This document shows positions 1 through 64,000 of a stretch of DNA of 64,000 nucleotides, piece by piece. This DNA comes from Citreicoccus inhibens (GTDB lineage Bacteria; Myxococcota; Myxococcia; Myxococcales; Myxococcaceae). The position numbers and the translations under genes were made by a program. Under the pieces are notes generated by a model. The model made no database searches. It was not told where the DNA came from and saw only the letters and a program-made list of their open reading frames with translations. The DNA lies in NCBI RefSeq assembly GCF_019039035.1, contig NZ_JAHNZT010000035.1, positions 1 to 64,000 of the forward strand. The letters run 5' to 3'. Position 1 is the stretch's first letter; each line of letters begins with the position of its first letter.

Positions 1-1
1 G

Positions 2-538
2 GCGCAGCCTGTCGCCGCCGCGCCGGAGGCCGAGGCCCCCGCCGCCGCGCCGCAGCCGGCCCCGGCGCCCGCCGCCGAGCCCGTGCGCCGCTTCCGCGAG
101 CTGAACGACGCGGACCGCGAGAAGATGGAGCGCCTGGAGACCGCGGCCAACAAGGACCGCAGCCGGGCCGTGGAGCTGGAGAAGGAAGTGCGCCGCGTCA
201 AGGGTCGCGCGGACACCCAGCAGCGCATCTACGCCGCCACCAAGGGCGAGCTGGACCTGATGAAGGACAAGTACAAGGCGCTGGAGAAGCGCCTGAACCG
301 GACGCTGCTGGAGCGCGACCTGATTCGCCGGGCCATCCGTGACCTGGAGAAGAAGACGGGCATGCTCGCCGAGCGCACGGAGCTGACGCCCGAGGAGATG
401 GCCGCCAGCGATCAGCGCACCGAGGAGACCGCCCGCGTGCGCGCCGAGTCCGAGGCCCAGGCCGCCCAGGTCTCCGCCCCCACCGAGGCGCCCCCGGAGA
501 CCGAGGCCAAGCCCGCGGAGACGGCGCCCAGCGCCTGA
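2..538 (+). CDS. Coiled-coil protein, 5' end outside the window
   Basis: The frame is open from the first bases, so the true start lies upstream; a GTG at 83 is the first start-like codon inside the window but is probably internal. The visible 178 residues begin with an Ala/Pro-rich linker. A stretch of about 100 residues rich in Lys, Arg and Glu with hydrophobic heptad spacing follows, which reads as a coiled coil. The end is an Ala/Glu/Pro/Thr tail. I do not recognise a family. A strong terminator follows directly, so this is the last gene of its unit. Confidence 0.6.
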   Translation, partial: AQPVAAAPEAEAPAAAPQPAPAPAAEPVRRFRELNDADREKMERLETAANKDRSRAVELEKEVRRVKGRADTQQRIYAATKGELDLMKDKYKALEKRLNRTLLERDLIRRAIRDLEKKTGMLAERTELTPEEMAASDQRTEETARVRAESEAQAAQVSAPTEAPPETEAKPAETAPSA

Positions 539-567
539 TCCCGGACCACCCTCTGGGTCGTCCCCCG

Positions 568-597
568 CCCTCCGGCCCACTCGGCCGGGGGGCTTTT
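568..597 (+). terminator. Rho-independent terminator after the coiled-coil gene
   Basis: A 10-bp stem (568-577 with 583-592, one G-T pair, loop of five) is followed by a short T run at 594-597. It lies about 30 bp after the stop codon at 538 and separates this gene from the vgrG unit. Confidence 0.8.
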
Positions 598-709
598 CAT
601 TTGCGGGCCCCTGAAGCGCGCCGGAAAAGCGCCGGTGGCTGTGTATTGGAAGGTTTCACTCCTGGTAGCATGCGTGGCCGGTCGCAGGTGTCACGACAGG
701 GGGAGCCTC

Positions 710-3202
710 ATGTCACCCACGCAGAATTCACCCGCGTTCTCGCTGCGGGTGGGGCCTCATGAAGCCAAAGAGCTGGTGGTCCACCGAGTGGCGGGACAGG
801 AGGGCCTGAGCCGCCTGTACGACTTCACGGTCGACTTCGCGCCGTGGGCCGAGGGCCCGCTGGACGCGACGGCCCTGCCGGGCACCACGGCCCTGCTGAC
901 GGTGGAGCAGCCGCACGGCACGCCGCGCCACGTGCACGGAATGGTGTCCACGGTGGAGGCGCTCGGTCATCGCGGGGGGCGGTGGCGCTATCGCGCGCGC
1001 GTGGTGCCCACGCTCTGGCGGCTGACGCAGGTGAGCCGCAGCCGCATCTTCCAGAACAAGTCCGTGCCGGACATCCTCAAGGCCGTGCTGGACGCCGCCA
1101 AGGTGGAGGCGCGCGTCGCGCTCCAGGGCAGCTACGTCGCGCGCGAGTACTGCACGCAGTATCGCGAGTCCGACTTCGCCTTCCTCAGCCGGCTCATGGA
1201 GTGGGAGGGCATCTTCTACTTCTTCGAGCACAGCGCGGACGGGCACACGCTGGTGCTCGGCGACACGCCCAGCGCGCACCCCGAGCCCGCGGCCGGCGCC
1301 ATCCTCCCGGTGCGGCCCGCGGACGGGCGCGTGGAGTCCGGCGAGTACCTGGTCCACCTGTCGCGCATCCACCGCCTGCGCCCCGGCGCGGTGCACCTCA
1401 AGGACTTTGACTTCGAGAAGCCCGCGCTGGACGTGTCCGGCAAGGCCACCCAGGCCGAGGGCGTCCCGGCCCTGGAGCTGTATGACTATCCCGGCGGCTA
1501 CGTCGCGCCCGGCACCGGCAAGGCCACCGCGCGGGTGCGCGCACAGGAGGCAGCCCAGTCCGCCCTGACGCTCGACGCGGAAGGCGTGTGTCCGCGCGCC
1601 ACCGCCGGCCACTTGCTGGAGGTGGACGAGAGCGGCGGCACCCACGCGGGCCGCTATCTGGTCACGCAGGTGCTGCACCACGGCGAGCAGGCCGAGCGCC
1701 CGGGCAGCACCGAGGCGCTCGGCGGCGCCTACCGCAATCACATCCAACTCCTCCCGGAGAGCGTCCCCTTCCGGCCCCGGCGCCTCACGCCGCTGGCGCG
1801 CATTCCCGGCCTCCAGACGGCCACGGTGGTGGGCCCCGGCGGCGAGGAGATCCACACGGACCCGCACGGCCGCATCAAGGTCCAGTTCCACTGGGACCGC
1901 GAGGCGCAGGGCGATGACCGCGCCTCGTGCTGGATGCGCACCAGTCAGGCCTGGGGCGGTCCCGCCTGGGGCGCCAGCTTCACGCCGCGCATTGGCCAGG
2001 AGGTGGTGGTGCGCTTCCTGGAGGGCGACCCGGATCGCCCCCTCGTCGCGGGCGCCGTCTACAACGGCAACAACCCCACGCCCTACGCGCTCCCGGACGA
2101 GAAAACCAAGAGCACCAACAAGAGCGCGTCCAGCAAGGGAAGCCAGGGCTACAACGAGCTGCGCTTCGAGGACGCGAAGGGCTCCGAGGAGGTCTTCCAC
2201 CACGCGCAGAAGGACCAGAAGCTCGTCACGGAGAACGACAAGGAGCAGGAGGTGCGCGCCTACGAGGCCCTGCTCGTGAAGAAGGACCGCAAGCGCCGCA
2301 TCGATGGCAACCAGTTCCTCTCCGTCACGAAGGACGACGTGGGCATCGTCGAGGGCAACCAGACGCTGCTCGTCCAACAGAACCGCACGTCCGCCACCCA
2401 GGGCAGTCACAGCGAGCAGGTGGAGGGCAACCAGACCGTCACCGTGGCGGGCAACGAGCGCATCGACACGAGCCTCGCCTCCACGATGCTCGTGGGCGCG
2501 GCGCGCGCGATGACCATTGGCGGAGGCTACGTGGTCAACGTCGCGCTCGCGATGAACGAGGCGACGGGCGGCCTGCGCAGCCTCCAGATTGGCGGCGCGG
2601 CCACCGAGTTCATCGTCGGCACGAAGCAGGAGTCGGTGGCGAAGGACTTCTCCCGCAAGGTGGGCAAGGACTTCGTCACCGAGGTGAAGGGCACGCTCAA
2701 CCAGACGATGGGCAAGGACCTCGACGAGAAGGCCGGCGGCGACTCACAGCTCCAGGCGGTGGAGCTGATGTCGTGGATGGCCAAGACGTTCCAGGTGAAG
2801 GCCGAGCAGTTCTCCCTCATCGTGGGAGGCAACCTCATCCTGAGCATGGAGAAAGGCGGCGGCCTCCAGCTCTACGCCGAGAAGCTCACGCTCGACGGCA
2901 AGGAAGTGAAGATCAAGGGCGGCAAGGTGAAGAAGCTGGCCGCGGGCTCGCTCAAGTCCAAGAAGGAGAAGTTCAAGGACATCCAGAAGCTGGAGGACGC
3001 GAAGCCCGGCCCCATGTCCGTGCAGGTCAAGAGTCAGGACGGCAAGTCACTCGCCAACGTGAAGTACGAGATGGAGCTGCCAGACGGCACCGTGCGCAAG
3101 GGCACGCTCGACGGCAGCGGCAAGGCCGAGCTGAAGGACGTCCCCCCGGGCAACTGCCGCATGTCCTTCCCCGACCTGGACGCGGGCATCTCCAAGAGCT
3201 GA
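710..3202 (+). CDS. vgrG: Type VI secretion spike protein VgrG with C-terminal Ig/TTR-like extension
   Basis: VgrG trimers cap the Hcp tube of type VI secretion systems and carry effectors. The ATG at 710 follows a purine-rich site (gacaggggga) and gives 830 residues; an upstream in-frame ATG at 635 adds 25 residues without a good site. The gp27-like base domain fills about the first 370 residues (YCTQYRESDFAFLSRLMEWE). The gp5/OB-like part follows (HTDPHGRIKVQFHWDRE, GDPDRPLVAGAVYNGNN), then a repetitive beta-helix or DUF2345-like needle with EGNQT repeats. The last 65 or so residues resemble a transthyretin/carboxypeptidase-regulatory fold, which in other VgrGs recruits effectors. The LysM-amidohydrolase gene starts 7 bp downstream. 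No other T6SS core gene is visible, so this is an orphan vgrG cluster. Confidence 0.93.
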   Translation: MSPTQNSPAFSLRVGPHEAKELVVHRVAGQEGLSRLYDFTVDFAPWAEGPLDATALPGTTALLTVEQPHGTPRHVHGMVSTVEALGHRGGRWRYRARVVPTLWRLTQVSRSRIFQNKSVPDILKAVLDAAKVEARVALQGSYVAREYCTQYRESDFAFLSRLMEWEGIFYFFEHSADGHTLVLGDTPSAHPEPAAGAILPVRPADGRVESGEYLVHLSRIHRLRPGAVHLKDFDFEKPALDVSGKATQAEGVPALELYDYPGGYVAPGTGKATARVRAQEAAQSALTLDAEGVCPRATAGHLLEVDESGGTHAGRYLVTQVLHHGEQAERPGSTEALGGAYRNHIQLLPESVPFRPRRLTPLARIPGLQTATVVGPGGEEIHTDPHGRIKVQFHWDREAQGDDRASCWMRTSQAWGGPAWGASFTPRIGQEVVVRFLEGDPDRPLVAGAVYNGNNPTPYALPDEKTKSTNKSASSKGSQGYNELRFEDAKGSEEVFHHAQKDQKLVTENDKEQEVRAYEALLVKKDRKRRIDGNQFLSVTKDDVGIVEGNQTLLVQQNRTSATQGSHSEQVEGNQTVTVAGNERIDTSLASTMLVGAARAMTIGGGYVVNVALAMNEATGGLRSLQIGGAATEFIVGTKQESVAKDFSRKVGKDFVTEVKGTLNQTMGKDLDEKAGGDSQLQAVELMSWMAKTFQVKAEQFSLIVGGNLILSMEKGGGLQLYAEKLTLDGKEVKIKGGKVKKLAAGSLKSKKEKFKDIQKLEDAKPGPMSVQVKSQDGKSLANVKYEMELPDGTVRKGTLDGSGKAELKDVPPGNCRMSFPDLDAGISKS

Positions 3203-3209
3203 GGGCACC

Positions 3210-5591
3210 ATGAAGACCTATACCGTGCAGGACGGCGACACGCCCCACGGCCTCGCCTCGCTCTTCGGATTCAAGGACTGGAAGAGCATCTACGAGCACA
3301 AGTCCAACGAGGCGCTTCGCGGCAAGCGCGGCCCCAACGAAATCCAACCCGGAGACTCCGTCACCATCCCGGACGCGTTCATCGAGCTGCCCAGCGGCTC
3401 CAGCGCGACGCTGATGGCCTCGGAGAAGCTGCCGCTCGCGCCCGTCATCATCGACGCGCACATGCACATCATGAGCGGCAACTGCACGCCGTTCCCGGTG
3501 GCCTACTACACGCAAATCGAGCCGCGTGTGAGCGGACTCCTGTCCCCCGCGAGCTCGCGCAAGACCCTCAACGGAGTCGGCAAAGTATTCAGCTTCGTCA
3601 TGCCGTTCCTCGGCTGGTCCCCACGTGTCACGCTGAAGATTGGCGAGGACACCGTCGATCAGAACGACAGTGTGCCCGCGGTGTTCCGCAAGATGGACGC
3701 GGTGAAGGAACTGCGCGACTGCCGGCCATCCTTCCTGGGTATCTCCATCGTGCTGACCATGGACATGGATCTGTGCCAGCTCGATGGCTACAAGGGCTAC
3801 CCAGTCTACAGAGAGGCCCCGGCCAACGACTCGCGGACCTCGACTGGGTCGCCGGTGGCCACGCCCGAGGGGCTCCCTCCCCCGACTAACGGGCTGGGGA
3901 AGACTTCCTGTGACGCAAACACTCCAACCGCGCGAAAGGAAAAGAAGCGATACCTCTTCAATACCCGGCTCACCGGAGCCGTGGACGAGCGGCCTGATAC
4001 AGGTGTGGCGCACCCAGGGGAGTGGGGCCTCTTCGAGCAGTGGAGCGCGCAGTTGCTCGCCACCAAGGTGGCTTGCGCCGAGCACCCACTGCGCCTCATC
4101 CCCATGTACCATTACGAGCCGCGCCGATATTCTAAGTGGACGGGCCAGGAGAAGTCCTTCAAGGAGGCTTCGCTCGCACCCAACTGGGACCGGCCCTTCT
4201 CGCAGCTGGCCACCGAGTCGCAGGCGGGCATGTTCGCCGGCTTCAAGATGTACACGTCGCAGGCGTATCAGCCCATCGACCCGCACGTGCCCAGCCTGGC
4301 GAAGTTCTTCGCGCGGTGCGCCCAGGAAGGCGTGCCCATCATGACCCACTGCACGCCGTCCGGGCACTTCACCCATGATCGCCGGCTCTATATCGACCTG
4401 GACCCCGCGGCCGCGGACACGCTCAGCCAGACGGACAAGGACGCGTACCAGGACGGGCGCAAGAAGCGCGATGCCTACCTGGATGCGAAGGAGGTCCACA
4501 CCCAGAAGGAGAAGACCTTCAAGGACTACTGCGCGGAGAAGGGCCTGGCGCTGAACCCGTACCTGTACCAGCAGCACGGCATGCTCGCGGCCGACATGGG
4601 CGTGATGCTCCCCGCCGAGTATTGGCAGTACTACGGCGAATACGAGGACGCGCGCACGGCCATGAACGACGCGGGCGAGGACTACGAGCGCATCGCCCGC
4701 TCGCTGCGCAACCACGAAGAAATCTCCGCGCGCTACAAGCGGGCGAACAAGGACCTGGCGAAGATGGACCAGGATCCCCCCCTGCGCTTGAAGTACTTCA
4801 AGGAGAAGCACCTGCATCCGGAGGCGTGGCGTCCGCTCCTGGAGAAGCACCCGAAGCTCAAGCTGTGCCTGGCGCACTTTGCCTCGGACACGTGCCTGTG
4901 GTCGCACTACCTCAAGGACGAGAACGCGAAGTGCCGCGACCTGGATGATGTCGAGTACGAGAAGAACTGGGTCACGTCCATCGTGGACCTCTGCGACAAG
5001 TTCGAGAACTTCTACACGGACCTGTCGTACCTGCCGCTCCTGGAGCCGCTGGTCCCCTATCCCGCGCGCTCCAAGCAAGAGGAGAAGGCGCTGAGCAAGA
5101 TGGTGAAGGACAAGAAGCTGCCGCTCATGTGGCAGGGCCTCGCCAAGGCGTGCAAGGCGAACAAGAAGATGCTGACGAAGATCATGTTCGGCAGCGACTG
5201 GTACATGATCCTCGCGTCCAAGAAGAGCTACTCGAAGTGGTATCAGGAGACCATCGAGGGGCTGTCCTACGTGGAGAAGGAGCTGAACCTCCCGCGCAAG
5301 GTGAACCTCTTCTACCAGTTCGCGGTGGTGAACCCGATGCGCTTCTACCGGCTGCCGCTCATCGCGGACAACCTCAAGGCGGGCATCGAGGCCTTCGTCA
5401 ACGACGCGCCGCTGACCGAGGAGGAGAAGGAGGAGCGCTTCTCGCAGACGTCCGAGCGGATGACGCGCAACTACCCCATCCTGAAGAACCTCGCGGCGGT
5501 GCTCGAGAAGGTGGAGAGCGCGTCGGGAGACGACAAGGGGCGGCTGTACCTGGATCAGGTCCGCTTCGTGAACGTGGTGCCCACGTCGTGA
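3210..5591 (+). CDS. LysM-amidohydrolase fusion, candidate T6SS cargo effector
   Basis: The protein has 793 residues. Residues 1-54 form a LysM-like module (TYTVQDGDTPHGLASLF, ending IQPGDSVTIPD). The rest carries the metal-ligand pattern of the amidohydrolase_2 type TIM-barrel hydrolases: H84 and H86 in DAHMH, H380 in MTHC, H556 in LAHF and D663 in GSDW. All five ligand positions are filled, so an active metal-dependent hydrolase is likely; the substrate is unknown. A charged helical insert lies between H380 and H556. There is no signal peptide. Its position 7 bp after vgrG suggests a spike-delivered effector. The LysM part could bind peptidoglycan or dock on the spike. A housekeeping amidohydrolase that happens to sit here is the main alternative. 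Confidence 0.72.
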   Translation: MKTYTVQDGDTPHGLASLFGFKDWKSIYEHKSNEALRGKRGPNEIQPGDSVTIPDAFIELPSGSSATLMASEKLPLAPVIIDAHMHIMSGNCTPFPVAYYTQIEPRVSGLLSPASSRKTLNGVGKVFSFVMPFLGWSPRVTLKIGEDTVDQNDSVPAVFRKMDAVKELRDCRPSFLGISIVLTMDMDLCQLDGYKGYPVYREAPANDSRTSTGSPVATPEGLPPPTNGLGKTSCDANTPTARKEKKRYLFNTRLTGAVDERPDTGVAHPGEWGLFEQWSAQLLATKVACAEHPLRLIPMYHYEPRRYSKWTGQEKSFKEASLAPNWDRPFSQLATESQAGMFAGFKMYTSQAYQPIDPHVPSLAKFFARCAQEGVPIMTHCTPSGHFTHDRRLYIDLDPAAADTLSQTDKDAYQDGRKKRDAYLDAKEVHTQKEKTFKDYCAEKGLALNPYLYQQHGMLAADMGVMLPAEYWQYYGEYEDARTAMNDAGEDYERIARSLRNHEEISARYKRANKDLAKMDQDPPLRLKYFKEKHLHPEAWRPLLEKHPKLKLCLAHFASDTCLWSHYLKDENAKCRDLDDVEYEKNWVTSIVDLCDKFENFYTDLSYLPLLEPLVPYPARSKQEEKALSKMVKDKKLPLMWQGLAKACKANKKMLTKIMFGSDWYMILASKKSYSKWYQETIEGLSYVEKELNLPRKVNLFYQFAVVNPMRFYRLPLIADNLKAGIEAFVNDAPLTEEEKEERFSQTSERMTRNYPILKNLAAVLEKVESASGDDKGRLYLDQVRFVNVVPTS

Positions 5592-5613
5592 ACGTCGCCT
5601 CGGAGTCCTCCGC

Positions 5614-6672
5614 ATGCCTTCCGCACCCTTGACGCTGGGCCAGAGCGTGCCCTTCCCCGCCGCGGCGAAGCGATACGCGTTGCCGGTGACGGCCGAGCAG
5701 CTCGCGCTGGTGATGCCCACGCCCCGACCGGGCAGCGCGGCGGTCATCCTCTTCGACGAGACGCTGCGCCTCATGGAGCTGGGCGACTCCTCCGCGCACC
5801 TCACCAAGGTGGAGCGGGGCTACCTGCCGCAGGTGTCCGGCGGCAGTCTGCAAGGCATCGCGCCCGCGGTGCTCCCTGACTCGTGCGCGTACCTGCAGAC
5901 GCGGCTGCTCGTGCTCTACGACCTGGCCAAGCGCGAGCATCAGCTCCACATGGCGGCGGACACCATGGAGGAGATGCCCATGACGGCGCGGTGGCTCTCC
6001 GTGGAGCCCAAGCGCATCGCGGTGGTGGTGCGCGACCTCACGAACTACCTGGACACCGGCAAGGCGGACTTCCGCCTGCGGGTGCTCGACCTGAGCGGGC
6101 TGGAAGCCGAGACGGTGGGCCAGCTCGACATGGGCACCGACGGCGGCTTCGTGTGGGACGCGGGCCATGGCGTGTTGGTGCTGCGCAAGGACAACCAGGT
6201 GCAGGTGCTCGGCCCCACGCTGAAGGGCCCGGTGGACCACCCGCTGCCGCGCGCGCTCGCGGGCCTGCTGTCCGCCAGCATGCGGTTGGATCGCCTGCGT
6301 CTGCACCCCACGCGTCCGCTCGCGATCTTCACCGTGGCGGGCCTCACCCCGGCGGACAAGGACGTGGGCGGCCTGTGGCGCGCCACCTGGGACGAAGGCG
6401 AGGCGAAGCTGGAGCCCCTGGCGCGACTGTCTCCCCTGGAGCGCGTGAAGCTGGGCGAGTTCTCGCCCGACGGCGGATGGATCTTCTACACGCAGACGGA
6501 GCCTGGGCCCGCGCGCCTCTATGCCCAACAGGTCGTGGACACGGTGGGGCCGCCGCACCTGCTCGGGCCGCTGGAGGACGTGAAGACGTTGCTGTGGACG
6601 CGCGCGCCGCTGGCGCTGGCGGCCATCTCGACGCGCCAGCAGCAGATCACCCGCTGGGCCTTCCCGAAGTGA
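5614..6672 (+). CDS. Propeller-like cytoplasmic protein, candidate immunity or accessory protein
   Basis: A protein of 352 residues that starts 22 bp after the LysM-amidohydrolase gene and so is probably co-transcribed with vgrG. I recognise no named family. The sequence is beta-rich, with recurrent short strand patterns such as FSPDGGWIFYTQTE, typical of WD40 or TolB-like propellers. It has no signal peptide and no membrane segment, so it should be cytoplasmic. Being the last gene of an effector cluster is the classic place for an immunity protein, but this is inference. An adaptor or chaperone role is equally open. The next gene is convergent. Confidence 0.6.
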   Translation: MPSAPLTLGQSVPFPAAAKRYALPVTAEQLALVMPTPRPGSAAVILFDETLRLMELGDSSAHLTKVERGYLPQVSGGSLQGIAPAVLPDSCAYLQTRLLVLYDLAKREHQLHMAADTMEEMPMTARWLSVEPKRIAVVVRDLTNYLDTGKADFRLRVLDLSGLEAETVGQLDMGTDGGFVWDAGHGVLVLRKDNQVQVLGPTLKGPVDHPLPRALAGLLSASMRLDRLRLHPTRPLAIFTVAGLTPADKDVGGLWRATWDEGEAKLEPLARLSPLERVKLGEFSPDGGWIFYTQTEPGPARLYAQQVVDTVGPPHLLGPLEDVKTLLWTRAPLALAAISTRQQQITRWAFPK

Positions 6673-6691
6673 AGGCCCGTCCCCGCCCGCG

Positions 6692-8341
6692 TCAGTCGCG
6701 CGGCGGGGGCATCACCACCAGCGCCTCGACGGGGAACCGCGAGGCGTCCTGGCTGTTGTCCACCCCGCCCACCACCAACACGGAGCCGTCCGGCAACACG
6801 GTGCACGTATGCTTCCAGCGAGGCTGGGGCAGCGGCGGCAATGACAGCGCCACCGAGGCGCCGTCCGCCTCGGGCTGCACCCAGTCCGCCTGGTCCACTG
6901 CGCGCATGATGCCATCCTCGTCCGGGCGCGAGCCGCCCAGGACGAGCACGCGCCCATCCGGCAGCGCCACCGCGCAGACGTTGGCGCGCGAGGCGAGGTT
7001 GGGCCCCGCCGCCACGCCTCGGAACCCCTCGTCGCCCACGTCCAACAGCTCGGAGGCCGCGACGGTGCGCGCCCGCTGTCCGGTGGCGACCTGGCCGCCC
7101 GCCACCAACAGCCGAGGTCCCTCGGACAGCGCCCGCCCCAGCCACGCCACCGCGGCGCCCGTGCGCGGCACCTTCAGCGAAACGCCCTCGCCCTGAGGCG
7201 CGAACGTGCCGTCCACGAAGGAGAAGGTCGGCACGAGGGCCTGCACCTGCCCGCCCTCGGAACCGCCCACCAGCGCGAGCGTGTGCCCATCCGGGAGCAC
7301 CGCCAGCCGCCCGTCCGCACGCGGCATCGGCGTGGGCACCGCGAAGCCCTGCCCCAGCGCCGAGTCAAAGCCCTCCGCCGTGCCCACCGTCGAGCCATCC
7401 GTGTTGACGCCGCCGACGAACAGCACGTGTCCCTCGGCGTCCACCGCGGCCGTGTGGTGGGAGCGAGGCAGCCCCAGCGACAGCGCGCTCACCGTGCCCT
7501 GGGCCACGTCCAGGAGCACGGCGCTCCGCAGGGACTCGGGGACGATGCGGGTGCCCGCGTCCATCGCGCCTGCATCCGGGGAGCCCACGCCCGTGGAGCC
7601 CGCATCGAAGGGCCCTTCGAGCGGGCCGCCCGCGTCGGCGACACCCGCGTCGGAGGGGCGAATGCCCGAGGCGCCCGTGTCCCCTCCCGCGAGGAGCACG
7701 CGCCCATCCGGCAGGAGCGTCGCGGTGTGGAAGGCGCGAACGCCCACGTCGGGCGCGGGGGAGAAGGTCCCCTCGTGCGGATCAAAAACCTCGGCCGAAC
7801 CGAGCCCCTTCGTGGTGCCATCGCCCACGTCGAGGTAGCCACCGGCCACCAGCACGCGGCCATCCGGCAGCGCCGTGGCGGTATGGCCCGCGCGCTGCGT
7901 GCCCGGCACGGCGCAGCCCGTGGGGTTGCTCGCGACGTTGGCCGCGGCGAACTCGCCCACGCGGCGCAGGAAGACGCGCACCGCCACGCGCCCCGTGCCG
8001 CTCTCTGGAACATCGAACGGCGCCGAGCGCCCGAGCGCGACGCTCACCGGGTGGGCCCCTGGTGAGCCCACATAGCCCCGCACCTCCAGCACGCGCGCGC
8101 GCCCCGCGGGGACCTCGGGCACGTCCTCGGGGGCCCAGCGCACGGTGCCGAGGTGCTCGCGCGGCGCCATGTCCGGCCCGCTGACGCGGAAGGACAGGTG
8201 CGTCACCCCGTCGAGCGGCGCCGTCCCAGTGCACGCCGTGGTGATGAGGTCCAGGTCGGTGGCCGCCTCGCGCGACCCGCACGCGCAGAGGGAGGCCACG
8301 AGGGAGGCGGGCAGGAGCCAGAGGAGGGTTCGCGCGGACAT
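6692..8341 (-). CDS. Kelch-repeat lipoprotein
   Basis: A protein of 549 residues that begins with a lipoprotein signal peptide; the lipobox is LCAC and the lipidated residue is probably C21. At least five Kelch-like blades follow, seen as recurring LPDGRVLVAGG-type motifs with downstream paired aromatic or glycine residues, so a beta-propeller anchored to a membrane is expected. A low-complexity insert rich in Asp-Ala-Gly (around SPDAGAMDAGTRI) breaks one blade. Such Kelch lipoproteins are numerous in myxobacteria and generally have no assigned function. The gene is monocistronic and convergent with the vgrG unit. Confidence 0.8.
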   Translation of the reverse strand: MSARTLLWLLPASLVASLCACGSREAATDLDLITTACTGTAPLDGVTHLSFRVSGPDMAPREHLGTVRWAPEDVPEVPAGRARVLEVRGYVGSPGAHPVSVALGRSAPFDVPESGTGRVAVRVFLRRVGEFAAANVASNPTGCAVPGTQRAGHTATALPDGRVLVAGGYLDVGDGTTKGLGSAEVFDPHEGTFSPAPDVGVRAFHTATLLPDGRVLLAGGDTGASGIRPSDAGVADAGGPLEGPFDAGSTGVGSPDAGAMDAGTRIVPESLRSAVLLDVAQGTVSALSLGLPRSHHTAAVDAEGHVLFVGGVNTDGSTVGTAEGFDSALGQGFAVPTPMPRADGRLAVLPDGHTLALVGGSEGGQVQALVPTFSFVDGTFAPQGEGVSLKVPRTGAAVAWLGRALSEGPRLLVAGGQVATGQRARTVAASELLDVGDEGFRGVAAGPNLASRANVCAVALPDGRVLVLGGSRPDEDGIMRAVDQADWVQPEADGASVALSLPPLPQPRWKHTCTVLPDGSVLVVGGVDNSQDASRFPVEALVVMPPPRD

Positions 8342-8492
8342 GGAGGGCCCACGCTAGCAGGCCCGCCCCCCAGGGGAGCGCGGGCTGTCAGGCCAGGGCC
8401 CCCGGAGCCCCGGGAAGTGGACGGATGACTTGCGCTTGGACGCTGGGGCGCGTAGCGATGACGTTCCACGGCCAGTCCCGGCCGGCTCCTGA

Positions 8493-10031
8493 ATGAAGCT
8501 CTCGCTCGCCACCCGCATCTTCCTCGGCTACGCGGTGGTGCTCGTCACCTTCGGGGCGGTGTCCCTGTTCAGCGTGACGGAGCTGCACCGCAACCGGCTG
8601 GAGATCCGCCTCGTCAGCCAGGGCTACCTCCAGCTCTCGCAGGACGCCGCGGAGCTGGAAGCCCTCCACAACAACCAGAAGAAGGACACCGAGCGGCTGT
8701 TCGATCAGAACAGCGTGGAGACGCGCCGCGCCCTCATCCGCCTCACCCGCCTGTACTTCCCGCCGCACATGGCCCAGCGGCTGGGCACCGCCCGCGCCCG
8801 CGCGCGCGAGGTGCTCTCCTTCGCCCCCAGCGGCGAGGTGCCCTTCGTGCGGGGGCTGGACACGCGCTTCGGGGAACTGGCCCACCAGTACGAGGCCTAT
8901 GGCCGCGCCGCGGAGGCCGTCTACGCGGTGCTGGCCGCGGACGCGCCGGACCACGTGGCGCTCGCGCGCACCATGGGGGACCTGAGCCAGGTGGAGAGCA
9001 CCATCAGCCGCGAGCTGAGCGTGCTGCGCACCACCCTGGAGAACCGCATCCGCGAGCGCGTGGACGGCGCCGAGGAGCGCGAGCGCCGCACGGGCCTGGC
9101 CATCATCACCCTGTCCGTCATGGCCATCGGCGTGGGCCTGGGCGCCACCGCCTGGTCGGCGCGCACGCTGCGCCCGGTGCGCACGCTCATCGAGGGCGTG
9201 TCCCGCATCGCGCGCGGTGACTACAACGCTCAGCTCGGCGTGCGCGGCGATGACGAGGTGGCCGTGCTCGCTCGCGAGTTCGACCAGATGGCCCACTCAC
9301 TCCAGACGCGCGAGGCGCAAATCAAGGCCCAGGCCGAGGCCCTCATGCGCGCCGAGCAGCTCGCCGCCGTGGGCCGCATCTCCGCGCAGATCGTCCACGA
9401 GGTGCGCAACCCACTGTCGTCCATCGGACTCAACGTGGAGCTGCTCCAGGACGCCCTGGCCGAGGCCCGCTTCCCCGCCGACGCGGGCTCCGAGGCCAGG
9501 GACCTGCTGGCCGCCGTCACGGGGGAGGTGGACCGGCTCACGGAGGTCACCGAGCAGTACCTGCGCATGGCTCGGCCCCCGCGCCCGGACCTGGAGCCCG
9601 AGGACATCACCCAGGTGCTCGACGGGGTGCTGGAGTTCACCCGCGAGGAGCTGGCACGCGCGGGCGTGGAGGTGGTGCGCGAATTCACGCCCGACACCCC
9701 CCGAGTGCTCGCGGACGAGGGCCAGCTGCGGCAGGTGTTCCTCAACCTGCTGCGCAACAGCCGCGAGGCCATGCCCGAGGGCGGCCGGCTGCGCGTGGCC
9801 ACCCTCCCCCGCGAACGCGACGTGGAGGTGACGGTGCAGGACACGGGCGGAGGCATGACGGCGGAGGTCCGCCGGCACCTGTTCGAGCCGTTCTTCACCA
9901 CCAAGGAGGGCGGCACGGGCCTGGGGCTGGCGGTGAGTCAGCAGATCCTCCAGGCTCACGGCGGCTCGCTCTCCTGCCAGAGTATTCCCGGCCAGGGCAC
10001 GACCTTCGTGTTAAGGCTTCCTCGCGCATGA
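8493..10031 (+). CDS. Membrane sensor histidine kinase (HAMP-HisKA-HATPase)
   Basis: A protein of 512 residues. A membrane segment lies at about 7-28, followed by a helical sensor region of about 170 residues and a second membrane segment near 200-222. A HAMP linker comes next, then a HisKA domain with the phospho-acceptor H302 in VHEVRNPLSSIG. The HATPase domain has a recognisable N box (NLLRNSREAM), G1 (DTGGGM) and G2 (GGTGLGLAVS). The kinase core resembles NtrB/ZraS-type enzymes. No response regulator gene is adjacent, so it is an orphan kinase. Its stop overlaps the next start (ATGA at 10028), which implies translational coupling to an M16 peptidase. Confidence 0.92.
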   Translation: MKLSLATRIFLGYAVVLVTFGAVSLFSVTELHRNRLEIRLVSQGYLQLSQDAAELEALHNNQKKDTERLFDQNSVETRRALIRLTRLYFPPHMAQRLGTARARAREVLSFAPSGEVPFVRGLDTRFGELAHQYEAYGRAAEAVYAVLAADAPDHVALARTMGDLSQVESTISRELSVLRTTLENRIRERVDGAEERERRTGLAIITLSVMAIGVGLGATAWSARTLRPVRTLIEGVSRIARGDYNAQLGVRGDDEVAVLAREFDQMAHSLQTREAQIKAQAEALMRAEQLAAVGRISAQIVHEVRNPLSSIGLNVELLQDALAEARFPADAGSEARDLLAAVTGEVDRLTEVTEQYLRMARPPRPDLEPEDITQVLDGVLEFTREELARAGVEVVREFTPDTPRVLADEGQLRQVFLNLLRNSREAMPEGGRLRVATLPRERDVEVTVQDTGGGMTAEVRRHLFEPFFTTKEGGTGLGLAVSQQILQAHGGSLSCQSIPGQGTTFVLRLPRA

Positions 10032-11353
10032 GCTTCGCACCGTATCGGGATGTGCTGCCCTCGGGGCTGCGCGTCGTCACCGTCGAGACTCCCCACCTTC
10101 ACACCGCCCTGTTGGCCGTGTACGTGCGAACCGGCAGCCGCCACGAGCTGCCCGCCAACAACGGCGTCAGTCACTATCTTGAGCACCTCTTCTTCCGCGG
10201 CAGCGCGAACTGGCCGGACACCGTGCGGATGAATGCGGCGGTGGAGGAAGTGGGCGGCAACCTCAACGGCGTCACCACGCGAGACCACGGCTACTACTAC
10301 ACGCCGCTGCACCCGGATCATCTGCGCGTGGGCATGGACATCCTGGGCGACATGCTCACCCGCCCCCGCCTCACCGACATGGAGGTGGAGCGGCAGATCA
10401 TCCTCGAGGAGATGCTGGACGAGGTGGACGACAAGGGCCGGGACATCGACCTGGACAACCTCGCCAAGCGCGCGCTGTTCGGCAACCACCCGCTCGCGCT
10501 GAAGATCGCCGGGACGAGGGAGTCCGTCACCGCCCTCACCCACGCGCAGGTGCTGGAGCACTTCGCGCGGCACTACGTGGCCGGGAACCTGGTCATCACC
10601 GCCGCGGGCCGCGTGAAGCACTCGGAGGTGATGGAGCTGGCCGAGCGCGCCTTCGCGCACCTGCCGCGTGGCCCGGCCACCACCGAGGAGGCCCCGCCCG
10701 ACACGCCGCGCGGCCCCACCTTCCACTTCGTGGCGCACGACGAGGCCCAGACGGAGTTCCGCCTCAACTTCCGCACCGTGCCCGAGCAGCACGACGACTA
10801 CGCCGCGCTCCAGATTCTGCGCCGCCTGCTGGATGACGGCCTCTCCTCGCGGCTGCCCTTCGAAATCGTGGAGAAGCGCGGGCTGGCGTACTCGGTGAAC
10901 GCGTCGCTGGACACGTACCACGACGCGGGGCTGCTGGAGATTGAAGCGGCCAGCGCGCCGGAGAAGGCGTCGCTCGTGGTGGCCGAGGCCTTCCGCGTGC
11001 TGGGCGCGCTGTGCGACCAGGACGTGGGCGAGGAGGAGCTGCGGCGCGCCAAGCGACGGCACCGCATGCTGCTGGAGTTCTCCCAGGACTCGCCGGGCGA
11101 GCTGGCCGGGTGGTTCGGCGGCACCGAGCTGTTCCGCCCGCCCGAGACGTTCGGCCACCGCGCAGACCTGGTGGACCGCCAGTCCGCGGCCCACGTGCGC
11201 GAGGTGGCGCGCCGCTACTTCGCGCGCGAGAACCTCACGGTGGTCGCGGTGGGTCAGCGCAAGGGCATCAAGGCGCTGGAGAAGGTCGTCGCGGACGCGG
11301 ACGGGCTGCCCTCGCTGGGCGCGCCCGTGCTCAGCGCCGGCTCCCTCGGATGA
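10028..11353 (+). CDS. M16 family zinc metallopeptidase
   Basis: A protein of 441 residues with the inverted zinc motif HxxEH (H49-Y-L-E52-H53) and Glu residues near 127-128 positioned as the third ligand. Both halves of the M16 clan fold appear: an N-terminal catalytic half and a C-terminal half with the conserved R/Y-type region (SRLPFEIVEKRGLAYSV). No signal peptide is seen, so it is probably cytoplasmic, like bacterial processing-peptidase relatives that cleave short peptides. It is translationally coupled to the preceding histidine kinase. Its 3' end overlaps the convergent TPR gene by 23 bp. Confidence 0.92.
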   Translation: MSFAPYRDVLPSGLRVVTVETPHLHTALLAVYVRTGSRHELPANNGVSHYLEHLFFRGSANWPDTVRMNAAVEEVGGNLNGVTTRDHGYYYTPLHPDHLRVGMDILGDMLTRPRLTDMEVERQIILEEMLDEVDDKGRDIDLDNLAKRALFGNHPLALKIAGTRESVTALTHAQVLEHFARHYVAGNLVITAAGRVKHSEVMELAERAFAHLPRGPATTEEAPPDTPRGPTFHFVAHDEAQTEFRLNFRTVPEQHDDYAALQILRRLLDDGLSSRLPFEIVEKRGLAYSVNASLDTYHDAGLLEIEAASAPEKASLVVAEAFRVLGALCDQDVGEEELRRAKRRHRMLLEFSQDSPGELAGWFGGTELFRPPETFGHRADLVDRQSAAHVREVARRYFARENLTVVAVGQRKGIKALEKVVADADGLPSLGAPVLSAGSLG

Positions 11354-12662
11354 TGACGGGCCCCGTGGGACGCTTCCGCGTCTTCGGGGTCGCGTTGTCG
11401 AGCGCCTTCCGGATGCGCAGGTACTCGGGGTTGGCGGGCTCGCGCTTGAGCAGCTCCTCGATGAGCTTCTTGCCGCGGGGCACCTGCGTCTCCAGCTGAG
11501 CGGAGAGGTCCGCCAGGTTGGCCTTCTCCTCCGGAGTGGCCTCCCCCAGGCCCAGCAGCCGCTCCAGCGTGGACATGGCGTCCGTCTTGCGGCCCGCGTC
11601 CAGGTGGAGCCGCCACACGCGCGAGAGCGCGGGGGCGAAGGTCGCGTCGGCGCTCAGCGCGTGGCGGAAGCTCTCCTCGGCGGCGCGCCGGTCCGACTGC
11701 TGCTCCTGCACGCGGCCTCGCACGTAGAGGGCCTGGGCCAGCCGCGGGCGCACGCGCAGCGCGCGGTCCACCCACTGGAGCGCCTCGGACTCGCGGCCTT
11801 GCACGCGGGACACCTCGGCCAGCCACGCCATGGCGTCCGCATTGCCGGGCTCCGCGTCCAGCAGCGCCTTGAGCGCCGCCTCGGCCTCCGGTGCGCGCTT
11901 GAGCGCGATGAGCGCCTGGGCCCGCAGCGCGACGACCTCCAGCTTCTTGCCCTCCTCGCCGGGCACGCTCTGCAAGTCCGCCAGGGCGAGGTCCGGGTAG
12001 CCGCTGGTGAGGAAGTAGTGCGCGCGCAGGAGCCGTGCGGCCGTGAGGCCCGGGTCCTGGTTCAGCAGCCGGTCCATGAGGTTGGCCGCGAGCACCTCGT
12101 CCCCTCGACGCAGGAGGATGTCCGCTTCCACCACCTTGGCGCCGGGGTCGTCCGGCCGGTCCGTCTGGATTCGCTCCAGCGTCTTGAAGGCGGCATCCAC
12201 ATCACCCATGCGCGCCTGGAGTCGCGCGAGCGACAACACCTCGTCGTCGCGGAGCTGATCCGCGTCCCGCAGGGACAGGAGGATGGCCAGGGCCTCGGAG
12301 GAGTGCCCCTCGCGCAGGTAGAGATTGGAGAGCTGCTTCTGGATGACGGGGTCCGTCCCCGGCGCGAGCGCCTCGGCCTGCTTCAGCGTGAGGATGGCGG
12401 CGCCCGGGTTGCCCGCCTGTTGATGGGCATCGGACAAGAGCAGCAGCGGCTCCACGCTCTCCGGTGCCGCGACGGAGGCGCGCTGGAGCGCGGCGATGGC
12501 GCGGCTGGTGTTACCGCTGGCCAGGGCCGCCTTGCCCTCGGCGAGCGCCGTCTGCGCGGTCTGTGCCTGCGTTTGCGCGGCGACAGTCTCCGGGTCCTTG
12601 CAAGCAAGCGGGAGGAGTAGCGCCAGCGCCCATGGCCGAAGGAAAAATCGTCGAGGCATCAC
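11331..12662 (-). CDS. TPR-repeat lipoprotein
   Basis: A protein of 443 residues with a short lipoprotein signal (lipobox LPLAC, lipidated C21). Ten or so tetratricopeptide-like helical repeats follow, seen as A-x-x-x-L-x-x-A patterns such as EAILALLS-type helices and LAALYVRGRV-like blocks. TPR lipoproteins act as protein-interaction scaffolds in the periplasm or on the outer membrane; no partner can be named here. The last 23 bp overlap the convergent M16 peptidase gene. It is divergent from the small gene at 12700, with only 37 bp between start codons. Confidence 0.82.
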   Translation of the reverse strand: MMPRRFFLRPWALALLLPLACKDPETVAAQTQAQTAQTALAEGKAALASGNTSRAIAALQRASVAAPESVEPLLLLSDAHQQAGNPGAAILTLKQAEALAPGTDPVIQKQLSNLYLREGHSSEALAILLSLRDADQLRDDEVLSLARLQARMGDVDAAFKTLERIQTDRPDDPGAKVVEADILLRRGDEVLAANLMDRLLNQDPGLTAARLLRAHYFLTSGYPDLALADLQSVPGEEGKKLEVVALRAQALIALKRAPEAEAALKALLDAEPGNADAMAWLAEVSRVQGRESEALQWVDRALRVRPRLAQALYVRGRVQEQQSDRRAAEESFRHALSADATFAPALSRVWRLHLDAGRKTDAMSTLERLLGLGEATPEEKANLADLSAQLETQVPRGKKLIEELLKREPANPEYLRIRKALDNATPKTRKRPTGPVIIRGSRR

Positions 12663-12699
12663 TGAGGCGCAGGGTAGCGGATGTTATCCTCTCCCGTCG

Positions 12700-13044
12700 A
12701 TGGACCCATTCGTCCGGCGCCTCGTGGAGAGGCTCCATGATCCCAGCAAGCCCCTGTCTCGCAACAGGCACTTCCACACCTTCGACACACCGGAGGGGCG
12801 GATGGCGCTGAAGGTGTTCCGCCGCCTGCGCAGCCTGCAGCGGGACATCCTGGCCTGCCAGGCCGAGGGCCGGCGGGCCTGCATCTCCCGCCGCGTCAAC
12901 CCGGCCGGTGAGCACCGCCTGGAGCTGCTCATGGAGCGGCTGGCCGGCCGGCGTGTCTCCATGCTCCAGGCCGCGGAGTTCGAGCTGCTCGCCAACCTGC
13001 CCGGCGTCCGCGACGCGCTCGAGTTCCGCGACGAGGCCGCGTAG
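12700..13044 (+). CDS. Small basic protein of unknown function
   Basis: A protein of 114 residues from the ATG at 12700; longer in-frame starts would run into the divergent lipoprotein gene. The sequence is rich in Arg and Leu and predicted helical, with no signal peptide or membrane segment. It contains one Cys near the middle of the chain and one about ten residues later (DILACQAEGRRACISRR). I do not recognise it. It is divergent from the TPR lipoprotein and convergent with the PATAN response regulator. Confidence 0.6.
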   Translation: MDPFVRRLVERLHDPSKPLSRNRHFHTFDTPEGRMALKVFRRLRSLQRDILACQAEGRRACISRRVNPAGEHRLELLMERLAGRRVSMLQAAEFELLANLPGVRDALEFRDEAA

Positions 13045-13064
13045 CACCTCCCCTGCGCCGAGGC

Positions 13065-14555
13065 TCAGGACGCGCTGGCGCGCTGCACCTGCGTGACGCC
13101 AGGGAGCGTGGGCGCGGGGTTGAGCGCGTGCATCAGCAGCGCGCGCAGCGCCTCGGCCAGGTCCTCGCCCACCGACACCGCGCCCGCGGGAGAGCCCTGC
13201 AGCGCGGCGGGCACCTCCGAGCCCACCACCACCACAGGCACGCGCACCTCCCACGCCAGGTAGCGCGCGAGCCGCACCGCGCCCTCGGACACGTCCATGA
13301 GGAGCGCGCCCAGCGCCCCGGCGCAGAACGGACGCCAGAGCGGACGCGCGGCCTCGGCCGGAGGCAACACGCAGAAGTCCAGGCGCAGCACTTCGCTCAA
13401 CTCCAGCCGCCCCAGCGTCCCGAAGCCACTCTTCACCGCGGTGGGGTCCGCCGACAGCGCCTCCAGTCCCGGGACGCGCGCCAGCACGCGCCGGGCCGCG
13501 GACGCGCCACTGCCACAGACGAACACCTTCGCGGTGGCCACCTTCGAAGGCGCCCGGGTGCGCAGGATGCGTCCACGCAGCGCATGCACCTCCGCCGCGC
13601 CGAGCAGGTCGCTGGCGCCCAGGTTCGCGCCGTCGCCCTCCACCGGCCGGGCCACGCCCTTCGTGAGCAGCGTGGACAGCACGCCGAGCACGTCCATGTC
13701 CGTCGCCGGCGCCAGGTCCAACACCTCGCCGAGCGCGCGAGGCTGGCGCAACAGCTCCACCACCTGCGCCGTCACCGGGTGCAACTCGTCCGGCAGCACG
13801 ACATCCGGCGCGAGCAACAGGCGCGTGTGCCGCGGAGGAAGCTTGGGCAACAGGCGGTTCACCTCGTCCGACTGACGCATGCCCTCCAGCAGCGCGTCGT
13901 CCATGGCCCGGGAGATGCGCGGGCGCGCGGCGCTGGTGCCCGGGGTGAACGTGAAGTTGCCCTCGGTCCACGCCAACAGGCGGAACAGGGCCTTCTCCCC
14001 TTCCACCCGGCCCAGGCGCGCGTTCACCGGGCGCCCCTCGGCCACGGAGATTTCACCGCGCTCGGCGCCGCGCTCCAGCGCGAGCCGCCCGTTGCGCTTG
14101 TTCATCCCCAGGATCTGCATCAGGTCCGGGATGCTGAGCTGGGTGAGCGAGCCTTCAATCTCCTGCTGCTCGCTCTTGAGGTCCTTGGCCGCCTCGCTGC
14201 GCCGGAAGATGTGCTCGATGCGGCTGAGCACTTCGTCCAGGTTGAAGGGCTTGCGCAGCGAGCCGTCGCGCGCGCGCACCCGGTCCGCGTCCAGGCTCGA
14301 GGTGGTGAGCACCACGGGGATGTCTTCGGTGCGGGGGTTGGTGCGCAGGATCTGGATGAAGGTGCGCGCGTCCAGCAGGCGGCACGCCTCGTCGAACAGC
14401 GCGAGGTCCGGATGGCGCAGCACCGCCACCTCCAGCGCGCGCGAGCCATCCGGCGCGTAGTGCACTTGATAGCCCTTGGTCCGCAGCGCCCGAGACAGGG
14501 CGCGCACGGAGTCGAGGTCGGGGTCGGCGATGAGGATCTTCCGCACCTGGGCCAC
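13065..14555 (-). CDS. Response regulator with PATAN (DUF4388) domain
   Basis: A protein of 496 residues read from the GTG at 14555, which has a gcgagg site upstream; a second GTG nine bases further in is possible. Residues 1-120 are a receiver domain with the likely phospho-acceptor D55 and the conserved Lys in RKPFNLDEV. A DUF4388/PATAN domain follows (SIPDLMQILGMNKRNGRLAL), a module frequent in myxobacterial regulators and involved in protein interaction. The remaining 200 residues are not recognised but contain a Rossmann-like stretch (TAKVFVCGSGASAARRV). It begins 17 bp after the stop of the receiver-GAF-GGDEF-like gene, so the two form an operon. Confidence 0.85.
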   Translation of the reverse strand: MAQVRKILIADPDLDSVRALSRALRTKGYQVHYAPDGSRALEVAVLRHPDLALFDEACRLLDARTFIQILRTNPRTEDIPVVLTTSSLDADRVRARDGSLRKPFNLDEVLSRIEHIFRRSEAAKDLKSEQQEIEGSLTQLSIPDLMQILGMNKRNGRLALERGAERGEISVAEGRPVNARLGRVEGEKALFRLLAWTEGNFTFTPGTSAARPRISRAMDDALLEGMRQSDEVNRLLPKLPPRHTRLLLAPDVVLPDELHPVTAQVVELLRQPRALGEVLDLAPATDMDVLGVLSTLLTKGVARPVEGDGANLGASDLLGAAEVHALRGRILRTRAPSKVATAKVFVCGSGASAARRVLARVPGLEALSADPTAVKSGFGTLGRLELSEVLRLDFCVLPPAEAARPLWRPFCAGALGALLMDVSEGAVRLARYLAWEVRVPVVVVGSEVPAALQGSPAGAVSVGEDLAEALRALLMHALNPAPTLPGVTQVQRASAS

Positions 14556-14571
14556 GGCCGCGCGCCTCGCT

Positions 14572-16422
14572 TCAGTAGGGCTGCAGGTCGTACTCGGCCT
14601 GCAGCTTGGAGATGAGCCCGTCCACCACCGCGGTGTCCGAGGTATGGAAGCCCCACGTCGCCCCGCGCCCGCGCCGCTGGATGAGCGCGTAGGCCGCCGT
14701 CTCCGACAACCACAGGATGAACTCGTGGCGGGTGACGCGCTCGTCGCCCTCCAGGAACACCGGCGTGAGCGCGGGATGCGACTCCAGGTCGCCGCGCCGC
14801 CCCAGCAGGTAGATGCGCGAGGCCATGTCCGGCGGCGCAGACTCCAACCCCGAGGCGATGGGCAGCTCCGCGCGAATCTCGGGCCCGCCCACGTACAAGA
14901 GTCCACGCTGACCTGGATCCCGAACCAGCTCCCGCGCGATCTCTGCCTGAAGCTCGTCGAAGAGCACGTCCGCGACCTTGCCCCGGCGGCTCGGCTCGGC
15001 GCGCTCATCCGAGGGCAGGCGCGGGCTGGTGGGGTTGCCGAGCAGCAGGTCCACCTCGTCCCAGAACGGCAGACCATCCAGCATCAACCGCCGCTGCAAC
15101 GACGCGCGCCGCTCGTCCATGCGACGGCGGCAGCGGTGCACCAGCTCGTCGAAGTCCTCTCCGTCCTTGGGGAACGTGCTCGCCCCGCCCACCAGCGCGA
15201 GCGGCAGGCGCTGCTCCACCTCCTGCGCCTCGGGCTCCTCGCGCACCGCGGCCACCGCGCGCCGCACGAACATCATCGCGCCGAAGAAATCCGTCTCGGG
15301 CAGGAGCAAGTAGAACTCCTGGTCGCTCGCCTTCGCGATGACGTCCGAGTCTCGGATGATCCGGCTGAGCGCGCGGATGATGCCGCGCACGGCCTTCTTC
15401 GCCTCCGCCGCCCCCAGGCGCACGCGCACCAGCGGGAGGTTGTCCACGGAGAACGTCAGCAGGGAGAACGTCCGCCCGTAGCGACGCGCCTTGTAGATCT
15501 CCTTGGAGGCGTAGTCGGTGAAGTAGCTGAGGTTGTACGCGGCAGTGTCTCGGTCCCTCAGCCCCAGGCGCTGGAGCGCCAGGAGGCGGCGACCGTTCTT
15601 CACGCCCACCGCGGCGAAGTCCGCCAGCAGCTTCGCGTCGCGCGTGTTCTCGGGACGGAAGTCGCCCGCGAGCGGGTCGCTCATCTGCGCCAGTCCCATG
15701 ACCTCGCCCGAGGCGATCAACGGGACATAGAGCACCATCGAGCGCTCATCGCGCGCCACCCAAGGCTGGGCCTCGCGCAAGCGGCCGGAGAGCGGGCCCT
15801 CGGGGCTCATCTTCTCGGCGAGGAACTGCTTGTCGAGCAGGCCCCGGTACGCGCGCAGCACCAGGTCGCCGCGATCATCGATGACCCACAGCGCGGCGCT
15901 CTGCGCGTCGCACACCGCGGACAGGTCCGCGATGATGCGCTCCTGAAGCCACTCCAAGTCCGGATGGGACAGCAGCTCCAGGCAGCGCTGGTGCAGGTTG
16001 TGGAAGCGCGCGAACTCCAGGTTCTCGTCGCGCAGCTGGGCACGCTCGCGCCGGAGCTGCGCGCGCTCCAGGGCCCGGTCCACCGCGAGCAGCAGGTCGG
16101 CCTCGTCCACCGGCTTGGTGAGACAGTCCGCCACGCCTGCGCGCAGGGCCGTCTCCGAGCCCTTCACGTCGGAGCGCTGGCTGACGAGGATGACCTCCTG
16201 GTCCGGGTCGCGCTCGCGCAGGCGCGCGGTGAGCGCGAAGCCGTCCACGCCCGGCATGACGACGTCGGTGATGACGAGGTCGAAGGCGGCGCGCGCCACC
16301 TCCTGCAACGCCATCGTGGCGTTCTCCACCGCGACCACACGGTGCCCCCGGCGGGACAGCATGTCGCTGGCGAGCTGACGGAAGAACAGGTCGTCGTCGA
16401 CGACGAGGATGGGACCGGCCAC
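14572..16422 (-). CDS. Receiver-GAF-degenerate GGDEF protein
   Basis: A protein of 616 residues from the GTG at 16422 (AGPILVVDDD follows). Residues 1-120 are a receiver domain with phospho-acceptor D53 in ITDVVMPG and Lys in LTKPVDEAD. A GAF-like domain comes next (about 150-280), then a GGDEF-like domain. The signature that should read GGDEF is SDQEF at 366-370, so both catalytic glycines and the metal-binding Asp are lost. Diguanylate cyclase activity is therefore unlikely; a binding or scaffold role is more plausible. The C-terminal 170 residues are not assigned. An earlier in-frame ATG exists but would overlap dapF. The partner downstream is the PATAN response regulator. Confidence 0.85.
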   Translation of the reverse strand: MAGPILVVDDDLFFRQLASDMLSRRGHRVVAVENATMALQEVARAAFDLVITDVVMPGVDGFALTARLRERDPDQEVILVSQRSDVKGSETALRAGVADCLTKPVDEADLLLAVDRALERAQLRRERAQLRDENLEFARFHNLHQRCLELLSHPDLEWLQERIIADLSAVCDAQSAALWVIDDRGDLVLRAYRGLLDKQFLAEKMSPEGPLSGRLREAQPWVARDERSMVLYVPLIASGEVMGLAQMSDPLAGDFRPENTRDAKLLADFAAVGVKNGRRLLALQRLGLRDRDTAAYNLSYFTDYASKEIYKARRYGRTFSLLTFSVDNLPLVRVRLGAAEAKKAVRGIIRALSRIIRDSDVIAKASDQEFYLLLPETDFFGAMMFVRRAVAAVREEPEAQEVEQRLPLALVGGASTFPKDGEDFDELVHRCRRRMDERRASLQRRLMLDGLPFWDEVDLLLGNPTSPRLPSDERAEPSRRGKVADVLFDELQAEIARELVRDPGQRGLLYVGGPEIRAELPIASGLESAPPDMASRIYLLGRRGDLESHPALTPVFLEGDERVTRHEFILWLSETAAYALIQRRGRGATWGFHTSDTAVVDGLISKLQAEYDLQPY

Positions 16423-16456
16423 GGAGCTCGGAATCGAGAGGAAGGGAGCCCGGAGG

Positions 16457-17311
16457 TTACTGGCCCGTGGGAAGGGCCACAACGCCTTCGAAGACGAAGG
16501 CCACCGGCCCACGGAGGCGGATGTCGGACAGGTCGGCCGGCACCTGGATGCCCAGGTCGCCACCCGGCAGGGTCACGCGCAGCCAGGCATCCGCTGGCAG
16601 CCGCCGCGCCAGCACCGCCGCCACCGCGGACGCACACGCCCCGGTGCCGCACGCCTGAGTCAACCCGCAGCCCCGCTCCCACACCACCACGGTGAGCCCA
16701 TCGGACTCGACTCGGACGAACTCCACGTTGGTGCGGTCCGGGAAGGATGGATGGACCTCCAGGATCGGCCCCTTGAGCGGCGCATCCGAGAGCGGCTGAT
16801 CCAACAGCACGAGGTGCGGATTGCCCATGCTCACCGCGGTCCCCGCCACCAAGTCCGCGTGGCCCGGCACCGCTGCGCCCACGAAGGGGGTGCCTGTCAC
16901 GCCCGAGGGCAGGTTGGGCGCCACGAGCCGCGCGGGGCCCATGGAGATGTCCACCTCCACCACGCCGCTCGCGACGTAGCCGGGGACGCACCGGAGCACT
17001 CCGGCCCCCGTCTCCACGTCGAGCCACTCGGGGCGCTCCCCGGAGTGATCCACCAGGTACTTCACGGCGCAGCGCAGGCCGTTGCCGCACATCTCCGCGA
17101 TGCTGCCATCCGCGTTGTGCACGACCATCCGCGCCATGCCGCGCGAGGAAGGAAGCAGGGAGAGCACCCCGTCCGCGCCAACCCCCAGGCGCCGGTCGCA
17201 GAGCCATCGCGACGTGTGCGCATCGATGTCCTGGCCCGTGCGGCGACGGTCCAGCACGACGAAGTCATTGCCCAGGCCCTGGTACTTGAAGATGCGCTCG
17301 CGTGCGTCCAC
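16457..17311 (-). CDS. dapF: Diaminopimelate epimerase
   Basis: DapF converts LL- to meso-diaminopimelate for lysine and peptidoglycan synthesis. The 284-residue product has the normal family length. Both catalytic cysteines are present: C75 in MCGNGLRC and C221 in QACGTGAC, matching the usual spacing. The N-terminal FKYQGLGNDFVV signature is clear. The start is a GTG at 17311. It lies 24 bp downstream of the giant coiled-coil gene and 34 bp upstream of the receiver-GAF gene, all on one strand, so the four genes may share a transcript. Confidence 0.97.
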   Translation of the reverse strand: MDARERIFKYQGLGNDFVVLDRRRTGQDIDAHTSRWLCDRRLGVGADGVLSLLPSSRGMARMVVHNADGSIAEMCGNGLRCAVKYLVDHSGERPEWLDVETGAGVLRCVPGYVASGVVEVDISMGPARLVAPNLPSGVTGTPFVGAAVPGHADLVAGTAVSMGNPHLVLLDQPLSDAPLKGPILEVHPSFPDRTNVEFVRVESDGLTVVVWERGCGLTQACGTGACASAVAAVLARRLPADAWLRVTLPGGDLGIQVPADLSDIRLRGPVAFVFEGVVALPTGQ

Positions 17312-17335
17312 GTCGGCAATCCTAAGCGCGAGCCC

Positions 17336-20300
17336 TCATTCCCGCTCGCCCGCTTTCTTGGTCGGGGTGGGAGGCAGGTCCAACGCGGGCACCGCGGCCC
17401 GCGGCTTGGACGCGGCCGGGCCCGGCGCCGGGCGCTGCGGGGCGTCTCGCGGGGGGGCTGCGGGGCCTTGAGCGCGCAGGGTCGCCAGCTCGGTCTCCTG
17501 TGCGGCGACCTTGTCCTGGAGCGACTCAATCAGGGTCTGGAGCTGCTCCATCTCCGCGGCCATCTCCAGGACGGCCTCGGGAGGCTGGGCGGCGGCCTTG
17601 AGGGACTCCACCGTGCCGAGCAGCTCGGCGCGCTCGGTCTCCAGCGTTTGGGCCAGGGCCCGCGTTGAAGACAGCTCCGAGTGAAGCGCCGAGAGCTGCG
17701 CCGAGGAGTCCCCCTCACGAGAGGACCGCTCGCGCGTCTGCTCCAGGGTCTGGGCAAGCTTCTCGCGCTCGGCCCGCTCCGCGTCGAGCAGCCGCACGGC
17801 ATCCACGGACGCGGTCTCCAAGGCACTCACGCGCCCTTCCAAGCGGATGCGGGCAGCACGAGCGATGGTGAGGTCCGACTGGAGGCGCTCACGTTCGGAG
17901 GTGAGCGTCGTGCGCTCGGCCTCCGCCCGTCGAGCCTGCGCCTCCGCGTCGGCGGCGGCCTGGGACAGCTCCGCGACCCGGGTGTCGAGGGCGGAGCGCT
18001 GCGACGTGAGCGCGGAGTGGGCCTCGGCGGCTTGAGCCGAGAGTTCCGCGAGCCGGGCCTCATGCGCGGCCCGCTCCGACTCAGCGCGAGCCGTCAGCGC
18101 CGCGAGTCGTGCCTCCACGTCCCGCACTTCGGACGAAGAACGAGCCGTCGTCTCGGTGAGCCGAGACTCCCACTCCGTCTGCTGCGCTGAAGCCAGGGCC
18201 TCCTGCTCCGCGAGCCGCGTCTCCCACTCCGTCTTCCGCGCTGAAGCCAGGGCCTCCTGCTCCGCGAGCCGCGTGTCCCACTCCATCTTCTGCGCTGAAG
18301 CCAGGGCCTCCTGCTCCGCGCGCCGCGTCTCCCACTCGGCCTTCTCCGCCGAGGTACGGGCGCCCAGCTCCGCGAGCCGCGCTTCCAGCTCCGCCTTGTC
18401 GGACGTGGACCGAGACACCTGCTCCGCGAAGCGCGCCTCCTGCTCCGCGCTCAGGTCGGCCAGCTTCGATTCCAGGGCCGCGGTGCGCTCGCGTTCGGCC
18501 AGAGCGGACTCGGTGGCACGCTGGACTTCCACACGCGCGGCCTCGGCATCGGAGCGAGCGGACTCCAGCGCGGTGCGCTCGGCCTCCAGCGAGGACTCTA
18601 GATTGTTGGCCTTGCCGGCGAAGCGCCGCGCGGTCTCGAGCTGAACCACGAGCAACTCGGCGTGCTCGCGCGTGGCGGAGAGGCGGTCTTGCGCATCCAC
18701 CAACTCCGCGTCCAACCGCGCGATGTGAATGCCGCGCTCGTGCAGCGCCGCATGGGCCCGTTGCAGCTCGGTCCCCAGCCGCATCAACTCCTGACGGGTC
18801 GCGCCCAGGTGGGCCAGCTCGCTCCGCGCACCAACCAACTCCTGGTCGCGGAGCGCGAGCTGCTGGAGCGCTTCCTCGGAGTCCTGCTGCCGCCGCTCTG
18901 CACGGGACAGCGAGCCCTCCAGCTCCGCCTCCAGCGACACCAGCCGAGCACGCGCCTCCGTCAGCGTCTGCTCGCGAGTGCCCGCGGTCTCCGTGAGCCG
19001 CTGAGCCCGCAGCTCCTCCTCGCGCAGCTTCTCCTGCAAGGACGCAACGAGCTTCTCCTGCTCCGCGAGCGACGACTCCAGCGTCTCGCGGCGAGTCTCT
19101 GCGGAGGCCTGCGCGGCGCGGGTCTCCGAGAGCTGCGACTCCCAATGCGAGCGCTGCTCCTGGACAGTCCCTTCGGCCCAGGCCCGCTCCGCCTCCAGCC
19201 GCTCCAGGCTCGCGCGCAGTTCTGTCTCCTGCGCCTCGGCGGCGGCGCGATGCTCCTCCAGCACGCGCTCCGCCGCGCTCAGTCGAGACGACAGCTCCGC
19301 GGCTTCAGTACGAAGCGTCTCCAACTCAGCCAGGGTCCGCGCCTGAGTCTCGCGAGTCTCCGCGAGCGACGCCTCCCCTTGAGCCTGCGCCTCGCGACTC
19401 TGCCGCAGCGAGGACTCGGCCCCGGCGCGAGCCTCGGTCTCCGCGCGCAGCCGCTCCTCGGCCTGCGCGAGCGCCTCCTGCTCCGCGACGAGGCGACGTT
19501 GCGCCTCGGCCAGCCCCGCTTCGCCCGCGTTGCGTCCCAGCCGCTCGGAATCCAGCTCCGCGCGGAGGCGCTCCAATTCGGCCCGAGCCGCCTCGGCCCC
19601 CCCACGAACCTCGGCCAGGGAGGACTCGACCTGCGCCCGGGTCTCGCGCTCGGACGCCAGTGCCTCCCGGGCCTCGACGAGCACGGCCTCCTGCCGGGCC
19701 CGCTCCAGCTCCCCATCGGCCTGGGTCTCGGACAGCGACGCCTTGATTCGGGCAAGGGCCTCGCGCTCCGACGTCAGCGCGCTCCGCGCCTCGGCGAGCG
19801 AAGCCTCCACTTCGGAGCGAGCCCCACGCTCGGCCTCCAGCGCGGACCGGGCCGCACCGAGTTCCTCGTGCACCGCGCCCAGCGCCACGCGCGCTTCACC
19901 CAGCGAGACCTCGTTCGCCGCGCGAACCTCACGCTCAGCCGCCAGCACCGCCTGCGTCTCGGACAGCTCCTGGTGCGTGGACTCCTGCGTCGCCCGGACC
20001 GAGGCGAGCGCAGCCTGTTCCGCCGCCAGCGCCGCGCGAACCTCTGCGAGCGAGGCCTCCGCCTCCGCCCGAGCCTCGCGCTCACGCTCCAGCGCCGCGC
20101 CCGCCTCACGAAGCGAGACCGCACGCCCCTCCTGCTCGGACTGCAGCGCGACCTGGGTCTCGGCCAGCGCCTCCACCGAGCGAGCGTGCGCGTCCTGGGC
20201 CGAGGCAAGCGCGGCCCGAGCCTCCGCGAGCGACTCCTCCGCCCGCGCGCGCCGAGCCTGTTCCTGGGCCAGCGCGCCTTCGGCCTCCTCACGCAAGCGC

Positions 20301-22849
20301 ACCAGCGCCTCATCGGTGCCGATGGCGCGAGCCTGGATCTCCGAGAACGTGGCCTCCAACCGAGCCCGGTGCTCCCGCTCGGTCTCCAGGGCCGACCGCG
20401 TCTCCGTCAGCGACAGGTCCGTCCGAGTCCGGTGCGCGCGCTCCTCATCCAGCGTCGCCTTCGTCTCGGCAAACGAAGCCTCCAGCGCCTCGCGCTGGGT
20501 CCGCTCGGCCTCCAGCGCCGAGTCCACCCGGGCCCGCTGCTCGCGCTCCGTCTGCCACTGGGCCTGAGTGTCCGCGAGCGCGGCCTCCCAGCGAGCCCGC
20601 CGCTCCTCCTCGGCCGCGAGCGCCTCCCGGGTCTTCGCCAGCTCCGCGTCCGACAGTTCCCGCCGAGCCTGCTCGGCATCGAGCGCGCCCTGGACGTCCT
20701 CGCGCTCCAGGCGCTCCAACTCCAGCGTCTCGCGAACATCGGCGAGCGCCGACTCCAGCTCCACCCGGGTCTGTTGCTGGGCCTCGCCACTCGCCGTGGC
20801 GCCCGCCAGCCGCCGCTCGGTCTCGGCGAGAGATTCCCCCAGCCGGGTCAGCGATGCGTCCGCGGTCTTGCGCGCCTGAGTCTCGCGCTCCAGCTCCTCG
20901 CTCGCGAGCGCCGACAGCGCCTCGGCCGACTCCAGCGCGCGCCGCGTGGTCTCCAGCTCCGCGCGCGCCTCGCGCAGCGCCGCGTCCACCCGCGCGGCCT
21001 GCTCCAACGCCACGACGAGCCGAGCCTCCAGCGCCTCGTGCGCCTCGAACGATGCGCGCCGCAGCGCGCTCAGCTCCTCCTCCCCTGCCTCCCGGGCCCG
21101 AGTCGCGAGCGCCCGCTCCTCGCCCAGCGCCTGCTCGAACCGAGCCCGCTCCGAGTCCAGCTCTCGCGTCCGGGACTCACCCGTCTGTTCGAGCAGCCCC
21201 AGCCGCTCACGGGCCGCCTGCAAGGCCTCCTCGAGAGACGCGGCCAGCGCCCGCGCCCGGGCCTCGTCGGCCGTGCGCGCCTCCAGCGACTCGCGAAGCT
21301 GGGCCTCGGCCTCGCGCGTGAAGGCGACCTCCGTCTCCAACCCGCGCAGGGTGGCCTCGCGAGCCTCCAGCCGCGACTCCGCCTCCTGCCGAGCCCCTTC
21401 CGCGGCGGACATGCGCAGGTGCGCCTCGGCCAGCTCGCGGTGCGCCCGCGCCAGCTCCGCCTCCTTCGCGGGAACGGAGTCGCCCGCGGCCCGGACGGCT
21501 TCCTCGGCGCGGGTCACCTGCTCCTTGAGGTGCTCCACGGCCGCGAGCGCCGCCGAGTACTGCTCGGCGATGCGCAGCTCGCGCTCACGCGCGGCCTCCG
21601 CCTGCCGGCGCCGAGCCTCCGCCGCGTCCAGGGCGCGCTCCGCCGCCAGCCGGTCCTTCTCCCGGTCGATGCGCAGGGTCCCCTGCTCATCCTGAAGCTC
21701 GCGCACCTGGGCATAGGCCTGGGTCAACCGCTCGCGCGTCTCTTCCAGTGAGGAGGCCAGCTCCTCACGCCGCGCCCGCTCCAGCCGCACCGACTCCTGG
21801 GCCGCCAGCACCTGCACGCCCGCGTCGGCCTGGGCCCGCTGCGCCGCCTCCACATCCAAGCGGTGCGCCGAGAGCCGCCGGTCCGCATCCGCCAGCCGCT
21901 CCGTCGCGACCTGCAGCTCCAGCTCGCGCCGCCGAAGTCGTCCGCTCAGCTCATCCCGCTCGCGCGCGGACTCCGCGCTGCCCCGCGCCTGCTCCAACTG
22001 CGCGGTGAGACGCGCCACGTCCTGCCGCGCCACCTCCAGCGCGGGCTGCAGCGCCGCCACCTCGGCCTCGCGGTCGCCCGCCTCCGCCCGGACCTTGGTC
22101 AACGCCTCCTTCAGCCGACCGGCGCGCTCCTCCCAGGACTTCGCCCGGGCCGCGACGTCATCCAGCTTCCCGCGCGTGAAGGCCAGCGGCTCGGGCGGCA
22201 GCTGCACCCACGTCGGGTCCACCACCCGCGCGGGCTCCTGACCGGCCACCACGACGAAGTAGGCCGCCTCGCCACCCGTGACGAGCGAGCCGTCCACCTG
22301 GAGCCCCTCGCCCCGCTCGAACGCGAGCTGGTAGCCCAGCACGGGGGACTGGGTGGCCACCTCCACCTGGGGGAAGTGGACGGAGAGGGCGTCCAGCGCC
22401 TGGCCGAACGTGGGCGGCACGCCCTCCTCCGGCTCCATGAGTTGCGTGAGCGCCAGCCCCGCGATGTTGCGCAGCCCCCCCACCAGGTACCCCTGGCGAG
22501 ACACCAGCCGCGCCAGCTCGGCGAGCAGCTCCGGCGCTCGGACATAGGGCGCCAGGTCCGCCACCAGCACCACGTCGAAGCTGCCCGGCTCCAGGTCGTC
22601 GTAGATGTTGGCGCGGAAGCGCAGTCCCGGCGCGACGGGGCCCTTCTGGGCCGCCTCCACCGCGGAGATGTCCGAGTCGCACGCCACCACCGCGCGAGCG
22701 CCGCGCTCCAGGAGGAAGCGCGCGCTCTCGCCCCCCGTGGAGGCCACCGCGTCCACTTCGAGCACCCTGCGACGCGCGAAGAGGCTCTCCGCGAAGATGT
22801 ACCGGGGCAGCAGTTCACTGGGCCCCATGCGGCGGAATGTGGGATGCAT
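17336..22849 (-). CDS. Methyltransferase-like domain fused to a giant coiled coil
   Basis: From the ATG at 22849 the product has 1837 residues. Roughly the first 225 look like a Rossmann-fold SAM-dependent methyltransferase: a motif I-like strand and turn (RRVLEVDAVASTGGES), an acidic motif II (VVACDSD) and a motif IV-like FDVVLVADL. Nearly everything else is Glu/Ala/Arg/Leu heptads, a continuous coiled coil of about 1550 residues. It contains a stretch of exact 18-residue repeats and ends in a Pro/Ala/Lys tail. There is no signal peptide or membrane segment. Cytoskeleton-like or polarity scaffolds of myxobacteria (AglZ, FrzS) also join a globular head to a long coiled coil, but theirs is a receiver-type head; any functional link is inference. 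A start at the second ATG, seven codons on, is possible. Confidence 0.85.
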   Translation of the reverse strand: MHPTFRRMGPSELLPRYIFAESLFARRRVLEVDAVASTGGESARFLLERGARAVVACDSDISAVEAAQKGPVAPGLRFRANIYDDLEPGSFDVVLVADLAPYVRAPELLAELARLVSRQGYLVGGLRNIAGLALTQLMEPEEGVPPTFGQALDALSVHFPQVEVATQSPVLGYQLAFERGEGLQVDGSLVTGGEAAYFVVVAGQEPARVVDPTWVQLPPEPLAFTRGKLDDVAARAKSWEERAGRLKEALTKVRAEAGDREAEVAALQPALEVARQDVARLTAQLEQARGSAESARERDELSGRLRRRELELQVATERLADADRRLSAHRLDVEAAQRAQADAGVQVLAAQESVRLERARREELASSLEETRERLTQAYAQVRELQDEQGTLRIDREKDRLAAERALDAAEARRRQAEAARERELRIAEQYSAALAAVEHLKEQVTRAEEAVRAAGDSVPAKEAELARAHRELAEAHLRMSAAEGARQEAESRLEAREATLRGLETEVAFTREAEAQLRESLEARTADEARARALAASLEEALQAARERLGLLEQTGESRTRELDSERARFEQALGEERALATRAREAGEEELSALRRASFEAHEALEARLVVALEQAARVDAALREARAELETTRRALESAEALSALASEELERETQARKTADASLTRLGESLAETERRLAGATASGEAQQQTRVELESALADVRETLELERLEREDVQGALDAEQARRELSDAELAKTREALAAEEERRARWEAALADTQAQWQTEREQRARVDSALEAERTQREALEASFAETKATLDEERAHRTRTDLSLTETRSALETEREHRARLEATFSEIQARAIGTDEALVRLREEAEGALAQEQARRARAEESLAEARAALASAQDAHARSVEALAETQVALQSEQEGRAVSLREAGAALEREREARAEAEASLAEVRAALAAEQAALASVRATQESTHQELSETQAVLAAEREVRAANEVSLGEARVALGAVHEELGAARSALEAERGARSEVEASLAEARSALTSEREALARIKASLSETQADGELERARQEAVLVEAREALASERETRAQVESSLAEVRGGAEAARAELERLRAELDSERLGRNAGEAGLAEAQRRLVAEQEALAQAEERLRAETEARAGAESSLRQSREAQAQGEASLAETRETQARTLAELETLRTEAAELSSRLSAAERVLEEHRAAAEAQETELRASLERLEAERAWAEGTVQEQRSHWESQLSETRAAQASAETRRETLESSLAEQEKLVASLQEKLREEELRAQRLTETAGTREQTLTEARARLVSLEAELEGSLSRAERRQQDSEEALQQLALRDQELVGARSELAHLGATRQELMRLGTELQRAHAALHERGIHIARLDAELVDAQDRLSATREHAELLVVQLETARRFAGKANNLESSLEAERTALESARSDAEAARVEVQRATESALAERERTAALESKLADLSAEQEARFAEQVSRSTSDKAELEARLAELGARTSAEKAEWETRRAEQEALASAQKMEWDTRLAEQEALASARKTEWETRLAEQEALASAQQTEWESRLTETTARSSSEVRDVEARLAALTARAESERAAHEARLAELSAQAAEAHSALTSQRSALDTRVAELSQAAADAEAQARRAEAERTTLTSERERLQSDLTIARAARIRLEGRVSALETASVDAVRLLDAERAEREKLAQTLEQTRERSSREGDSSAQLSALHSELSSTRALAQTLETERAELLGTVESLKAAAQPPEAVLEMAAEMEQLQTLIESLQDKVAAQETELATLRAQGPAAPPRDAPQRPAPGPAASKPRAAVPALDLPPTPTKKAGERE
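18176..18337 (-). repeat. Three tandem 54-bp units inside the coiled-coil gene
   Basis: Three consecutive 54-bp copies encode 18-residue units of the form EWETRLAEQEALASAQ.. with one to three changes per copy. A diverged fourth copy starts at 18175. The spacing is exact (EWE/EWD codons at 18337, 18283, 18229 and 18175). The repeat is part of the coding sequence and keeps the frame. Eighteen residues is not a multiple of seven, so it shifts the heptad register unless skips compensate. Confidence 0.9.
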
Positions 22850-22868
22850 GGGTGTGTTCGGGAGTGGG

Positions 22869-22896
22869 AGTATAGCCAGGGGCTCCCGAGCCCCAA
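22869..22896 (-). promoter_or_regulatory. Candidate promoter of the giant coiled-coil gene
   Basis: On the minus strand a -35-like TTGGGG (22896-22891) is followed after 16 bp by TATACT (22874-22869). The ATG at 22849 lies 20 bp further, so the untranslated leader would be very short and no clear ribosome binding site precedes the start. Confidence 0.45.
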
Positions 22897-22953
22897 GGAA
22901 AGCGCCGGGCCCACCTCCAGCTCCGGGGCCTGCACGACAGGAGGGTAGGCGAC

Positions 22954-23766
22954 ATGAACGTGAACTCACCCCAGGGATTTGGCCACCGGGCGCGCCGCGC
23001 CTTCATGCGCACCGTCACCCTCCTCGTCATCTTGACGCTGGGGGTGGGCGTCCTCTTCCTGCTCGGGAAGATCAACGCCCGGACCTTCACGCTCACCGTG
23101 GACAACGGCGCCCTGGTGGTCATGAAGGGCCGCAACCTCCCCACGGGCGCCGCGCCCTACCAGCCCGGCGACGCGCGGCTCGCGGACGCCTACGCCCCCA
23201 TCCCCCTGGAGGGCCAGGACGCCACCCTCCTCACCCTCCAGAGCTACTCCGAGCGCGACGAACTGGACCGCGCCCTGTTCCCCCTCCTGGAGTCCCTGGC
23301 TCGGCCCCGCATCGCCTCGGATGAACCCGCCCGCGTGGACCGGGGCCTGTACTACCTGCGCCGCGCCGAGAAGCTCTCCGGCCTCACCGACGAGCAGCGC
23401 CGCTCGCTCCAGGGGATGCTCGCGGACGTGGCCTACTACCAGGCCCGCCAGAAGCTCGAGGACGCCCGGCGCCTCGTCTCGGAGAGCCTGGCCCAGCTCA
23501 AGCTCGCCGCCGAGAGCCAGAACCGCCACGCCCGCAGCGCCAACCAGATGCTGTCCACCGTGGGCCCCCCGGCCCGCGACCTGGAAGAAGCCCTCCGCCG
23601 CGCGGTGCACACCGAAAGCGGCCCCCAGGAGGCCCAGGACGGCGCCACGGCCCCGACGCGTCAGGTCTCCCCCTCGCCCCAGCCCCCCACCTCGCCCAGC
23701 GCTCCCGTGCCCGCCCAGGGCCCTGGAGCCCCCGCCCAGCCCCCGGACGCGGGCCCCACTCCCTGA
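22954..23766 (+). CDS. Single-pass membrane protein with helical and Pro-rich parts
   Basis: A protein of 270 residues from the ATG at 22954, with an AGGAGGG-like site eight bases upstream. One membrane segment lies at about 19-39 (TLLVILTLGVGVLFLLG). A small beta-rich region follows (FTLTVDNGALVVMKGRNLP), then an Ala/Leu/Arg helical region of about 100 residues and a Pro/Ala/Gln-rich tail. It resembles proteins sometimes labelled IF-2-like in myxobacteria only because of the Pro/Ala tail; I assign no function. It is divergent from the giant coiled-coil gene with about 100 bp between starts, so the two may share control. Confidence 0.65.
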   Translation: MNVNSPQGFGHRARRAFMRTVTLLVILTLGVGVLFLLGKINARTFTLTVDNGALVVMKGRNLPTGAAPYQPGDARLADAYAPIPLEGQDATLLTLQSYSERDELDRALFPLLESLARPRIASDEPARVDRGLYYLRRAEKLSGLTDEQRRSLQGMLADVAYYQARQKLEDARRLVSESLAQLKLAAESQNRHARSANQMLSTVGPPARDLEEALRRAVHTESGPQEAQDGATAPTRQVSPSPQPPTSPSAPVPAQGPGAPAQPPDAGPTP

Positions 23767-23884
23767 GCCGGAAATGCCCCGCCCACCCTGCCAGGTGGTT
23801 CACAGCGGGTATTTCCCCCACACGGACTCGACGTTGTCTCAGTGTCTTGAAGAGAACGTGACCCGGACGCCAGAAACCGCCGAG

Positions 23885-23916
23885 AGGATCGATCGTAGAT
23901 TGCAATTGTCGATCCT
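23885..23916. promoter_or_regulatory. 8-bp inverted repeat upstream of the nrdAB promoter
   Basis: AGGATCGA at 23885-23892 and its exact complement TCGATCCT at 23909-23916 flank an A/T-rich centre, about 22 bp upstream of the -35 element. It may be an operator or the end of a hairpin; no regulator can be named. Confidence 0.45.
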
Positions 23917-23922
23917 AGGGGG

Positions 23923-23970
23923 GCACAAGATCTCGCGTTGACAGGCCATGGGTGCCCCCATACCTTGTGC
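23923..23970 (+). promoter_or_regulatory. Pair of NrdR-box-like operators over the nrdAB promoter
   Basis: Two 16-bp sites, 23923-23938 and 23955-23970, match the NrdR consensus ACACWATATATWGTGT at about 11 and 10 positions. Their starts are 32 bp apart, the spacing known for paired NrdR boxes. Their outer halves also form a perfect 10-bp inverted repeat (GGGGCACAAG at 23920-23929 and CTTGTGCCCC at 23964-23973). They cover the -35 and -10 elements, as expected for repression of ribonucleotide reductase by the ATP/dATP-sensing NrdR. The match is by eye and nrdR itself is not in the window. Confidence 0.55.
23938..23966 (+). promoter_or_regulatory. Promoter of nrdAB
   Basis: A perfect -35 TTGACA (23938-23943), a 17-bp spacer and a -10 TACCTT (23961-23966) give a good housekeeping promoter. 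Transcription would start near 23973 and leave a leader of about 275 bases before the chosen nrdA start. Confidence 0.65.
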
Positions 23971-23983
23971 CCCGTCGATGGTT

Positions 23984-24130
23984 CCCCCACCACCGACGGT
24001 GTCGGCAGAGGGGGTTCTTGGAGGAGATGTGGTTTTCTTGCTCACCGCGCCCATCTGCCTCAAAACGAACCTCGCTCCGGTCGACACACCGAGACGATAG
24101 ACCCTCCCGCGCGACCGACGCGGAGGGTCT
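23984..24130 (+). promoter_or_regulatory. Structured 5' leader of nrdA with two hairpins
   Basis: The first hairpin pairs 23984-23988 with 24010-24014 and 23993-23997 with 24001-24005 around a 3-base loop. The second pairs AGACCCTCC (24099-24107) with GGAGGGTCT (24122-24130), extended by a CGCG pair. Only a weak T tract follows the second, so it may be an attenuator, an mRNA stabiliser or simply structure. The rest of the 482-bp gap between 23766 and 24249 holds nothing else I can name. I saw no cobalamin-riboswitch signature. Confidence 0.4.
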
Positions 24131-24248
24131 CCCCTGAACAGATTTTCATGTAACGTGGCGGGGAATGGCCCTTCCCCCGAACGGGACCGGTGTCCGTCCC
24201 GTGGCCACGCCATTGTCTTGCCAATGCTTCACTTGGAGTGAGCCGCTC

Positions 24249-26741
24249 GTGACCGTCGAAACGCCCATGAAGCCGACCGCCGCCACCACCCTGCCCCTCC
24301 CGCCCGCGCCCCCGGTCACGGCCGCGCCGGCCACCTCCCCGCAACCGGCGCAAGGTCCGGCCGAGTTCGGCACGACGACCATGCGGGTGCGCAAGCGCAA
24401 CGGCACGGCGGAGCCGGTGGACCTCAACAAGATTGTCCGCGCGGTGGGGCGCAGCTGCATGGGGCTGTCGCGCGTGGACGTCATGCGCGTGGCCACCAAG
24501 ACCATCAGCGGCCTCTATGACGGCGCCACCACGCGCGAGCTGGACAGCCTCTCCATCCAGACCGCCGCCGCCCTCATCGTGGAGGAGCCCGAGTACGCGC
24601 GGCTCTCCTCGCGCCTGCTCGCCACCTTCATCCAGAAGGAGGTCAGCAACCAGGACATCCACTCCTTCAGCCAGTCCATCGCCGCGGGCCACAAGCACGG
24701 CCTCATCGCGGACCGCCTGCTGCAGTTCGTCCAGGCCAACGCGCGCAAGCTCAACGCCGCCATCGACCCGGCGCGCAACGACCTCTTCGAGTACTTCGGC
24801 CTGCGCACCGTCTATGACCGCTACCTGCTGAAGAACCCGCAGACGCGCGAGGTCATCGAGACGCCGCAGGAGTTCTTCCTGCGCGTGGCGTGCGCGCTCA
24901 GCGGCGACAACGCGCGCGAGGCCATCGAGCTGTACCGCCTGTTCAGCTCGCTGGAGTACCTGCCCAGCTCGCCCACCCTGTTCAACTCGGGCACGCGCCA
25001 CGAGCAGCTCTCCAGTTGCTTCCTCCTGGACTCGCCCGCGGACGAGCTGGACTCCATCTACAAGAAGTATTCGGACATCGCGATGCTGTCGAAGTTCTCC
25101 GGCGGCATCGGCGTGGGCTACCACCGCGTGCGCGCCCGCGGCTCGCTCATCCGCTCCACCAACGGCCACTCCAACGGCATCGTCCCCTGGCTCAAGACGC
25201 TGGACGCCTCCGTCGCCGCGGTGAACCAGGGCGGCAAGCGCAAGGGCGCGTGCTGCGTGTACCTGGAGTCATGGCACGCGGACATCGAGGACTTCCTCGA
25301 GCTGCGCGACAACACCGGTGACGAGGCCCGCCGCACCCACAACCTGAACCTGGCCAACTGGGTGCCGGACCTGTTCATGCGCCGCGTGGAGACGGACGGC
25401 GACTGGAGCCTGTTCGATCCGAAGACGGTGCCGCACCTGACGGACCTGTGGGGCGACGCCTTCGACAAGGCCTACGCGGAGGCCGAGGCCTCGGGCGTGG
25501 CGCTGCGCAAGGTCAAGGCGCGCGACCTGTACGCGCGGATGATGAAGGTGCTGGCCCAGACCGGAAACGGCTGGATGACCTTCAAGGACCTGAGCAACCG
25601 CAAGAGCAACCAGACCGCGAAGCCGGCCAACGTCATCCACCTGTCCAACCTCTGCACGGAGATCCTGGAGGTCACCAGCCAGGGCGAGACGGCGGTGTGC
25701 AACCTGGGCTCGCTGAACCTGGGCCGGATGGTGGCGGACGGGAAGTTCGACTTCGAGCGCCTGCGCGCCAACGTGCAGCTCGCGCTGCGCCAGTTGGACC
25801 GCGTCATCGACCTCAACTACTACCCCATCCCCACCGCCGCGGACTCCAACCGCCGCTGGCGCCCGGTGGGCCTGGGGCTGATGGGCCTGCAGGACGTGTT
25901 CTTCCAGCTCCGGCTGCCCTTCGACGCCCCCGAGGCGCGCGCGCTGTCGCAGAAGATCTCCGAGGAGATCTACTACGCGGCCCTGAGCACCTCGGCGGAC
26001 CTGGCCGAGCAGTTCGGCGCGCACCCGGGCTTCTCGGAGACGCGGGCCGCCCAGGGCGAACTCCAGTTCGAGAGCTGGGGCGTGGTGCCCGAGGACACCG
26101 CGCGCTGGAGCACGCTGCGCGCCCGCATCCAGAAGACGGGCCTGCGCAACTCGCTGATGATCGCCATCGCGCCCACGGCCACCATCGCGTCCATCGCGGG
26201 CTGCTACGAGTGCATCGAGCCGCAGGTGTCCAACCTGTTCAAGCGCGAGACGCTCTCGGGTGACTTCCTCCAGGTGAACCGCTACCTCGTGCGCGACCTG
26301 CAGGCGCTGGGGCTGTGGAACGACAGCACGCGCAACCGCATCAAGATGGCCGAGGGCAGCGTGCAGGACCTCACCGAGCTGCCCGCCGAGCTGCGCAACG
26401 TCTACCGCACCGCGTGGGAGATCCCCATGCGCTCGCTCATCGACATGGCGGCCGACCGCGGCGCCTTCATCGACCAGAGCCAGTCGCTCAACCTCTTCGT
26501 GGAGACGCCCAACATCGGGAAGCTTTCTTCCATGTACTTCTACGCATGGCAGAAGGGGTTGAAGACCACCTATTACCTGCGCTCGCGTCCGGCCACGCGC
26601 ATCGCCAAGGCCACGGTGGGCGCCAGCGGCGCTGCCGCGACCTCGGCCCCTGCCCCCGCCCCCATGGCCCAGGCCATGCCCGAGGCGGAAGCCGTGGCGT
26701 GCTCGCTGGAGAACCCCGAGTCGTGCGAGGCGTGCCAGTAG
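24249..26741 (+). CDS. nrdA: Ribonucleoside-diphosphate reductase, class Ia alpha subunit
   Basis: The large subunit reduces ribonucleotides and holds the active and allosteric sites. The GTG at 24249 has a GGAG ten bases upstream and gives 830 residues; an in-frame ATG at 24165 adds 28 residues of unusual composition. After a Pro/Ala-rich start comes an ATP-cone (MRVRKRNGTAEPVDLNKIV), the dATP-sensing overall activity switch. Catalytic-core motifs include SSCFLLDS, GGIGVGYHRVRARGS, HLSNLCTEI and ETAVCNLGSLNLG. The C-terminus ends SCEACQ, the mobile redox cysteine pair. nrdB follows 47 bp downstream. The promoter carries NrdR-like boxes. Confidence 0.96.
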   Translation: MTVETPMKPTAATTLPLPPAPPVTAAPATSPQPAQGPAEFGTTTMRVRKRNGTAEPVDLNKIVRAVGRSCMGLSRVDVMRVATKTISGLYDGATTRELDSLSIQTAAALIVEEPEYARLSSRLLATFIQKEVSNQDIHSFSQSIAAGHKHGLIADRLLQFVQANARKLNAAIDPARNDLFEYFGLRTVYDRYLLKNPQTREVIETPQEFFLRVACALSGDNAREAIELYRLFSSLEYLPSSPTLFNSGTRHEQLSSCFLLDSPADELDSIYKKYSDIAMLSKFSGGIGVGYHRVRARGSLIRSTNGHSNGIVPWLKTLDASVAAVNQGGKRKGACCVYLESWHADIEDFLELRDNTGDEARRTHNLNLANWVPDLFMRRVETDGDWSLFDPKTVPHLTDLWGDAFDKAYAEAEASGVALRKVKARDLYARMMKVLAQTGNGWMTFKDLSNRKSNQTAKPANVIHLSNLCTEILEVTSQGETAVCNLGSLNLGRMVADGKFDFERLRANVQLALRQLDRVIDLNYYPIPTAADSNRRWRPVGLGLMGLQDVFFQLRLPFDAPEARALSQKISEEIYYAALSTSADLAEQFGAHPGFSETRAAQGELQFESWGVVPEDTARWSTLRARIQKTGLRNSLMIAIAPTATIASIAGCYECIEPQVSNLFKRETLSGDFLQVNRYLVRDLQALGLWNDSTRNRIKMAEGSVQDLTELPAELRNVYRTAWEIPMRSLIDMAADRGAFIDQSQSLNLFVETPNIGKLSSMYFYAWQKGLKTTYYLRSRPATRIAKATVGASGAAATSAPAPAPMAQAMPEAEAVACSLENPESCEACQ

Positions 26742-26788
26742 GCGCGCCCGCGCACCTCCGCCCGGACCTGTAAGGAGTCACGGAAGCA

Positions 26789-27799
26789 ATGCTGCTCGAC
26801 CCTGGATTGAACCTGACGCTGCGCCCCATGGCCTATCCGGTCTTCTTCGAGATGTACCGGAACGCCATCAAGAACACGTGGACCGTGGAGGAGGTGGACT
26901 TCTCCACGGACCTGGTGGACTTGCGCTCGAAGATGACCGAGGCGGAGCGTCACCTCATCCACCGGCTGGTGGCGTTCTTCGCGACGGGTGACTCCATCGT
27001 GGGCAACAACCTGGTGCTCAACCTGTACAAGCACCTGAATGCCCCCGAGGCGCGCATGTACCTGTCGCGCCAGCTCTATGAGGAGGCCCTGCACGTCCAG
27101 TTCTACCTGACGCTGCTGGACACCTACGTGCCGGATCCGGCGGAGCGGGCCAAGGCCTTCGCGGCCATCGACAACATCCCCTCCATCCAGCGCAAGGCCG
27201 CCTTCTGCATGAAGTGGATGGACAGCATCCACGACGTGCAGGCCGCCCGGACGAAGGAGGATCGCCGCCGCTTCCTCCTGAACCTCATCTGCTTCGCGGG
27301 CTGCATCGAGGGGCTCTTCTTCTTCGCCGCCTTCGCCTACGTGTACTTCCTGCGCAGCAAGGGCCTGCTCAACGGGCTGGCCGCGGGGACCAACTGGGTG
27401 TTCCGCGACGAGAGCGCCCACATGGCGTTCGCCTTCGAGGCCATCCAGGTGGCTCGCAAGGAGGAGCCGGACCTGTTCGACGCGCGCATGGAGCGCGACG
27501 TGGTGCAGATGCTCCGTGAAGCGGTCGAGTGCGAGACGACCTTCGCGCAGGACCTGCTCAGCGGCGGCGTGGTGGGCCTGTCCACGCAGGACATGCGCGG
27601 CTACCTCGAGTACGTGGCGGATCAGCGCCTGCTCATGCTCGGGATGGCGCCGGTGTTCCGCACCAAGAATCCGCTCGGGTTCATGGAGCTGCAGGACGTG
27701 CAGGAGCTCACCAACTTCTTCGAGCGCCGCGTGTCCTCGTACCAGGTGGCCGTGGGCGTGGGCGCGGCGAACGATGTCGTGTTCGACGCGGCCTTCTGA
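26789..27799 (+). CDS. nrdB: Ribonucleoside-diphosphate reductase, class Ia beta subunit
   Basis: The 336-residue small subunit builds the diiron-tyrosyl radical used by NrdA. Metal ligands are visible: D68 in TGDSIVG, E99 and H102 in EALH, the Glu in CIEGLFFF, and the Glu and His in RDESAH. The radical tyrosine is present as Y106, four residues after H102, so this is not a class Ic protein with Phe at that place. It is the second gene of the nrdAB operon, with a taaggagt site before the ATG. A GC-rich hairpin follows the stop. Confidence 0.96.
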   Translation: MLLDPGLNLTLRPMAYPVFFEMYRNAIKNTWTVEEVDFSTDLVDLRSKMTEAERHLIHRLVAFFATGDSIVGNNLVLNLYKHLNAPEARMYLSRQLYEEALHVQFYLTLLDTYVPDPAERAKAFAAIDNIPSIQRKAAFCMKWMDSIHDVQAARTKEDRRRFLLNLICFAGCIEGLFFFAAFAYVYFLRSKGLLNGLAAGTNWVFRDESAHMAFAFEAIQVARKEEPDLFDARMERDVVQMLREAVECETTFAQDLLSGGVVGLSTQDMRGYLEYVADQRLLMLGMAPVFRTKNPLGFMELQDVQELTNFFERRVSSYQVAVGVGAANDVVFDAAF

Positions 27800-27805
27800 C
27801 CCCCA

Positions 27806-27835
27806 GCGCCTCCCCTCCTACGGGACGGGAGGCGC
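27806..27835. terminator. GC-rich hairpin between nrdB and aqpZ
   Basis: GCGCCTCCC (27806-27814) pairs perfectly with GGGAGGCGC (27827-27835). There is no T run on either side. It lies between convergent genes and probably helps to end both transcripts. Confidence 0.5.
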
Positions 27836-27847
27836 CCGCTCGCCCCC

Positions 27848-28678
27848 TCAGGTGGGGTTCTCGCGCCGGTCGCGCAGCAAGCGCTCCCGGCGTTGCCGCT
27901 GAAGAGACCCCTCCGCCGTGGCCGCGGTGATGGGCCGCGCCACGGTCTGGATGACCGAGCGGTACACCGCCGCCGCCAGGCCCGCGCCAATGCAGGGCGC
28001 GATGATGAAGAGCCACAGCTGGCCCAGGGCGTGCCCGCCCACGAAGAGCGCGGGCCCCAGGCTGCGGGCGGGGTTCACGGACGTGTTCGTCACCGGGATG
28101 CCCACCAGGTGGATGAGCGTCAGCACCAGGCCAATGGCCAGGCCCGCGAAGCCCACCGGCGCCTTCGAGTCCGTGGCGCCGAGCACCGTCAGCACGAGGA
28201 GGAAGGTGAGCGCCACCTCGGCGAGGAAGGCCGCGCCGCCGCCGTATCCCCCGGGGGACCAGGTGCCATAGCCGTTGGTCGCCAGCCCCTCCTGGGACGC
28301 CGAGTAGCCGGCGGGCACGCCGCGGGCAATCATCAGCACCACCGCCGCGGCGAGGAACGCCCCCAGACACTGGGCCACCACGTAGCCCAGCGCATGGCGG
28401 CGCTCCAGCTTGCCCGCCAGCACCATCCCCAGCGTCACCGCGGGATTCACGTGGCAGCCGGAGATGGGCCCAATCGTGTAGACCATCGCGAGCAGGGACA
28501 GGCCAAACGCGAGCGCGATCCCCGCGTAGCCAATGTCATCGCCCGCCAGCACGGCGGCCCCGACTCCGCCCAACACCAGGACGAAGGTGCCCACCAGCTC
28601 CGCGGTGTACTTGCGAAGCGCGTCATCGCCGGTGGCGACAGCCGCCTCCTTCTCCGCCTTCACGTTCGACGCATCCAT
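27848..28678 (-). CDS. aqpZ: Aquaporin Z-type water channel
   Basis: A 276-residue MIP-family channel of the inner membrane from the ATG at 28678, which has GGGAGG six bases upstream. Both NPA boxes are intact (GCHVNPAVTLG and TNTSVNPARSLG). The stretch LIHLVGIPVTNTSVNPARS closely follows E. coli AqpZ, including the selectivity-filter His, Thr and Arg, so water rather than glycerol is the expected substrate. Six membrane helices plus two half-helices are readable. The N-terminus has about 20 extra polar residues. It is convergent with nrdB and lies downstream of the salvage operon on the same strand. Confidence 0.95.
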   Translation of the reverse strand: MDASNVKAEKEAAVATGDDALRKYTAELVGTFVLVLGGVGAAVLAGDDIGYAGIALAFGLSLLAMVYTIGPISGCHVNPAVTLGMVLAGKLERRHALGYVVAQCLGAFLAAAVVLMIARGVPAGYSASQEGLATNGYGTWSPGGYGGGAAFLAEVALTFLLVLTVLGATDSKAPVGFAGLAIGLVLTLIHLVGIPVTNTSVNPARSLGPALFVGGHALGQLWLFIIAPCIGAGLAAAVYRSVIQTVARPITAATAEGSLQRQRRERLLRDRRENPT

Positions 28679-28813
28679 GCGCAGCCTCCCCGCTCCGGGC
28701 CGGGCACGCACACGCGGCGCCTGAAGCCCAAGAGGATGCTGCGCATGCATCGCCTCACCACCAGGGAGCAGCCGCCCCCCGGTAGGAAGGCGGCGGGCTC
28801 GGCGGGGGCGCGC

Positions 28814-29347
28814 CTACTTGCCCTTCCAGACGCCGATGAAGTTGATGTTCCGGTACTTCTCGCCGTAGTCCAGGCCGTACCCGACGACGAAGTGGTCGTC
28901 GATGACGAAGCCCTTGTAGTCGATGTTCACCTGCGTGCGAGCGCGGGCCGGCTTCTCCAACAGCGAGCACAGCTTCAGCGACGCGGGGTGACGCGCGGCC
29001 AGGTTCTCCATGAGGAAGCTCATGGTGAGGCCCGTGTCGATGATGTCCTCGATGACGAGCAGGTGCTTGCCCGCCATGGGCTTGCTGACGTCGGTGGTGA
29101 TGCGCACCTCGCCCGTCGACTCGGTGCCACCCTGGTAGCTGGACACGCCGAGGAACTCGAGCGTCAAGGGCAGGTCGATGGCCCGCGCCAGGTCCGTGGC
29201 GAAGAACACCGAGCCCTTCAGCACGCAAACGAGCGTCAGCTCCTTGCCCTGGTAGTCACGGGTGATGGCCGCGCCCAGCTCCTTGATGCGCGCGTGCAGC
29301 TTCTCCTCGGAGATGAGGACGTCGACATCCTTCTGGTGGAACGTCAC
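28814..29347 (-). CDS. hpt: Hypoxanthine phosphoribosyltransferase
   Basis: The enzyme recycles hypoxanthine (and usually guanine) with PRPP to IMP (GMP). The 177-residue length fits. The PRPP loop is VIEDIIDTGLTMSFL, the flexible-loop Ser-Tyr is in SSYQGGTESTG, and the C-terminal VVGYGLDYGEKYRNI is characteristic. The start is a GTG at 29347 with GGGAG six bases upstream, only 11 bp after the stop of the uracil phosphoribosyltransferase-like gene. It is the last gene of the tdk-upp-hpt operon. Confidence 0.95.
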   Translation of the reverse strand: MTFHQKDVDVLISEEKLHARIKELGAAITRDYQGKELTLVCVLKGSVFFATDLARAIDLPLTLEFLGVSSYQGGTESTGEVRITTDVSKPMAGKHLLVIEDIIDTGLTMSFLMENLAARHPASLKLCSLLEKPARARTQVNIDYKGFVIDDHFVVGYGLDYGEKYRNINFIGVWKGK

Positions 29348-29358
29348 GGGTGCTCCCT

Positions 29359-30174
29359 CTACACGTAGGCGTTGTTCATGATCTCCCCGAAGCCGCCGCC
29401 GCCGGGGACGATGTACTGACGGTCATCCAGGCCCCGCTCCTTCTCCCAGAGCGCGCCCGGCTCGGTGCCGAACACCTCGGGCGGGGACAGGCCGCGATCC
29501 AACCGGAGCGCGTAGATGATGACGTCCGGGTGCTCCTTCGTCATCCGCCGCAGGTACTCGGGCGTGATGATGAGGTTGAGCGTGATGATGCGCCTGGCCT
29601 TGCCGGGCACCTTCGTCTTGTAGAGCTGGATGGCCGTGGAGAGGCTGCCGCCCGTGGCCCCCATGGGGTCCGGGAACAGGACGAACGCGTCGTCCACGTC
29701 GCCGCCAATCTTCGCGCCGCCAATGGACGAGCCCACCACCGTCTCGGCCGCGTCGATCATCCGGCTCATGATGATGTGGTCCTGCCGGACGAGCGTGGGG
29801 TCCACCGTGAAGTTGAGCAGGTCGTACGTCACCTGCGACGGCAGCGTGCCCGCGCGCGCGATGTTCACCGTCACCACGCGCAACTGCGGCTCCACCACCT
29901 CGCCCTGGTAGATGCCCAGCGGGGTGTGATCGATCATCCGCGTGGGCAGCGCCACCATCTTGCGCGGGAACTCCGCGTTGATGACCGTCTTCACCAGGTC
30001 CGTGTAGAGCAACTCCACCAGCCGGTTGATCTGCGGCTGCAGCGTGCCCTTGGCGCACAGCGTGGCCAGTTGGGACAAGAGGAACGGGTTGCCCACCAGG
30101 TGGACGTTGGGCCCGTAGTGGTGCGCCATCTCGTTCAGCCGGAAGGGCACGTTCGAATAGAGGGTGTCGCGCAT
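29359..30174 (-). CDS. upp: Uracil phosphoribosyltransferase-like protein, extended
   Basis: A protein of 271 residues, longer than the usual 205-215 of Upp. PRPP-binding and uracil-site motifs are recognisable but altered: FPDPMGATGGSLSTAI for the usual DPMLATGGS, and YIVPGGGGFGEIMNN for the C-terminal PGLGDAGDR-type loop. The operon position between thymidine kinase and Hpt supports a pyrimidine salvage role. The sequence divergence leaves room for another nucleobase substrate. It has a ggaga site before the ATG at 30174. Confidence 0.8.
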   Translation of the reverse strand: MRDTLYSNVPFRLNEMAHHYGPNVHLVGNPFLLSQLATLCAKGTLQPQINRLVELLYTDLVKTVINAEFPRKMVALPTRMIDHTPLGIYQGEVVEPQLRVVTVNIARAGTLPSQVTYDLLNFTVDPTLVRQDHIIMSRMIDAAETVVGSSIGGAKIGGDVDDAFVLFPDPMGATGGSLSTAIQLYKTKVPGKARRIITLNLIITPEYLRRMTKEHPDVIIYALRLDRGLSPPEVFGTEPGALWEKERGLDDRQYIVPGGGGFGEIMNNAYV

Positions 30175-30220
30175 CGCTCGGTCTCCAGGCGGCGGCCCCA
30201 GGCCCGGGCCGCGCGTCGAT

Positions 30221-30865
30221 TCAGTCGAACAGCTTCAACGTCTGCGGCGGCGTGCCTTCCGTGGGGTCCGGCACATGGCACTTGCGGCAGCGCGGCTCGT
30301 ACGCGCCCGCCGCGCCCACCATCACCCGCTCCCCACTGGAGAGGATGCGCTGGGAGCGGTTGGCCGGATTGCCACACACCACACAGATGGCCAGCTCCTT
30401 CGTCACGTACTCCGAGACCGCCATCAGCTGCGGCATCGGCTCGAACGGGCGGCCCTGGTAGTCCTGATCCAACCCCGCGCAGATGACGCGCAGGCCCTTG
30501 TTGGCCAGCGCCTCGCACACCTGCACCACCTCGGGCCCGAAGAACTGCACCTCGTCAATGCCCACCACCTGGGTGTCGGCCTCCAGGTGGTAGAAAATTT
30601 CTTCAGCCCGCTCGATGGGATTGGACGTCAATTTCAGCTGCGAGTGGCTCACCACCTGGGTCTCGTCGTAGCGCGTGTCCAGTCGCGGCTTGAACACCTG
30701 GACCTTCTGCTTGCCGTACACGGCCCGCTTGACGCGGCGGATCAGCTCCTCCGTCTTGCCGGAGAACATGGACCCGCAGATGACTTCTATCCACCCGATA
30801 TCTTTAGGGAATTGGTGCAAGGAAGGCTCGCCGGACAGAGGGCGGAGGGGCGCAATCTCGTGCAC
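30221..30865 (-). CDS. tdk: Thymidine kinase, type II
   Basis: It phosphorylates thymidine to dTMP. The 214-residue product has the P-loop GSMFSGKTEELIRR, the DEVQFF Walker B motif, and two Cys pairs for structural zinc (CVVC and CRKC). The GTG start at 30865 has an agggggg site and gives a 23-residue extension before the conserved WIEVICGSMF. It is the first gene of the salvage operon, 46 bp upstream of upp, and diverges from the DUF5658 gene across about 135 bp. Confidence 0.95.
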   Translation of the reverse strand: MHEIAPLRPLSGEPSLHQFPKDIGWIEVICGSMFSGKTEELIRRVKRAVYGKQKVQVFKPRLDTRYDETQVVSHSQLKLTSNPIERAEEIFYHLEADTQVVGIDEVQFFGPEVVQVCEALANKGLRVICAGLDQDYQGRPFEPMPQLMAVSEYVTKELAICVVCGNPANRSQRILSSGERVMVGAAGAYEPRCRKCHVPDPTEGTPPQTLKLFD

Positions 30866-31000
30866 GGTCCCCCCTGAGTCAATTTCCCTTTTCGAACGCG
30901 GCGCGCGCCCCTCGCGCGGAGCGGTGGCGCGCGCCGCGGCCTTGGCAAGCGCCTTGAAAGGAGGTCGCTCCGGATTGGGGAACTGGGCGAGGGGGCGGGC

Positions 31001-31387
31001 GTGGCGGCGACGGTCGAGCAGGCACAGGGCGCGGCGTGGACGAAGCGGGCTTCTTTCTATGCGTCACCGGCCTCGGTGGCGCTCCTCGTCCTGAACTTGT
31101 TCGACGGGCTCTTCACCCTGCTCTTCTTGCAGTTGGGGGTGGCCGAGGAGCTCAACCCGGTGATGCGCGTGGCCTATGAGCAGTCACCGCTCTTCTTCAT
31201 GTTGTCCAAGCTGCTCATCGTCAACGCGGGCCTGTGCCTCTTGTGCTTGCACCGCCACATGAAGGCCAGCCGCATCGCGATCCGCGCGGGCGCCATCATC
31301 TACGCCATCATCGTCGTCTATCACCTGGCCTTCCTCACCCACCTGGTAAGTCACTGGCCCGCCATCCTGGGTGGCAGGCCGGTTTGA
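31001..31387 (+). CDS. DUF5658-like membrane protein
   Basis: A 128-residue protein with three or four membrane segments, starting at a GTG with a gagggggcggg site. The motif NLFDGLFTLLFLQLGVAEELNP is typical of the DUF5658 family: a first helix with Asp, then ELNP at the loop. The function of the family is unknown. The gene is divergent from tdk and about 100 bp upstream of spoVG. Confidence 0.75.
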   Translation: MAATVEQAQGAAWTKRASFYASPASVALLVLNLFDGLFTLLFLQLGVAEELNPVMRVAYEQSPLFFMLSKLLIVNAGLCLLCLHRHMKASRIAIRAGAIIYAIIVVYHLAFLTHLVSHWPAILGGRPV

Positions 31388-31493
31388 AGTGCTCGGTACG
31401 GTGCACTTGCGCTCCGGGCGTGCTTGCATTTCCCACCCCTCATGTCCCAGGCTTCCCGGTTAGCTCCGACCTTTCGGGTTCGGGGGGGGGACC

Positions 31494-31793
31494 ATGAACA
31501 TCACCGACGTCCGGGTGTTTCCGGTCGAAGAGGACAAGCTCAAGGCGTATGTCACCATCACCCTGGACCACTGCTTCGTCATCCGTGACTTGAAGGTGAT
31601 CCACGGCTCAACCGGGCTCTTCATCGCGATGCCCGCGAAGAAGCGGAAGGATGGGACGTACAAGGACATCGCGCATCCGCTCAACGCGGACACGCGCAGC
31701 CAGATGGAGCGGGTGATCCTCATTGAGTACGAGCGACACCTCCATCAGGCGCAAGCTGGGCAGGTCGTCGCGGTGGCAGCGGACCTCGACTAA
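31494..31793 (+). CDS. spoVG: SpoVG family regulator
   Basis: A 99-residue protein with the near-complete SpoVG signature: ITDVRVFP at the start, [17 protein letters not shown] and [11 protein letters not shown] in the middle, [11 protein letters not shown] near the end. Members bind DNA or RNA and affect septation or development in firmicutes; deltaproteobacterial homologues are common and less studied. A G-rich stretch before the ATG serves as the binding site. prs follows 44 bp downstream, so co-transcription is likely. Confidence 0.95.
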
Positions 31794-31837
31794 CGCCCTT
31801 CCCTTCCGCGCGGCCACGGGATAGTCAGCGGCCCACC

Positions 31838-32788
31838 ATGCAGCCGCGTGACTTCAAGGTGTTCACCGGGAACTCGAATCCCGGTCTGGCGCTTCGCATT
31901 TGCGAGTACCTCAAGCGCCCCCTGGGCAAGGCCGTCGTCGGGCGATTCTCGGACGGGGAGATCCACGTCGAGATCGGCGAGAACGTGCGTGGACTGGACA
32001 TCTTCATCATCCAGTCCACCTGTCCTCCCTCGAACGACCACTTGATGGAATTGCTCATCATGTGTGACGCGCTCAAGCGCGCCAGCGCGGGCTCCATCAC
32101 CGCCGTCATTCCGTACTACGGCTATGCCCGGCAGGATCGGAAGGTGGCGGCGCGCACGCCCATCACCGCCAAGCTGGTGGCGGACCTGCTGGGCGTGGCG
32201 GGCGCCACCCGCGTGGTGTCCATGGACATGCACGCCGGGCAGATCCAGGGCTTCTTCAACATCCCGTCGGATCACCTCTACGGCTCGCCGGTCTTCCTGG
32301 AGGACCTGCGCAAGCGCTTCCCCGAGCCCAACGACCTGGTCATCGTGAGCCCGGACGCAGGCGGCGTGGAGCGCGCGCGCGCCTACTCCAAGCGGCTGAA
32401 CACGGGCCTGGCCATCATCGACAAGCGCCGCCCCCGCCCCAACGCCTCCGAGGTGATGAACCTCATTGGCGACGTGAAGGGCAAGGACGCCATCCTCGTG
32501 GATGACATGGTGGACACCGCGGGAACGCTGGCCCAGGCGGCCGCCGCGCTGAAGGACAAGGGCGCGCGCCGCGTGGTGGCCTACGCCGTCCACCCCATCC
32601 TCTCGGGCCCCGCCATCCAGCGCATCACCGACTCGGTGCTGGAAGAGGTCGTCTTCACGGACACCGTGCCGCTGTCGGACGCGGCCCAGGCCTGCCCGAA
32701 GATTCGCGTGCTCACCACCGAGCGCCTCTTCGGCGAGGCCATCGCGCGCATCCACCGCGCCGACTCGCTCAGCTCGCTCTTCGTCTGA
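31838..32788 (+). CDS. prs: Ribose-phosphate pyrophosphokinase
   Basis: PRPP synthase makes the sugar donor used by Hpt and Upp upstream. The 316-residue length is standard. Motifs: [11 protein letters not shown], the metal site [15 protein letters not shown], and the PRPP loop [13 protein letters not shown]. No strong ribosome binding site is seen before the ATG at 31838. It follows spoVG and precedes the rplY-pth pair, a neighbourhood conserved in many bacteria. Confidence 0.97.
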
Positions 32789-32968
32789 GCGGCCCCATCC
32801 CTGCCCGCCGGGCGGCTTGACTCCAGGCCCCCCGGCTGGCATGTGCACCCTCCTCCACCGGCCTCCCCTGCTTTACGGGGGCGTCGTCATCGGGGCCCGC
32901 CACAGGGGCGGGATGCCGAGGACGCCCAGGAAGCCGGTGCACCCGCGGTCCCAAGAAAAGGCAGAACC

Positions 32969-33664
32969 ATGTCCGTCGACAAGAGCACCCTCGAGGCCCA
33001 GGCGCGTGAAGGTTCCGGCAAGGGCGTTGCCCGCCGTCTGCGCGCGAAGGGTCAGATTCCCGCCGTCGTCTACGGCAAGCACCTGGCGAACCCGCAGCAC
33101 ATCGCGGTGGATCCGAAGGCGATCCGCACCGCCATCAACACCCCGCACAAGTTCAACACGCTCATCCAGCTGAAGGTCGGCGCGGACACGCACCAGGTCC
33201 TCCTGAAGGACTACCAGCAGGATCCGCTCACCCGCAGCATGCTCCACGCGGACTTCATCGCCGTGAAGGAGACCGAGCAGGTGAAGGTGAACGTCCCCGT
33301 GGTGCTCACCGGCAAGGCGGCGGGCGTGGCCGATGGCGGTCTGCTCACGCAGATCCGCCGCGAGCTGGAGGTCTGGGCGCTCCCCACGGCCATCCCGCTG
33401 GCCATCGAAGTGGACGTCTCGGCGCTCAAGATCAACGAGGCCATCCACGTCAACGACATGAAGCTCCCCGCGGGCGTGTCGGTGAAGACGAACGTCAACT
33501 ACACCGTGGCCGTTCTGTCCGCGCCCGAGGCCCTCGAGGCCGCTCCGGCGGCGGCTGCCGCGGCTCCGGCCGCCGCGGCTCCTGCGGCGAAGGCGGGCGA
33601 CGCCAAGGCGGGCGACGCCAAGGCGGCCCCCGCGGCCGCTGCCAAGGCTCCGGCGAAGAAGTAG
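32969..33664 (+). CDS. rplY: 50S ribosomal protein L25, long (CTC) form
   Basis: A 231-residue L25/CTC protein that binds 5S rRNA. The ATG at 32969 is preceded by aaaagg. Residues 1-95 form the L25 domain (GKGVARRLRAKGQIPAVVYG). The TL5/CTC beta domain follows to about 185. The tail is rich in Ala and Lys with a doubled AGDAK unit, encoded by a short in-frame repeat near 33594-33625. It ends at a strong terminator upstream of pth. Confidence 0.95.
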   Translation: MSVDKSTLEAQAREGSGKGVARRLRAKGQIPAVVYGKHLANPQHIAVDPKAIRTAINTPHKFNTLIQLKVGADTHQVLLKDYQQDPLTRSMLHADFIAVKETEQVKVNVPVVLTGKAAGVADGGLLTQIRRELEVWALPTAIPLAIEVDVSALKINEAIHVNDMKLPAGVSVKTNVNYTVAVLSAPEALEAAPAAAAAAPAAAAPAAKAGDAKAGDAKAAPAAAAKAPAKK

Positions 33665-33690
33665 TTCCTCGTCGCGGTCTGTGTTTCTTT

Positions 33691-33732
33691 CGCGGGGCTG
33701 GCCTTGTCATGGGGCCAGCCCCGCGGTCTTTT
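33691..33732 (+). terminator. Terminator between rplY and pth
   Basis: GGGGCTGGCC (33693-33702) pairs perfectly with GGCCAGCCCC (33712-33721), followed shortly by TCTTTTC. Some readthrough into pth, 37 bp further, is likely because I see no separate pth promoter. Confidence 0.8.
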
Positions 33733-33757
33733 CGGGAGCCATCTCCTCGGAGCGGTC

Positions 33758-34333
33758 ATGAAGCTCATCTGCGGACTGGGAAACCCCGGGCGCGAGTACG
33801 AGCGGAACCGGCACAACATCGGGTTCATGGTGGTGGACGCGCTCTTGGGCCGAGCCCGCGCCGACCTGAACCAGGACAAGTTCCAGGCCCGGGTGGGTCA
33901 GGGCACGCTCGCCGGCGAGCGCATCCTCTTCGTCGAGCCCCAGACGTACATGAACCTGTCCGGCCGCTCGGTGGCGGAGGCCGCGCGCTTCTACAAGATC
34001 GCCGTGGAGGACGTGCTCGTCATCCACGACGAGTTGGACCTTCCCCTGGGTCGGCTCCAACTGAAGGCCGGTGGCGGTTCGGGAGGACACAACGGCCTGA
34101 AGAGCATCGTCTCCAGCCTGGGCGCGGACGGCTTCATCCGGCTGCGCTTCGGCATCGGGAAGCCCGAGGGGCCCAACGCCCGGGAGCGCGTGGCCGGCTA
34201 CGTGCTGTCCAACTTCGACGATGGCGAGCGCCGCGAGCTGGACGCCCTGAGCGACCGGGCGATCGACATGGCCGAGTGCTGGGTGCGTGACGGCCTGGCC
34301 ACCGCGATGAACCGGTTCAACCGCAAAGCCTGA
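33758..34333 (+). CDS. pth: Peptidyl-tRNA hydrolase
   Basis: It releases tRNA from prematurely dropped peptidyl-tRNAs. The 191-residue product starts at the ATG at 33758 ([11 protein letters not shown]). Key residues are visible: the catalytic His in RNRHNIGF, Asn in PQTYMNLSG, and Asp in VIHDELDLP. The [13 protein letters not shown] loop is intact. The rplY-pth order is a common bacterial arrangement. Confidence 0.97.
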
Positions 34334-34353
34334 GCCCTGGGGGCGCGGGCGGC

Positions 34354-34382
34354 TTGACTTGGGGGATGGCCCCCCTTAGAAG
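34354..34382 (+). promoter_or_regulatory. Promoter of the rpsF operon
   Basis: TTGACT (34354-34359), a 17-bp spacer and TAGAAG (34377-34382) form a good housekeeping promoter about 190 bp upstream of rpsF. The leader contains a hairpin CCCCGG-loop-CCGGGG at 34530-34546, where an S6:S18 feedback element could sit; I cannot confirm that motif by eye. Confidence 0.5.
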
Positions 34383-34573
34383 GCCCGTTCCCCGGGTGTG
34401 ACAGTCCGCTGTACCGGGATGCTCTTTTTCATCTTCCCGTGTTCTGCACGGGACAAGGCGCGGCGGTGACGGGCGCGCAGGTTTCCCGTCCCCGGTTGTG
34501 GCTTCTGGGCCACGGACCGTTTCCCCGCTCCCCGGATAGGCCGGGGGGCACTCGACCCCAAGGGGAGAGAAAC

Positions 34574-35050
34574 ATGGCAGAGACGCAGGCCGCCAAGCGG
34601 CTTCGTGAGTACGAGACCATCTTCCTGGTCAAGCCGGACCTCACCGACGACAACGTCGACAAGATCAAGGAGCGCGTTCGCTCCATCGTCGCGCGTGAGG
34701 GTGGCAAGGTCATTCGCTTCACGGTGTGGGGCAAGAAGAAGACCCTGTTCCCCGTGGCGAAGCAGCCCCGCGCCATCTACGTCCACACGCACTTCCTGGG
34801 TGACGGGAAGGCCGTGTCGGAAGTGGAGCGCAACCTCCGCAACCTCGACGAGGTCTCCCGCTACATCTCCGTGAAGCTCGCGGACGAGGTGGATCCCGAG
34901 ACGCGTCCGGTGCTCGAGGATGTGAAGCTGGCCGGCGACGTCGAGGAGACGCGTCCGGGCGCCGCTTCCGAGCGCGATGGCTCCTTCCGGGCTGAGCCCG
35001 CCGAGGAGTCTGGGGCCGAGTCCGAGGAGGAGTCGACCGAGGAGGCCTGA
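34574..35050 (+). CDS. rpsF: 30S ribosomal protein S6 with acidic tail
   Basis: Platform protein that pairs with S18. The ATG at 34574 follows ggggagag. The S6 core fills residues 8-105 (YETIFLVKPDLTDDNV, SRYISVKLADEVD). About 50 extra residues rich in Glu, Ser and Ala make an acidic C-terminal tail, longer than in most S6 proteins (158 residues in total). It is the first gene of rpsF-rpsR-rplI. Confidence 0.96.
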   Translation: MAETQAAKRLREYETIFLVKPDLTDDNVDKIKERVRSIVAREGGKVIRFTVWGKKKTLFPVAKQPRAIYVHTHFLGDGKAVSEVERNLRNLDEVSRYISVKLADEVDPETRPVLEDVKLAGDVEETRPGAASERDGSFRAEPAEESGAESEEESTEEA

Positions 35051-35101
35051 GGGCCCCCGGTGGACATCTCCTAGAGACCTATCCAGGAAAAGAGAGACTT
35101 C

Positions 35102-35482
35102 ATGAACACGGACAACAAGATGAGCACGGGCGCCTCGGGCGCTCGGGGCCCTGGCGGCGGCTCGCGGGGCGGTGACCGCGGTGACCGCGGCGGCGAGCGT
35201 GGTGAGCGCGGCGGCGATCGCGGCGGTCCCATGGGCGACGACGACAAGCGTGGTGGTGGCCGCGGCTTTGGCCGCAAGAAGGTCTGCCGCTTCTGCGCCG
35301 AGAAGAACGCTCAGGTCGACTTCAAGGACCAGGCCACGCTGAAGTACTTCGTGACCGAGCGCGGCAAGATCATCCCCCGCCGCATCTCTGGCAACTGCGC
35401 GAAGCACCAGCGCGAGGTGGCGGTGGCCATCAAGCGCGCCCGTGGCATCGCGCTGCTCCCCTACAACGCGGTCGTCGGCTAG
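35102..35482 (+). CDS. rpsR: 30S ribosomal protein S18 with Gly/Arg-rich head
   Basis: The C-terminal 70 residues are a normal S18, of the cysteine-containing type ([26 protein letters not shown]) that can bind zinc. The first 55 or so residues are an extension made of repeated GGDRG, GERG and similar units, so the protein has 126 residues against the usual 70-90. The start at 35102 has agagag upstream. The extension is Arg-rich, while the partner S6 carries an acidic tail. Confidence 0.95.
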
Positions 35483-35504
35483 CCGTCCGCCCAGGAGACT
35501 GAAC

Positions 35505-35948
35505 ATGAAGGTCATTCTGCGAGAGGACATCGACAACCTCGGCAAGTCCGGGGACCTCGTGACGGTGAAGGACGGCTTCGGCCGTAACTTCCTGCTGCCC
35601 CGCAAGAAGGCAGTGCTGGCGAGCGAGCAGAACATGCGCCAGCTGGAGCACGAGAAGGCCGTCATGACGGCCCGCAACGCCAAGCTGAAGGGCGCCGCGG
35701 AGGAGCAGGCCAAGAAGGTCGGCGCCACCAAGGTCACCATCAAGCGCAAGGTGGGCGAGCAGGACAAGCTGTACGGCTCCGTCACCGCGCTGGACATCGC
35801 CGAGGCGCTCGCCGCCGCGGGCCAGACGGTGGACCGCCGTCACATCCACCTGCCCGAGCCCATCAAGGCCCTGGGCAGCTTCGAGGTGGAGCTCCGGCTG
35901 CACCGCGACGTGGTGGCGAAGATCAAGGTCGACGTGGCGGCGGAGTAG
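35505..35948 (+). CDS. rplI: 50S ribosomal protein L9
   Basis: A 147-residue L9 of normal size: an N-terminal rRNA-binding domain ([30 protein letters not shown]), a long connecting helix, and a C-terminal domain ([12 protein letters not shown]). ccaggagac precedes the ATG at 35505. It is the last gene of the operon, with a strong terminator 30 bp downstream. Confidence 0.97.
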
Positions 35949-35976
35949 TCCGCCCCCGCATCACCGCTGAAGTTCG

Positions 35977-36014
35977 GAAGGGCCGTCCGGGAAACCGGGC
36001 GGCCCTTCTGCTTT
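35977..36014 (+). terminator. Terminator of the rpsF-rpsR-rplI operon
   Basis: A 14-bp stem (35977-35990 with 35995-36008, one G-T pair) with a GAAA tetraloop, followed by TGCTTT. It closes the ribosomal operon and separates it from the acyltransferase gene. Confidence 0.88.
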
Positions 36015-36114
36015 GGGCCCAACCAGTCCGGCCGGCGCCGCGGGCAGTCCGGCTCACGACATCCGCGTGGAGGGCTCGCGCGGCGACGCGTATCGGTGGC
36101 ACAGGAGGCCGCCC

Positions 36115-37284
36115 ATGAACGCGCCCGCACGCCCCGCATCCGAGCACCGCCCCGACCTGGACTGGCTCCGGGTCATCGCCATCGCGCTGCTGCACTTCTT
36201 CCACACCGGCATGATGTTCAACCGGTGGGACTGGCACGTGAAGAGCCCGGTGCCGCTGCCCGCCCTGGAGCCGCTCATGGAGCTGCTCCACCTGGTGCGC
36301 ATGCCCCTGCTGATGGTCATCTCCGGCGTGGGCACGGCGCTCGCGCTGCGGCACCGCTCGCTGGGCTCTTTCGCGAAGGACCGGGCGAAGCGGCTCCTGT
36401 GGCCGCTCGTGTTCGGGATGTTCGTCATCGTCCCGCCGCAGATCTACGCCGAGCGCCTTCAGCGCGGGCAGTTCGCTGGCAGCTACCTGGACTTCTACCC
36501 GTCCGTGTTCGAGTTCGTGACCTATCCCCGGGGCAGCCTGAGCTGGCACCACCTGTGGTTCGTCGCGTACCTCTTCGTGTACTGCGTGCTGGCGCTGCCC
36601 CTGTTCGCGTGGATGGAGACCCGAGGCGGACAGGCGTTCCTCGCGCGGGCCAACGCGTGGCTGTCGCGCGGCTTCAACGTGGCGCTGCTGTGCCTCCCCA
36701 TGGTGCTGAATCAGATTGCGCTGAACGGCTCCCCAGAGACGCATGCGCTCGTGGATGATCCACGCACGCTCTTGCACTACGCGATGCTCTTCCTGTTCGG
36801 GCACCTCTTCGGTCGCTGCCCCGGAGTGTGGGAGCGGCTGGTGGCGCTGCGCCATGTGTTGTTGGGAATTGGCGTGGCGGTGCTGGTGCCCATGCTCCCG
36901 GACGGCGCGTTCCCGCTCGTGGCGGAGCGGCTGGGACAGGGCATCATCCTCTGGACGCTGCTCCTGTCGGCGCTGGGTTACGCGAGGGCCCGCCTGCTGA
37001 CTCGGCCCGCGTGGCTCGCCCGCGCACAGGAGCTCTCGTATCCGTTCTACATCCTCCACCAGACGGTCATCGTCGTCCTGGGCCTCGCGATGCTCCGCCT
37101 GCCGCTGGGCCCCTGGGCGCTCTTCGCCTCGGTGCTGGCCGCCTCGTTCCTCGTCACCTGGGCGCTGTGCGAGGGGGCTGCCCGCGTGGACTGGCTGCGT
37201 CCCTGCTTCGGCATGAAACCACGCGCTCCGCGCCGCCAGGCGAGCCCCATCTCCTCGACTCCCGCCTCGGGGCATACTGCGTGA
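36115..37284 (+). CDS. Acyltransferase 3 family membrane protein
   Basis: A 389-residue integral membrane protein from the ATG at 36115 with a perfect AGGAGG six bases upstream. The first helix carries the family start RPDLDWLRVIAIALLHFFH with the conserved His. About ten membrane segments follow, including SWHHLWFVAYLFVYC and the C-terminal SYPFYILHQTVIV signature. The family O-acylates sugars, peptidoglycan or lipids; the substrate here is unknown. It stands directly before a LytS/LytTR-type pair (7 bp gap), so the three genes are probably one operon and the signalling pair may control cell-surface acylation. Confidence 0.88.
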   Translation: MNAPARPASEHRPDLDWLRVIAIALLHFFHTGMMFNRWDWHVKSPVPLPALEPLMELLHLVRMPLLMVISGVGTALALRHRSLGSFAKDRAKRLLWPLVFGMFVIVPPQIYAERLQRGQFAGSYLDFYPSVFEFVTYPRGSLSWHHLWFVAYLFVYCVLALPLFAWMETRGGQAFLARANAWLSRGFNVALLCLPMVLNQIALNGSPETHALVDDPRTLLHYAMLFLFGHLFGRCPGVWERLVALRHVLLGIGVAVLVPMLPDGAFPLVAERLGQGIILWTLLLSALGYARARLLTRPAWLARAQELSYPFYILHQTVIVVLGLAMLRLPLGPWALFASVLAASFLVTWALCEGAARVDWLRPCFGMKPRAPRRQASPISSTPASGHTA

Positions 37285-37291
37285 ACGCACG

Positions 37292-38413
37292 ATGACCTCG
37301 CCTGCCCATGACAGCGCGCCGCGCCCCTGGCGCTGGCAGTGGCCCCAGGTCCAGCCGAGGACGACGCTCCTCGTGTGGGGCATCTGCCTCGTCATGGGGC
37401 TGTGGCAAGGCACCGTGGTGCGCCTGGCGCTGCTGGCGGATGGGAGCACCCTGCCCGCCTCGCGGCCGCTCGTCTGGGAAGTGACGGGAGCCCTCTCCGC
37501 CGCGCTGCTGCTGCCCATCATGCGCACGGCGGCGCTCAACGCGCCCCGGCCCCGCGTGGGATGGACGCGATTCCTCGGCATCCACGCCATCGCCTTCGCG
37601 CTCTACACGTCGCTGCACATCGTGGTGATGGTGGTGTCGCGCCACGCGCTGTACTCGCTGTTCGGCTGGGGCGACTACCACTACGGCGTCATGGCCTTCC
37701 GCGTCCCCATGGAGGTCCAGAAGGACGTCATCGCGTATGGCATCGCCATCACGGCCATCGTCAACGTGGACCTGTGGCGAGCCCGCCATGAGCGTGCGCT
37801 GCGCGAGGCCACGCTGGAGAGCGAGCTGCGCACCGCGCAACTCCAGTCCCTCACCGGACAGCTCCAGCCGCACTTCCTCTTCAACGCGCTGAACACCATC
37901 AGCTCGGTCATGTACGAGGACCTGGGCCGCACCGACCGCATGCTGAGCGACCTGGGGCAACTGCTCCGCGCGAGTCTCGCGCGCACCGAGCCCACCTGGA
38001 CGTTGGCCGAGGAGCGCGCCCACTCCGAGCGCTATGTCGCGCTGCTCGCGGCCCGCTTCGGCGAGCGGCTCGTGGTGCGGTGGAGCCTGGCGCCCGCGCT
38101 CGACTCGGTGCGCGTGCCTTGCTTCGCGCTCCAGACGCTGGTGGAGAACGCCGTGAAGCACAACCAGGACCTGCTCGGCGTGCTCGAGGTTCGCATCCGC
38201 GCCGACGCCGAGGGCGCACGCTGGCGCCTGGAGGTGGAGGACACGGGCCGTGGCTTCGGCGCGCCCTCGCCCGAAGCGGGCCCAGGCGTAGGGCTGTCGC
38301 ATCTGTCGCGCGTGCTGGCGCTCCTGCATGGACCCCAGGCCGCGCTCGAACGCAGCCAGGGGCCCGAGGGCGGCGCGCGCGTCACCCTGTGGCTTCCTCA
38401 GGAGGCCGCATGA
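37292..38413 (+). CDS. LytS/YehU-type sensor histidine kinase
   Basis: A 373-residue kinase. Four membrane segments fill residues 20-160. The His_kinase domain follows, with phospho-acceptor H194 in QPHFLFNALNTISS and a short HATPase (VENAVKHN, DTGRGFG, GVGLSHL). It starts 7 bp after the acyltransferase gene, and its stop overlaps the start of the response regulator (ATGA at 38410), which marks a cognate pair. This family has short-lived or nutrient and envelope signals in other bacteria. Confidence 0.93.
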   Translation: MTSPAHDSAPRPWRWQWPQVQPRTTLLVWGICLVMGLWQGTVVRLALLADGSTLPASRPLVWEVTGALSAALLLPIMRTAALNAPRPRVGWTRFLGIHAIAFALYTSLHIVVMVVSRHALYSLFGWGDYHYGVMAFRVPMEVQKDVIAYGIAITAIVNVDLWRARHERALREATLESELRTAQLQSLTGQLQPHFLFNALNTISSVMYEDLGRTDRMLSDLGQLLRASLARTEPTWTLAEERAHSERYVALLAARFGERLVVRWSLAPALDSVRVPCFALQTLVENAVKHNQDLLGVLEVRIRADAEGARWRLEVEDTGRGFGAPSPEAGPGVGLSHLSRVLALLHGPQAALERSQGPEGGARVTLWLPQEAA

Positions 38414-39159
38414 CGCCCTTCCGTGTGCTCGTGGTGGACGACGAGGCCCCGGCCCGCGCGAAGGTGAAGCGCCTGCTCGCGGGCGATGAGCGCTTCGCGC
38501 TGGCGGGTGAGGCCAGCGACGGGCCGGAGGCGCTCGCGCAAGTCGAGGCGCTCCAGCCCGACCTGCTCGTGCTCGACGTGCAGATGCCGGGCCTCACCGG
38601 CTTCGAGGTGCTGGCCTCGCTGGATCCCGACGCCTGCCCCGCCATCATCTTCTCCACCGCCCATGATGCGTTCGCGCTCCAGGCCTTCGAGGCGCACGCG
38701 GTGGACTACCTGCTGAAGCCCTACGACCTGGGGCGATTCCGCAAGGCGCTCGACAAGGCGGAAGCCCTCTTGCGCGGCAAGCGGCGTGAGCCGGAGCGAC
38801 TGCGCGCGCTGCTCGCCACCGCCCGATTGGAGCGGCTGGTGGTGAAGGTGGGCGAAGGCTGGGTGCCCCTGCGCGTGGATGACGTCTGGCACCTCGCGGC
38901 GGACGACAAGTACGTCCGCGTGCGCACCGCGCAGGGCGAGCACCTCGTCCGCCAGAGCCTGCGCACGCTGGAGGAGCGCCTGGACCCCGCGCGCTTCATC
39001 CGCGTGCATCGCGGCGACCTCGTCAACCTGGAGGCCGTGACGCGCCTGGAGCCGTGGACCCACGGCGATGGCATCCTCGTGCTCCGCGACGGAACCACCG
39101 TGGTCCTCAGCCGCACCCACCGGGAGGAGTTCCTGCGCCGCTGGGGCCTGGAGACCTGA
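38410..39159 (+). CDS. LytTR-type response regulator
   Basis: A 249-residue regulator from the ATG at 38410, with aggaggcc upstream. The receiver is 1-120, with phospho-acceptor D56 in LVLDVQMPG and Lys in LLKPYDLG. The LytTR DNA-binding domain is about 138-249 (VDDVWHLAADDKYVRV, FIRVHRGDLVNL). It is the output partner of the overlapping kinase. Targets are unknown; the upstream acyltransferase is an obvious candidate. Confidence 0.94.
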   Translation: MTPFRVLVVDDEAPARAKVKRLLAGDERFALAGEASDGPEALAQVEALQPDLLVLDVQMPGLTGFEVLASLDPDACPAIIFSTAHDAFALQAFEAHAVDYLLKPYDLGRFRKALDKAEALLRGKRREPERLRALLATARLERLVVKVGEGWVPLRVDDVWHLAADDKYVRVRTAQGEHLVRQSLRTLEERLDPARFIRVHRGDLVNLEAVTRLEPWTHGDGILVLRDGTTVVLSRTHREEFLRRWGLET

Positions 39160-39318
39160 GCCTGCTCGCCCGCCGGGTGAGCCGCGCCACGCCCGACCCG
39201 GTGTGGGCAGAAGCCCGACGTCCGGTGTGATTCGGACCCGCTGCTACAGGTCTGTTGGATGAAAAGTAGACGAGCCCTGGGCCGTGTCAGACGCTGCCTG
39301 TAGAGGAAGCGGGTAGCC

Positions 39319-40725
39319 ATGCAGAACATCATGGACGGCAGAGAAGGACGGCGGGTCCACGAGGATCTCGCGGCGGAGCGCGCGGTCCTGGGGGCCGTGC
39401 TGGCGGACAATGGCCTCATCGCCCCGGTGGCGGAGGTCGTCCACGCGGACGACTTCTCCAGTCCGGCGCACGCGCAGATTTTCGCGGCGATGATGAAGCT
39501 GGACGGCCAGCAGAAGCAGGTTGACCACCTGACACTGGCCGAGGAGCTCAAGGTCCTGGGGCAGCTCGTATCGGTGGGCGGCCCCGCCTACCTGATGGGG
39601 TTGGATCAGGTCGTCCCCCTGGCCTCCAACGCGGTCCAGTACGCGAACATCGTCAAGGACCAGGCCATCCGCCGCCGCCTGGCCAACGTGGGGCGCGAGA
39701 TTCAAGAGCTCGCCAGCACGGAGACGGGCGAGTTGGAGGTGCTGCTCGACGAGGCCGAGCGCAAGGTGTTCCTCCTCGCGGAGAAGAAGCGCGAGGGCGA
39801 CCTGCGCCCGGTCAGCGAGCTGATGGAGCAGACGCTCGATCTGCTCGACAAGATGAAGGCCGCGTCCACGGGCGTGACGGGCTTGTCCACCGGTTACATC
39901 GACCTGGACATGCAGCTGACGGGGCTTCACGCCGGTGAGCTCATCATCCTCGCGGCGCGTCCTGGCGTGGGCAAGACGTCCTTCGCGATGAACATCGCGG
40001 TGCACGCGGCCATGAAGGAGAACAAGGCCGTCGGCATCTTCAGCCTGGAAATGCCCGCGGATCAGCTCCTCATGCGTCTGCTCGCGTCCACCGCGCGCGT
40101 GGACATGAAGAAGCTGCGTGGCGGCCGGCTGAGCCCGCATGACGAGGAGAAGTTCCAGGAGATGGCGGGCGCGCTCTACAACGCCCCCATCTACATCGAC
40201 GACTCCGGCGGTCTGTCCCCCTTCGACCTGCGCGCCAAGGCGCGGCGCGTGAAGCAGAAGGATCCGCGCCTGTCGCTGCTCGTCATCGACTACCTCCAGC
40301 TGATGCACCAGAAGGGCAAGGTGGAGAGCCGCCAGTTGGAAGTCGCCGAGATTTCCCGCGCGCTCAAGCAGCTCGCCAAGGAACTCTCCGTGCCCATCAT
40401 CGCCCTCAGTCAGCTCAACCGTAAGGTGGAGGAGCGCAAGGGCGGCAAGCCCATGCTCTCCGACCTCCGTGAGTCAGGCTCCATCGAGCAGGACGCCGAC
40501 GTGGTGATGTTCATCCACCGCGAGGAGACCGATGAGGGCGGCGAGGGAGGCGGCGGTGGTGGGGGTGGCGGAGGAGGAGGCAGCGGGGGCGGAGGTGGAG
40601 CCTCCAGCACGGTCATCCCCGTGGAGCTCATCGTCGCCAAGCAGCGTAACGGCCCCATCGGCTCCGTGGAGATGGTGTTCCTCTCCGAATACACGCGCTT
40701 CGAGAGCCGCAGCCGCGGCGAGTAG
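39319..40725 (+). CDS. dnaB: Replicative DNA helicase DnaB with poly-Gly insert
   Basis: The hexameric fork helicase, 468 residues. The N-terminal domain is 15-115 (LAAERAVLGAVLADN). The RecA-like motor follows, with Walker A AARPGVGKTS, Walker B LLVIDYLQLM, the loop ALSQLNRKVEER, and the arginine-finger region LRESGSIEQDADVVMFIHRE. Residues 406-428 are an insert of almost pure glycine placed before ELIVAKQRNGP, where E. coli DnaB has a short polar loop. In many bacteria dnaB directly follows rplI; here three genes intervene. Confidence 0.96.
   Translation: MQNIMDGREGRRVHEDLAAERAVLGAVLADNGLIAPVAEVVHADDFSSPAHAQIFAAMMKLDGQQKQVDHLTLAEELKVLGQLVSVGGPAYLMGLDQVVPLASNAVQYANIVKDQAIRRRLANVGREIQELASTETGELEVLLDEAERKVFLLAEKKREGDLRPVSELMEQTLDLLDKMKAASTGVTGLSTGYIDLDMQLTGLHAGELIILAARPGVGKTSFAMNIAVHAAMKENKAVGIFSLEMPADQLLMRLLASTARVDMKKLRGGRLSPHDEEKFQEMAGALYNAPIYIDDSGGLSPFDLRAKARRVKQKDPRLSLLVIDYLQLMHQKGKVESRQLEVAEISRALKQLAKELSVPIIALSQLNRKVEERKGGKPMLSDLRESGSIEQDADVVMFIHREETDEGGEGGGGGGGGGGGGSGGGGGASSTVIPVELIVAKQRNGPIGSVEMVFLSEYTRFESRSRGE
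40534..40602 (+). repeat. GGN low-complexity tract encoding poly-glycine in dnaB
   Basis: About 69 bp of mostly GGC, GGT, GGG and GGA codons encode a run of 20 or so glycines broken by one or two Glu and one Ser. Codons are mixed, so the tract is not a simple slippage product of a single unit. Confidence 0.9.
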
Positions 40726-40734
40726 CGCTCCGCT

Positions 40735-41475
40735 TCAGTCCTGACCCGTGCGCAGATAGCGCGCCACCTGCGCGCGCGCCAGGCGCACGGCCGTCACCAT
40801 GGGGCGCCCCCGCCCCAGCTCCGCGGCGAGCGCCGAGGCCAACCGGCAGCCTGTCCCCCGCCGTGTCGCGGGTCGCGCCAGCCGCCGCCCCACCAACACG
40901 CGCACCCGAGACGCCAGGGCGAGCACATCCGCCACGCCCTGCCCTGCCGGCAGGTGTCCGCCCTTCACCAACACCGCGCCAAAGCCGAAACGATGAAGAG
41001 CCCCGGCCGCGTCGGACGCCTCGGCCACGGTGCGCGGCACGGGCCGTCCCAGCAGCCACGCGGCCTCGTCCAGGTTGGGCGTCAGCACCACGCGAGGGCC
41101 CGCGAGCCCCAGGTAGTCACGGGCCGAGAGGCGCGAGAGCACCTGACCTCGGGACGTGCGCACCACCGGGTCCACGACCCACCACGCGTCCAGGTCCGCG
41201 AGCACGGCCCGCAAGGCCCGCAGCTGAGCCGGCCCCACCACCATGCCGAGCTTCACCGCGTGCAGCGGGCCCAGCTCGCGCGCGGCAGCCACCTGCGCGG
41301 CGAGCACCCGCGCGGGCGAAGGGAACGTCCCGAACGTCCGAGTCCCCTGCGCCGTCTGCCCGGTCGGAATCGCGACCGCCTCCGCTCCGCGCGCTCGCGC
41401 CGCGGACAGGTCCGCGAGGAGCCCCGCTCTGCCCGTGGGCTCATGGCCCGCGAGCAACAACACCCGCGGCGTCAC
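40735..41475 (-). CDS. thiD: ThiD-like hydroxymethylpyrimidine (phosphate) kinase, divergent
   Basis: A 246-residue ribokinase-fold protein from the GTG at 41475, whose codon overlaps the stop of the preceding gene (GTGA). ThiD motifs are present but altered: LLLAGHEPTGRAGLLADL replaces the usual AGSDSSGGAGIQADL, PVVRTSRG replaces PVMVSTSG, and RRGTGCRLASALAAEL keeps the anion-hole GTGC. The conserved Gln region is GQTAQGT. It probably makes HMP-PP for thiamine, supported by thiE two genes upstream, but the changed substrate loops leave another substrate possible. Confidence 0.75.
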   Translation of the reverse strand: MTPRVLLLAGHEPTGRAGLLADLSAARARGAEAVAIPTGQTAQGTRTFGTFPSPARVLAAQVAAARELGPLHAVKLGMVVGPAQLRALRAVLADLDAWWVVDPVVRTSRGQVLSRLSARDYLGLAGPRVVLTPNLDEAAWLLGRPVPRTVAEASDAAGALHRFGFGAVLVKGGHLPAGQGVADVLALASRVRVLVGRRLARPATRRGTGCRLASALAAELGRGRPMVTAVRLARAQVARYLRTGQD

Positions 41476-42236
41476 CGTCGATGCTCGCGCGCTCGCTGGA
41501 TGAAGAGCTTGTAGACACCGAGCTGCACGGGGATGGTCCCCAGCATCATCTCGGGGTGCCACTGCACGCCGAGCGCGAAGCCCGTGGCCGTGGACTCAAT
41601 CGCCTCCACCACGCCATCGGGCGCCACCGCGGACACCGTCACGTCCGTGCCCGGCCGAGCCACGGCCTGATGGTGCGTCGAGTTCACCATGAGCTGGCCG
41701 TGCCCCACCGCCTCCGCGAGCAGCGTGCCGCTGCGCACCTCCACCGGGTGCTGCGGCTGGGTGCGGTCGTGCTTCTGCTCGTGCTCACGCGCGCCGGGCA
41801 CTTCACGGCCGATGTCCTGGAAGAGCGTGCCGCCCAGCACCACGTTCAAGAGCTGCATCCCGCCGCAGACGCCGAGCACGGGCATGTTGCGCTTCAGCGC
41901 GCCGCGCATGAGCTGGGTCTCGAAGGCGGTGCGGCCCTCCTTCACCTGCCCCATGCCGTCACGCACCTTCTCGCCATACGCCTCGGGGGGAATGTCGAAC
42001 GCGCCACCCGTGACGAGCAACCCCGATACGCGGTCGAGGTACGCCTCCACACAGCTTGCGTCATCCGAGTACGGCAGCACGAAGGGCAGGCCCCCCGCGC
42101 GCAGCACGGCGTCCGCGTAGGGCACCTTCAGCTCATAGCGCGGGAAGGCGGAGTCAGCCGGCTGGACGAAGTCCGGCGTGATGCCGATGTTGGGACGACG
42201 CGGGGCCTGGCCGTGGTGACGCGGAGGATGGTTCAT
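41472..42236 (-). CDS. Class-I glutamine amidotransferase-like hydrolase (peptidase C26 type)
   Basis: A 254-residue protein from the ATG at 42236. The nucleophile elbow is VLGVCGGMQLLNVV, and the catalytic His is in GVQWHPE. The N-terminal part (IGITPDF, RYELKVPYADAVLRAGG, LLVTGGAFDIPPEAYGE) is characteristic of gamma-glutamyl-gamma-aminobutyrate hydrolase PuuD relatives. It lies between thiE and the thiD-like gene, overlapping the latter by 4 bp. A role tied to thiamine precursors or to polyamine breakdown cannot be decided. Confidence 0.88.
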   Translation of the reverse strand: MNHPPRHHGQAPRRPNIGITPDFVQPADSAFPRYELKVPYADAVLRAGGLPFVLPYSDDASCVEAYLDRVSGLLVTGGAFDIPPEAYGEKVRDGMGQVKEGRTAFETQLMRGALKRNMPVLGVCGGMQLLNVVLGGTLFQDIGREVPGAREHEQKHDRTQPQHPVEVRSGTLLAEAVGHGQLMVNSTHHQAVARPGTDVTVSAVAPDGVVEAIESTATGFALGVQWHPEMMLGTIPVQLGVYKLFIQRAREHRR

Positions 42237-42267
42237 GGGGGGGTGACCGGCCGGCGAGGCTAGCCCC

Positions 42268-42915
42268 CTATGCGCCCCTGTCAAACGCGTCCGCCAACCG
42301 CCGGACCCGCTCGGCGATGTCCTGAGCGAGCAGCGCGTCCGACGCCACCGCCGCCCCGTGCGCGCCGGCCGCCGCCACCCGGCCGATATTCTCCAGCCCC
42401 ACGCCACCAATGCCCACCACCGGCAGCGGACAGGCCCGCACGACCTGGGCGAACGCCTCCAGCCCCAACACCGGGGCCGCGACCTGCTTGGTCGTGGTCC
42501 CGAACACAGGCCCCAACCCCACGTAGTCCGCTCCGGCATCCCGCGCGGCCCGCGCCCCCTCCACGCCCCGCACGGTGACGCCCACCAGCCGGCCCGGCCC
42601 CAGCAGCTGGCGCGCGGCCTCCGGGGGCAGGTCCTCGTCTCCCACATGCACCCCATCCGCGCCCGAGAGGAGCGCCAGGTCCACCCGGTCGTTCACCAGG
42701 CACAGCGCCCCAGCGGCGTGACAGCGGGCCACCACCTCCCGCGCCGCCCCGAGCGCCTCGCGGACCGGGGTGCGCTTCATCCGGAGCTGGAGGATGCGGG
42801 CGCCCCCAGCCAGGAGGCGGGCGGCCTTCTCGGCCAGCGACACCTCGGGCAGGAGGCTGTCGTCGCACAGCAGGTAGGGGCCACGGGGAAGCGAAGGACG
42901 GAATGCGGCGTTCAT
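42268..42915 (-). CDS. thiE: Thiamine-phosphate synthase
   Basis: ThiE joins HMP-PP and thiazole phosphate. The 215-residue length fits. Motifs: ILQLRMKR, LVNDRVDLALLSGADGVHVG with the phosphate and Mg2+ residues, YVGLGPVFGTTTK and VVGIGGVGLENIG. No thiamine-pyrophosphate riboswitch is seen in the short upstream region. The downstream hydrolase gene begins 32 bp after the stop. Confidence 0.96.
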   Translation of the reverse strand: MNAAFRPSLPRGPYLLCDDSLLPEVSLAEKAARLLAGGARILQLRMKRTPVREALGAAREVVARCHAAGALCLVNDRVDLALLSGADGVHVGDEDLPPEAARQLLGPGRLVGVTVRGVEGARAARDAGADYVGLGPVFGTTTKQVAAPVLGLEAFAQVVRACPLPVVGIGGVGLENIGRVAAAGAHGAAVASDALLAQDIAERVRRLADAFDRGA

Positions 42916-42941
42916 CGGGTCCGAGGAATGGTATGGCGGCG

Positions 42942-42967
42942 TTGACAGGCGCCCTCCCTGCTATAAG
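42942..42967 (+). promoter_or_regulatory. Candidate promoter of the acidic-protein/DUF1844 operon
   Basis: A perfect TTGACA (42942-42947) and TATAAG (42962-42967) are separated by only 14 bp, shorter than the normal 16-18. The elements are good but the spacing is unusual, so it may be weak or activator-dependent. The start codon follows at 43008 with a gaggat site. Confidence 0.4.
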
Positions 42968-43007
42968 GTGGCGCGCTGTTTTCCAAGCAATTCCGAGGAT
43001 TTGAATC

Positions 43008-43268
43008 ATGGCGGACAACGTGGACCCGAAGCACCTCGACAAGCGCACCGCGGACCGGTACCTGCGCGGCGGCCAGCTCAACGAGAAGGCGTACGAGAGC
43101 CACATCAAGGGCTTGCCGGACGTCGCCGAGAAGGCGGTCCCGGTGGAGACTCGGATGGACGAGGACCTCGACATGTACGACGACGAGGACGAGGACGAGC
43201 TCGACGACACCGAGTCCGACGAGGACGAGGACTCGGACGACGACGCCGAGGACACGGCGGCCGAATGA
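43008..43268 (+). CDS. Small protein with a strongly acidic tail
   Basis: An 86-residue protein. The first 40 residues are a mixed, probably helical region with the conserved-looking LRGGQLNEKAYESHIKGLPD. From about residue 50 it is almost entirely Asp and Glu with Ser/Thr. I recognise no family. Its stop overlaps the start of the DUF1844 gene (ATGA), so expression is coupled. Confidence 0.75.
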   Translation: MADNVDPKHLDKRTADRYLRGGQLNEKAYESHIKGLPDVAEKAVPVETRMDEDLDMYDDEDEDELDDTESDEDEDSDDDAEDTAAE

Positions 43269-43576
43269 GCGCCGGGGAGAAGCGCGGCGAGACCTTCGTG
43301 ATGAAGGGAGAGTCCCGCTCCGCGAGCGAAGAGCCGTTGTCGTTCACCACCTTCATCGTGGGGCTGGGCACCGCCGTGCTCATCCACCTGGGCAACGCGC
43401 CCCATCCCGAGACGGGCCAGCAGGCGCGTGACCTGCCGCTGGCTCGGCAGAACCTGGACCTGTTGTCCATGCTCCGGCAGAAGACCCGGGGCAACCTCAC
43501 CGCCGATGAGGAGAAGCTGCTCGACGGCCTCCTCACCGACCTGCGCATGCGCTACGTGGAGGCGACCCAGAAGTGA
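43265..43576 (+). CDS. DUF1844 domain protein
   Basis: A 103-residue protein with the DUF1844 pattern: SFTTFIVGLGTAVLIHLGN, then DLPLARQNLDLLSMLRQKT and LTADEEKLLDGLLTDLRMRY. The family has no known function; it contains one hydrophobic helix and a helical tail. It is coupled by overlaps to genes on both sides (ATGA at 43265, GTGA at 43573). Confidence 0.85.
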   Translation: MSAGEKRGETFVMKGESRSASEEPLSFTTFIVGLGTAVLIHLGNAPHPETGQQARDLPLARQNLDLLSMLRQKTRGNLTADEEKLLDGLLTDLRMRYVEATQK

Positions 43577-44220
43577 CGTCCCTGGTTTCCGGCCCCGAGG
43601 GCCTGCCCCGCCGCGTTCGCATCGCGGCGGCGGTGTGTCTGGTGCTCTCCATCCTCACCGGCATGCTCTCCGCGATGGAGGCCATCGGGCTCTCCCACTT
43701 CTCCGAGTACCGAGAAGCCCACCTGGAGCAGCGCCGCACCACGCTCCTGGGCGGAGACCCCATCGTCGCCGAGCGCTTGTACGAGGCGCAGTTCGCCGCG
43801 CTCGAGCCCATGCGCGAGCCCCGCTCCGTCCTGCTCGGCGCGCTGGCCGTCGCGTGCGCCTTCACCTTCGTGGCGTCCGGGCGCCTGCTGCGGCCCGCGG
43901 GCCTGCCTCGGGACGGCATGCGCCGGATGCTCGGGGGCGCGGCCCTCACCGCCGCCATCCTGCGCACCATCGACGGCGCCCAGTGGACCGTGGTGGCCCG
44001 TCGCATGGGCGTCGCCATGGCGGAGAACCTGGGCAAGCTGCCCGAGTTCCAGGACCCGCTCGCGGCGGATCAACTCAAGCAGTTCATGCCGTCGCTGATG
44101 GCGGGCAGCTCCGTCCTCCAGACGGCGGTGGTGGCGGGCACCTTCGCGCTCATCGGGCAGTACTTCCGCAGCCAGGGCGTGCGTGACGCCATCACCGCGA
44201 AGGACGGCCCCACCGAGTAG
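43573..44220 (+). CDS. Membrane protein of unknown function
   Basis: A 215-residue protein from a GTG that overlaps the DUF1844 stop. Membrane segments are visible near 19-40 (IAAAVCLVLSILTGML), 84-103 (VLLGALAVACAFTFVAS), about 119-133 and at the C-terminal side (SVLQTAVVAGTFALIG). A charged loop lies between the first two. I do not recognise a family. It ends the operon and is convergent with the gene at 44227. Confidence 0.65.
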   Translation: MTSLVSGPEGLPRRVRIAAAVCLVLSILTGMLSAMEAIGLSHFSEYREAHLEQRRTTLLGGDPIVAERLYEAQFAALEPMREPRSVLLGALAVACAFTFVASGRLLRPAGLPRDGMRRMLGGAALTAAILRTIDGAQWTVVARRMGVAMAENLGKLPEFQDPLAADQLKQFMPSLMAGSSVLQTAVVAGTFALIGQYFRSQGVRDAITAKDGPTE

Positions 44221-44226
44221 CGTGCG

Positions 44227-44880
44227 TCAGCCCGCGTCCGGTCCCGCGCGCGGGGCCTGGGGCTCGGGAAGAAGCGTCGCCAGGGCCGCCTCCGCGCTGC
44301 TGTCCGCCGCATCCAGCATCAGCACGTGCGCCGGCATGGCGCGGGGCATCCGCACCAGCTCCTCGCGCGTCAGGCCGAACACGTACGCCAGGTGCCCCAG
44401 TGGCCAGCGGGACTGCAATCGCTCGAAGGTCGCATCATCCAGCTCGTCCAGCGGGCACGGCAGCTCGGCGTCCTCGTACACCACCCGCTCACCGCCCACC
44501 CGTCGGCCGTTGCCATACGCGATGACCTCTTCGCCCTCGTCCGCGTCGTAGACGTAGGCATGCACCGTCGCGTTGGCGGCCCGAGACAGCAGCCGGGCCA
44601 GGGCGTGGTGCGCCGCGTACCAGTGCGCCCCCTGCCGGCCCGCCGTGAAGGGCGCCACGAAGGCCAGGCGAACCACCTTGCGGCGCCGGTTCACCGTCAC
44701 CCGCAGGGCCGTCGCGCCTTCCGCGCTGTCGAGCGCCAGCGCCTCACGGGCCAGCCGGAGCAGCTCCAGCCCGGAGAAACTGTCGAGTCGAACGAGATAG
44801 CCGCCGTGCGCGTCCAGAAAGCCCCCCGGGGGTTGGGCGCCGCCTATAACCGATGACCCCGTCCCTGGCAACTCCGTCAC
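44227..44880 (-). CDS. Hypothetical protein
   Basis: A 217-residue soluble-looking protein with no signal peptide or membrane segment. Distinct stretches are LRVTVNRRRKVVRLAFVAPF, HALARLLSRAANATVHAYVY and a helical end. No family is recognised. Coding potential is supported by codon usage like that of the neighbours and by the lack of any competing frame. The start lies about 100 bp from the divergent clpB. Confidence 0.6.
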   Translation of the reverse strand: MTELPGTGSSVIGGAQPPGGFLDAHGGYLVRLDSFSGLELLRLAREALALDSAEGATALRVTVNRRRKVVRLAFVAPFTAGRQGAHWYAAHHALARLLSRAANATVHAYVYDADEGEEVIAYGNGRRVGGERVVYEDAELPCPLDELDDATFERLQSRWPLGHLAYVFGLTREELVRMPRAMPAHVLMLDAADSSAEAALATLLPEPQAPRAGPDAG

Positions 44881-44952
44881 CGAGAAAAGCCGGCTGGTCC
44901 CAGCAGCTCAAAGTATTCCGTGAAAATCGCAGGGCGAGCACCCGGCGCTGGC

Positions 44953-44980
44953 TTGCCAAGGGGGGGCCTGCCCTTACGTT
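44953..44980 (+). promoter_or_regulatory. Candidate promoter of clpB, implying a leaderless mRNA
   Basis: TTGCCA (44953-44958), a 16-bp spacer and TACGTT (44975-44980) lie immediately before the ATG at 44987. If used, transcription would start at or next to the start codon. No ribosome binding site is visible before the ATG, which fits. I see no classical heat-shock sigma32 site. Confidence 0.4.
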
Positions 44981-44986
44981 GAAGCC

Positions 44987-47611
44987 ATGCGACTCGACAA
45001 ATACACGGTAAAGGCGCAAGAGGCGATCCAGGAGGGTCAGGCCCTCGCGCGGCGAGCGGACAACCCCACCTACGAGCCCGAGCATCTGGCCACCGCGCTG
45101 CTCAGCCAGAAGGACGGCATCGTCGAGCCGCTGCTGCGCAAGATTGGCGCGGACGTGAAGCTGTTCGCGGCCCGGTTGGGCGAGGCCCTCGGCAAGCTGC
45201 CGAAGCTCCAGGGCGGCGAGGGCGCCACGCTCAGCCAGCGCCTCATGAAGACCTTCGACAAGGCCGAGGACGAGGCCAAGTCGCTGAAGGACGAGTTCGT
45301 CTCCTCCGAGCACCTGCTCCTCGCGCTCACCAGCGACAAGGGCGCCACCGGCGAGGTGATGAAGTCCTCGGGCGTGACGCGGGAGCGCGTGCTGGCGGGC
45401 CTCAAGGAGGTCCGCGGCTCGGCGCGCGTCACCAGCCAGGACGCGGAGTCCACGTACCAGGCGCTGGAGAAGTACGGGCGCGACCTGACCGAGGCCGCGC
45501 GGGCCGGCAAGTTGGATCCGGTGATTGGCCGCGACGAGGAGATCCGCCGCTGCATCCAGGTCCTCAGCCGGCGCACCAAGAACAACCCCGTCCTCATCGG
45601 TGAGCCGGGCGTGGGCAAGACGGCCATCGCTGAGGGGCTCGCGCGGCGCATCGTGGATGGCGACGTCCCCGAGGGCCTGAAGAACAAGCGCCTCATCACC
45701 CTGGACCTGGGCTCCATGGTCGCGGGCGCCAAGTTCCGCGGCGAGTTCGAGGAGCGCCTCAAGGCCGTCCTGAAGGAAGTGGCGGACGCGGCCGGGGAGA
45801 TCATCCTCTTCATCGACGAGATGCACACGCTCGTGGGCGCCGGGAAGGCCGAGGGCGCCATGGACGCCGGCAACATGCTCAAGCCAGCGCTGGCGCGCGG
45901 CGAGCTGCACTGCATTGGCGCCACCACGCTGGACGAGTACCGCAAGTACATCGAGAAGGACGCCGCGCTCGAGCGCCGCTTCCAGCCCGTGTACGTGGGC
46001 GAGCCCAGCGTGCACGACACCATCAGCATCCTGCGTGGCCTCAAGGAGCGCTACGAGGTGCACCACGGCGTGCGCATCCAGGACAGCGCGCTCGTGGCCG
46101 CCGCCACGCTGAGCCACCGCTACATCGCGGACCGGTTCCTGCCGGACAAGGCCATCGACCTGGTCGACGAGGCCTCCAGCCGACTGCGCATCGAGATCGA
46201 CTCCATGCCCACGGAGATCGACGACATCCGCCGGAAGATCACCCAGCTCGAGATTGAGCGGGAGGGCCTGCGCAAGGAGACCGATCCCCACTCGAAGGAG
46301 CGGCTGGGGCAGATTGAGAAGGAGCTGGCTAACCTCAACGAGAAGTTCAACTCGCTCAAGGTGCACTGGGATGAGGAGAAGAAGGCCATTGGCGCCATCC
46401 GCTCCGCGAAGGAGAAGCTGGAGAAGGCGCGCAATGATCAGGCGGCCGCCGAGCGACAGGGCGACCTGAACCGCGCCGCGGAGCTGAAGTTCGGCGTCAC
46501 GCCTCAGCTCGAGAAGGAGCTGAACACCCAGAACGAGAAGCTGGCCGAGCTGCAGAAGAACCAGAAGTTCCTCAAGGAAGAGGTGGACGCGGAGGACATC
46601 GCCGAGGTCGTGGCGAAGTGGACGGGAATCCCCGTCTCGCGCCTCATGGAGGGCGAGGTCCAGAAGCTGGTCCACATGGAGGACCGGCTCGCGAACCGCG
46701 TGATTGGGCAGCGCAGCGCCATCGAGGCGGTGTCCAATGCCGTGCGCCGCGCGCGCAGCGGCTTGCAAGACCCCAACCGTCCCATCGGCTCGTTCATCTT
46801 CCTGGGCCCCACGGGCGTGGGGAAGACGGAGACGGCCAAGGCCCTGGCGGAGTTCCTCTTCGACGACGACAGCGCCATGGTGCGCATCGACATGTCCGAG
46901 TACATGGAGAAGCACTCCGTGGCCCGGCTCGTCGGCGCGCCCCCGGGTTACGTGGGCTACGAGGAGGGCGGACAGCTCACCGAGGCCGTGCGGCGGCGGC
47001 CCTACACCGTGGTGCTCTTCGATGAGATCGAGAAGGCCCACCACGACGTCTTCAACATCCTGCTCCAGATTCTCGACGAGGGCCGGCTGACGGACAGCCA
47101 GGGCCGCACGGTGGACTTCCGCAACACGGTGCTCATCCTCACGTCGAACCTGGGCTCGCAGGCCATCCAGGAAGGCATGTCCGGCAAGGACACGCTGACG
47201 GAGCTGGCCCGCAACGAGGTGATGGAGGCGCTGCGCAGCCACTTCCGCCCGGAGTTCCTCAACCGCGTGGACGAAATCGTCATCTTCGAGCCGCTGCGCA
47301 AGTCGGACATCTACCGCATCGTCGACATCCAGCTCGGCAAGCTCCAGAAGCTCCTGGCCGACAAGCGGCTCACGCTGGAGCTGACGGAGAAGGCGCGCGA
47401 GTTCCTCGCGGACCGGGGCTACGACCCCACCTACGGCGCCCGGCCGCTCAAGAGGGCCGTGCAGAAGTACCTGTTGGATCCGCTCGCGCTCAAGGTCCTC
47501 AACGGCGACTTCGCGCCGGGTGACCACATCCAGGCCGATGCGAGCACGGATGGAATCACCTTCGCCAAGGTGCTGGTGGACTCCGCGAAGAACGTGAAGC
47601 GCCCGGCCTGA
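44987..47611 (+). CDS. clpB: Disaggregase ClpB
   Basis: An 874-residue AAA+ chaperone that works with DnaK to dissolve aggregates. The N-terminal Clp_N double repeat fills 1-150. NBD1 has Walker [16 protein letters not shown] and Walker [13 protein letters not shown]. The coiled middle domain spans about 400-530. NBD2 has Walker [18 protein letters not shown] and [13 protein letters not shown]. The C-terminal AAA lid is complete ([16 protein letters not shown]). A strong hairpin terminator follows the stop. Confidence 0.98.
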
Positions 47612-47638
47612 CGCAGCGCTCGCGTCACGGAAGGAACA

Positions 47639-47671
47639 GGGCCCGGAACCCCGTGGGGTTTCGGGCCCTTC
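47639..47671. terminator. Bidirectional terminator between clpB and purU
   Basis: A 14-bp stem (47639-47652 with 47655-47668, one G-T pair) with a minimal loop lies between the two convergent genes. T content on either side is low, but the stem is very stable. Confidence 0.72.
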
Positions 47672-47683
47672 GCGTCTCGTGCG

Positions 47684-48550
47684 TCAGCGGAACACGACGG
47701 TCTTGTGGCCGTTGAGCAGGATGCGGTGCTGGACGAACCACGTCACCGCGCGGGCGAGCACGACGCATTCCACGTCGCGGCCCAGCGCGGTCAGCTCGTC
47801 GGCGGTCATGGTGTGGTCCACGCGCTCCACGCCCTGCTCGATGATGGGTCCCTCGTCCAGGTCGCTCGTCACGAAGTGCGCGGTGGCGCCGATGAGCTTC
47901 ACGCCTCGGTCGTGCGCCTGCTGGTAGGGACGCGCGCCCTTGAAGCTGGGCAGGAACGAGTGGTGGATGTTGATGAGCCGGCCGCGCAGCGCCTCGCAGG
48001 TCTCGGGCGAGAGGATTTGCATGTAGCGCGCGAGCACCACCAGGTCGATGCGGTGCTCCCGCACCAACTCCATCAGCCGCGCCTCTTGCTGCGCCTTGGT
48101 GGCGGCGGTGACGGGCAGGTGGTGGAACGGGACGTTGTGGGACGCCGCCAGTTGGTAGAAGTCCATGTGGTTGGACACGATGGCGGGGATGTCCACCGGC
48201 AGGATGCCGCTGCGGTAGCGATACAGCAGGTCGTTCAGGCAGTGGCCAATCTTCGACACGAGGATGAGCACGCGCGGCTTCACCGCGGCTTCGTGCAAGT
48301 GCCACGTCATGGCGAAGCGCTCGGCGAGCGGTGCGAAGGCGCGGCTCAGCGCGGCGTGATCGCGGCGCGCATGCTCATCCGCGAAGTGCACGCGCATGAA
48401 GAACAGGCCCGTCTGGTGATCGCCGTACTGGGCGCTGTCGAGGATGTTGCAGTCGTGCTCGGCGAGGAACCCCGAGACGGCGTGGACGAGGCCACGGCGG
48501 TCCGGGCAGGAGAGCGTGAGGGTGTATTCCGGGGGCGTTTCAGTCGTCAT
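47684..48550 (-). CDS. purU: Formyltetrahydrofolate deformylase
   Basis: PurU hydrolyses 10-formyl-THF to THF and formate, balancing one-carbon pools. The 288-residue product has an N-terminal ACT domain (LTLSCPDRRGLVHAVSGFLA) and a formyltransferase-fold catalytic domain with SNHMDFYQLA, the conserved NIHHSFLPSFKGA and the Asp in SDLDEGPIIEQ. It is monocistronic, convergent with clpB and divergent from the DUF4126 gene. Confidence 0.96.
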   Translation of the reverse strand: MTTETPPEYTLTLSCPDRRGLVHAVSGFLAEHDCNILDSAQYGDHQTGLFFMRVHFADEHARRDHAALSRAFAPLAERFAMTWHLHEAAVKPRVLILVSKIGHCLNDLLYRYRSGILPVDIPAIVSNHMDFYQLAASHNVPFHHLPVTAATKAQQEARLMELVREHRIDLVVLARYMQILSPETCEALRGRLINIHHSFLPSFKGARPYQQAHDRGVKLIGATAHFVTSDLDEGPIIEQGVERVDHTMTADELTALGRDVECVVLARAVTWFVQHRILLNGHKTVVFR

Positions 48551-48664
48551 GGGGCAGTCTCGCTGACACTACCTCATGACATCCGGGCTGGCGCCCGCCT
48601 GCTCGCCATGGGGTCCCCTGTGCGGACCTCACGCCCTACCCTGCTGTCGAGGGGGAGCGAGCGC

Positions 48665-49132
48665 ATGCACACACGCGAGGCACTGAGGGCCACCGGGTTT
48701 GGAGTCATCGCGGGGATGCGATCGCTTTCCGCGCCCGCATTCCTGGAGCACCGGCTCGCACGGCATGAGCACCTCGGCTGGAGGTGGGGCCGGGCGAGCA
48801 AGACACGCCGGGTGGCGCGGCTCCTCACGACCCTGGCGGCAGGAGAGCTCGTCGTGGACAAGCTCCCCTTCGCGCCGCCGAGGATTGCGCCTCCCGCGCT
48901 CGCCGGACGACTGGCCTCGGGGGCCTTCACCGGGGCGACGCTGGCGCGGGCGAAGCGACAGCCCGTGCTTGCCTTTGCCGTCATGGGCGGACTCGCGGCG
49001 CTCGCCTCGTCGTTCGCGTTCTATGGGTTGCGCCAGCTCGCCACGCAGCGACTGCGGGTGCCGGATGTCGTCGCCGCGCTGTTCGAAGACGGGCTCACCT
49101 TGCTCGCGGGCAGTCGCCTCGCGATGGGCTGA
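48665..49132 (+). CDS. DUF4126-like membrane protein
   Basis: A 155-residue protein from the ATG at 48665, with gagggggagcg upstream. The N-terminal ATGFGVIAGMRSLSAPAFLEH is the typical start of DUF4126-type proteins. Two or three membrane segments are present, including LAFAVMGGLAALASSFAFYG. No function is known. An earlier in-frame start would overlap purU. Confidence 0.75.
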   Translation: MHTREALRATGFGVIAGMRSLSAPAFLEHRLARHEHLGWRWGRASKTRRVARLLTTLAAGELVVDKLPFAPPRIAPPALAGRLASGAFTGATLARAKRQPVLAFAVMGGLAALASSFAFYGLRQLATQRLRVPDVVAALFEDGLTLLAGSRLAMG

Positions 49133-49178
49133 GACAGGCCGGACACGCACGAACACAGACAGTCGTCACCGGGGCGCA

Positions 49179-50513
49179 TCAGTCAAAGGGCAGCGGGCTG
49201 TCGAACGTGAGGCGCGCGCCCGTGTGGGGATGACGAAAGGACAGCGCATCCACGTGCTGGCTGGTTCGCGCGTCTGCCGCGCCTCGCGAACCGAGCGGCC
49301 ACGCCTTGAGGCCGTGCTCATCCGCCCGTTGCACGTGTCCCCAGTCCTTCGCGGAGACGTGCGCCTCTTGAAGCGCGAACTGACGCATGAGCGCGGCGTG
49401 CGTCTGGGCGTCCTTGCTCACCACCATGAGACCCGAGGACTCGGGCTCCAAGCGTCTCGCGAAGTGTGGCGTCACGACCGGCGGCGAGCGTTGACGCAGC
49501 CGCGTCAGCACGGAGTCGCGCTCGCGCGCGTGGCGGTTCGGCGAACAGGGCAGGCCCGCGGGCTTCTCCAGCACGAGCAACCACGAATCCTCGAAGAGGA
49601 ACCGCAGCGCCGCGGGGGCACCACGCTCGACCGGGGGCGCGGGCTCGGCGTCCAGGCCTTGGAGCATGAAGGGTAGGACGTCCCCGCACTTGGCTCGGCA
49701 CGCGGGATAGAACGCCCCTTCGCGCCGGTCTCCTGACGCGGGCGCGCCCCCCCACCAGAACTCCGCGAACGCGACGGGCCTCAACCCAAGCCCATACGCC
49801 GCGCCGAGGAGCTTGGGCGCCGCGCAGTCGCCCGCGCCACCCGGGGGCGCGAGCGGCGCATACATCGCGTCCAACGTCTGTTGCTCCCCGCGCGCATTGC
49901 GAAAGACATACGTCCGAGCATTGCGCCGCCACAGCTCCCGCGAGAACTCGGCCCGAGCCCTCGCGACCGTCTCGCGCCGCACGGCCAGCGCACGCAGGGC
50001 CTCCCGTATCCGCTCCGCATCCGAAGCGCGGCCATCCGCCCGCTGTCGCGAGGCAGCCACCCCGCGGGCGGCCTCCAGCCAAGACAGGCGTTCGCGCAGG
50101 GCCGTCACCTCGGGGCCGTGGGTCAACTCCGCATACCGCGCCGACAGCAGCGCCAACGTGGCGTCCCCTGTCTCCCACAGCGCCTCGCGCGCTACCGCGT
50201 CGAAGAGCGGCGGCACGTACCCCGCGATCCACCAACGCTCCGCGAGCATCCCCGAAAAAGCACGCAGATGGCCGAGACGTCCATCTGGCGAGGCGACCAC
50301 CAACACCCCGAACATCTTCCCCTGCCCTGCCCCTGCCAGAACTCGGGCTTCCACTGCCGGCGCGATGACGCCGCGACGCAACTCGCGCTGAAGCGCCTCG
50401 GCCGCTCGCCGCGCCAGGGGATGCGGCGCGTCCTCACGGAACGGGCTGGGCAGCCGCACCGGCACCTCGCCCGGAGCGGGCTGGGGCTCGAAGTACGTCA
50501 CGAGTTCCGACAC
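49179..50513 (-). CDS. RluA-family pseudouridine synthase-like protein with altered active site
   Basis: From the GTG at 50513 (gggag upstream) the product has 444 residues. The first 290 or so are an extension with a long helical middle part and no recognised domain. The C-terminal 155 residues resemble RluA: FEDSWLLVLEKPAGLPC, then RRLEPESSGLMVVSKD. The motif that should be HRLD reads RRLE (354-356), so the catalytic Asp is replaced by Glu. The segment after it is also shorter than in active enzymes. Loss of activity or a changed role is likely. Confidence 0.75.
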   Translation of the reverse strand: MSELVTYFEPQPAPGEVPVRLPSPFREDAPHPLARRAAEALQRELRRGVIAPAVEARVLAGAGQGKMFGVLVVASPDGRLGHLRAFSGMLAERWWIAGYVPPLFDAVAREALWETGDATLALLSARYAELTHGPEVTALRERLSWLEAARGVAASRQRADGRASDAERIREALRALAVRRETVARARAEFSRELWRRNARTYVFRNARGEQQTLDAMYAPLAPPGGAGDCAAPKLLGAAYGLGLRPVAFAEFWWGGAPASGDRREGAFYPACRAKCGDVLPFMLQGLDAEPAPPVERGAPAALRFLFEDSWLLVLEKPAGLPCSPNRHARERDSVLTRLRQRSPPVVTPHFARRLEPESSGLMVVSKDAQTHAALMRQFALQEAHVSAKDWGHVQRADEHGLKAWPLGSRGAADARTSQHVDALSFRHPHTGARLTFDSPLPFD

Positions 50514-50689
50514 TGCGCACTCACTCCCACGCCCCAGCGCCTTCAGGGCCACCCACCGCGGCGCTCCTCGCGCCACCCAGGACACGTTCCCGCGGACTCT
50601 CGACGACCGCGGGTGTCCCCGCAACCTGCACCTGGAAGCAAGCAGAACGTCGGCTCGGGGTGACGCTTGCCCGGTCTGCGGGCACACCA

Positions 50690-50734
50690 CAAAAACATCA
50701 GCCCCGACGCGCCAGGACCGGCCACGTCGGGGCT
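50690..50734 (-). terminator. Terminator of the downstream SBBP lipoprotein gene
   Basis: On the minus strand a perfect 10-bp stem AGCCCCGACG...CGTCGGGGCT (50734-50725 with 50709-50700) is followed by GATG and five T. It ends transcription of the gene at 50749-52593. Confidence 0.85.
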
Positions 50735-50748
50735 CCCCCCAGGGAATC

Positions 50749-52593
50749 TCAGTGAGGCGGAAGCTTCATGACGTAGCCGTCCGGGTTGCCCTTGATCGTG
50801 TTGCCGCCGTAGTCCCCGTACAGATAGCCCGCCATGTAGAAGTTCCCGGCCTCGTCAATCGACATGCCCATGTTGAAGACGCGCTGGTCGACACCGCCCT
50901 TGGTCGCCGGCGGCTGCTGGGAGAACCACTGGATGTTGCCCGCGGTATCGAACTTCGCGATGAACGGATGCTGCTCCGTGCCCGTGCTCGCGGAATTGGA
51001 CACGTCCCCGACGCCCGAACCCGACACGTACACGCCGCTGGCATCGATGAAGAGCGCGTTGCCAAAAGTACCGCTCGCCGAACCGAACTGCCGGGTCCAC
51101 TGCTTCACGCCCGCCGTATCGTACTTCGCGAGGAAGGTGGTCTGGCGATAGCCCGTCGGGTTGCCATCAATGGGGCCGTTCACATACCCCACGAGATAGA
51201 TATTGCCCGCAGCGTCCAGTGCCGACCCATAGATCGAGGCAACCGCTCCACCCGGCGCGCTGTTCTGACGCGTCCACTGCTTCACGCCCGCAGCGTTGTA
51301 CTTCACGACAAAGAAGTCCTGTCCGCCCACGCGCGTGTTGCCATCCAAGCCACCCGTGGTCCAGCCCGAGACGAACACGTTGCCCGCGGCATCCGCGGAG
51401 GCGCGGCGGCCGATGGTGTCCTGGCTCGTCGCACCCACCTGCCGGGTCCATTGCTTGTTGCCCGAGGCGTCATACTTCGTCACGAACGCGTCGTAGCGGC
51501 CCGTGCGAACGTTCCCATCCAGCCCCGCGTCGGTGGAGCCCACCACGAACGCGTTGTCCGAGCCATCCACGGCCACGCCATAGCCTTCGGTAGAATACCC
51601 CGACACGCCGAGCTGCCGCGTCCACTGACGCACGCCCGTGTAGCGGTACTTCGTGAGGAAGAAGTCGCGCCCCCCCGAGGAGGCGGTCCCGTCCAGCGAG
51701 CCGTCCGTGAGGCCCGCGACGTAGATCTGCTCGTAGGTGCTGTTGCGCGCGATGCCGTAGCCCACCGTGGCGCCATTCGTGACACCAAACTGCGCGGCGA
51801 AAATCTTGGCGCCGCTGGAGTTGTACGCATTCAGGAAGCCGTCCATGGCGCTTACGGCGGGGTTCCCCTCCAGCCCCACGTTCGTCATGCCCGTCACATA
51901 GGTGCGCCCGGCCAGGTCTCCCACCAGGTCGTGCTGACGCGTGAAGCCATCCGGCGCCCCCTGCGTCTTCACCCACAACGCGTTGACGGTCGTGGGGGCA
52001 CAGCCAATCAGCTCCAGCGTTCCCATGGAGATGACGACGATGCCCGCCCGGGTGTCGTTGTCATCCGAGATGTTGATGCGGAACTTGCGATACGTCGCGG
52101 GCGTGGAGAGCGTGAACACGCGCCGCTCGCCGCCGCCCCAGCTCACCTGGTTCGTCCGCGTATCGAGCACCACCCAGGCGCTGCCGTTCCAGCCCTCGAA
52201 GGTCCAGTTCTTCGGCGCGCGGGTGGTGATGCTCCCGTTGCTGTATTGAATGGCATACGACTGGACCGTGCGCGGTCCATCCACCCACTCATACGCCAGC
52301 CACGCTGGCGTCTGGTTCTCCTGGGAGATCCACATCGAAGGAATGCTCGAGTCGAACGCCTGCCACGCCGGATAGCCCGTGCTGAAGTCTCCCGAGGCCG
52401 TCACGATGCCCGAGGGCGAGGTCGCGCTCGTCATCGCAGGGACCATCGTGACACCACACAGAGATTGAGCGCTGGAGCCCGTCTCATCCGTGGCCCCTTC
52501 CACGGGTGAGTCCGCGCCCTGGCAACCCGGCAGGGCCAACACGCCCATGGCTCCCGCCAGAAACAAGTTCTTGAATGACTTCATGACTGACAT
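50749..52593 (-). CDS. Discoidin-like/SBBP-repeat lipoprotein, copy A
   Basis: A 614-residue protein from the ATG at 52593, with agggggaa upstream. The lipoprotein signal ends LPGC (C24). About 45-165 is a discoidin-like carbohydrate-binding domain (F5/8 type C): WQAFDSSIPSMWIS, YAIQYSNGSI, NWTFEGWNGSAWVVLDTR, YRKFRINISDDND. The remainder is seven or so SBBP beta-propeller repeats with the pattern G.V.QWTRQ.G....G.A.D..GN..V.G.T.G.LDGN. It is a cell-surface or periplasmic binding protein in likelihood. It is a tandem paralogue of the next gene, with exactly the same length. Confidence 0.85.
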   Translation of the reverse strand: MSVMKSFKNLFLAGAMGVLALPGCQGADSPVEGATDETGSSAQSLCGVTMVPAMTSATSPSGIVTASGDFSTGYPAWQAFDSSIPSMWISQENQTPAWLAYEWVDGPRTVQSYAIQYSNGSITTRAPKNWTFEGWNGSAWVVLDTRTNQVSWGGGERRVFTLSTPATYRKFRINISDDNDTRAGIVVISMGTLELIGCAPTTVNALWVKTQGAPDGFTRQHDLVGDLAGRTYVTGMTNVGLEGNPAVSAMDGFLNAYNSSGAKIFAAQFGVTNGATVGYGIARNSTYEQIYVAGLTDGSLDGTASSGGRDFFLTKYRYTGVRQWTRQLGVSGYSTEGYGVAVDGSDNAFVVGSTDAGLDGNVRTGRYDAFVTKYDASGNKQWTRQVGATSQDTIGRRASADAAGNVFVSGWTTGGLDGNTRVGGQDFFVVKYNAAGVKQWTRQNSAPGGAVASIYGSALDAAGNIYLVGYVNGPIDGNPTGYRQTTFLAKYDTAGVKQWTRQFGSASGTFGNALFIDASGVYVSGSGVGDVSNSASTGTEQHPFIAKFDTAGNIQWFSQQPPATKGGVDQRVFNMGMSIDEAGNFYMAGYLYGDYGGNTIKGNPDGYVMKLPPH

Positions 52594-52731
52594 GTGTTCC
52601 CCCTGGGTAAGGCATGTGCAACGTGCACACGGCGGGGAATACACAGAACTCCCTCGAGAGGGCGGGACGATGTGACGAACCCGCCCTCCCGAGTGACGAA
52701 CCGCGCGAATCCTGATGCGAAACTCCACCCG

Positions 52732-52748
52732 GGGCACGCTGCGTGCCC
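52732..52748 (-). terminator. Weak hairpin between the two SBBP lipoprotein genes
   Basis: GGGCACGC (52732-52739) and GCGTGCCC (52741-52748) form a compact hairpin about 20 bp after the stop of the upstream copy. Only three T follow on the minus strand, so termination may be partial. The rest of the 175-bp gap carries no clear promoter. Confidence 0.35.
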
Positions 52749-52768
52749 GCACCCGTGGGGTTTCCGCG

Positions 52769-54613
52769 CTACTGCGGGGACAACTTCACGAGGACCGTGT
52801 CCGTGGACCCCTTCAGCGTGTTACCGCCGTAGTTCCCCATCGTGCTGCCCGCCAGGTAGTAATTCCCGTTCGGGTCGATGGCCGCGCCATAGCACCGCAC
52901 GCCCACCGCGGAGCCATTCCGGAAGGCGGTGTCCTGCTGAGACACCCACTGCAAGACACCCGCCGCATCAAAGCGGGCAAGGAAGGAATGCTGCTCCGTT
53001 CCCGTGCTCGACGGGACGGTCACGTCCCCCTTCGCGTCGCCCGCCAGGAAGACGCCCGAGGAATTGGCAACCACCGCGTTGCCATACGCGCCGCCATTGG
53101 AGCCCAGCTGCCGGACCCACTGCAGGACACCCGCGCTGGTGTACTGCGCCAGGAACGCCGTGGTCCGGCCTCCCACCGAGTTCCCCGGCAGGTCGCCGTT
53201 GGAGTAGCCCGACAGATAGAGATTGCCGGCCGGGTCCATCGTGGAGGCCAACAGCGTGACGCCGCTCCCCGCGGACACGTAGAACTGACGCGTCCACTGC
53301 TTCACGCCCGCCGCGTCGTACTTGATGACAAAGACACTCCAGCCAGTCGCCGTCGAGTTGCCATCCAAGGCGCCGTTCGTGGTGCCCGACACGTAGACAT
53401 TGCCCGCGCTGTCCGTGACGACGCCCTTGCCCGTGGTGCTCGCCCCCGCGAGGCCCGTCTGCCGCGTCCACAGCTTGTTGCCCGCGGCATCGAACTTCGT
53501 GACGAAGACATCCGACATTCCCGCCCGCACGTTTCCGTCCAGGCCCGCGTCGACATCCCCCATGATGAAGGAGTTATCCGAGGCGTCCGTGGCCACGGTG
53601 TACCCGTAGGTCGAGCCACCCGCGACCCCCACCAACCGGGTCCACTGATACACGCCCGCGGCGGAGTACTTCGTGACGAATGCATTGCGCGGACCGGGCA
53701 TCGGAACCCCACCCAGCGCGCCGTCCGCCCAGCCGCTCACGTAGACAGTATTGGACACGCGATTGAAGGCCACCCCCATGCCCGCGGTCATGACGCCGGG
53801 CACGCCGAGGACCCGAGACCATTGCGTCACCCCGCTCGCGTCCGACACGCTCAGGAAGGTATCGAGCGTGCCGACCGCCGCGTTGCCTTCAATCCCCACC
53901 GTCGACATGCCCACGGCGTACGTGCGCCCGTTGCCATCTGCCGCGAGGGCGCGCGTCTCCGAGTAGCCGTTGTTCGAGCCCTGCGTCTTCGTCCACAGGG
54001 GCGAGGTCGTGGTGGGCGCGCAGCTGAGCAACTCCAACCGCCCGATGGAGATGACCACCACGCCCGCGCGGGTGTCATTGTCATCCGAGATGTTCAGCCG
54101 ATACTTCCGATAGGAGCCGGGCGAGGTCACCTGGAACTCGCGCCGCTCGGCGCCGCCCCAATTGATTTGATTGCTGCGCGTGTCGAGCACCAACCACGCG
54201 CTCCCGTTCCATCCCTCGAACGTCCAGTCCTTCGGCGCTCGGGTGGTGATGGAGCCATTGCTGTACTGAATGGCATACCGATGGACGACCTGTGGCCCGT
54301 CCGTCCACTCATAGGCAAGCCACGCCGGAGTCTGGTTCTCCTGAGAGAGCCACATCGTGGGGAAGCTCGAGTCGAAGGCCTGCCAGGCTTCGTAGCTCGA
54401 GCTGAACACGCCCGAGCGACTGACGATTCCCGTGGGCGTGGTGTTTCCCGTCATGACGGGAGCCACGGAGGACCCGCACAGCGCCTGCGCGCTCGTGTTC
54501 AGCAACTCCTCACCGCCTGGCTCGGACGACGCCTCGCCCTGACACCCCGGCAATGACAATGCAACCACCGCGCCCGCCAGAAACAGCCGCTTCAACGTCT
54601 GAATGACTTCCAC
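52769..54613 (-). CDS. Discoidin-like/SBBP-repeat lipoprotein, copy B
   Basis: A 614-residue protein from the GTG at 54613 (aagggggc upstream); an in-frame ATG at 54667 would add 18 residues. Architecture equals that of copy A: lipoprotein signal ending LPGC (C24), a discoidin-like domain (WQAFDSSFPTMWLS, DWTFEGWNGSAWLVLDTR), then SBBP repeats (GVYQWTRLVGVAGGSTYGY, AGNKLWTRQTGLAG). The pair clearly arose by tandem duplication. The discoidin part is more conserved between copies than the propeller, which suggests a shared ligand with different partners. Confidence 0.85.
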   Translation of the reverse strand: MEVIQTLKRLFLAGAVVALSLPGCQGEASSEPGGEELLNTSAQALCGSSVAPVMTGNTTPTGIVSRSGVFSSSYEAWQAFDSSFPTMWLSQENQTPAWLAYEWTDGPQVVHRYAIQYSNGSITTRAPKDWTFEGWNGSAWLVLDTRSNQINWGGAERREFQVTSPGSYRKYRLNISDDNDTRAGVVVISIGRLELLSCAPTTTSPLWTKTQGSNNGYSETRALAADGNGRTYAVGMSTVGIEGNAAVGTLDTFLSVSDASGVTQWSRVLGVPGVMTAGMGVAFNRVSNTVYVSGWADGALGGVPMPGPRNAFVTKYSAAGVYQWTRLVGVAGGSTYGYTVATDASDNSFIMGDVDAGLDGNVRAGMSDVFVTKFDAAGNKLWTRQTGLAGASTTGKGVVTDSAGNVYVSGTTNGALDGNSTATGWSVFVIKYDAAGVKQWTRQFYVSAGSGVTLLASTMDPAGNLYLSGYSNGDLPGNSVGGRTTAFLAQYTSAGVLQWVRQLGSNGGAYGNAVVANSSGVFLAGDAKGDVTVPSSTGTEQHSFLARFDAAGVLQWVSQQDTAFRNGSAVGVRCYGAAIDPNGNYYLAGSTMGNYGGNTLKGSTDTVLVKLSPQ

Positions 54614-54748
54614 GATGCCCCCTTGAAATGCCTGTGCGGAATGCACGTGGGCTCTCTTAGGGGCCACACCTCCGGTGCATAAGCCGGAAGTGTCGAAGTC
54701 TCCGCCGCGCGGGGCGAAGCGCGCTGGCGTTGGGACGAGACTCCCCTT

Positions 54749-55174
54749 TCAGGGACCTTGCGTGGTCAGCCGCTCTACCGCGGCGCGGACCTCGCGCAGC
54801 AGCGACGGGTCTCTCACCGCCACGAAGATGGTGTCGTCGCCCGCCACCGTACCCGCCAACCCCGGCAGTTCCTGCTCCCGGTCCAAGGCGAGCGCGAAGA
54901 TCTGCGCGTACCCAGGCGCGGTCTTGAGCACCAGCATGTTCGGCGGCGCTTCGATGATGGACACCCGCGGGCGCTCGGGCACCCGTGCCACCGGCGCCTC
55001 CACCCGCTGATAGCGCCCGTTCACCTTCTGCACGTTCAGCTTCTTCAGCCGCCGGGACAGCGTGGACTGGCTCGGTTCGTGGCCGCCCGCCTCCAGCAGC
55101 TCCTGCAGCACGGACTGGTCCGTGATTTCACGCTCGGAGATGAGCCGGAGGATCGCGTCGTCCAGGTTCTTCAT
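54749..55174 (-). CDS. argR: Arginine repressor
   Basis: ArgR senses arginine and binds ARG boxes as a hexamer. The 141-residue product has the N-terminal winged helix (ITDQSVLQELLEAGGHEPSQ, STLSRRLKKL) and the C-terminal oligomerisation and arginine-binding domain (LPGLAGTVAGDDTIFVAVRD, with the conserved GT..GDDT). A gaggggg site precedes the ATG. It is divergent from the arginine operon across a 180-bp region with ARG-box-like repeats, so it probably controls both itself and the operon. Confidence 0.96.
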   Translation of the reverse strand: MKNLDDAILRLISEREITDQSVLQELLEAGGHEPSQSTLSRRLKKLNVQKVNGRYQRVEAPVARVPERPRVSIIEAPPNMLVLKTAPGYAQIFALALDREQELPGLAGTVAGDDTIFVAVRDPSLLREVRAAVERLTTQGP

Positions 55175-55195
55175 ACCCCCTCACCATGCATGCGA

Positions 55196-55312
55196 GTGAA
55201 TACGCGTGCAAGCCGCTGCATAGCCTCCCCAGAATCTTCTTGCGCGCCGCGCCGTTGTGCATAATATCCGCCCGAATTCGTCATTTATGCACGAGATTGC
55301 GTGCATATTCAC
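55196..55312. promoter_or_regulatory. ARG-box-like operator cluster between argR and the arginine operon
   Basis: Related sequences recur: GTGAATACGCGTGCA (55196-55210), GTGCATAA (55257-55264), its exact inverse TTATGCAC (55285-55292) and GTGCATATTCAC (55301-55312). They resemble ARG-box halves (TGAATWWWWATTCA) and lie around the promoter in an unusually A/T-rich stretch. Binding by the adjacent ArgR is inference from position. Confidence 0.55.
55240..55267 (+). promoter_or_regulatory. Promoter of the arginine operon
   Basis: TTGCGC (55240-55245), a 16-bp spacer and TAATAT (55262-55267). The GTGCATAA element overlaps the -10, so a bound repressor would block RNA polymerase. Confidence 0.55.
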
Positions 55313-55354
55313 AATATTCCAGCCACTGACCGGCCCCGCCGGGGAGCGCAACCG

Positions 55355-56359
55355 ATGAAGCATGTCACCCGCATCCTGGACCTGGGCCCCGAGGGCGTCG
55401 AAGCGGTGCTGGCGCAGGCCGCCGCCTGGAAGCAGCAGGACCCCGGCGCCATCTTCGCGGGGAAGCTCCTGGGCATGGTGTTCTTCAACCCGTCGCTGCG
55501 CACGCGCACCTCGTTCGAGGCGGTGATGCTGCGCGCGGGTGGGCACGCCATCGTCCTGGATGTGGGCTCCGGCGTGTGGAAGCTGGAGGACCGGCCGGGC
55601 GCGGTGATGAACGCGGACCGCGCGGAGCACATCAAGGAGGCGGCGCCGGTGCTGTCGCGCTTCGTGAACATGCTCGGCGTGCGCACGTTCTCCCAGGGCG
55701 GCGGTGACGCGGAGGACGAGGTGGATCCGGTCATCAACGCCTTCCGCAAGTGGGCGACGGTGCCGGTGGTGAGCATGGAGTCCGCGCGCGAGCACCCGTG
55801 CCAGGGCCTGGCGGACGTGCTCACGCTGCGCGAGACGTTCGGCACCACGCGCAAGCTGCCGGTGACGCTGACCTGGGCGCCGCACATCAAGCCGCTGCCC
55901 AAGGCGGTGCCCAACTCGTTCCTGCTGTCAGCCGCGGCCGCGGGCTGCGAGGTGCGCGTGGCGCACCCTCCCGGGTTCGAGCTGCACCCGGCCGTGCGGG
56001 CCGAGGCCGAGGCCTACGCCAAGGCGACGGGCGGTAGCATCACGTACACGCACGACCAGGAGGAGGCGCTCGCGGGCAGCCGCGCGGTGTACGCCAAGTC
56101 CTGGGGCCCCAGCGCCGAGTCGGCCTTCACGCCGGCGGACGTGGCCACGCTGCTCGCGTCGTACTCGGGCTGGATGCCCACGCGTCGGCACATGGCCCAG
56201 GCGGCCAAGGACGCGGCCTTCCTGCATTGCCTGCCGGTGCGCCGCAACGTGGAGGTGTCCGACGAGGTGCTCGACCATCCGAGCAGCCGCGTCGTGGACG
56301 AGGCGGGCAACCGCTACCACGTGCAGCGCGCCCTCCTGAACTGGATGCGGTTCGCCTGA
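55355..56359 (+). CDS. argF': N-acetylornithine carbamoyltransferase
   Basis: The 334-residue transcarbamylase starts at the ATG at 55355 (ggggagcg upstream). The carbamoyl-phosphate loop is FFNPSLRTRTSFE; further motifs are REHPCQGLADVL and LHCLPVRRNVEVSDEVLD. The overall pattern, including VYAKSWGPS and the HCLP...RNV end, follows the Xanthomonas-type acetylornithine enzyme rather than ornithine carbamoyltransferase. The deacetylase gene three positions along supports a route through acetylcitrulline. It is the first gene of the operon under the ArgR-like operators. Confidence 0.88.
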   Translation: MKHVTRILDLGPEGVEAVLAQAAAWKQQDPGAIFAGKLLGMVFFNPSLRTRTSFEAVMLRAGGHAIVLDVGSGVWKLEDRPGAVMNADRAEHIKEAAPVLSRFVNMLGVRTFSQGGGDAEDEVDPVINAFRKWATVPVVSMESAREHPCQGLADVLTLRETFGTTRKLPVTLTWAPHIKPLPKAVPNSFLLSAAAAGCEVRVAHPPGFELHPAVRAEAEAYAKATGGSITYTHDQEEALAGSRAVYAKSWGPSAESAFTPADVATLLASYSGWMPTRRHMAQAAKDAAFLHCLPVRRNVEVSDEVLDHPSSRVVDEAGNRYHVQRALLNWMRFA

Positions 56360-56414
56360 GCGCGCGCCGTTCCCCTTCCCTTCCTTCTCAGCCTTCAGCC
56401 TTCCGAGGTCCTCC

Positions 56415-57344
56415 GTGCCCCTGTCACCCGATCCCTACGCCGCCCTTCGCCACGCCGCGCGCTATGTGCGGCAGTTCCGCCGCAAGACGTTCGTGGTGAA
56501 GCTGGGAGGCCCCGTGCTCAGCGACCCGCGCACCCGGCGCGCGGTGTGCGAGCAGATCGCCCTCCTGTGGACGTTCGCCATCCGGCCCGTGGTGGTGCAC
56601 GGCGGCGGCCCGGAGCTGGACTCGCTCTGCGACGCGCTCCACCTGCCGGTGGAGAAGGTGGCCGGCCGGCGCGTGACGTCCGCGCCCGTGCTGGACGCCG
56701 CGAAGATGGTGCTCGCGGGCAAGCTGCACACGGACCTGCTCGCGGACCTGCAGGCGGCGGGCGTGCCCGCGGTGGGCCTGAGCGGCGTGGACGCGGGACT
56801 CCTCAAGGCGCGCAAGCGTCCGCCCGTCCTCGTGACGGAGCCGGGCTCCACCGAGGGCCGGGTGGTGGACTACGGACTGGTGGGTGACATCGAGTCGGTG
56901 GACACGCGCGTGGTGGAGCACCTGCGGCAGGCGGACTACGTCCCCGTGGTGGCCCCGCTGTCGGGCGGTCCGGACGGCGCCGTGTACAACACCAACGCGG
57001 ACACCGTGGCGGCCTCGCTCGCCGTGGCGCTCAATGCGGAGAAGCTGTTCTTCCTCGTGCAGGTGCCGGGCCTCCTGAAGGACCACACGGATCCGTCCTC
57101 GCTCATCACCCTGGCGACCCTGGCCGACCTGGCGTCGCTCGAGGTCGAAGGCCGGCTCGCCGGCGGCATGCGCCCCAAGGCCCACGCCATCCGTCACGCG
57201 CTCGTGGGCGGCGTGGGCAGCGTGCACCTGGTCAGCGGCATGCAGTCGGACGCGCTCTTGGAGGAGGTCTTCACCAACGAGGGCAGCGGCACGATGGTGG
57301 TGCGCGAGCACCCGCAGAAGCACGGCGAGGCGGCGCAGGGATGA
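56415..57344 (+). CDS. argB: Acetylglutamate kinase
   Basis: It phosphorylates N-acetylglutamate. The 309-residue product starts at a GTG at 56415 with gagg upstream. Motifs of the amino-acid-kinase fold: VVKLGGPVLSD, VVVHGGGPELDSL, YNTNADTVAASLAVAL and the C-terminal GGMRPKAHAIRHAL. No GNAT synthase domain is attached, so acetylglutamate supply comes from elsewhere. The stop overlaps the deacetylase start. Confidence 0.93.
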   Translation: MPLSPDPYAALRHAARYVRQFRRKTFVVKLGGPVLSDPRTRRAVCEQIALLWTFAIRPVVVHGGGPELDSLCDALHLPVEKVAGRRVTSAPVLDAAKMVLAGKLHTDLLADLQAAGVPAVGLSGVDAGLLKARKRPPVLVTEPGSTEGRVVDYGLVGDIESVDTRVVEHLRQADYVPVVAPLSGGPDGAVYNTNADTVAASLAVALNAEKLFFLVQVPGLLKDHTDPSSLITLATLADLASLEVEGRLAGGMRPKAHAIRHALVGGVGSVHLVSGMQSDALLEEVFTNEGSGTMVVREHPQKHGEAAQG

Positions 57345-58402
57345 AGCCGGAAGAGCTCCTCACCGCGCTGGTGGCCACGCCCAGCGTCTCGGGCGATGAG
57401 GCCCGGCTGGCGGACACCGTCAGCACCTGGGCCGAGGGCTGGGGTGCGCGCGTGCACCGCCAGGGCCACAACGTGTGGTTCTCGGTGGGGAGCGGGCCGC
57501 GGCGGCTGCTCGTCAACTCCCACCTGGACACGGTGAAGCCGTGCGCTGGGTGGAGCACGGAGCCGCACGTGCCCGTGTGGAAGGACGACGCGCTGTACGG
57601 CCTGGGCGCCAATGACGCCAAGGGCTGCGTGGCCTCCATGCTGCTCACGGCGCGGACCTTCCTCAGCGAAGGCGCGCCCGCGGGCGGCGAGCTGGTGTTC
57701 GCCTTCACCGCCGAGGAGGAGACGGGCGGCAAGGGCCTGGGCACGATGCTGTCCGAGTTGGGACCGCTCGACGCGGCGGTGGTGGGCGAGCCCACGGGGC
57801 TCAAGCCCTGCACGGCGCAGCGAGGCATGTTGCTGCTCAAGTGCGTGGCCCACGGGAGGAGCGGCCACGTGGCGCACGCGCACGCCAACGGCGCGGACAA
57901 CGCCATCCACCGCGCGGCGCGAGACATCCACGTCCTGTCCGAGCTGCGCTTCCCCGCGCACGAGCTGCTGGGCGAGGCACGGCCGCAGGTGACGCAGGTG
58001 TCCGGCGGCATCTCTCGCAATCAAGTGCCGGACCAGTGCGAGTTCTTCGTGGACCTGCGCACCACGCCGGGCATGGACCACGCGCAGGTGGCACAGCATG
58101 TAGCAGGGGTGCTGGAGAGCGACGTGCGCGTGCACTCGGCGCGCTACCTGCCCAAGTCCACCTCGGCCTCCGAGGCCATCGTCCGCGCGGCCGTGACGGC
58201 CTCGGGCGTGGGCCCGGTGGGCTCCAGCACCGCGTCCGACTGGGCCTTCCTGGGCAGCGTGCCCACGGTGAAGGTGGGCCCGGGAGACACGCACCGCAGC
58301 CATCAGGCCAATGAGTTCCTCACGCGCGCGGAGCTGGAGGCGGGCATCGCCTTCTATGGCTCGCTCCTGCGCGGTTACTTCGCGGAGGTGAGCCGTGGCT
58401 GA
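57341..58402 (+). CDS. argE': M20 deacetylase, probable acetylcitrulline deacetylase
   Basis: A 353-residue M20 metallohydrolase. Metal and catalytic residues are visible: H61 and D63 in NSHLDT, D92 in GANDAKG, and Glu residues at 125-127 in AEEETGG. The dimerisation domain begins near RSGHVAHAHANG. In an operon with acetylornithine carbamoyltransferase the expected substrate is N-acetylcitrulline, giving citrulline for ArgG. Acetylornithine is the alternative. It overlaps argB by 4 bp and argH by 8 bp. Confidence 0.88.
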   Translation: MKPEELLTALVATPSVSGDEARLADTVSTWAEGWGARVHRQGHNVWFSVGSGPRRLLVNSHLDTVKPCAGWSTEPHVPVWKDDALYGLGANDAKGCVASMLLTARTFLSEGAPAGGELVFAFTAEEETGGKGLGTMLSELGPLDAAVVGEPTGLKPCTAQRGMLLLKCVAHGRSGHVAHAHANGADNAIHRAARDIHVLSELRFPAHELLGEARPQVTQVSGGISRNQVPDQCEFFVDLRTTPGMDHAQVAQHVAGVLESDVRVHSARYLPKSTSASEAIVRAAVTASGVGPVGSSTASDWAFLGSVPTVKVGPGDTHRSHQANEFLTRAELEAGIAFYGSLLRGYFAEVSRG

Positions 58403-59744
58403 CACGCTCTGGGGCAAGGGGCAGCCGCTCGACGCGGCCATCCACCGCTTCACCGTGGGGGATGACCCCATCGTGGACCTGTCGCTGGTGCCGCACGACG
58501 CACTGGGCAGCGCCGCGCACGCGCGCATGCTGGCGCACGTGGGGCTGCTCAAGCCGTCCGAGGCCGCGGACCTCGTGGCCGCGCTGCACCAACTCCACGA
58601 CGAGGCGCGCGCGGGTCAGTTCACCATCCTCCCCGAGCAGGAGGATGGGCACACCGCGCTGGAGGTCGCGCTGGTGGTGCGCGCGGGCGAGGCCGGCAAG
58701 CGCATCCATCTGGCGCGCTCGCGGAATGATCAGGTGCTGCTCGCCCTGCGGCTGCTGATGCGCGAGGAGCTGCTCACGCTGGGCGCGCGCGTGGCGGAGC
58801 TGGCCGGCGCGTTCCTGGACTTCGCCGAGGCGCACGCGGCCCTGCCGCTGCCGGGCTACACGCACCTGCGCCGGGCCATGCCGTCCACGTTCGGGCTGTG
58901 GGCCATGGCCTTCGCGGAGGGGCTGCTCGAGGAGCTGGAGGCGCTCAAGGGCGTGTGGTCGCGATTGGATCGCTGCCCGCTCGGCGCGGCGGCGGGCTTC
59001 GGCGTGCCGCTGCCCATCGACCGCAAGTACGTCGCGTCGCTGCTCGGCTTCTCGCGCGTGCAGCGCAGCCCCATCGACGCGCAGGACAGCCGAGGCCGGC
59101 ACGAGTCCGCGCTGCTGGGCTGGGCCTGCTCCGTGGCGGGCACGCTGGAGAAGTGGCTGTGGGACGTGCAGCTCTACAGCATGGACGAGTTCGGCTTCCT
59201 CAAGCTGCCGGACGCGTTCACCACGGGCTCGTCCATCATGCCGCAGAAGAAGAACCCGGACGTGGTGGAGCTGGCGCGCGGGCGCTGCCGCGAGCTGCGC
59301 GGGCTGGCGCACCAGGTGGAGGCCGTGGCGGGCGGGCTGCCGTCCAGCTACCACCGCGACTTCCAGCTCCTCAAGCGCCCCACCCTGTCCGCGCTCACCA
59401 GCATGCGCGCGCTGGTGGAGGTGCTCACCCGGCTGGTGCCCGCGCTCCAGGTGCAGCCGGAGGCCGCCGCGCGCGCGTGCGACGACTCGCTGTACGCCGC
59501 CCACCACGCGTACGTGCTGGTGGCCCAGGGTCTTCCGTTCCGCGATGCCTACCGCGAGGTGGGCCGTCAGCTCGGCGAGGGCACGTTCCACCCCGACCGG
59601 CAGGCCCTCACGGCCACACACCTGGGCGGCGCCGGAAACCTCGCCGTGGCCTCCGCGCGCGAGGAGCTGACCGCCTCGCGCGAGTGGCTCACCCGTCTTC
59701 ACGCCTCGCTCGCGGAGTCCGCCGCGCGCGTCTGGTCCGCCTGA
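58395..59744 (+). CDS. argH: Argininosuccinate lyase
   Basis: It cleaves argininosuccinate to arginine and fumarate. The 449-residue product starts at a GTG at 58395 behind a near-perfect ggaggtgag that lies inside the preceding gene. The fumarase-superfamily signature GSSIMPQKKNPD is intact, with HLARSRNDQVLLALRLL and GYTHLRRAMPSTFG. It lies before argG in the operon, the reverse of the reaction order. Confidence 0.95.
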   Translation: MADTLWGKGQPLDAAIHRFTVGDDPIVDLSLVPHDALGSAAHARMLAHVGLLKPSEAADLVAALHQLHDEARAGQFTILPEQEDGHTALEVALVVRAGEAGKRIHLARSRNDQVLLALRLLMREELLTLGARVAELAGAFLDFAEAHAALPLPGYTHLRRAMPSTFGLWAMAFAEGLLEELEALKGVWSRLDRCPLGAAAGFGVPLPIDRKYVASLLGFSRVQRSPIDAQDSRGRHESALLGWACSVAGTLEKWLWDVQLYSMDEFGFLKLPDAFTTGSSIMPQKKNPDVVELARGRCRELRGLAHQVEAVAGGLPSSYHRDFQLLKRPTLSALTSMRALVEVLTRLVPALQVQPEAAARACDDSLYAAHHAYVLVAQGLPFRDAYREVGRQLGEGTFHPDRQALTATHLGGAGNLAVASAREELTASREWLTRLHASLAESAARVWSA

Positions 59745-59774
59745 ACCCTTTTTGATTCATCCGAGGAGTACCCC

Positions 59775-60965
59775 ATGAGCAAGAAACCCGTGGTGCTGGC
59801 GTTCTCCGGCGGCCTCGATACCGCCTTCTGCACTGTGTACCTGCGCGAGCAGGGCCACGACGTCACCACCGTCACCGTGGACACGGGGGGCTTCCCGGCC
59901 GAGCAGCTCGCGCGCATCGAGGCGCTGTCGAAGCAGCTGGGCGCCGTGGCGCACCAGACGGTGGACGCGCGCGCCACGTTGTTCCAGGGCTACCTGCGCC
60001 ACCTCATCGCCGGCAACGTGCTGCGCGGCCAGCTCTACCCTCTGAGCGTCTCCGCCGAGCGCGCGTGCCAGGCGGTGGAGGTGGTGCGCGTGGCCCGCGA
60101 GCGCGGCGCGCAGGCGCTGGCCCACGGCAGCACGGGCGCGGGGAATGATCAGGTCCGCTTCGACGTGGCGTTCCGCTCGCTGGCGCCGGAGCTTCAGCTC
60201 ATCACCCCCATCCGCGAGCTGTCGCTCAGCCGTCAGCAGGAGCTGAACTTCCTGGCCGAGCGCGGCGTGCACATGCCGCCCAAGCTGGGCTCGTACTCGG
60301 TCAACGAGGGCATGTGGGGCACGTCCGTGGGCGGGCGCGAGACGCTCGATTCGTGGAGCACGCTGCCCGAGGCCGCGTTCCCCGGCGGCGAGATTCCGGG
60401 CGACCTGAAGCCGCGCCCGCTGGTCATCGCCTTCGACAAGGGCGTGCCCGTGGCGCTGGACGGCCAGTCGCTGTCGCCCGTGCAGGTGGTGGAGGCGCTC
60501 AACGCGCTGGGCAAGCCGTATGGCATCGGCCGGGGCGTGCACCTGGGCGACACCATCCTGGGCATCAAGGGCCGCGTCGGCTTCGAGGCCCCGGCCGCGC
60601 ACCTGCTCATCACCGCGCACCGCGAGCTGGAGAAGCTGGTCCTCTCCGGCAAGCAGCTCTTCTGGAAGGAGTCGATGGGCAACCTGTACGGCTCGCTGCT
60701 CCACGAGGGCCACTTCTTCGATCCGCTGGTGAAGGACCTGGAGGCGTTCCTCGCGTCGTCGCAGGAGCGCGTGACGGGCGAGGTGAAGCTGGTGCTCCAC
60801 CCGCGCACCATGGTGGTGGAGGGCGTGCGTTCGCCCTACTCGCTCATGGACGCGAAGGTGGCGACGTACGGCGAGGCCAACGTGCTGTGGACGGGCGCCG
60901 AGGCCGCGGGCTTCGCGAAGCTCTACGGCGTGGCGCAGATGCTCTCTCACAAGGCGGCGAAGTGA
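59775..60965 (+). CDS. argG: Argininosuccinate synthase
   Basis: It joins citrulline and aspartate with ATP. The 396-residue product has the N-type ATP pyrophosphatase P-loop AFSGGLDTAFC, then AHGSTGAGNDQVRFD and PKLGSYSVNEGMWG. This form, with an SGGLDTA start, belongs to the variant found with acetylated arginine pathways rather than the E. coli type. gaggagt precedes the ATG. The P-loop gene begins one base after the stop. Confidence 0.94.
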   Translation: MSKKPVVLAFSGGLDTAFCTVYLREQGHDVTTVTVDTGGFPAEQLARIEALSKQLGAVAHQTVDARATLFQGYLRHLIAGNVLRGQLYPLSVSAERACQAVEVVRVARERGAQALAHGSTGAGNDQVRFDVAFRSLAPELQLITPIRELSLSRQQELNFLAERGVHMPPKLGSYSVNEGMWGTSVGGRETLDSWSTLPEAAFPGGEIPGDLKPRPLVIAFDKGVPVALDGQSLSPVQVVEALNALGKPYGIGRGVHLGDTILGIKGRVGFEAPAAHLLITAHRELEKLVLSGKQLFWKESMGNLYGSLLHEGHFFDPLVKDLEAFLASSQERVTGEVKLVLHPRTMVVEGVRSPYSLMDAKVATYGEANVLWTGAEAAGFAKLYGVAQMLSHKAAK

Positions 60966-60966
60966 C

Positions 60967-62028
60967 ATGAAGATCTACGTCGACAAAGTCGGCAGCGTCA
61001 CCCGCAACCTCCAGCTCGGCCGGACCGTGCACCTGACGGATGAGGTGCGGGCCGAGGAGGGCGCGGTGGTGGCCGTGCGCATCCACGGAGAGAAGAGCGT
61101 CTACAACCAGCTCGAGGACGTGAACGGCCGCCTCGTCACGCTGCACGCGGGCGACATCGTCGTGGGCGCGCTGGGTCACCGCAACGCCCTGCACGGCTAC
61201 GAGGGCGTGGTGCCCGAGTCCGTCAAGGTGGGCGACCGCATCAACGTGCTCAACATGGGCGGCGTCATCGGCAAGTGCACCTCGCACAACCCGGGCGTGG
61301 GCACGCCGTTCGAGGCCGAGGTGCTCGGCCAGGTGCTCGTGTTCCCCGAGTTCCAGTCGCGCTTCGGCCAGCCGGCGCACATCAGCAACGGCGCGCTGAA
61401 GGGCACCGCCAAGCCAGTGACGTGCCCCGTGGTGTACGTGGTGGGCACGTGCATGAACGCGGGCAAGACGTACGCGGCCAGCGCCATGGTGCGCCGGCTG
61501 ATGCAGGCGGGCTACCGCGTGGGCGGCGCGAAGCTGACGGGCGTCTCGCTCATGCGCGACACGCTGAGCATGCAGGACAGCGGCGCGGACGTGGTGATGG
61601 ACTTCACGGACGCGGGCATCGTGTGCACGGGCTCGCGCACGGCGGCGCGGGTGGCGCGCACCATCTTCTCGGAGATGGCCGCCGCGAACGTGGACGTCAT
61701 CGTCGCGGAGACGGGCGACGGCATCATGGGCGAGTACGGGGTGCAGGCCATCCTGGCGGACCCCGAGCTGAAGGCGCTGGGCGGCGCGTTCGTGCTGTGC
61801 GCGAACGACCCGGTGGGCGCCGCGGGCGGCGTGCGGCACCTGCGCGAGGTCTACGGCATCGAGGTGGACATGGTGGCCGGGCCCGCCACGGACAACGCGG
61901 TGGGCGTGCGCTTCGTGGAGCAGGTGGTGGGATTGCCGGCGCGCAACGCGCGGGCGGATGCGGCGGCCCTTGGCGGGCTCGTCCTGGAGAAGCTCGCCCC
62001 CAAGCTGGGCGCGGGGAGGAAGTCATGA
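60967..62028 (+). CDS. P-loop NTPase of unknown role inside the arginine operon
   Basis: A 353-residue protein with an N-terminal beta-rich region of about 150 residues (VGSVTRNLQLGRTVHLTDE, NVLNMGGVIGKCTSHNP). A nucleotide-binding domain follows, with Walker A GTCMNAGKT (160-168), AKLTGVSLMRD, and a possible Walker B strand VDVIVAETGDG. The fold type is that of the MobB/BioD/CobQ-like SIMIBI NTPases and resembles DUF1611-type proteins, but I cannot name it. It is fused into the operon by a 1-bp gap after argG and a 4-bp overlap with argC, so a role in arginine synthesis or its control is likely. Confidence 0.75.
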   Translation: MKIYVDKVGSVTRNLQLGRTVHLTDEVRAEEGAVVAVRIHGEKSVYNQLEDVNGRLVTLHAGDIVVGALGHRNALHGYEGVVPESVKVGDRINVLNMGGVIGKCTSHNPGVGTPFEAEVLGQVLVFPEFQSRFGQPAHISNGALKGTAKPVTCPVVYVVGTCMNAGKTYAASAMVRRLMQAGYRVGGAKLTGVSLMRDTLSMQDSGADVVMDFTDAGIVCTGSRTAARVARTIFSEMAAANVDVIVAETGDGIMGEYGVQAILADPELKALGGAFVLCANDPVGAAGGVRHLREVYGIEVDMVAGPATDNAVGVRFVEQVVGLPARNARADAAALGGLVLEKLAPKLGAGRKS

Positions 62029-63092
62029 CGCAGGCGCACATCTACATCCTGGGGGCCTCCGGCTTCGGCGGCGGCGAACTCTTGCGGCTGCTGTCGGGCC
62101 ATCCCGCGGTGGCGGGCATCCGCGTGGTCTCCCGGCACCACGCCGGCGAGCCCATCCACAAGGTGCACCCGCACCTGCGCGGGCTGGTGGACGCGCGCTT
62201 CGAGGCCGAGCCGGACTGGCGCTGGCTGGCGGACTCTCCTCGCCCCGTCGTGTTCAGCGCGCTGGGCCACGGCGAGCTGGCGTCGCAGTTCGCCGGCCTG
62301 GAGAAGAAGTGGGCCGAGTTCGGGCTCACCGAGCGGATGCTGCTCGTGGACCTGTCGTCCGACTTCCGGCTGGACCACCCGGGCCGCTACGCGGGCGCCT
62401 ATGGCCGGCCGCACCCGTCGCCGGAGCTGCTGGGCACCTTCACGTACGGCCTCACCGAGTGGAAGCGCGAGAGCGTGAAGCAGGCGCGGCGCATCGCCAA
62501 CCCGGGCTGCTTCGCCACCGCGGTGCAGCTCGCGCTCCTGCCCATCGCGAGCACGCCGGGGCTGGGCCTCCTGGCCGTCTCGGGCGTGACGGGCTCCTCG
62601 GGCTCCGGCTCGCTGCCGGGCGAGGGCACGCACCACCCGACGCGCGCGCATGACTTCCGCGCGTACAAGCCGCTGGAGCACCAGCACGAGGCCGAGGTCG
62701 AGGTCATGCTCGTGGCCCACGGCGCCTCCCGGCACCGGCTGGCCTTCGTGCCCCACTCCGCCCCCATGGTGCGCGGCATCTTCGCCACCGTGCAGTTCGA
62801 GTGGCCGGAGCACGGCGGCGCGGTGGTGACGCAGTCGCTGACGGAGAAGTTCCGCCGCTACTACGAGGGCTCGAAGTTCGTGCGCATCGTGGAGGGCACG
62901 CCGCGCGTGGCCGCCGTGGTGGGCAGCAACTTCTGCGACATCTCGGTCGCGACGAAGGGCCGCTCGGTCGCGGTGATGGCCGCGCTCGACAACCTGGTGA
63001 AGGGCATGGCCGGACAGGCGGTGCAGAACTTCAACGTCGCGCTCGGACTCCCCGAGGACATCGGCCTGCGTCAGGCCGCCTGCTACCCGTAA
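62025..63092 (+). CDS. argC: N-acetyl-gamma-glutamyl-phosphate reductase
   Basis: It makes N-acetylglutamate semialdehyde with NADPH. The 355-residue product from the ATG at 62025 has the Rossmann start YILGASGFGGGELLRLL, the catalytic C162 in ANPGCFATAVQLALLPI, and the C-terminal VGSNFCDISVATK. It is the last gene of the operon. argJ/argA and argD are not in the window. Confidence 0.96.
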   Translation: MTQAHIYILGASGFGGGELLRLLSGHPAVAGIRVVSRHHAGEPIHKVHPHLRGLVDARFEAEPDWRWLADSPRPVVFSALGHGELASQFAGLEKKWAEFGLTERMLLVDLSSDFRLDHPGRYAGAYGRPHPSPELLGTFTYGLTEWKRESVKQARRIANPGCFATAVQLALLPIASTPGLGLLAVSGVTGSSGSGSLPGEGTHHPTRAHDFRAYKPLEHQHEAEVEVMLVAHGASRHRLAFVPHSAPMVRGIFATVQFEWPEHGGAVVTQSLTEKFRRYYEGSKFVRIVEGTPRVAAVVGSNFCDISVATKGRSVAVMAALDNLVKGMAGQAVQNFNVALGLPEDIGLRQAACYP

Positions 63093-63093
63093 A

Positions 63094-63117
63094 CCCGCGG
63101 ACCGCTCACGCCGCGGG
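63094..63117. terminator. Hairpin at the argC 3' end
   Basis: CCCGCGG (63094-63100) pairs perfectly with CCGCGGG (63111-63117). It overlaps the end of the convergent gene at 63106. On the minus strand TTT follows. It probably serves both transcripts. Confidence 0.45.
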
Positions 63118-63879
63118 CGACTTGGGCGCCTGCGGCTCCACGGCCTCGGGCGTCCCCGCTGGCGTGAGCGAAGTGACCGCGCCTGGGGCCTGTCCCTCGG
63201 ACGGCGCCTGTTCAGGCGGCGCGACAGGAACGGGCTCCGACGCGGCGGACAGCGGGAGCGACGTCACGGGAGCCGATGCCACGTCCACCGTCGCGGCGGG
63301 CGGCGTGGCGACACCGGCGGCGAGGGCGCCCTCTCGCTGCTCCAGCCGCGCGCCGCCCTGGGCCGCGGCCTGGAGGAACTCGTCGTACTCCGACTTGCGC
63401 GCCTCCGCCTTCGTCGCCGCCTGACTCGCGACCGTGGCTGCCGCCGCGCGCCCTGCCTTCACGGCCTGAGCCGTGAGGAACACGCCCACGCCAAAGGCCG
63501 CCCAACGCAGCACCGTCGGCAGGCCGCCTTCCCACAGGCTCCCGGTGCCATCTCGCACCAGATCCAACGCCACCACGAAGAGCGCGCCGGACAGGCCCGA
63601 GCCCACCGCCGTGTTCCAGGGCCGCAGGTCGAACGCGCGCGCGGCACCGTAGGCGAGCGCGGGCAACACCCCGAGCACCCACAGGTTCTCCAGCGCCACG
63701 GCCATGGCGATGCGCAGCGGCTCGAAGGGCAGGTCCAACACGCGCGTGGACAGCCGCAGGGTCAACGCCACGCTGAGGATGGAGCCCAGCACGAGCGACA
63801 GGAAGCCCAGCCCAACGATGAACTGGAAGCGCCGGACGCGGACGCGCAGCGGGACGAGGACACCGTCTTGATTGCTCAC
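63106..63879 (-). CDS. Membrane protein with Pro/Ala-rich tail
   Basis: A 257-residue protein. Membrane segments lie near 17-42 (FIVGLGFLSLVLGSILSV), 60-80, 89-107 and 120-140. After a charged helical stretch (ATKAEARKSEYDEFLQAAAQ) the last 90 residues are rich in Ala, Pro, Val and Ser, probably unstructured. No family is recognised. It lies just upstream of truA on the same strand only in the sense of genome order; truA ends 20 bp before its start. Confidence 0.6.
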   Translation of the reverse strand: MSNQDGVLVPLRVRVRRFQFIVGLGFLSLVLGSILSVALTLRLSTRVLDLPFEPLRIAMAVALENLWVLGVLPALAYGAARAFDLRPWNTAVGSGLSGALFVVALDLVRDGTGSLWEGGLPTVLRWAAFGVGVFLTAQAVKAGRAAAATVASQAATKAEARKSEYDEFLQAAAQGGARLEQREGALAAGVATPPAATVDVASAPVTSLPLSAASEPVPVAPPEQAPSEGQAPGAVTSLTPAGTPEAVEPQAPKSPAA

Positions 63880-63898
63880 GCGCCCAGCCTACCGCACT

Positions 63899-64000
63899 TC
63901 AGTCCTCGTCTTCGTCTCCGCCCGGAGGGCCATCGCCATAGAAGACCTCCTCCAGGACCAGCCCCTGCGGCGGCGCCGTCGGTCCCGCCCGCTTCCGGTC
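63899..64000 (-). CDS. truA: tRNA pseudouridine synthase A, C-terminal fragment
   Basis: Only the last 33 codons lie in the window; the gene continues to the right. The visible sequence RKRAGPTAPPQGLVLEEVFY matches the conserved end of TruA, which modifies U38-40 of tRNA anticodon stems. An acidic tail (DGPPGGDEDED) follows. The assignment rests on this short stretch. Confidence 0.72.
   Translation of the reverse strand, partial: DRKRAGPTAPPQGLVLEEVFYGDGPPGGDEDED

Follow-up and report, generated by a model that had tools for sequence, protein, structure and literature searches.

The window (the whole 64,000-nucleotide stretch of DNA analysed here) belongs to a 9.05 Mb genome whose closest named relatives in the tree are Corallococcus and Myxococcus, in keeping with the myxobacterial setting assumed by an earlier, sequence-only reading of the locus. 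On its minus strand it carries a single frame that runs from an ATG at 22849 to a stop at 17336 and encodes a protein of 1837 aa, with a methyltransferase-like head followed by a coiled coil. The earlier reading had placed the gene correctly and left its strand unstated; the minus strand is favoured because its GC by codon position is 0.81/0.52/0.88 over 17336-22849. A plus-strand open reading frame of 1029 aa within the same interval failed this codon-composition filter and was discarded as an antisense artefact. An alternative GTG start at 22969 would give a protein of 1877 aa, but the ATG at 22849 is preferred because a frame opened by the GTG would run into the divergent gene, which starts at 22954, and because the proteins of relatives start at the same Met. 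No NCBIfam model gives the protein a name, and it was not found in the literature searched, which was open-access only, so that this absence is weak evidence. The features of the locus are as follows, with the evidence for each in brackets.

17336..22849, minus strand: whole gene, methyltransferase-like head and coiled coil, 1837 aa (ORF reading, codon composition)
22175..22849, minus strand: head, residues 1-225, class I SAM-methyltransferase fold (Pfam, AlphaFold model, Foldseek, VIA)
22727..22765, minus strand: atypical motif I, residues 29-41, VLEVDAVASTGGE, with Asp33 where most homologues have Gly (alignment)
22676..22678, minus strand: Asp58, the acid closing strand 2, at the ribose-contact position (alignment)
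21560..22174, minus strand: conserved neck that opens the coil, residues 226-430 (conservation, dN/dS 0.06-0.32)
17471..21559, minus strand: variable-length rod, residues 431-1793, heptad coiled coil (periodicity, lengths in relatives)
18158..18448, minus strand: 54-bp (18-residue) tandem repeats in the rod, residues ~1467-1563 (repeat detection)
17339..17470, minus strand: proline-rich C-terminal tail, residues 1794-1837, ~45 residues (sequence, periodicity)
16457..17311, minus strand: dapF, 24 bp beyond the stop codon of the head-coil gene
22954..23766, plus strand: divergent neighbour, encoding a 270-aa protein with a single membrane helix at the N-terminus followed by a helical domain (structure model, synteny)

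The order with dapF behind the head-coil gene is the same in Myxococcus, Corallococcus, and Pyxidicoccus. Beyond dapF, the window encodes a response-regulator diguanylate cyclase and then a DUF4388 response regulator, and no gliding genes are found among the neighbours. In several families, diguanylate cyclases with receiver, FHA, and GAF architectures lie within ~10 kb of the gene (window 14572-16563, minus strand; L048 10640-11509; L054 7883-8893; L058 11637-12695), a proximity that may be due to chance.

A methyltransferase fold with an eroding SAM site

The fold search of the head that had been proposed from the sequence was run, and it returned the predicted Rossmann-type methyltransferase fold, on which Pfam, AlphaFold, Foldseek, and VIA agree. 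Methyltransf_11 matches residues 36-123 with an E-value of 5.5e-6, a match that passes its curated cut-off. An AlphaFold model built on 31 related heads (pLDDT 71, pTM 0.75, with core blocks above 80 and a weaker C-terminal third) has the class I topology, a seven-stranded sheet with a reversed C-terminal hairpin; the strands lie at residues 28-32, 53-58, 76-80, 91-96, 116-128, 161-168, and 195-203. With this model, the top Foldseek matches were ToxA and UbiG (E 6e-8), and VIA-align superposed the head on PDB 6mro with a Z of 15.5 over 168 residues at 3.2 A. Whereas these three class I methyltransferases share the fold of the head (Z 14-15), their identity to it is only 13-19%, and the head does not have their GxGxG motif.

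Motif I had been called atypical in the sequence-only reading, and the alignment bears this out: the glycine-rich GxGxG is absent from the window head, where VLEVDAVASTGGESA stands instead, and Asp33 takes the place of a Gly. The loop, VLEV-D/G-A-V-A-S-T-x-G-x-S-A, is ~3 residues longer than what we take to be the corresponding motif of UbiG. Scoring of the SAM site across 84 aligned heads, a check that the same reading had recommended, showed that E31, D58, and D98 are mostly kept and that the motif I Gly is lost in part. Glu31 is invariant, position 58 is D in 78 heads and D or E in 80, and Asp98 is nearly invariant; the window head retains both Asp58 and Asp98, so that a ligand site may still exist. 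At position 33, 50 of the 84 heads have Gly, 32 have Asp, and 2 have Leu. According to the tree, all Asp33 heads fall within the Myxococcus/Corallococcus/Pyxidicoccus/Hyalangium/Archangium group, and the alignment places the change from Gly33 to Asp in one clade, to which both the window species and M. xanthus belong. Family f9 has lost the acid of strand 2, and genus g32 of family f3 (L058, L063) has lost both this acid and the motif I Gly; despite this loss, head and coil are retained in L058 and L063, and the membrane gene is still their neighbour. Near-canonical forms of motif I, such as LELGCADGIG, are seen in several homologues from outside the order.

Since the motif has decayed in three lineages while the domain was kept, a role other than catalysis is suggested. 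This repeated erosion with retention points, short of proof, to a non-catalytic function, and the head probably serves a rod-like scaffold as its module for docking or sensing; the earlier guess that it binds rather than catalyses is thereby favoured. That the head is instead an active methyltransferase seems unlikely. Such an enzyme would tolerate the longer motif I loop and act on a partner protein or an envelope precursor, the coil merely oligomerising or positioning it, as in WbdD. The modelled class I topology with its C-terminal hairpin would suit catalysis, as would the near invariance of E31, D58, and D98, the near-canonical motif I outside the order, and the precedent of WbdD (PMC3482155). 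These points have to be weighed against an Asp at position 33 throughout one clade, whose negative charge, judging from established methyltransferase structure, would face the SAM carboxylate, against the two further lineages that lost the SAM site yet kept head, coil, and neighbours, and against the Methyltransf_25 match, which falls under its cut-off.

A conserved neck and a drifting rod

Over residues 226-1780, the positions of Leu, Ile, Val, Met, and Phe have a periodicity peak at exactly 3.50, with a power of 4.24 versus 1.01 +/- 0.19 in shuffled sequences. The protein had been described as nearly pure heptads to the end; the heptads stand, but they are not quite pure and do not quite reach the end, as the register shifts at places along the coil, the signal weakens in the 18-residue tandem repeat at residues ~1467-1563, and the chain ends in the proline-rich tail. 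Length varies widely in the family, from 358 to 2293 aa with a median of 1787 among 69 complete-frame proteins (a few genomes being counted twice), and the homologue of M. xanthus AM003 has 1871 aa. The coil peak lies at 3.45-3.55 in relatives except the shortest ones, whose coil comprises only ~130-180 residues. All complete-frame relatives carry the frame as one gene, and the splitting of the frame that the sequence-only reading had named as evidence against itself was not seen among them.

Selection differs along the protein. When the window gene was compared with three relatives, dN/dS was 0.11-0.19 for the head, 0.06-0.32 for the neck, and 0.25-0.67 for the middle of the rod, with dS reaching 0.9 in the more distant comparisons. 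Head and neck are under purifying selection and the rod drifts, from which it follows that the specific parts would be head and neck, and the remainder spacer-like. A different view of the rod is that the coil alone forms cytoskeletal filaments resembling intermediate filaments, with the head as cap or regulator. The long heptad stretches of variable length fit this idea, and coiled-coil filament proteins such as FilP are known in bacteria (PMC6599971). However, the sequence yields no readable filament signature and the shortest homologues have just ~130-180 coil residues, which leaves filament formation highly improbable.

Distribution, neighbours, and co-occurrence with gliding genes

What had looked like a strange one-off belongs to a conserved family that reaches beyond Myxococcaceae. 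Almost all genomes of Myxococcaceae have the gene, as a single copy, and strong head matches, of about 1e-90 or better, were obtained from almost all genomes of family f1. At 1e-6, the head profile matches 134 of the 145 genomes of the order, a count in which the weak matches include ordinary methyltransferases; bona fide homologues within the order are found in families f2, f3, f5, f6, and f9. Outside it, homologues are present in f10, f11, f13, f14, f17, f24, f25, and f31, and in other Myxococcota classes. They share the head and a coil of 3.5-residue periodicity, and often a C-terminal peptide like DKTERIxRLTxRLAE. Three loci (L051, L052, L053) have an extra copy with a second head ~40% identical and a shorter coil, in proteins of 403-659 aa. 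In genus g45, the head-coil gene (L136 3499-8936) has a gene for a T2SSE-type ATPase on one side and one for a PilZ-domain protein on the other. A record titled Comamonas sp. KCTC 72670 (BNCN01000006.1, L075) holds a locus that resembles those of Myxococcus and has the gene order of Myxococcaceae complete; the record is probably mislabelled or contaminated.

The divergent neighbour of 270 aa has a confident structure model that matched no fold at E <= 0.001, and its family has no Pfam model. This unnamed family is deeply conserved: within the order, 129 of 145 genomes have it, and it extends to another class. Its main domain is predicted from the charge distribution to be periplasmic. The gene adjoins the head-coil gene divergently in nearly all Myxococcaceae, and in other families of the order it lies upstream in the same direction, as it does directly upstream in a locus of another class (L146, 39% identity). 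This recurrent pairing, together with the persistence of both genes in reduced genomes of 2.1-2.7 Mb (G020, G135, G136), could be taken to mean that the head-coil protein is a general envelope or cell-shape factor, a cytoplasmic rod tethered to the membrane by this single-pass partner (22954-23766) and not concerned with motility. But the membrane gene occurs without the head in f7 (where it lies beside dapF), g37, and g43, and the head without the membrane gene in g45 and f2 (G024). As each occurs alone, adjacency is weak evidence of joint function and may reflect inherited gene order; in addition, the main domain of the partner is the one predicted to be periplasmic. We consider an envelope factor of this kind improbable.

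Other neighbours vary among families. In family f7 (L131, L132, L133, L137), where the head-coil gene is missing, the membrane gene adjoins dapF and a Ser/Thr kinase gene, the kinase being assigned from a Pfam match in L131 and similar starts in L132 and L133. In deeper families, the gene directly downstream of the head-coil gene encodes a probably periplasmic protein in which 6-7 CarboxypepD_reg repeats are joined to a PDZ domain at the C-terminus (L038 9459-11693; L050 8297-10642; L056 6600-8894; L058 6380-8665; L063 2761-5049). The window genome encodes no equivalent of this protein, the matches there covering the PDZ range only. A fixed trio of head, membrane protein, and repeat/PDZ protein was therefore rejected, head and membrane gene also being separable.

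Across the genomes of the order that are at least 90% complete and lie outside Myxococcaceae, the head co-occurs with markers of the glt gliding machinery. Both are present in 19 genomes and neither in 13, with 1 mismatch (Fisher p 2e-8, a value that ignores relatedness and behind which perhaps two to four independent events stand). The events concern f7, f4, f8, and the f5 genera g37 and g43. A genome counted as having a glt marker if GltE (NF033758) passed its cut-off or GltJ (NF033761) reached about 150 bits, the latter threshold having been chosen after the scores were known. In the single mismatch, G054, pieces of GltJ sit at contig ends; the missing head is probably an assembly gap, and a loss of head and GltE within the genus was not counted. 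Of 22 genomes sampled, 21 have PilQ over its cut-off whether or not the head is present, and the neighbouring membrane gene, used as a control, is not associated with glt (p = 1). One Myxococcaceae genome (G002) has GltE and no head. Across the phylum the link weakens: G158, G166, G167, G165, and G157 have GltJ-like matches and no head match at 1e-14. The connection with motility drawn in the sequence-only reading is favoured by correlation.

Proposed role and comparison with known systems

In our preferred reading, held at roughly even confidence, the head-coil protein would be a cytoplasmic rod-like scaffold or tether with a methyltransferase-fold head for docking or ligand sensing, acting at the cell envelope or the gliding apparatus. 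Residues 1-225 would represent a methyltransferase fold recruited for this purpose, probably without catalysis in the window species. Together with the conserved neck (226-430), the head would form the specific, partner-binding end, and the ~1360 coil residues beyond it would be a spacer that self-associates and places few demands on its sequence; the whole coil would measure roughly 230 nm if it were one continuous helix, and a disordered tail would end the rod. The likeliest place of action would be the cell-envelope/gliding apparatus, in the manner of AglZ or FrzS, with a degenerate methyltransferase replacing the degenerate receiver. It is rather doubtful that the protein is, more specifically, a gliding or polarity component whose pseudo-methyltransferase head docks or senses a metabolite and whose rod, hundreds of nanometres long, links a membrane site to a polarity module or the cytoskeleton. 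Kept as a large single-copy protein in almost all Myxococcaceae, among them M. xanthus and relatives with genomes reduced to 2-3 Mb, the family offers a testable candidate for a scaffold, one whose presence coincides with that of the gliding machine. Its members also line up as a natural series that shows the stepwise erosion of a methyltransferase site in a domain that is retained.

Among known coiled-coil proteins, SMC (TIGR02168) resembles the head-coil protein in coil composition only (52 bits versus a cut-off of 567). An SMC-like chromosome protein was rejected, as matches are confined to the coil and neither the ABC-type ATPase head nor the hinge is found. The combination of a methyltransferase head and a coil, regarded as new in the sequence-only reading, has a precedent in WbdD of E. 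coli O9a, in which an N-terminal class I methyltransferase is joined to a kinase and a coiled coil and which terminates O-antigen chains (PMC3482155). WbdD-like proteins also occur in the order (L152-L154), with a methyltransferase/coil/glycosyltransferase-like arrangement and, as read from their sequence, a canonical motif I. The head-coil protein shares the N-terminal class I methyltransferase and the coil with them, but compared with WbdD its coil is longer, its motif I is atypical, and no polysaccharide genes are among its identified neighbours. An O-antigen terminator of the WbdD type was rejected on the last of these grounds, because a Pfam search found no kinase domain, and because the true WbdD-like proteins of the order are separate genes. 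What is notable is therefore not the combination but the length of the rod, the eroding site, and the near-universal conservation of the family.

The closest comparison is with FrzS and AglZ of Myxococcus xanthus, in which a degenerate receiver is N-terminal to a coiled coil; the pseudo-receiver of FrzS functions without phosphorylation, and its coil and tail are required for localisation (PMC1974792). They differ from the head-coil protein in that it has a methyltransferase fold and no receiver fold, and in that the coil of FrzS has 258 residues versus ~1550. Like them, it is read as a cytoplasmic myxobacterial protein with a degenerate head on a coiled coil, and a tail follows its coil as the required C-terminal tail follows that of FrzS. 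It is on this likeness to FrzS, with a degenerate enzyme head, a long self-associating rod, and a disordered tail, that the putative scaffold role rests.

Follow-up and report, generated by a model that had tools for sequence, protein, structure and literature searches.

A minus-strand gene in the window, by which we mean the whole 64,000-nucleotide stretch of Citreicoccus inhibens DNA analysed here, appears by descent to encode a paralogue of the two-step tRNA editor TrcP in which the cytidine deaminase has been preserved and the pseudouridine synthase (PUS) domain that follows it has been extensively degraded (Table 1). We consider it probable, though far from assured, that this protein edits RNA from cytidine to uridine (C-to-U) only, the second step of the ancestral reaction having been lost. 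The PUS features characteristic of TrcP were looked for in the protein and found to be missing, and for this reason we do not class it as a TrcP-type editor of cytidine to pseudouridine. Close relatives with damaged PUS motifs were found in about half of the genomes of the family.

TrcP (VCA0104) of Vibrio cholerae converts C32 of tRNA-Tyr to pseudouridine by way of U (Kimura et al. 2022, PMC9553926). As described there, an N-terminal zinc cytidine deaminase makes U and an RluA-type domain then makes pseudouridine; C282, C324, C328 and E303 are each needed for deamination, and the N-terminal domain alone, or the PUS-dead R507A mutant, takes C32 to U and no further (PMC9553926). The same account has a long helical arm holding the tRNA and a charged patch needed for editing, and it cites as support for coupling of the two steps the presence of both domains in all homologues of its published alignment (PMC9553926). 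In the literature that we searched, no report of a PUS-dead TrcP clade was found.

Table 1. Features of the TrcP paralogue, in window coordinates.
Feature	Coordinates	Strand	Description and basis
Whole gene, TrcP paralogue	49179..50513	-	444 aa; GTG start at 50513, stop at 49179
Deaminase (CDA) domain, part one	50199..50513	-	Residues 1-105, GKMFGVLVV motif; alignment with TrcP relatives, AlphaFold model
Long helical (LHL) arm, shortened	49911..50198	-	About residues 106-201; model and alignment
Deaminase (CDA) domain, part two	49647..49910	-	Residues 202-289; alignment and model
Cys230, predicted zinc ligand (TrcP C282)	49824..49826	-	Cys in 113/113 aligned rows
Glu251, predicted catalytic glutamate (TrcP E303)	49761..49763	-	Glu in 113/113 aligned rows
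Cys272, predicted zinc ligand (TrcP C324)	49698..49700	-	Cys in 113/113 aligned rows
Cys276, predicted zinc ligand (TrcP C328)	49686..49688	-	Cys in 113/113 aligned rows
Degenerate RluA-type PUS domain	49182..49643	-	Residues 291-444; partial PF00849 match and motif losses
Glu356, codon GAG	49446..49448	-	Column of the PUS catalytic Asp (residue 407, V. tubiashii TrcP)
Junction of in-frame 198-bp deletion relative to congener	49275..49283	-	TGRTHQLR block removed; DNA alignment

The original prediction described an RluA-like protein with RLE in place of RLD, a domain cut short beyond that motif, and some 290 unassigned residues ahead of it. The first two features are borne out in what is a real gene: Glu356 lies in RRLEPESSG, where RluA-type synthases have HRLDxxTSG, and the Pfam family PF00849 matches only profile positions 2-75 of 152 (residues 312-387; 39.5 bits against a cut-off of 26.8), 198 bp being missing by comparison with a congener. 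This is the weakest of twelve PF00849 matches in the genome; no second Pfam domain was found in the protein beyond it, and the TIGR00005 score of 56.3 falls far short of the cut-off of 192.7. Residues 1-290 likewise have no Pfam or NCBIfam match, and to that extent the third description stands, but they do match the TrcP deaminase. A longer alternative reading frame opens at 50690; alignments with homologues begin at the position of the GTG codon and favour it as the start. The architecture is not a chance one, since relatives built in the same way occur in several phyla and the copy of the congener (G001) is 83% identical to the window protein over residues 1-414. Elsewhere in the same genome, on contig C39, lies a full-length TrcP with intact motifs (L053:9050-10720).

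Assignment of the N-terminal module draws on a profile from 33 relatives, which matched at least 563 stretches of the genome collection. From these we retained 80 named loci, belonging to Bacteroidota, Vibrio, Gemmatimonadota, Mariprofundus, Myxococcota and others. Most of them (69 of 80) encode 500-599 residues, and in these loci the near-invariant motifs GKMFGVLVV, GAGDCAAPKLL, AEFWWG and YPACRGKC precede the RluA domain. In the TrcPs of V. tubiashii and V. pectenicida, residues 282, 303, 324 and 328 align with C230, E251, C272 and C276 of the window protein, and the four are invariant in every aligned protein, the window's included. Judged by these alignments, the N-terminus is a predicted TrcP cytidine deaminase with an inserted helical arm. 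The arm is shortened: it measures 97 residues between alignment bounds, whereas of ten group-B rows nine have 144-146 and one has 160.

Predicted structures agree with a TrcP-like layout. The AlphaFold model of the whole window protein has a mean pLDDT of 88.6, with poor confidence at residues 394-415, around the deletion; the modelled module of a short-armed relative (G028) reaches a mean of 95.4, and in it the first Cys opens a helix, the Glu lies in the next strand and the Cys pair opens the following helices. Foldseek searches of the whole model against the PDB returned only PUS enzymes at E <= 0.001. The N-terminal module alone gave no match at that threshold. Matches to the helical arm took up its Foldseek list, the VIA-align rows listed for it also fell on the arm, and neither set of listed rows included a deaminase. 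When the module profile was compared with solved chains none scored below E 0.1, those listed being mostly coiled coils, and a Pfam search of 110 module sequences gave no family common to more than six and none that fits the module. According to Kimura et al., the helical arm likewise dominated structure searches with the full TrcP N-terminus; their DALI match was obtained with the deaminase domain after the arm had been left out, and that domain structurally resembles blasticidin-S deaminase (Kimura et al. 2022, PMC9553926). For the window protein, then, the deaminase fold is proposed on homology, not on structure searches.

The PUS half of the protein is very probably inactive, because Glu replaces the catalytic Asp, the KRY motif is gone and the TGRTHQLR block has been deleted. 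The Arg of HQLR in that block corresponds to residue 507 of V. tubiashii and V. pectenicida TrcP and falls in a gap in the window protein. Aligned with the congener's copy, the gene lacks a single in-frame stretch of 198 bp (by hand count), which would fall between residues 412 and 413, with a short G+C-rich repeat visible by eye at the deletion ends. Among the 50 clade members examined, loss of the R507 block is confined to the window's copy, which may thus be on its way out with its deaminase half untouched. The Glu substitution has a different distribution. The congener keeps Asp (RRLD), and the catalytic column of the 50 clade members holds Glu in 30, Asp in 20 and nothing else, with at least nine Asp/Glu switches on the clade tree. 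Conservation of RLE in orthologues, raised in the original prediction, is therefore mixed. The sequencing error envisaged there is unlikely given Glu in 30 of 50 members. Glu356 is not a mutation peculiar to this strain, nor is Glu fixed across the clade, whose signature is instead the loss of the PUS active site. For the retention of an acidic side chain in this column, a structural role is the one explanation we offer.

Window-type copies, designated group A, occur in at least 50 of 96 genomes of the family, and a second TrcP match is listed in all 50 of these genomes (by our reading of the match table). In a tree of N-terminal columns, the 16 group-A rows of 53 form one clade (96/89). Rows with a broken HRLD motif occupy one side of a branch in two larger trees (51 of 107 rows, SH-aLRT 93; 51 of 111 rows, SH-aLRT 96), and in trees built without the PUS domain no intact-HRLD row falls within the clade. 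As the groups were split by HRLD itself, its presence in 0 of 50 vs 56 of 56 rows is true by definition and is not evidence; the evidence for the clade is that a tree without motif columns unites the broken-HRLD rows and that other PUS columns are lost. Named members are Myxococcus sp. RHSTA-1-4, M. llanfairpwllgwyngyllgogerychwyrndrobwllllantysiliogogogochensis, M. eversor, M. qinghaiensis, Corallococcus sicarius and C. llansteffanensis; HRLD is kept at the remaining 74 of the 80 named loci. Alignment A1 holds 33 of 36 aligned rows, contig-end fragments from G013, G014 and G004 being left out, and A3 holds 110 of 112 prepared rows, L081 and L094 being taken as equal to G032 and G002; a partial G003 row was left out before A3. 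That G003 copy carried a group-A label from BLAST, which was rejected because the trees place it outside the group and it keeps HRLD. Six duplicate rows were removed, L233 (on the same contig as L063) stands outside the 50-member counts, and short contig-end matches (G013:C646 and G056) were left aside. The 56 comparison TrcPs are a selection of other copies. Two further loci are full TrcPs with interruptions, by 223 N in G037 and by one in-frame stop in the first G026 copy.

The C, E, C, C residues of the deaminase are present in 50 of 50 group-A proteins. In the PUS domain, 48 of 50 lack the HRLD Arg (it persists in the window protein and its congener) and 41 of 50 the Tyr of the PUS motif; the R507 column remains Arg in 47 and is free of gaps in 49. 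The Tyr, R507 and TGRTHQ are intact in all 56 comparison TrcPs. Columns at least 96% conserved outside the clade are kept in group A at 42 of 45 deaminase positions vs 38 of 70 PUS positions (Fisher p 3.8e-6), and omission of the four group-defining motif columns leaves 37 of 66 PUS positions kept (Fisher p 1.2e-5). Losses include HRLDxxT, KxY, DxxxRPRQ and GRTHQ; at the same conservation thresholds, ten residues are fixed specifically in the clade, and the PUS domain accounts for only two of them (V to L and V to A). The helical arm has also been reduced, from a median of 146 residues with a net charge of +8 in comparison rows to 72 residues and -1 in group A. The six positions of the TrcP tRNA-binding patch are gaps in 37 of 50 clade members, the window protein among them, but this is a weak criterion, since in other TrcPs several of these positions are variable as well. 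Nor is a short arm in itself a sign of an inactive PUS domain: eight Gemmatimonadota/Kofleriaceae proteins (L073-L077, L080, L083, L088) combine arms of 38-67 residues with intact PUS motifs, and some targets may therefore not require the arm.

Rates of substitution separate the two halves of the window protein as well. Between the window gene and its congener, omega is 0.067 for the deaminase (bootstrap 0.027-0.111); the PUS part, taken up to the deletion, has 0.268 (bootstrap 0.156-0.542). The second TrcP that these two genomes carry gives values of 0.081 and 0.022. In the window genus, the PUS domain is relaxed and the deaminase is under strong purifying selection. Relaxation was observed in this genus only, as the five group-A pairs outside it have a C-terminal omega of 0.05-0.21, below the N-terminal value in four of the five. 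Constraint on the PUS part elsewhere in the clade is the main result at odds with simple decay, and even with its synthase residues lost, the domain apparently still has work to do, either structural or in gripping RNA.

Survival of the deaminase without a working synthase extends beyond the clade. At least four genomes carry a TrcP deaminase that ends just after its last motif: G041 (330 aa, L301), G024 (339 aa, L302), G026 in its second copy (382 aa, L303) and G019 (221 aa, L304, the start cut off by a contig end). All four retain C, E, C and C, and a full TrcP query found no PUS sequence in the 2.2-3.0 kb downstream of the genes. In G041, G024 and G019, the deaminase-only copy is the sole TrcP match among those listed; in the phylum, at least 93 of 195 genomes have a TrcP match. 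The four rows fall outside group A in the tree, G041 with G019 and the other two elsewhere, their exact places being unsure as two of the four sit on long branches. The deaminase would thus have outlived the synthase more than once, through decay in group A and through truncation elsewhere, and the presence of PUS-less TrcP deaminases in four other genomes strengthens the C-to-U-only reading of the window gene.

Clues to the target were sought among tRNAs and neighbouring genes. The tRNA-Tyr of the window genome carries C32. All 30 genomes that were checked have this base, the 17 with a listed TrcP-like match as well as the 13 without one, and C32 was dropped as a marker because it does not discriminate between them. 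All 48 tRNAs found in the window genome have T33, so none of them needs C-to-U rescue at position 33; at position 8, 45 of the tRNA genes have T and 3 have G. The genome also holds a second tRNA-Tyr gene (L283, G000 contig C30:130922-131006), which scores low, has C32 and G37 and is possibly carried by a mobile element. DNA like it occurs in 44 of 96 family genomes; by hand count these are 33 of the 50 that have a clade copy and 11 of the other 46. Its distribution tracks genus membership (within genus g23, 17 of 17 and 9 of 10), and it was not taken as evidence. Across 16 group-A loci (the window's, six from named records and nine more), no gene family adjoins the gene in several genera. A family designated cluster 1 does turn up at four loci of two genera, several kilobases away, and the simple gene caller passed over the TrcP frame itself at the G008 and G009 loci. 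With no conserved adjoining family, gene neighbourhood was dropped as a clue.

The surroundings of the window gene have features of their own. At 50749-52752 and 52769-54667, both on the minus strand, lie adjacent and similar SBBP beta-propeller proteins, an apparent tandem duplication of which the congener has one. Downstream are a formyl transferase with an ACT domain (PurU-like; 47684-48550, minus strand) and a ClpB-type chaperone (44987-47611, plus strand), an order common only to the congener among the loci compared. The frame at 47705-49132 and other long plus-strand open reading frames face likely genes and are probably of the kind produced by high G+C codon use.

If the C-to-U-only reading is right, the protein would bind an RNA and deaminate cytidine to uridine by means of a zinc-activated water, and the reaction would stop at U, as no working synthase would follow. 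In most of the clade, the PUS fold would still be under selection, probably as a scaffold or RNA clamp, and in the window strain it would have begun falling apart. The full-length TrcP on contig C39 would be responsible for the C-to-pseudouridine editing of the genome, and loss of the charged arm suggests that the paralogue has a target or binding mode unlike that of TrcP on tRNA-Tyr. A wider extension, which we regard as conceivable but doubtful, is that, in the Myxococcus-Corallococcus family, roughly every second genome among those examined possesses a dedicated, TrcP-born C-to-U editor of RNAs other than tRNA-Tyr, for which other tRNAs, mRNAs and non-coding RNAs are candidates.

Several results sit uneasily with the C-to-U-only reading and must be weighed with its rivals. 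As the patch needed for TrcP editing (Kimura et al. 2022, PMC9553926) is replaced by gaps in 37 of 50 members, the clade might not edit at all. The deletion, found in the window copy alone, raises the possibility of a dying gene, and we regard as unlikely the view that this copy is decaying and without remaining function, with the strain-specific deletion marking the start of its loss. Absence of the R507 block from one clade member in 50, the relaxed PUS part (omega 0.268), low model confidence over residues 394-415 and a full TrcP elsewhere in the genome would all fit such decay; the reading frame is nevertheless still open and the deletion in frame, and the deaminase is constrained, though this constraint may predate the deletion and is no test of the present copy. 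A catalytic carboxylate (D or E) in 50 of 50 members and Arg at R507 in 47 of 50 are odd for a useless active site. Together with the nine or more D/E switches and the low C-terminal omega in the five clade pairs outside the window genus, they could mean that the PUS site has been reused, its carboxylate and R507 Arg serving a changed reaction or the gripping of the edited RNA. We give this proposal little credence, as the HRLD Arg is lost in 48 of 50 members and the Tyr in 41, few of the clade-specific fixed residues lie in the PUS domain, the R507 block is gone from the window protein and four other TrcP deaminases manage without the domain.

The remaining alternatives set aside either the catalysis or the RNA. 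RNA-binding pseudoenzymes are plausible in general, and an enzymatically inactive RNA-binding derivative, as originally proposed, would accord with the disappearance of the PUS motifs. That proposal fares well for the synthase, very probably dead, and poorly for the deaminase, whose four residues are kept in 50 of 50 members and whose omega is low; the reduced part of the protein is, moreover, the charged arm, the known tRNA binder in TrcP (Kimura et al. 2022, PMC9553926). We judge it very unlikely, and an active C-to-U deaminase is the better prediction because the catalytic residues are intact and omega for this part is 0.067. Action of the deaminase on a non-RNA substrate, such as a small cytosine compound, is suggested by the likeness of the TrcP domain to blasticidin-S deaminase (Kimura et al. 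2022, PMC9553926) and by loss of the tRNA-tethering patch in most clade members. It seems to us highly improbable, given that the RluA-type domain persists, ungapped at the R507 column in 49 of 50 proteins, and that no partner gene adjoins the locus across genera.

On the C-to-U-only reading, group A and the deaminase-only relatives would together represent a natural separation of the two steps of TrcP and would indicate that C-to-U editing alone can be worth keeping. The clade also supplies 50 genomes whose RNA can be compared with their DNA for C-to-T mismatches; six of the 50 were matched to named Myxococcus or Corallococcus records. Were the dedicated-editor extension true, these bacteria would have a layer of C-to-U editing absent from the papers that we found. 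A practical point concerns annotation: at E <= 0.001 all 33 proteins of A1 have a TIGR00005 match, and automatic pipelines likely label the clade as pseudouridine synthases, probably wrongly for the window protein.

Among the closest known systems, V. cholerae TrcP shares the design of the window protein, with a deaminase split by a helical arm and followed by an RluA-type PUS domain, and with C282, E303, C324 and C328 matched in the window protein; the latter differs in its replaced PUS Asp, deleted R507 block, shortened arm and absent patch positions. The paralogue on contig C39 has the same architecture, with 45% identity over the best matched stretch, but retains HRLDLDTSG, KRYIAW and TGRTHQLRVH and an arm of 144 residues with a net charge of +12. 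RluA and TIGR00005 synthases share with the window protein a PF00849 match above cut-off, whereas half of that profile is unmatched in the window protein and the TIGR00005 cut-off is missed by far. The deaminase-only relatives (L301-L304) have the same deaminase residues and no working PUS, yet lack any PUS domain and lie outside the window clade. In its predicted state, a deaminase intact and a PUS domain dead, the window protein resembles the laboratory R507A mutant of TrcP, which makes C-to-U only (Kimura et al. 2022, PMC9553926), with the difference that here the state is a natural and clade-wide one, accompanied by a reduced arm in most members and by wide loss of PUS residues.
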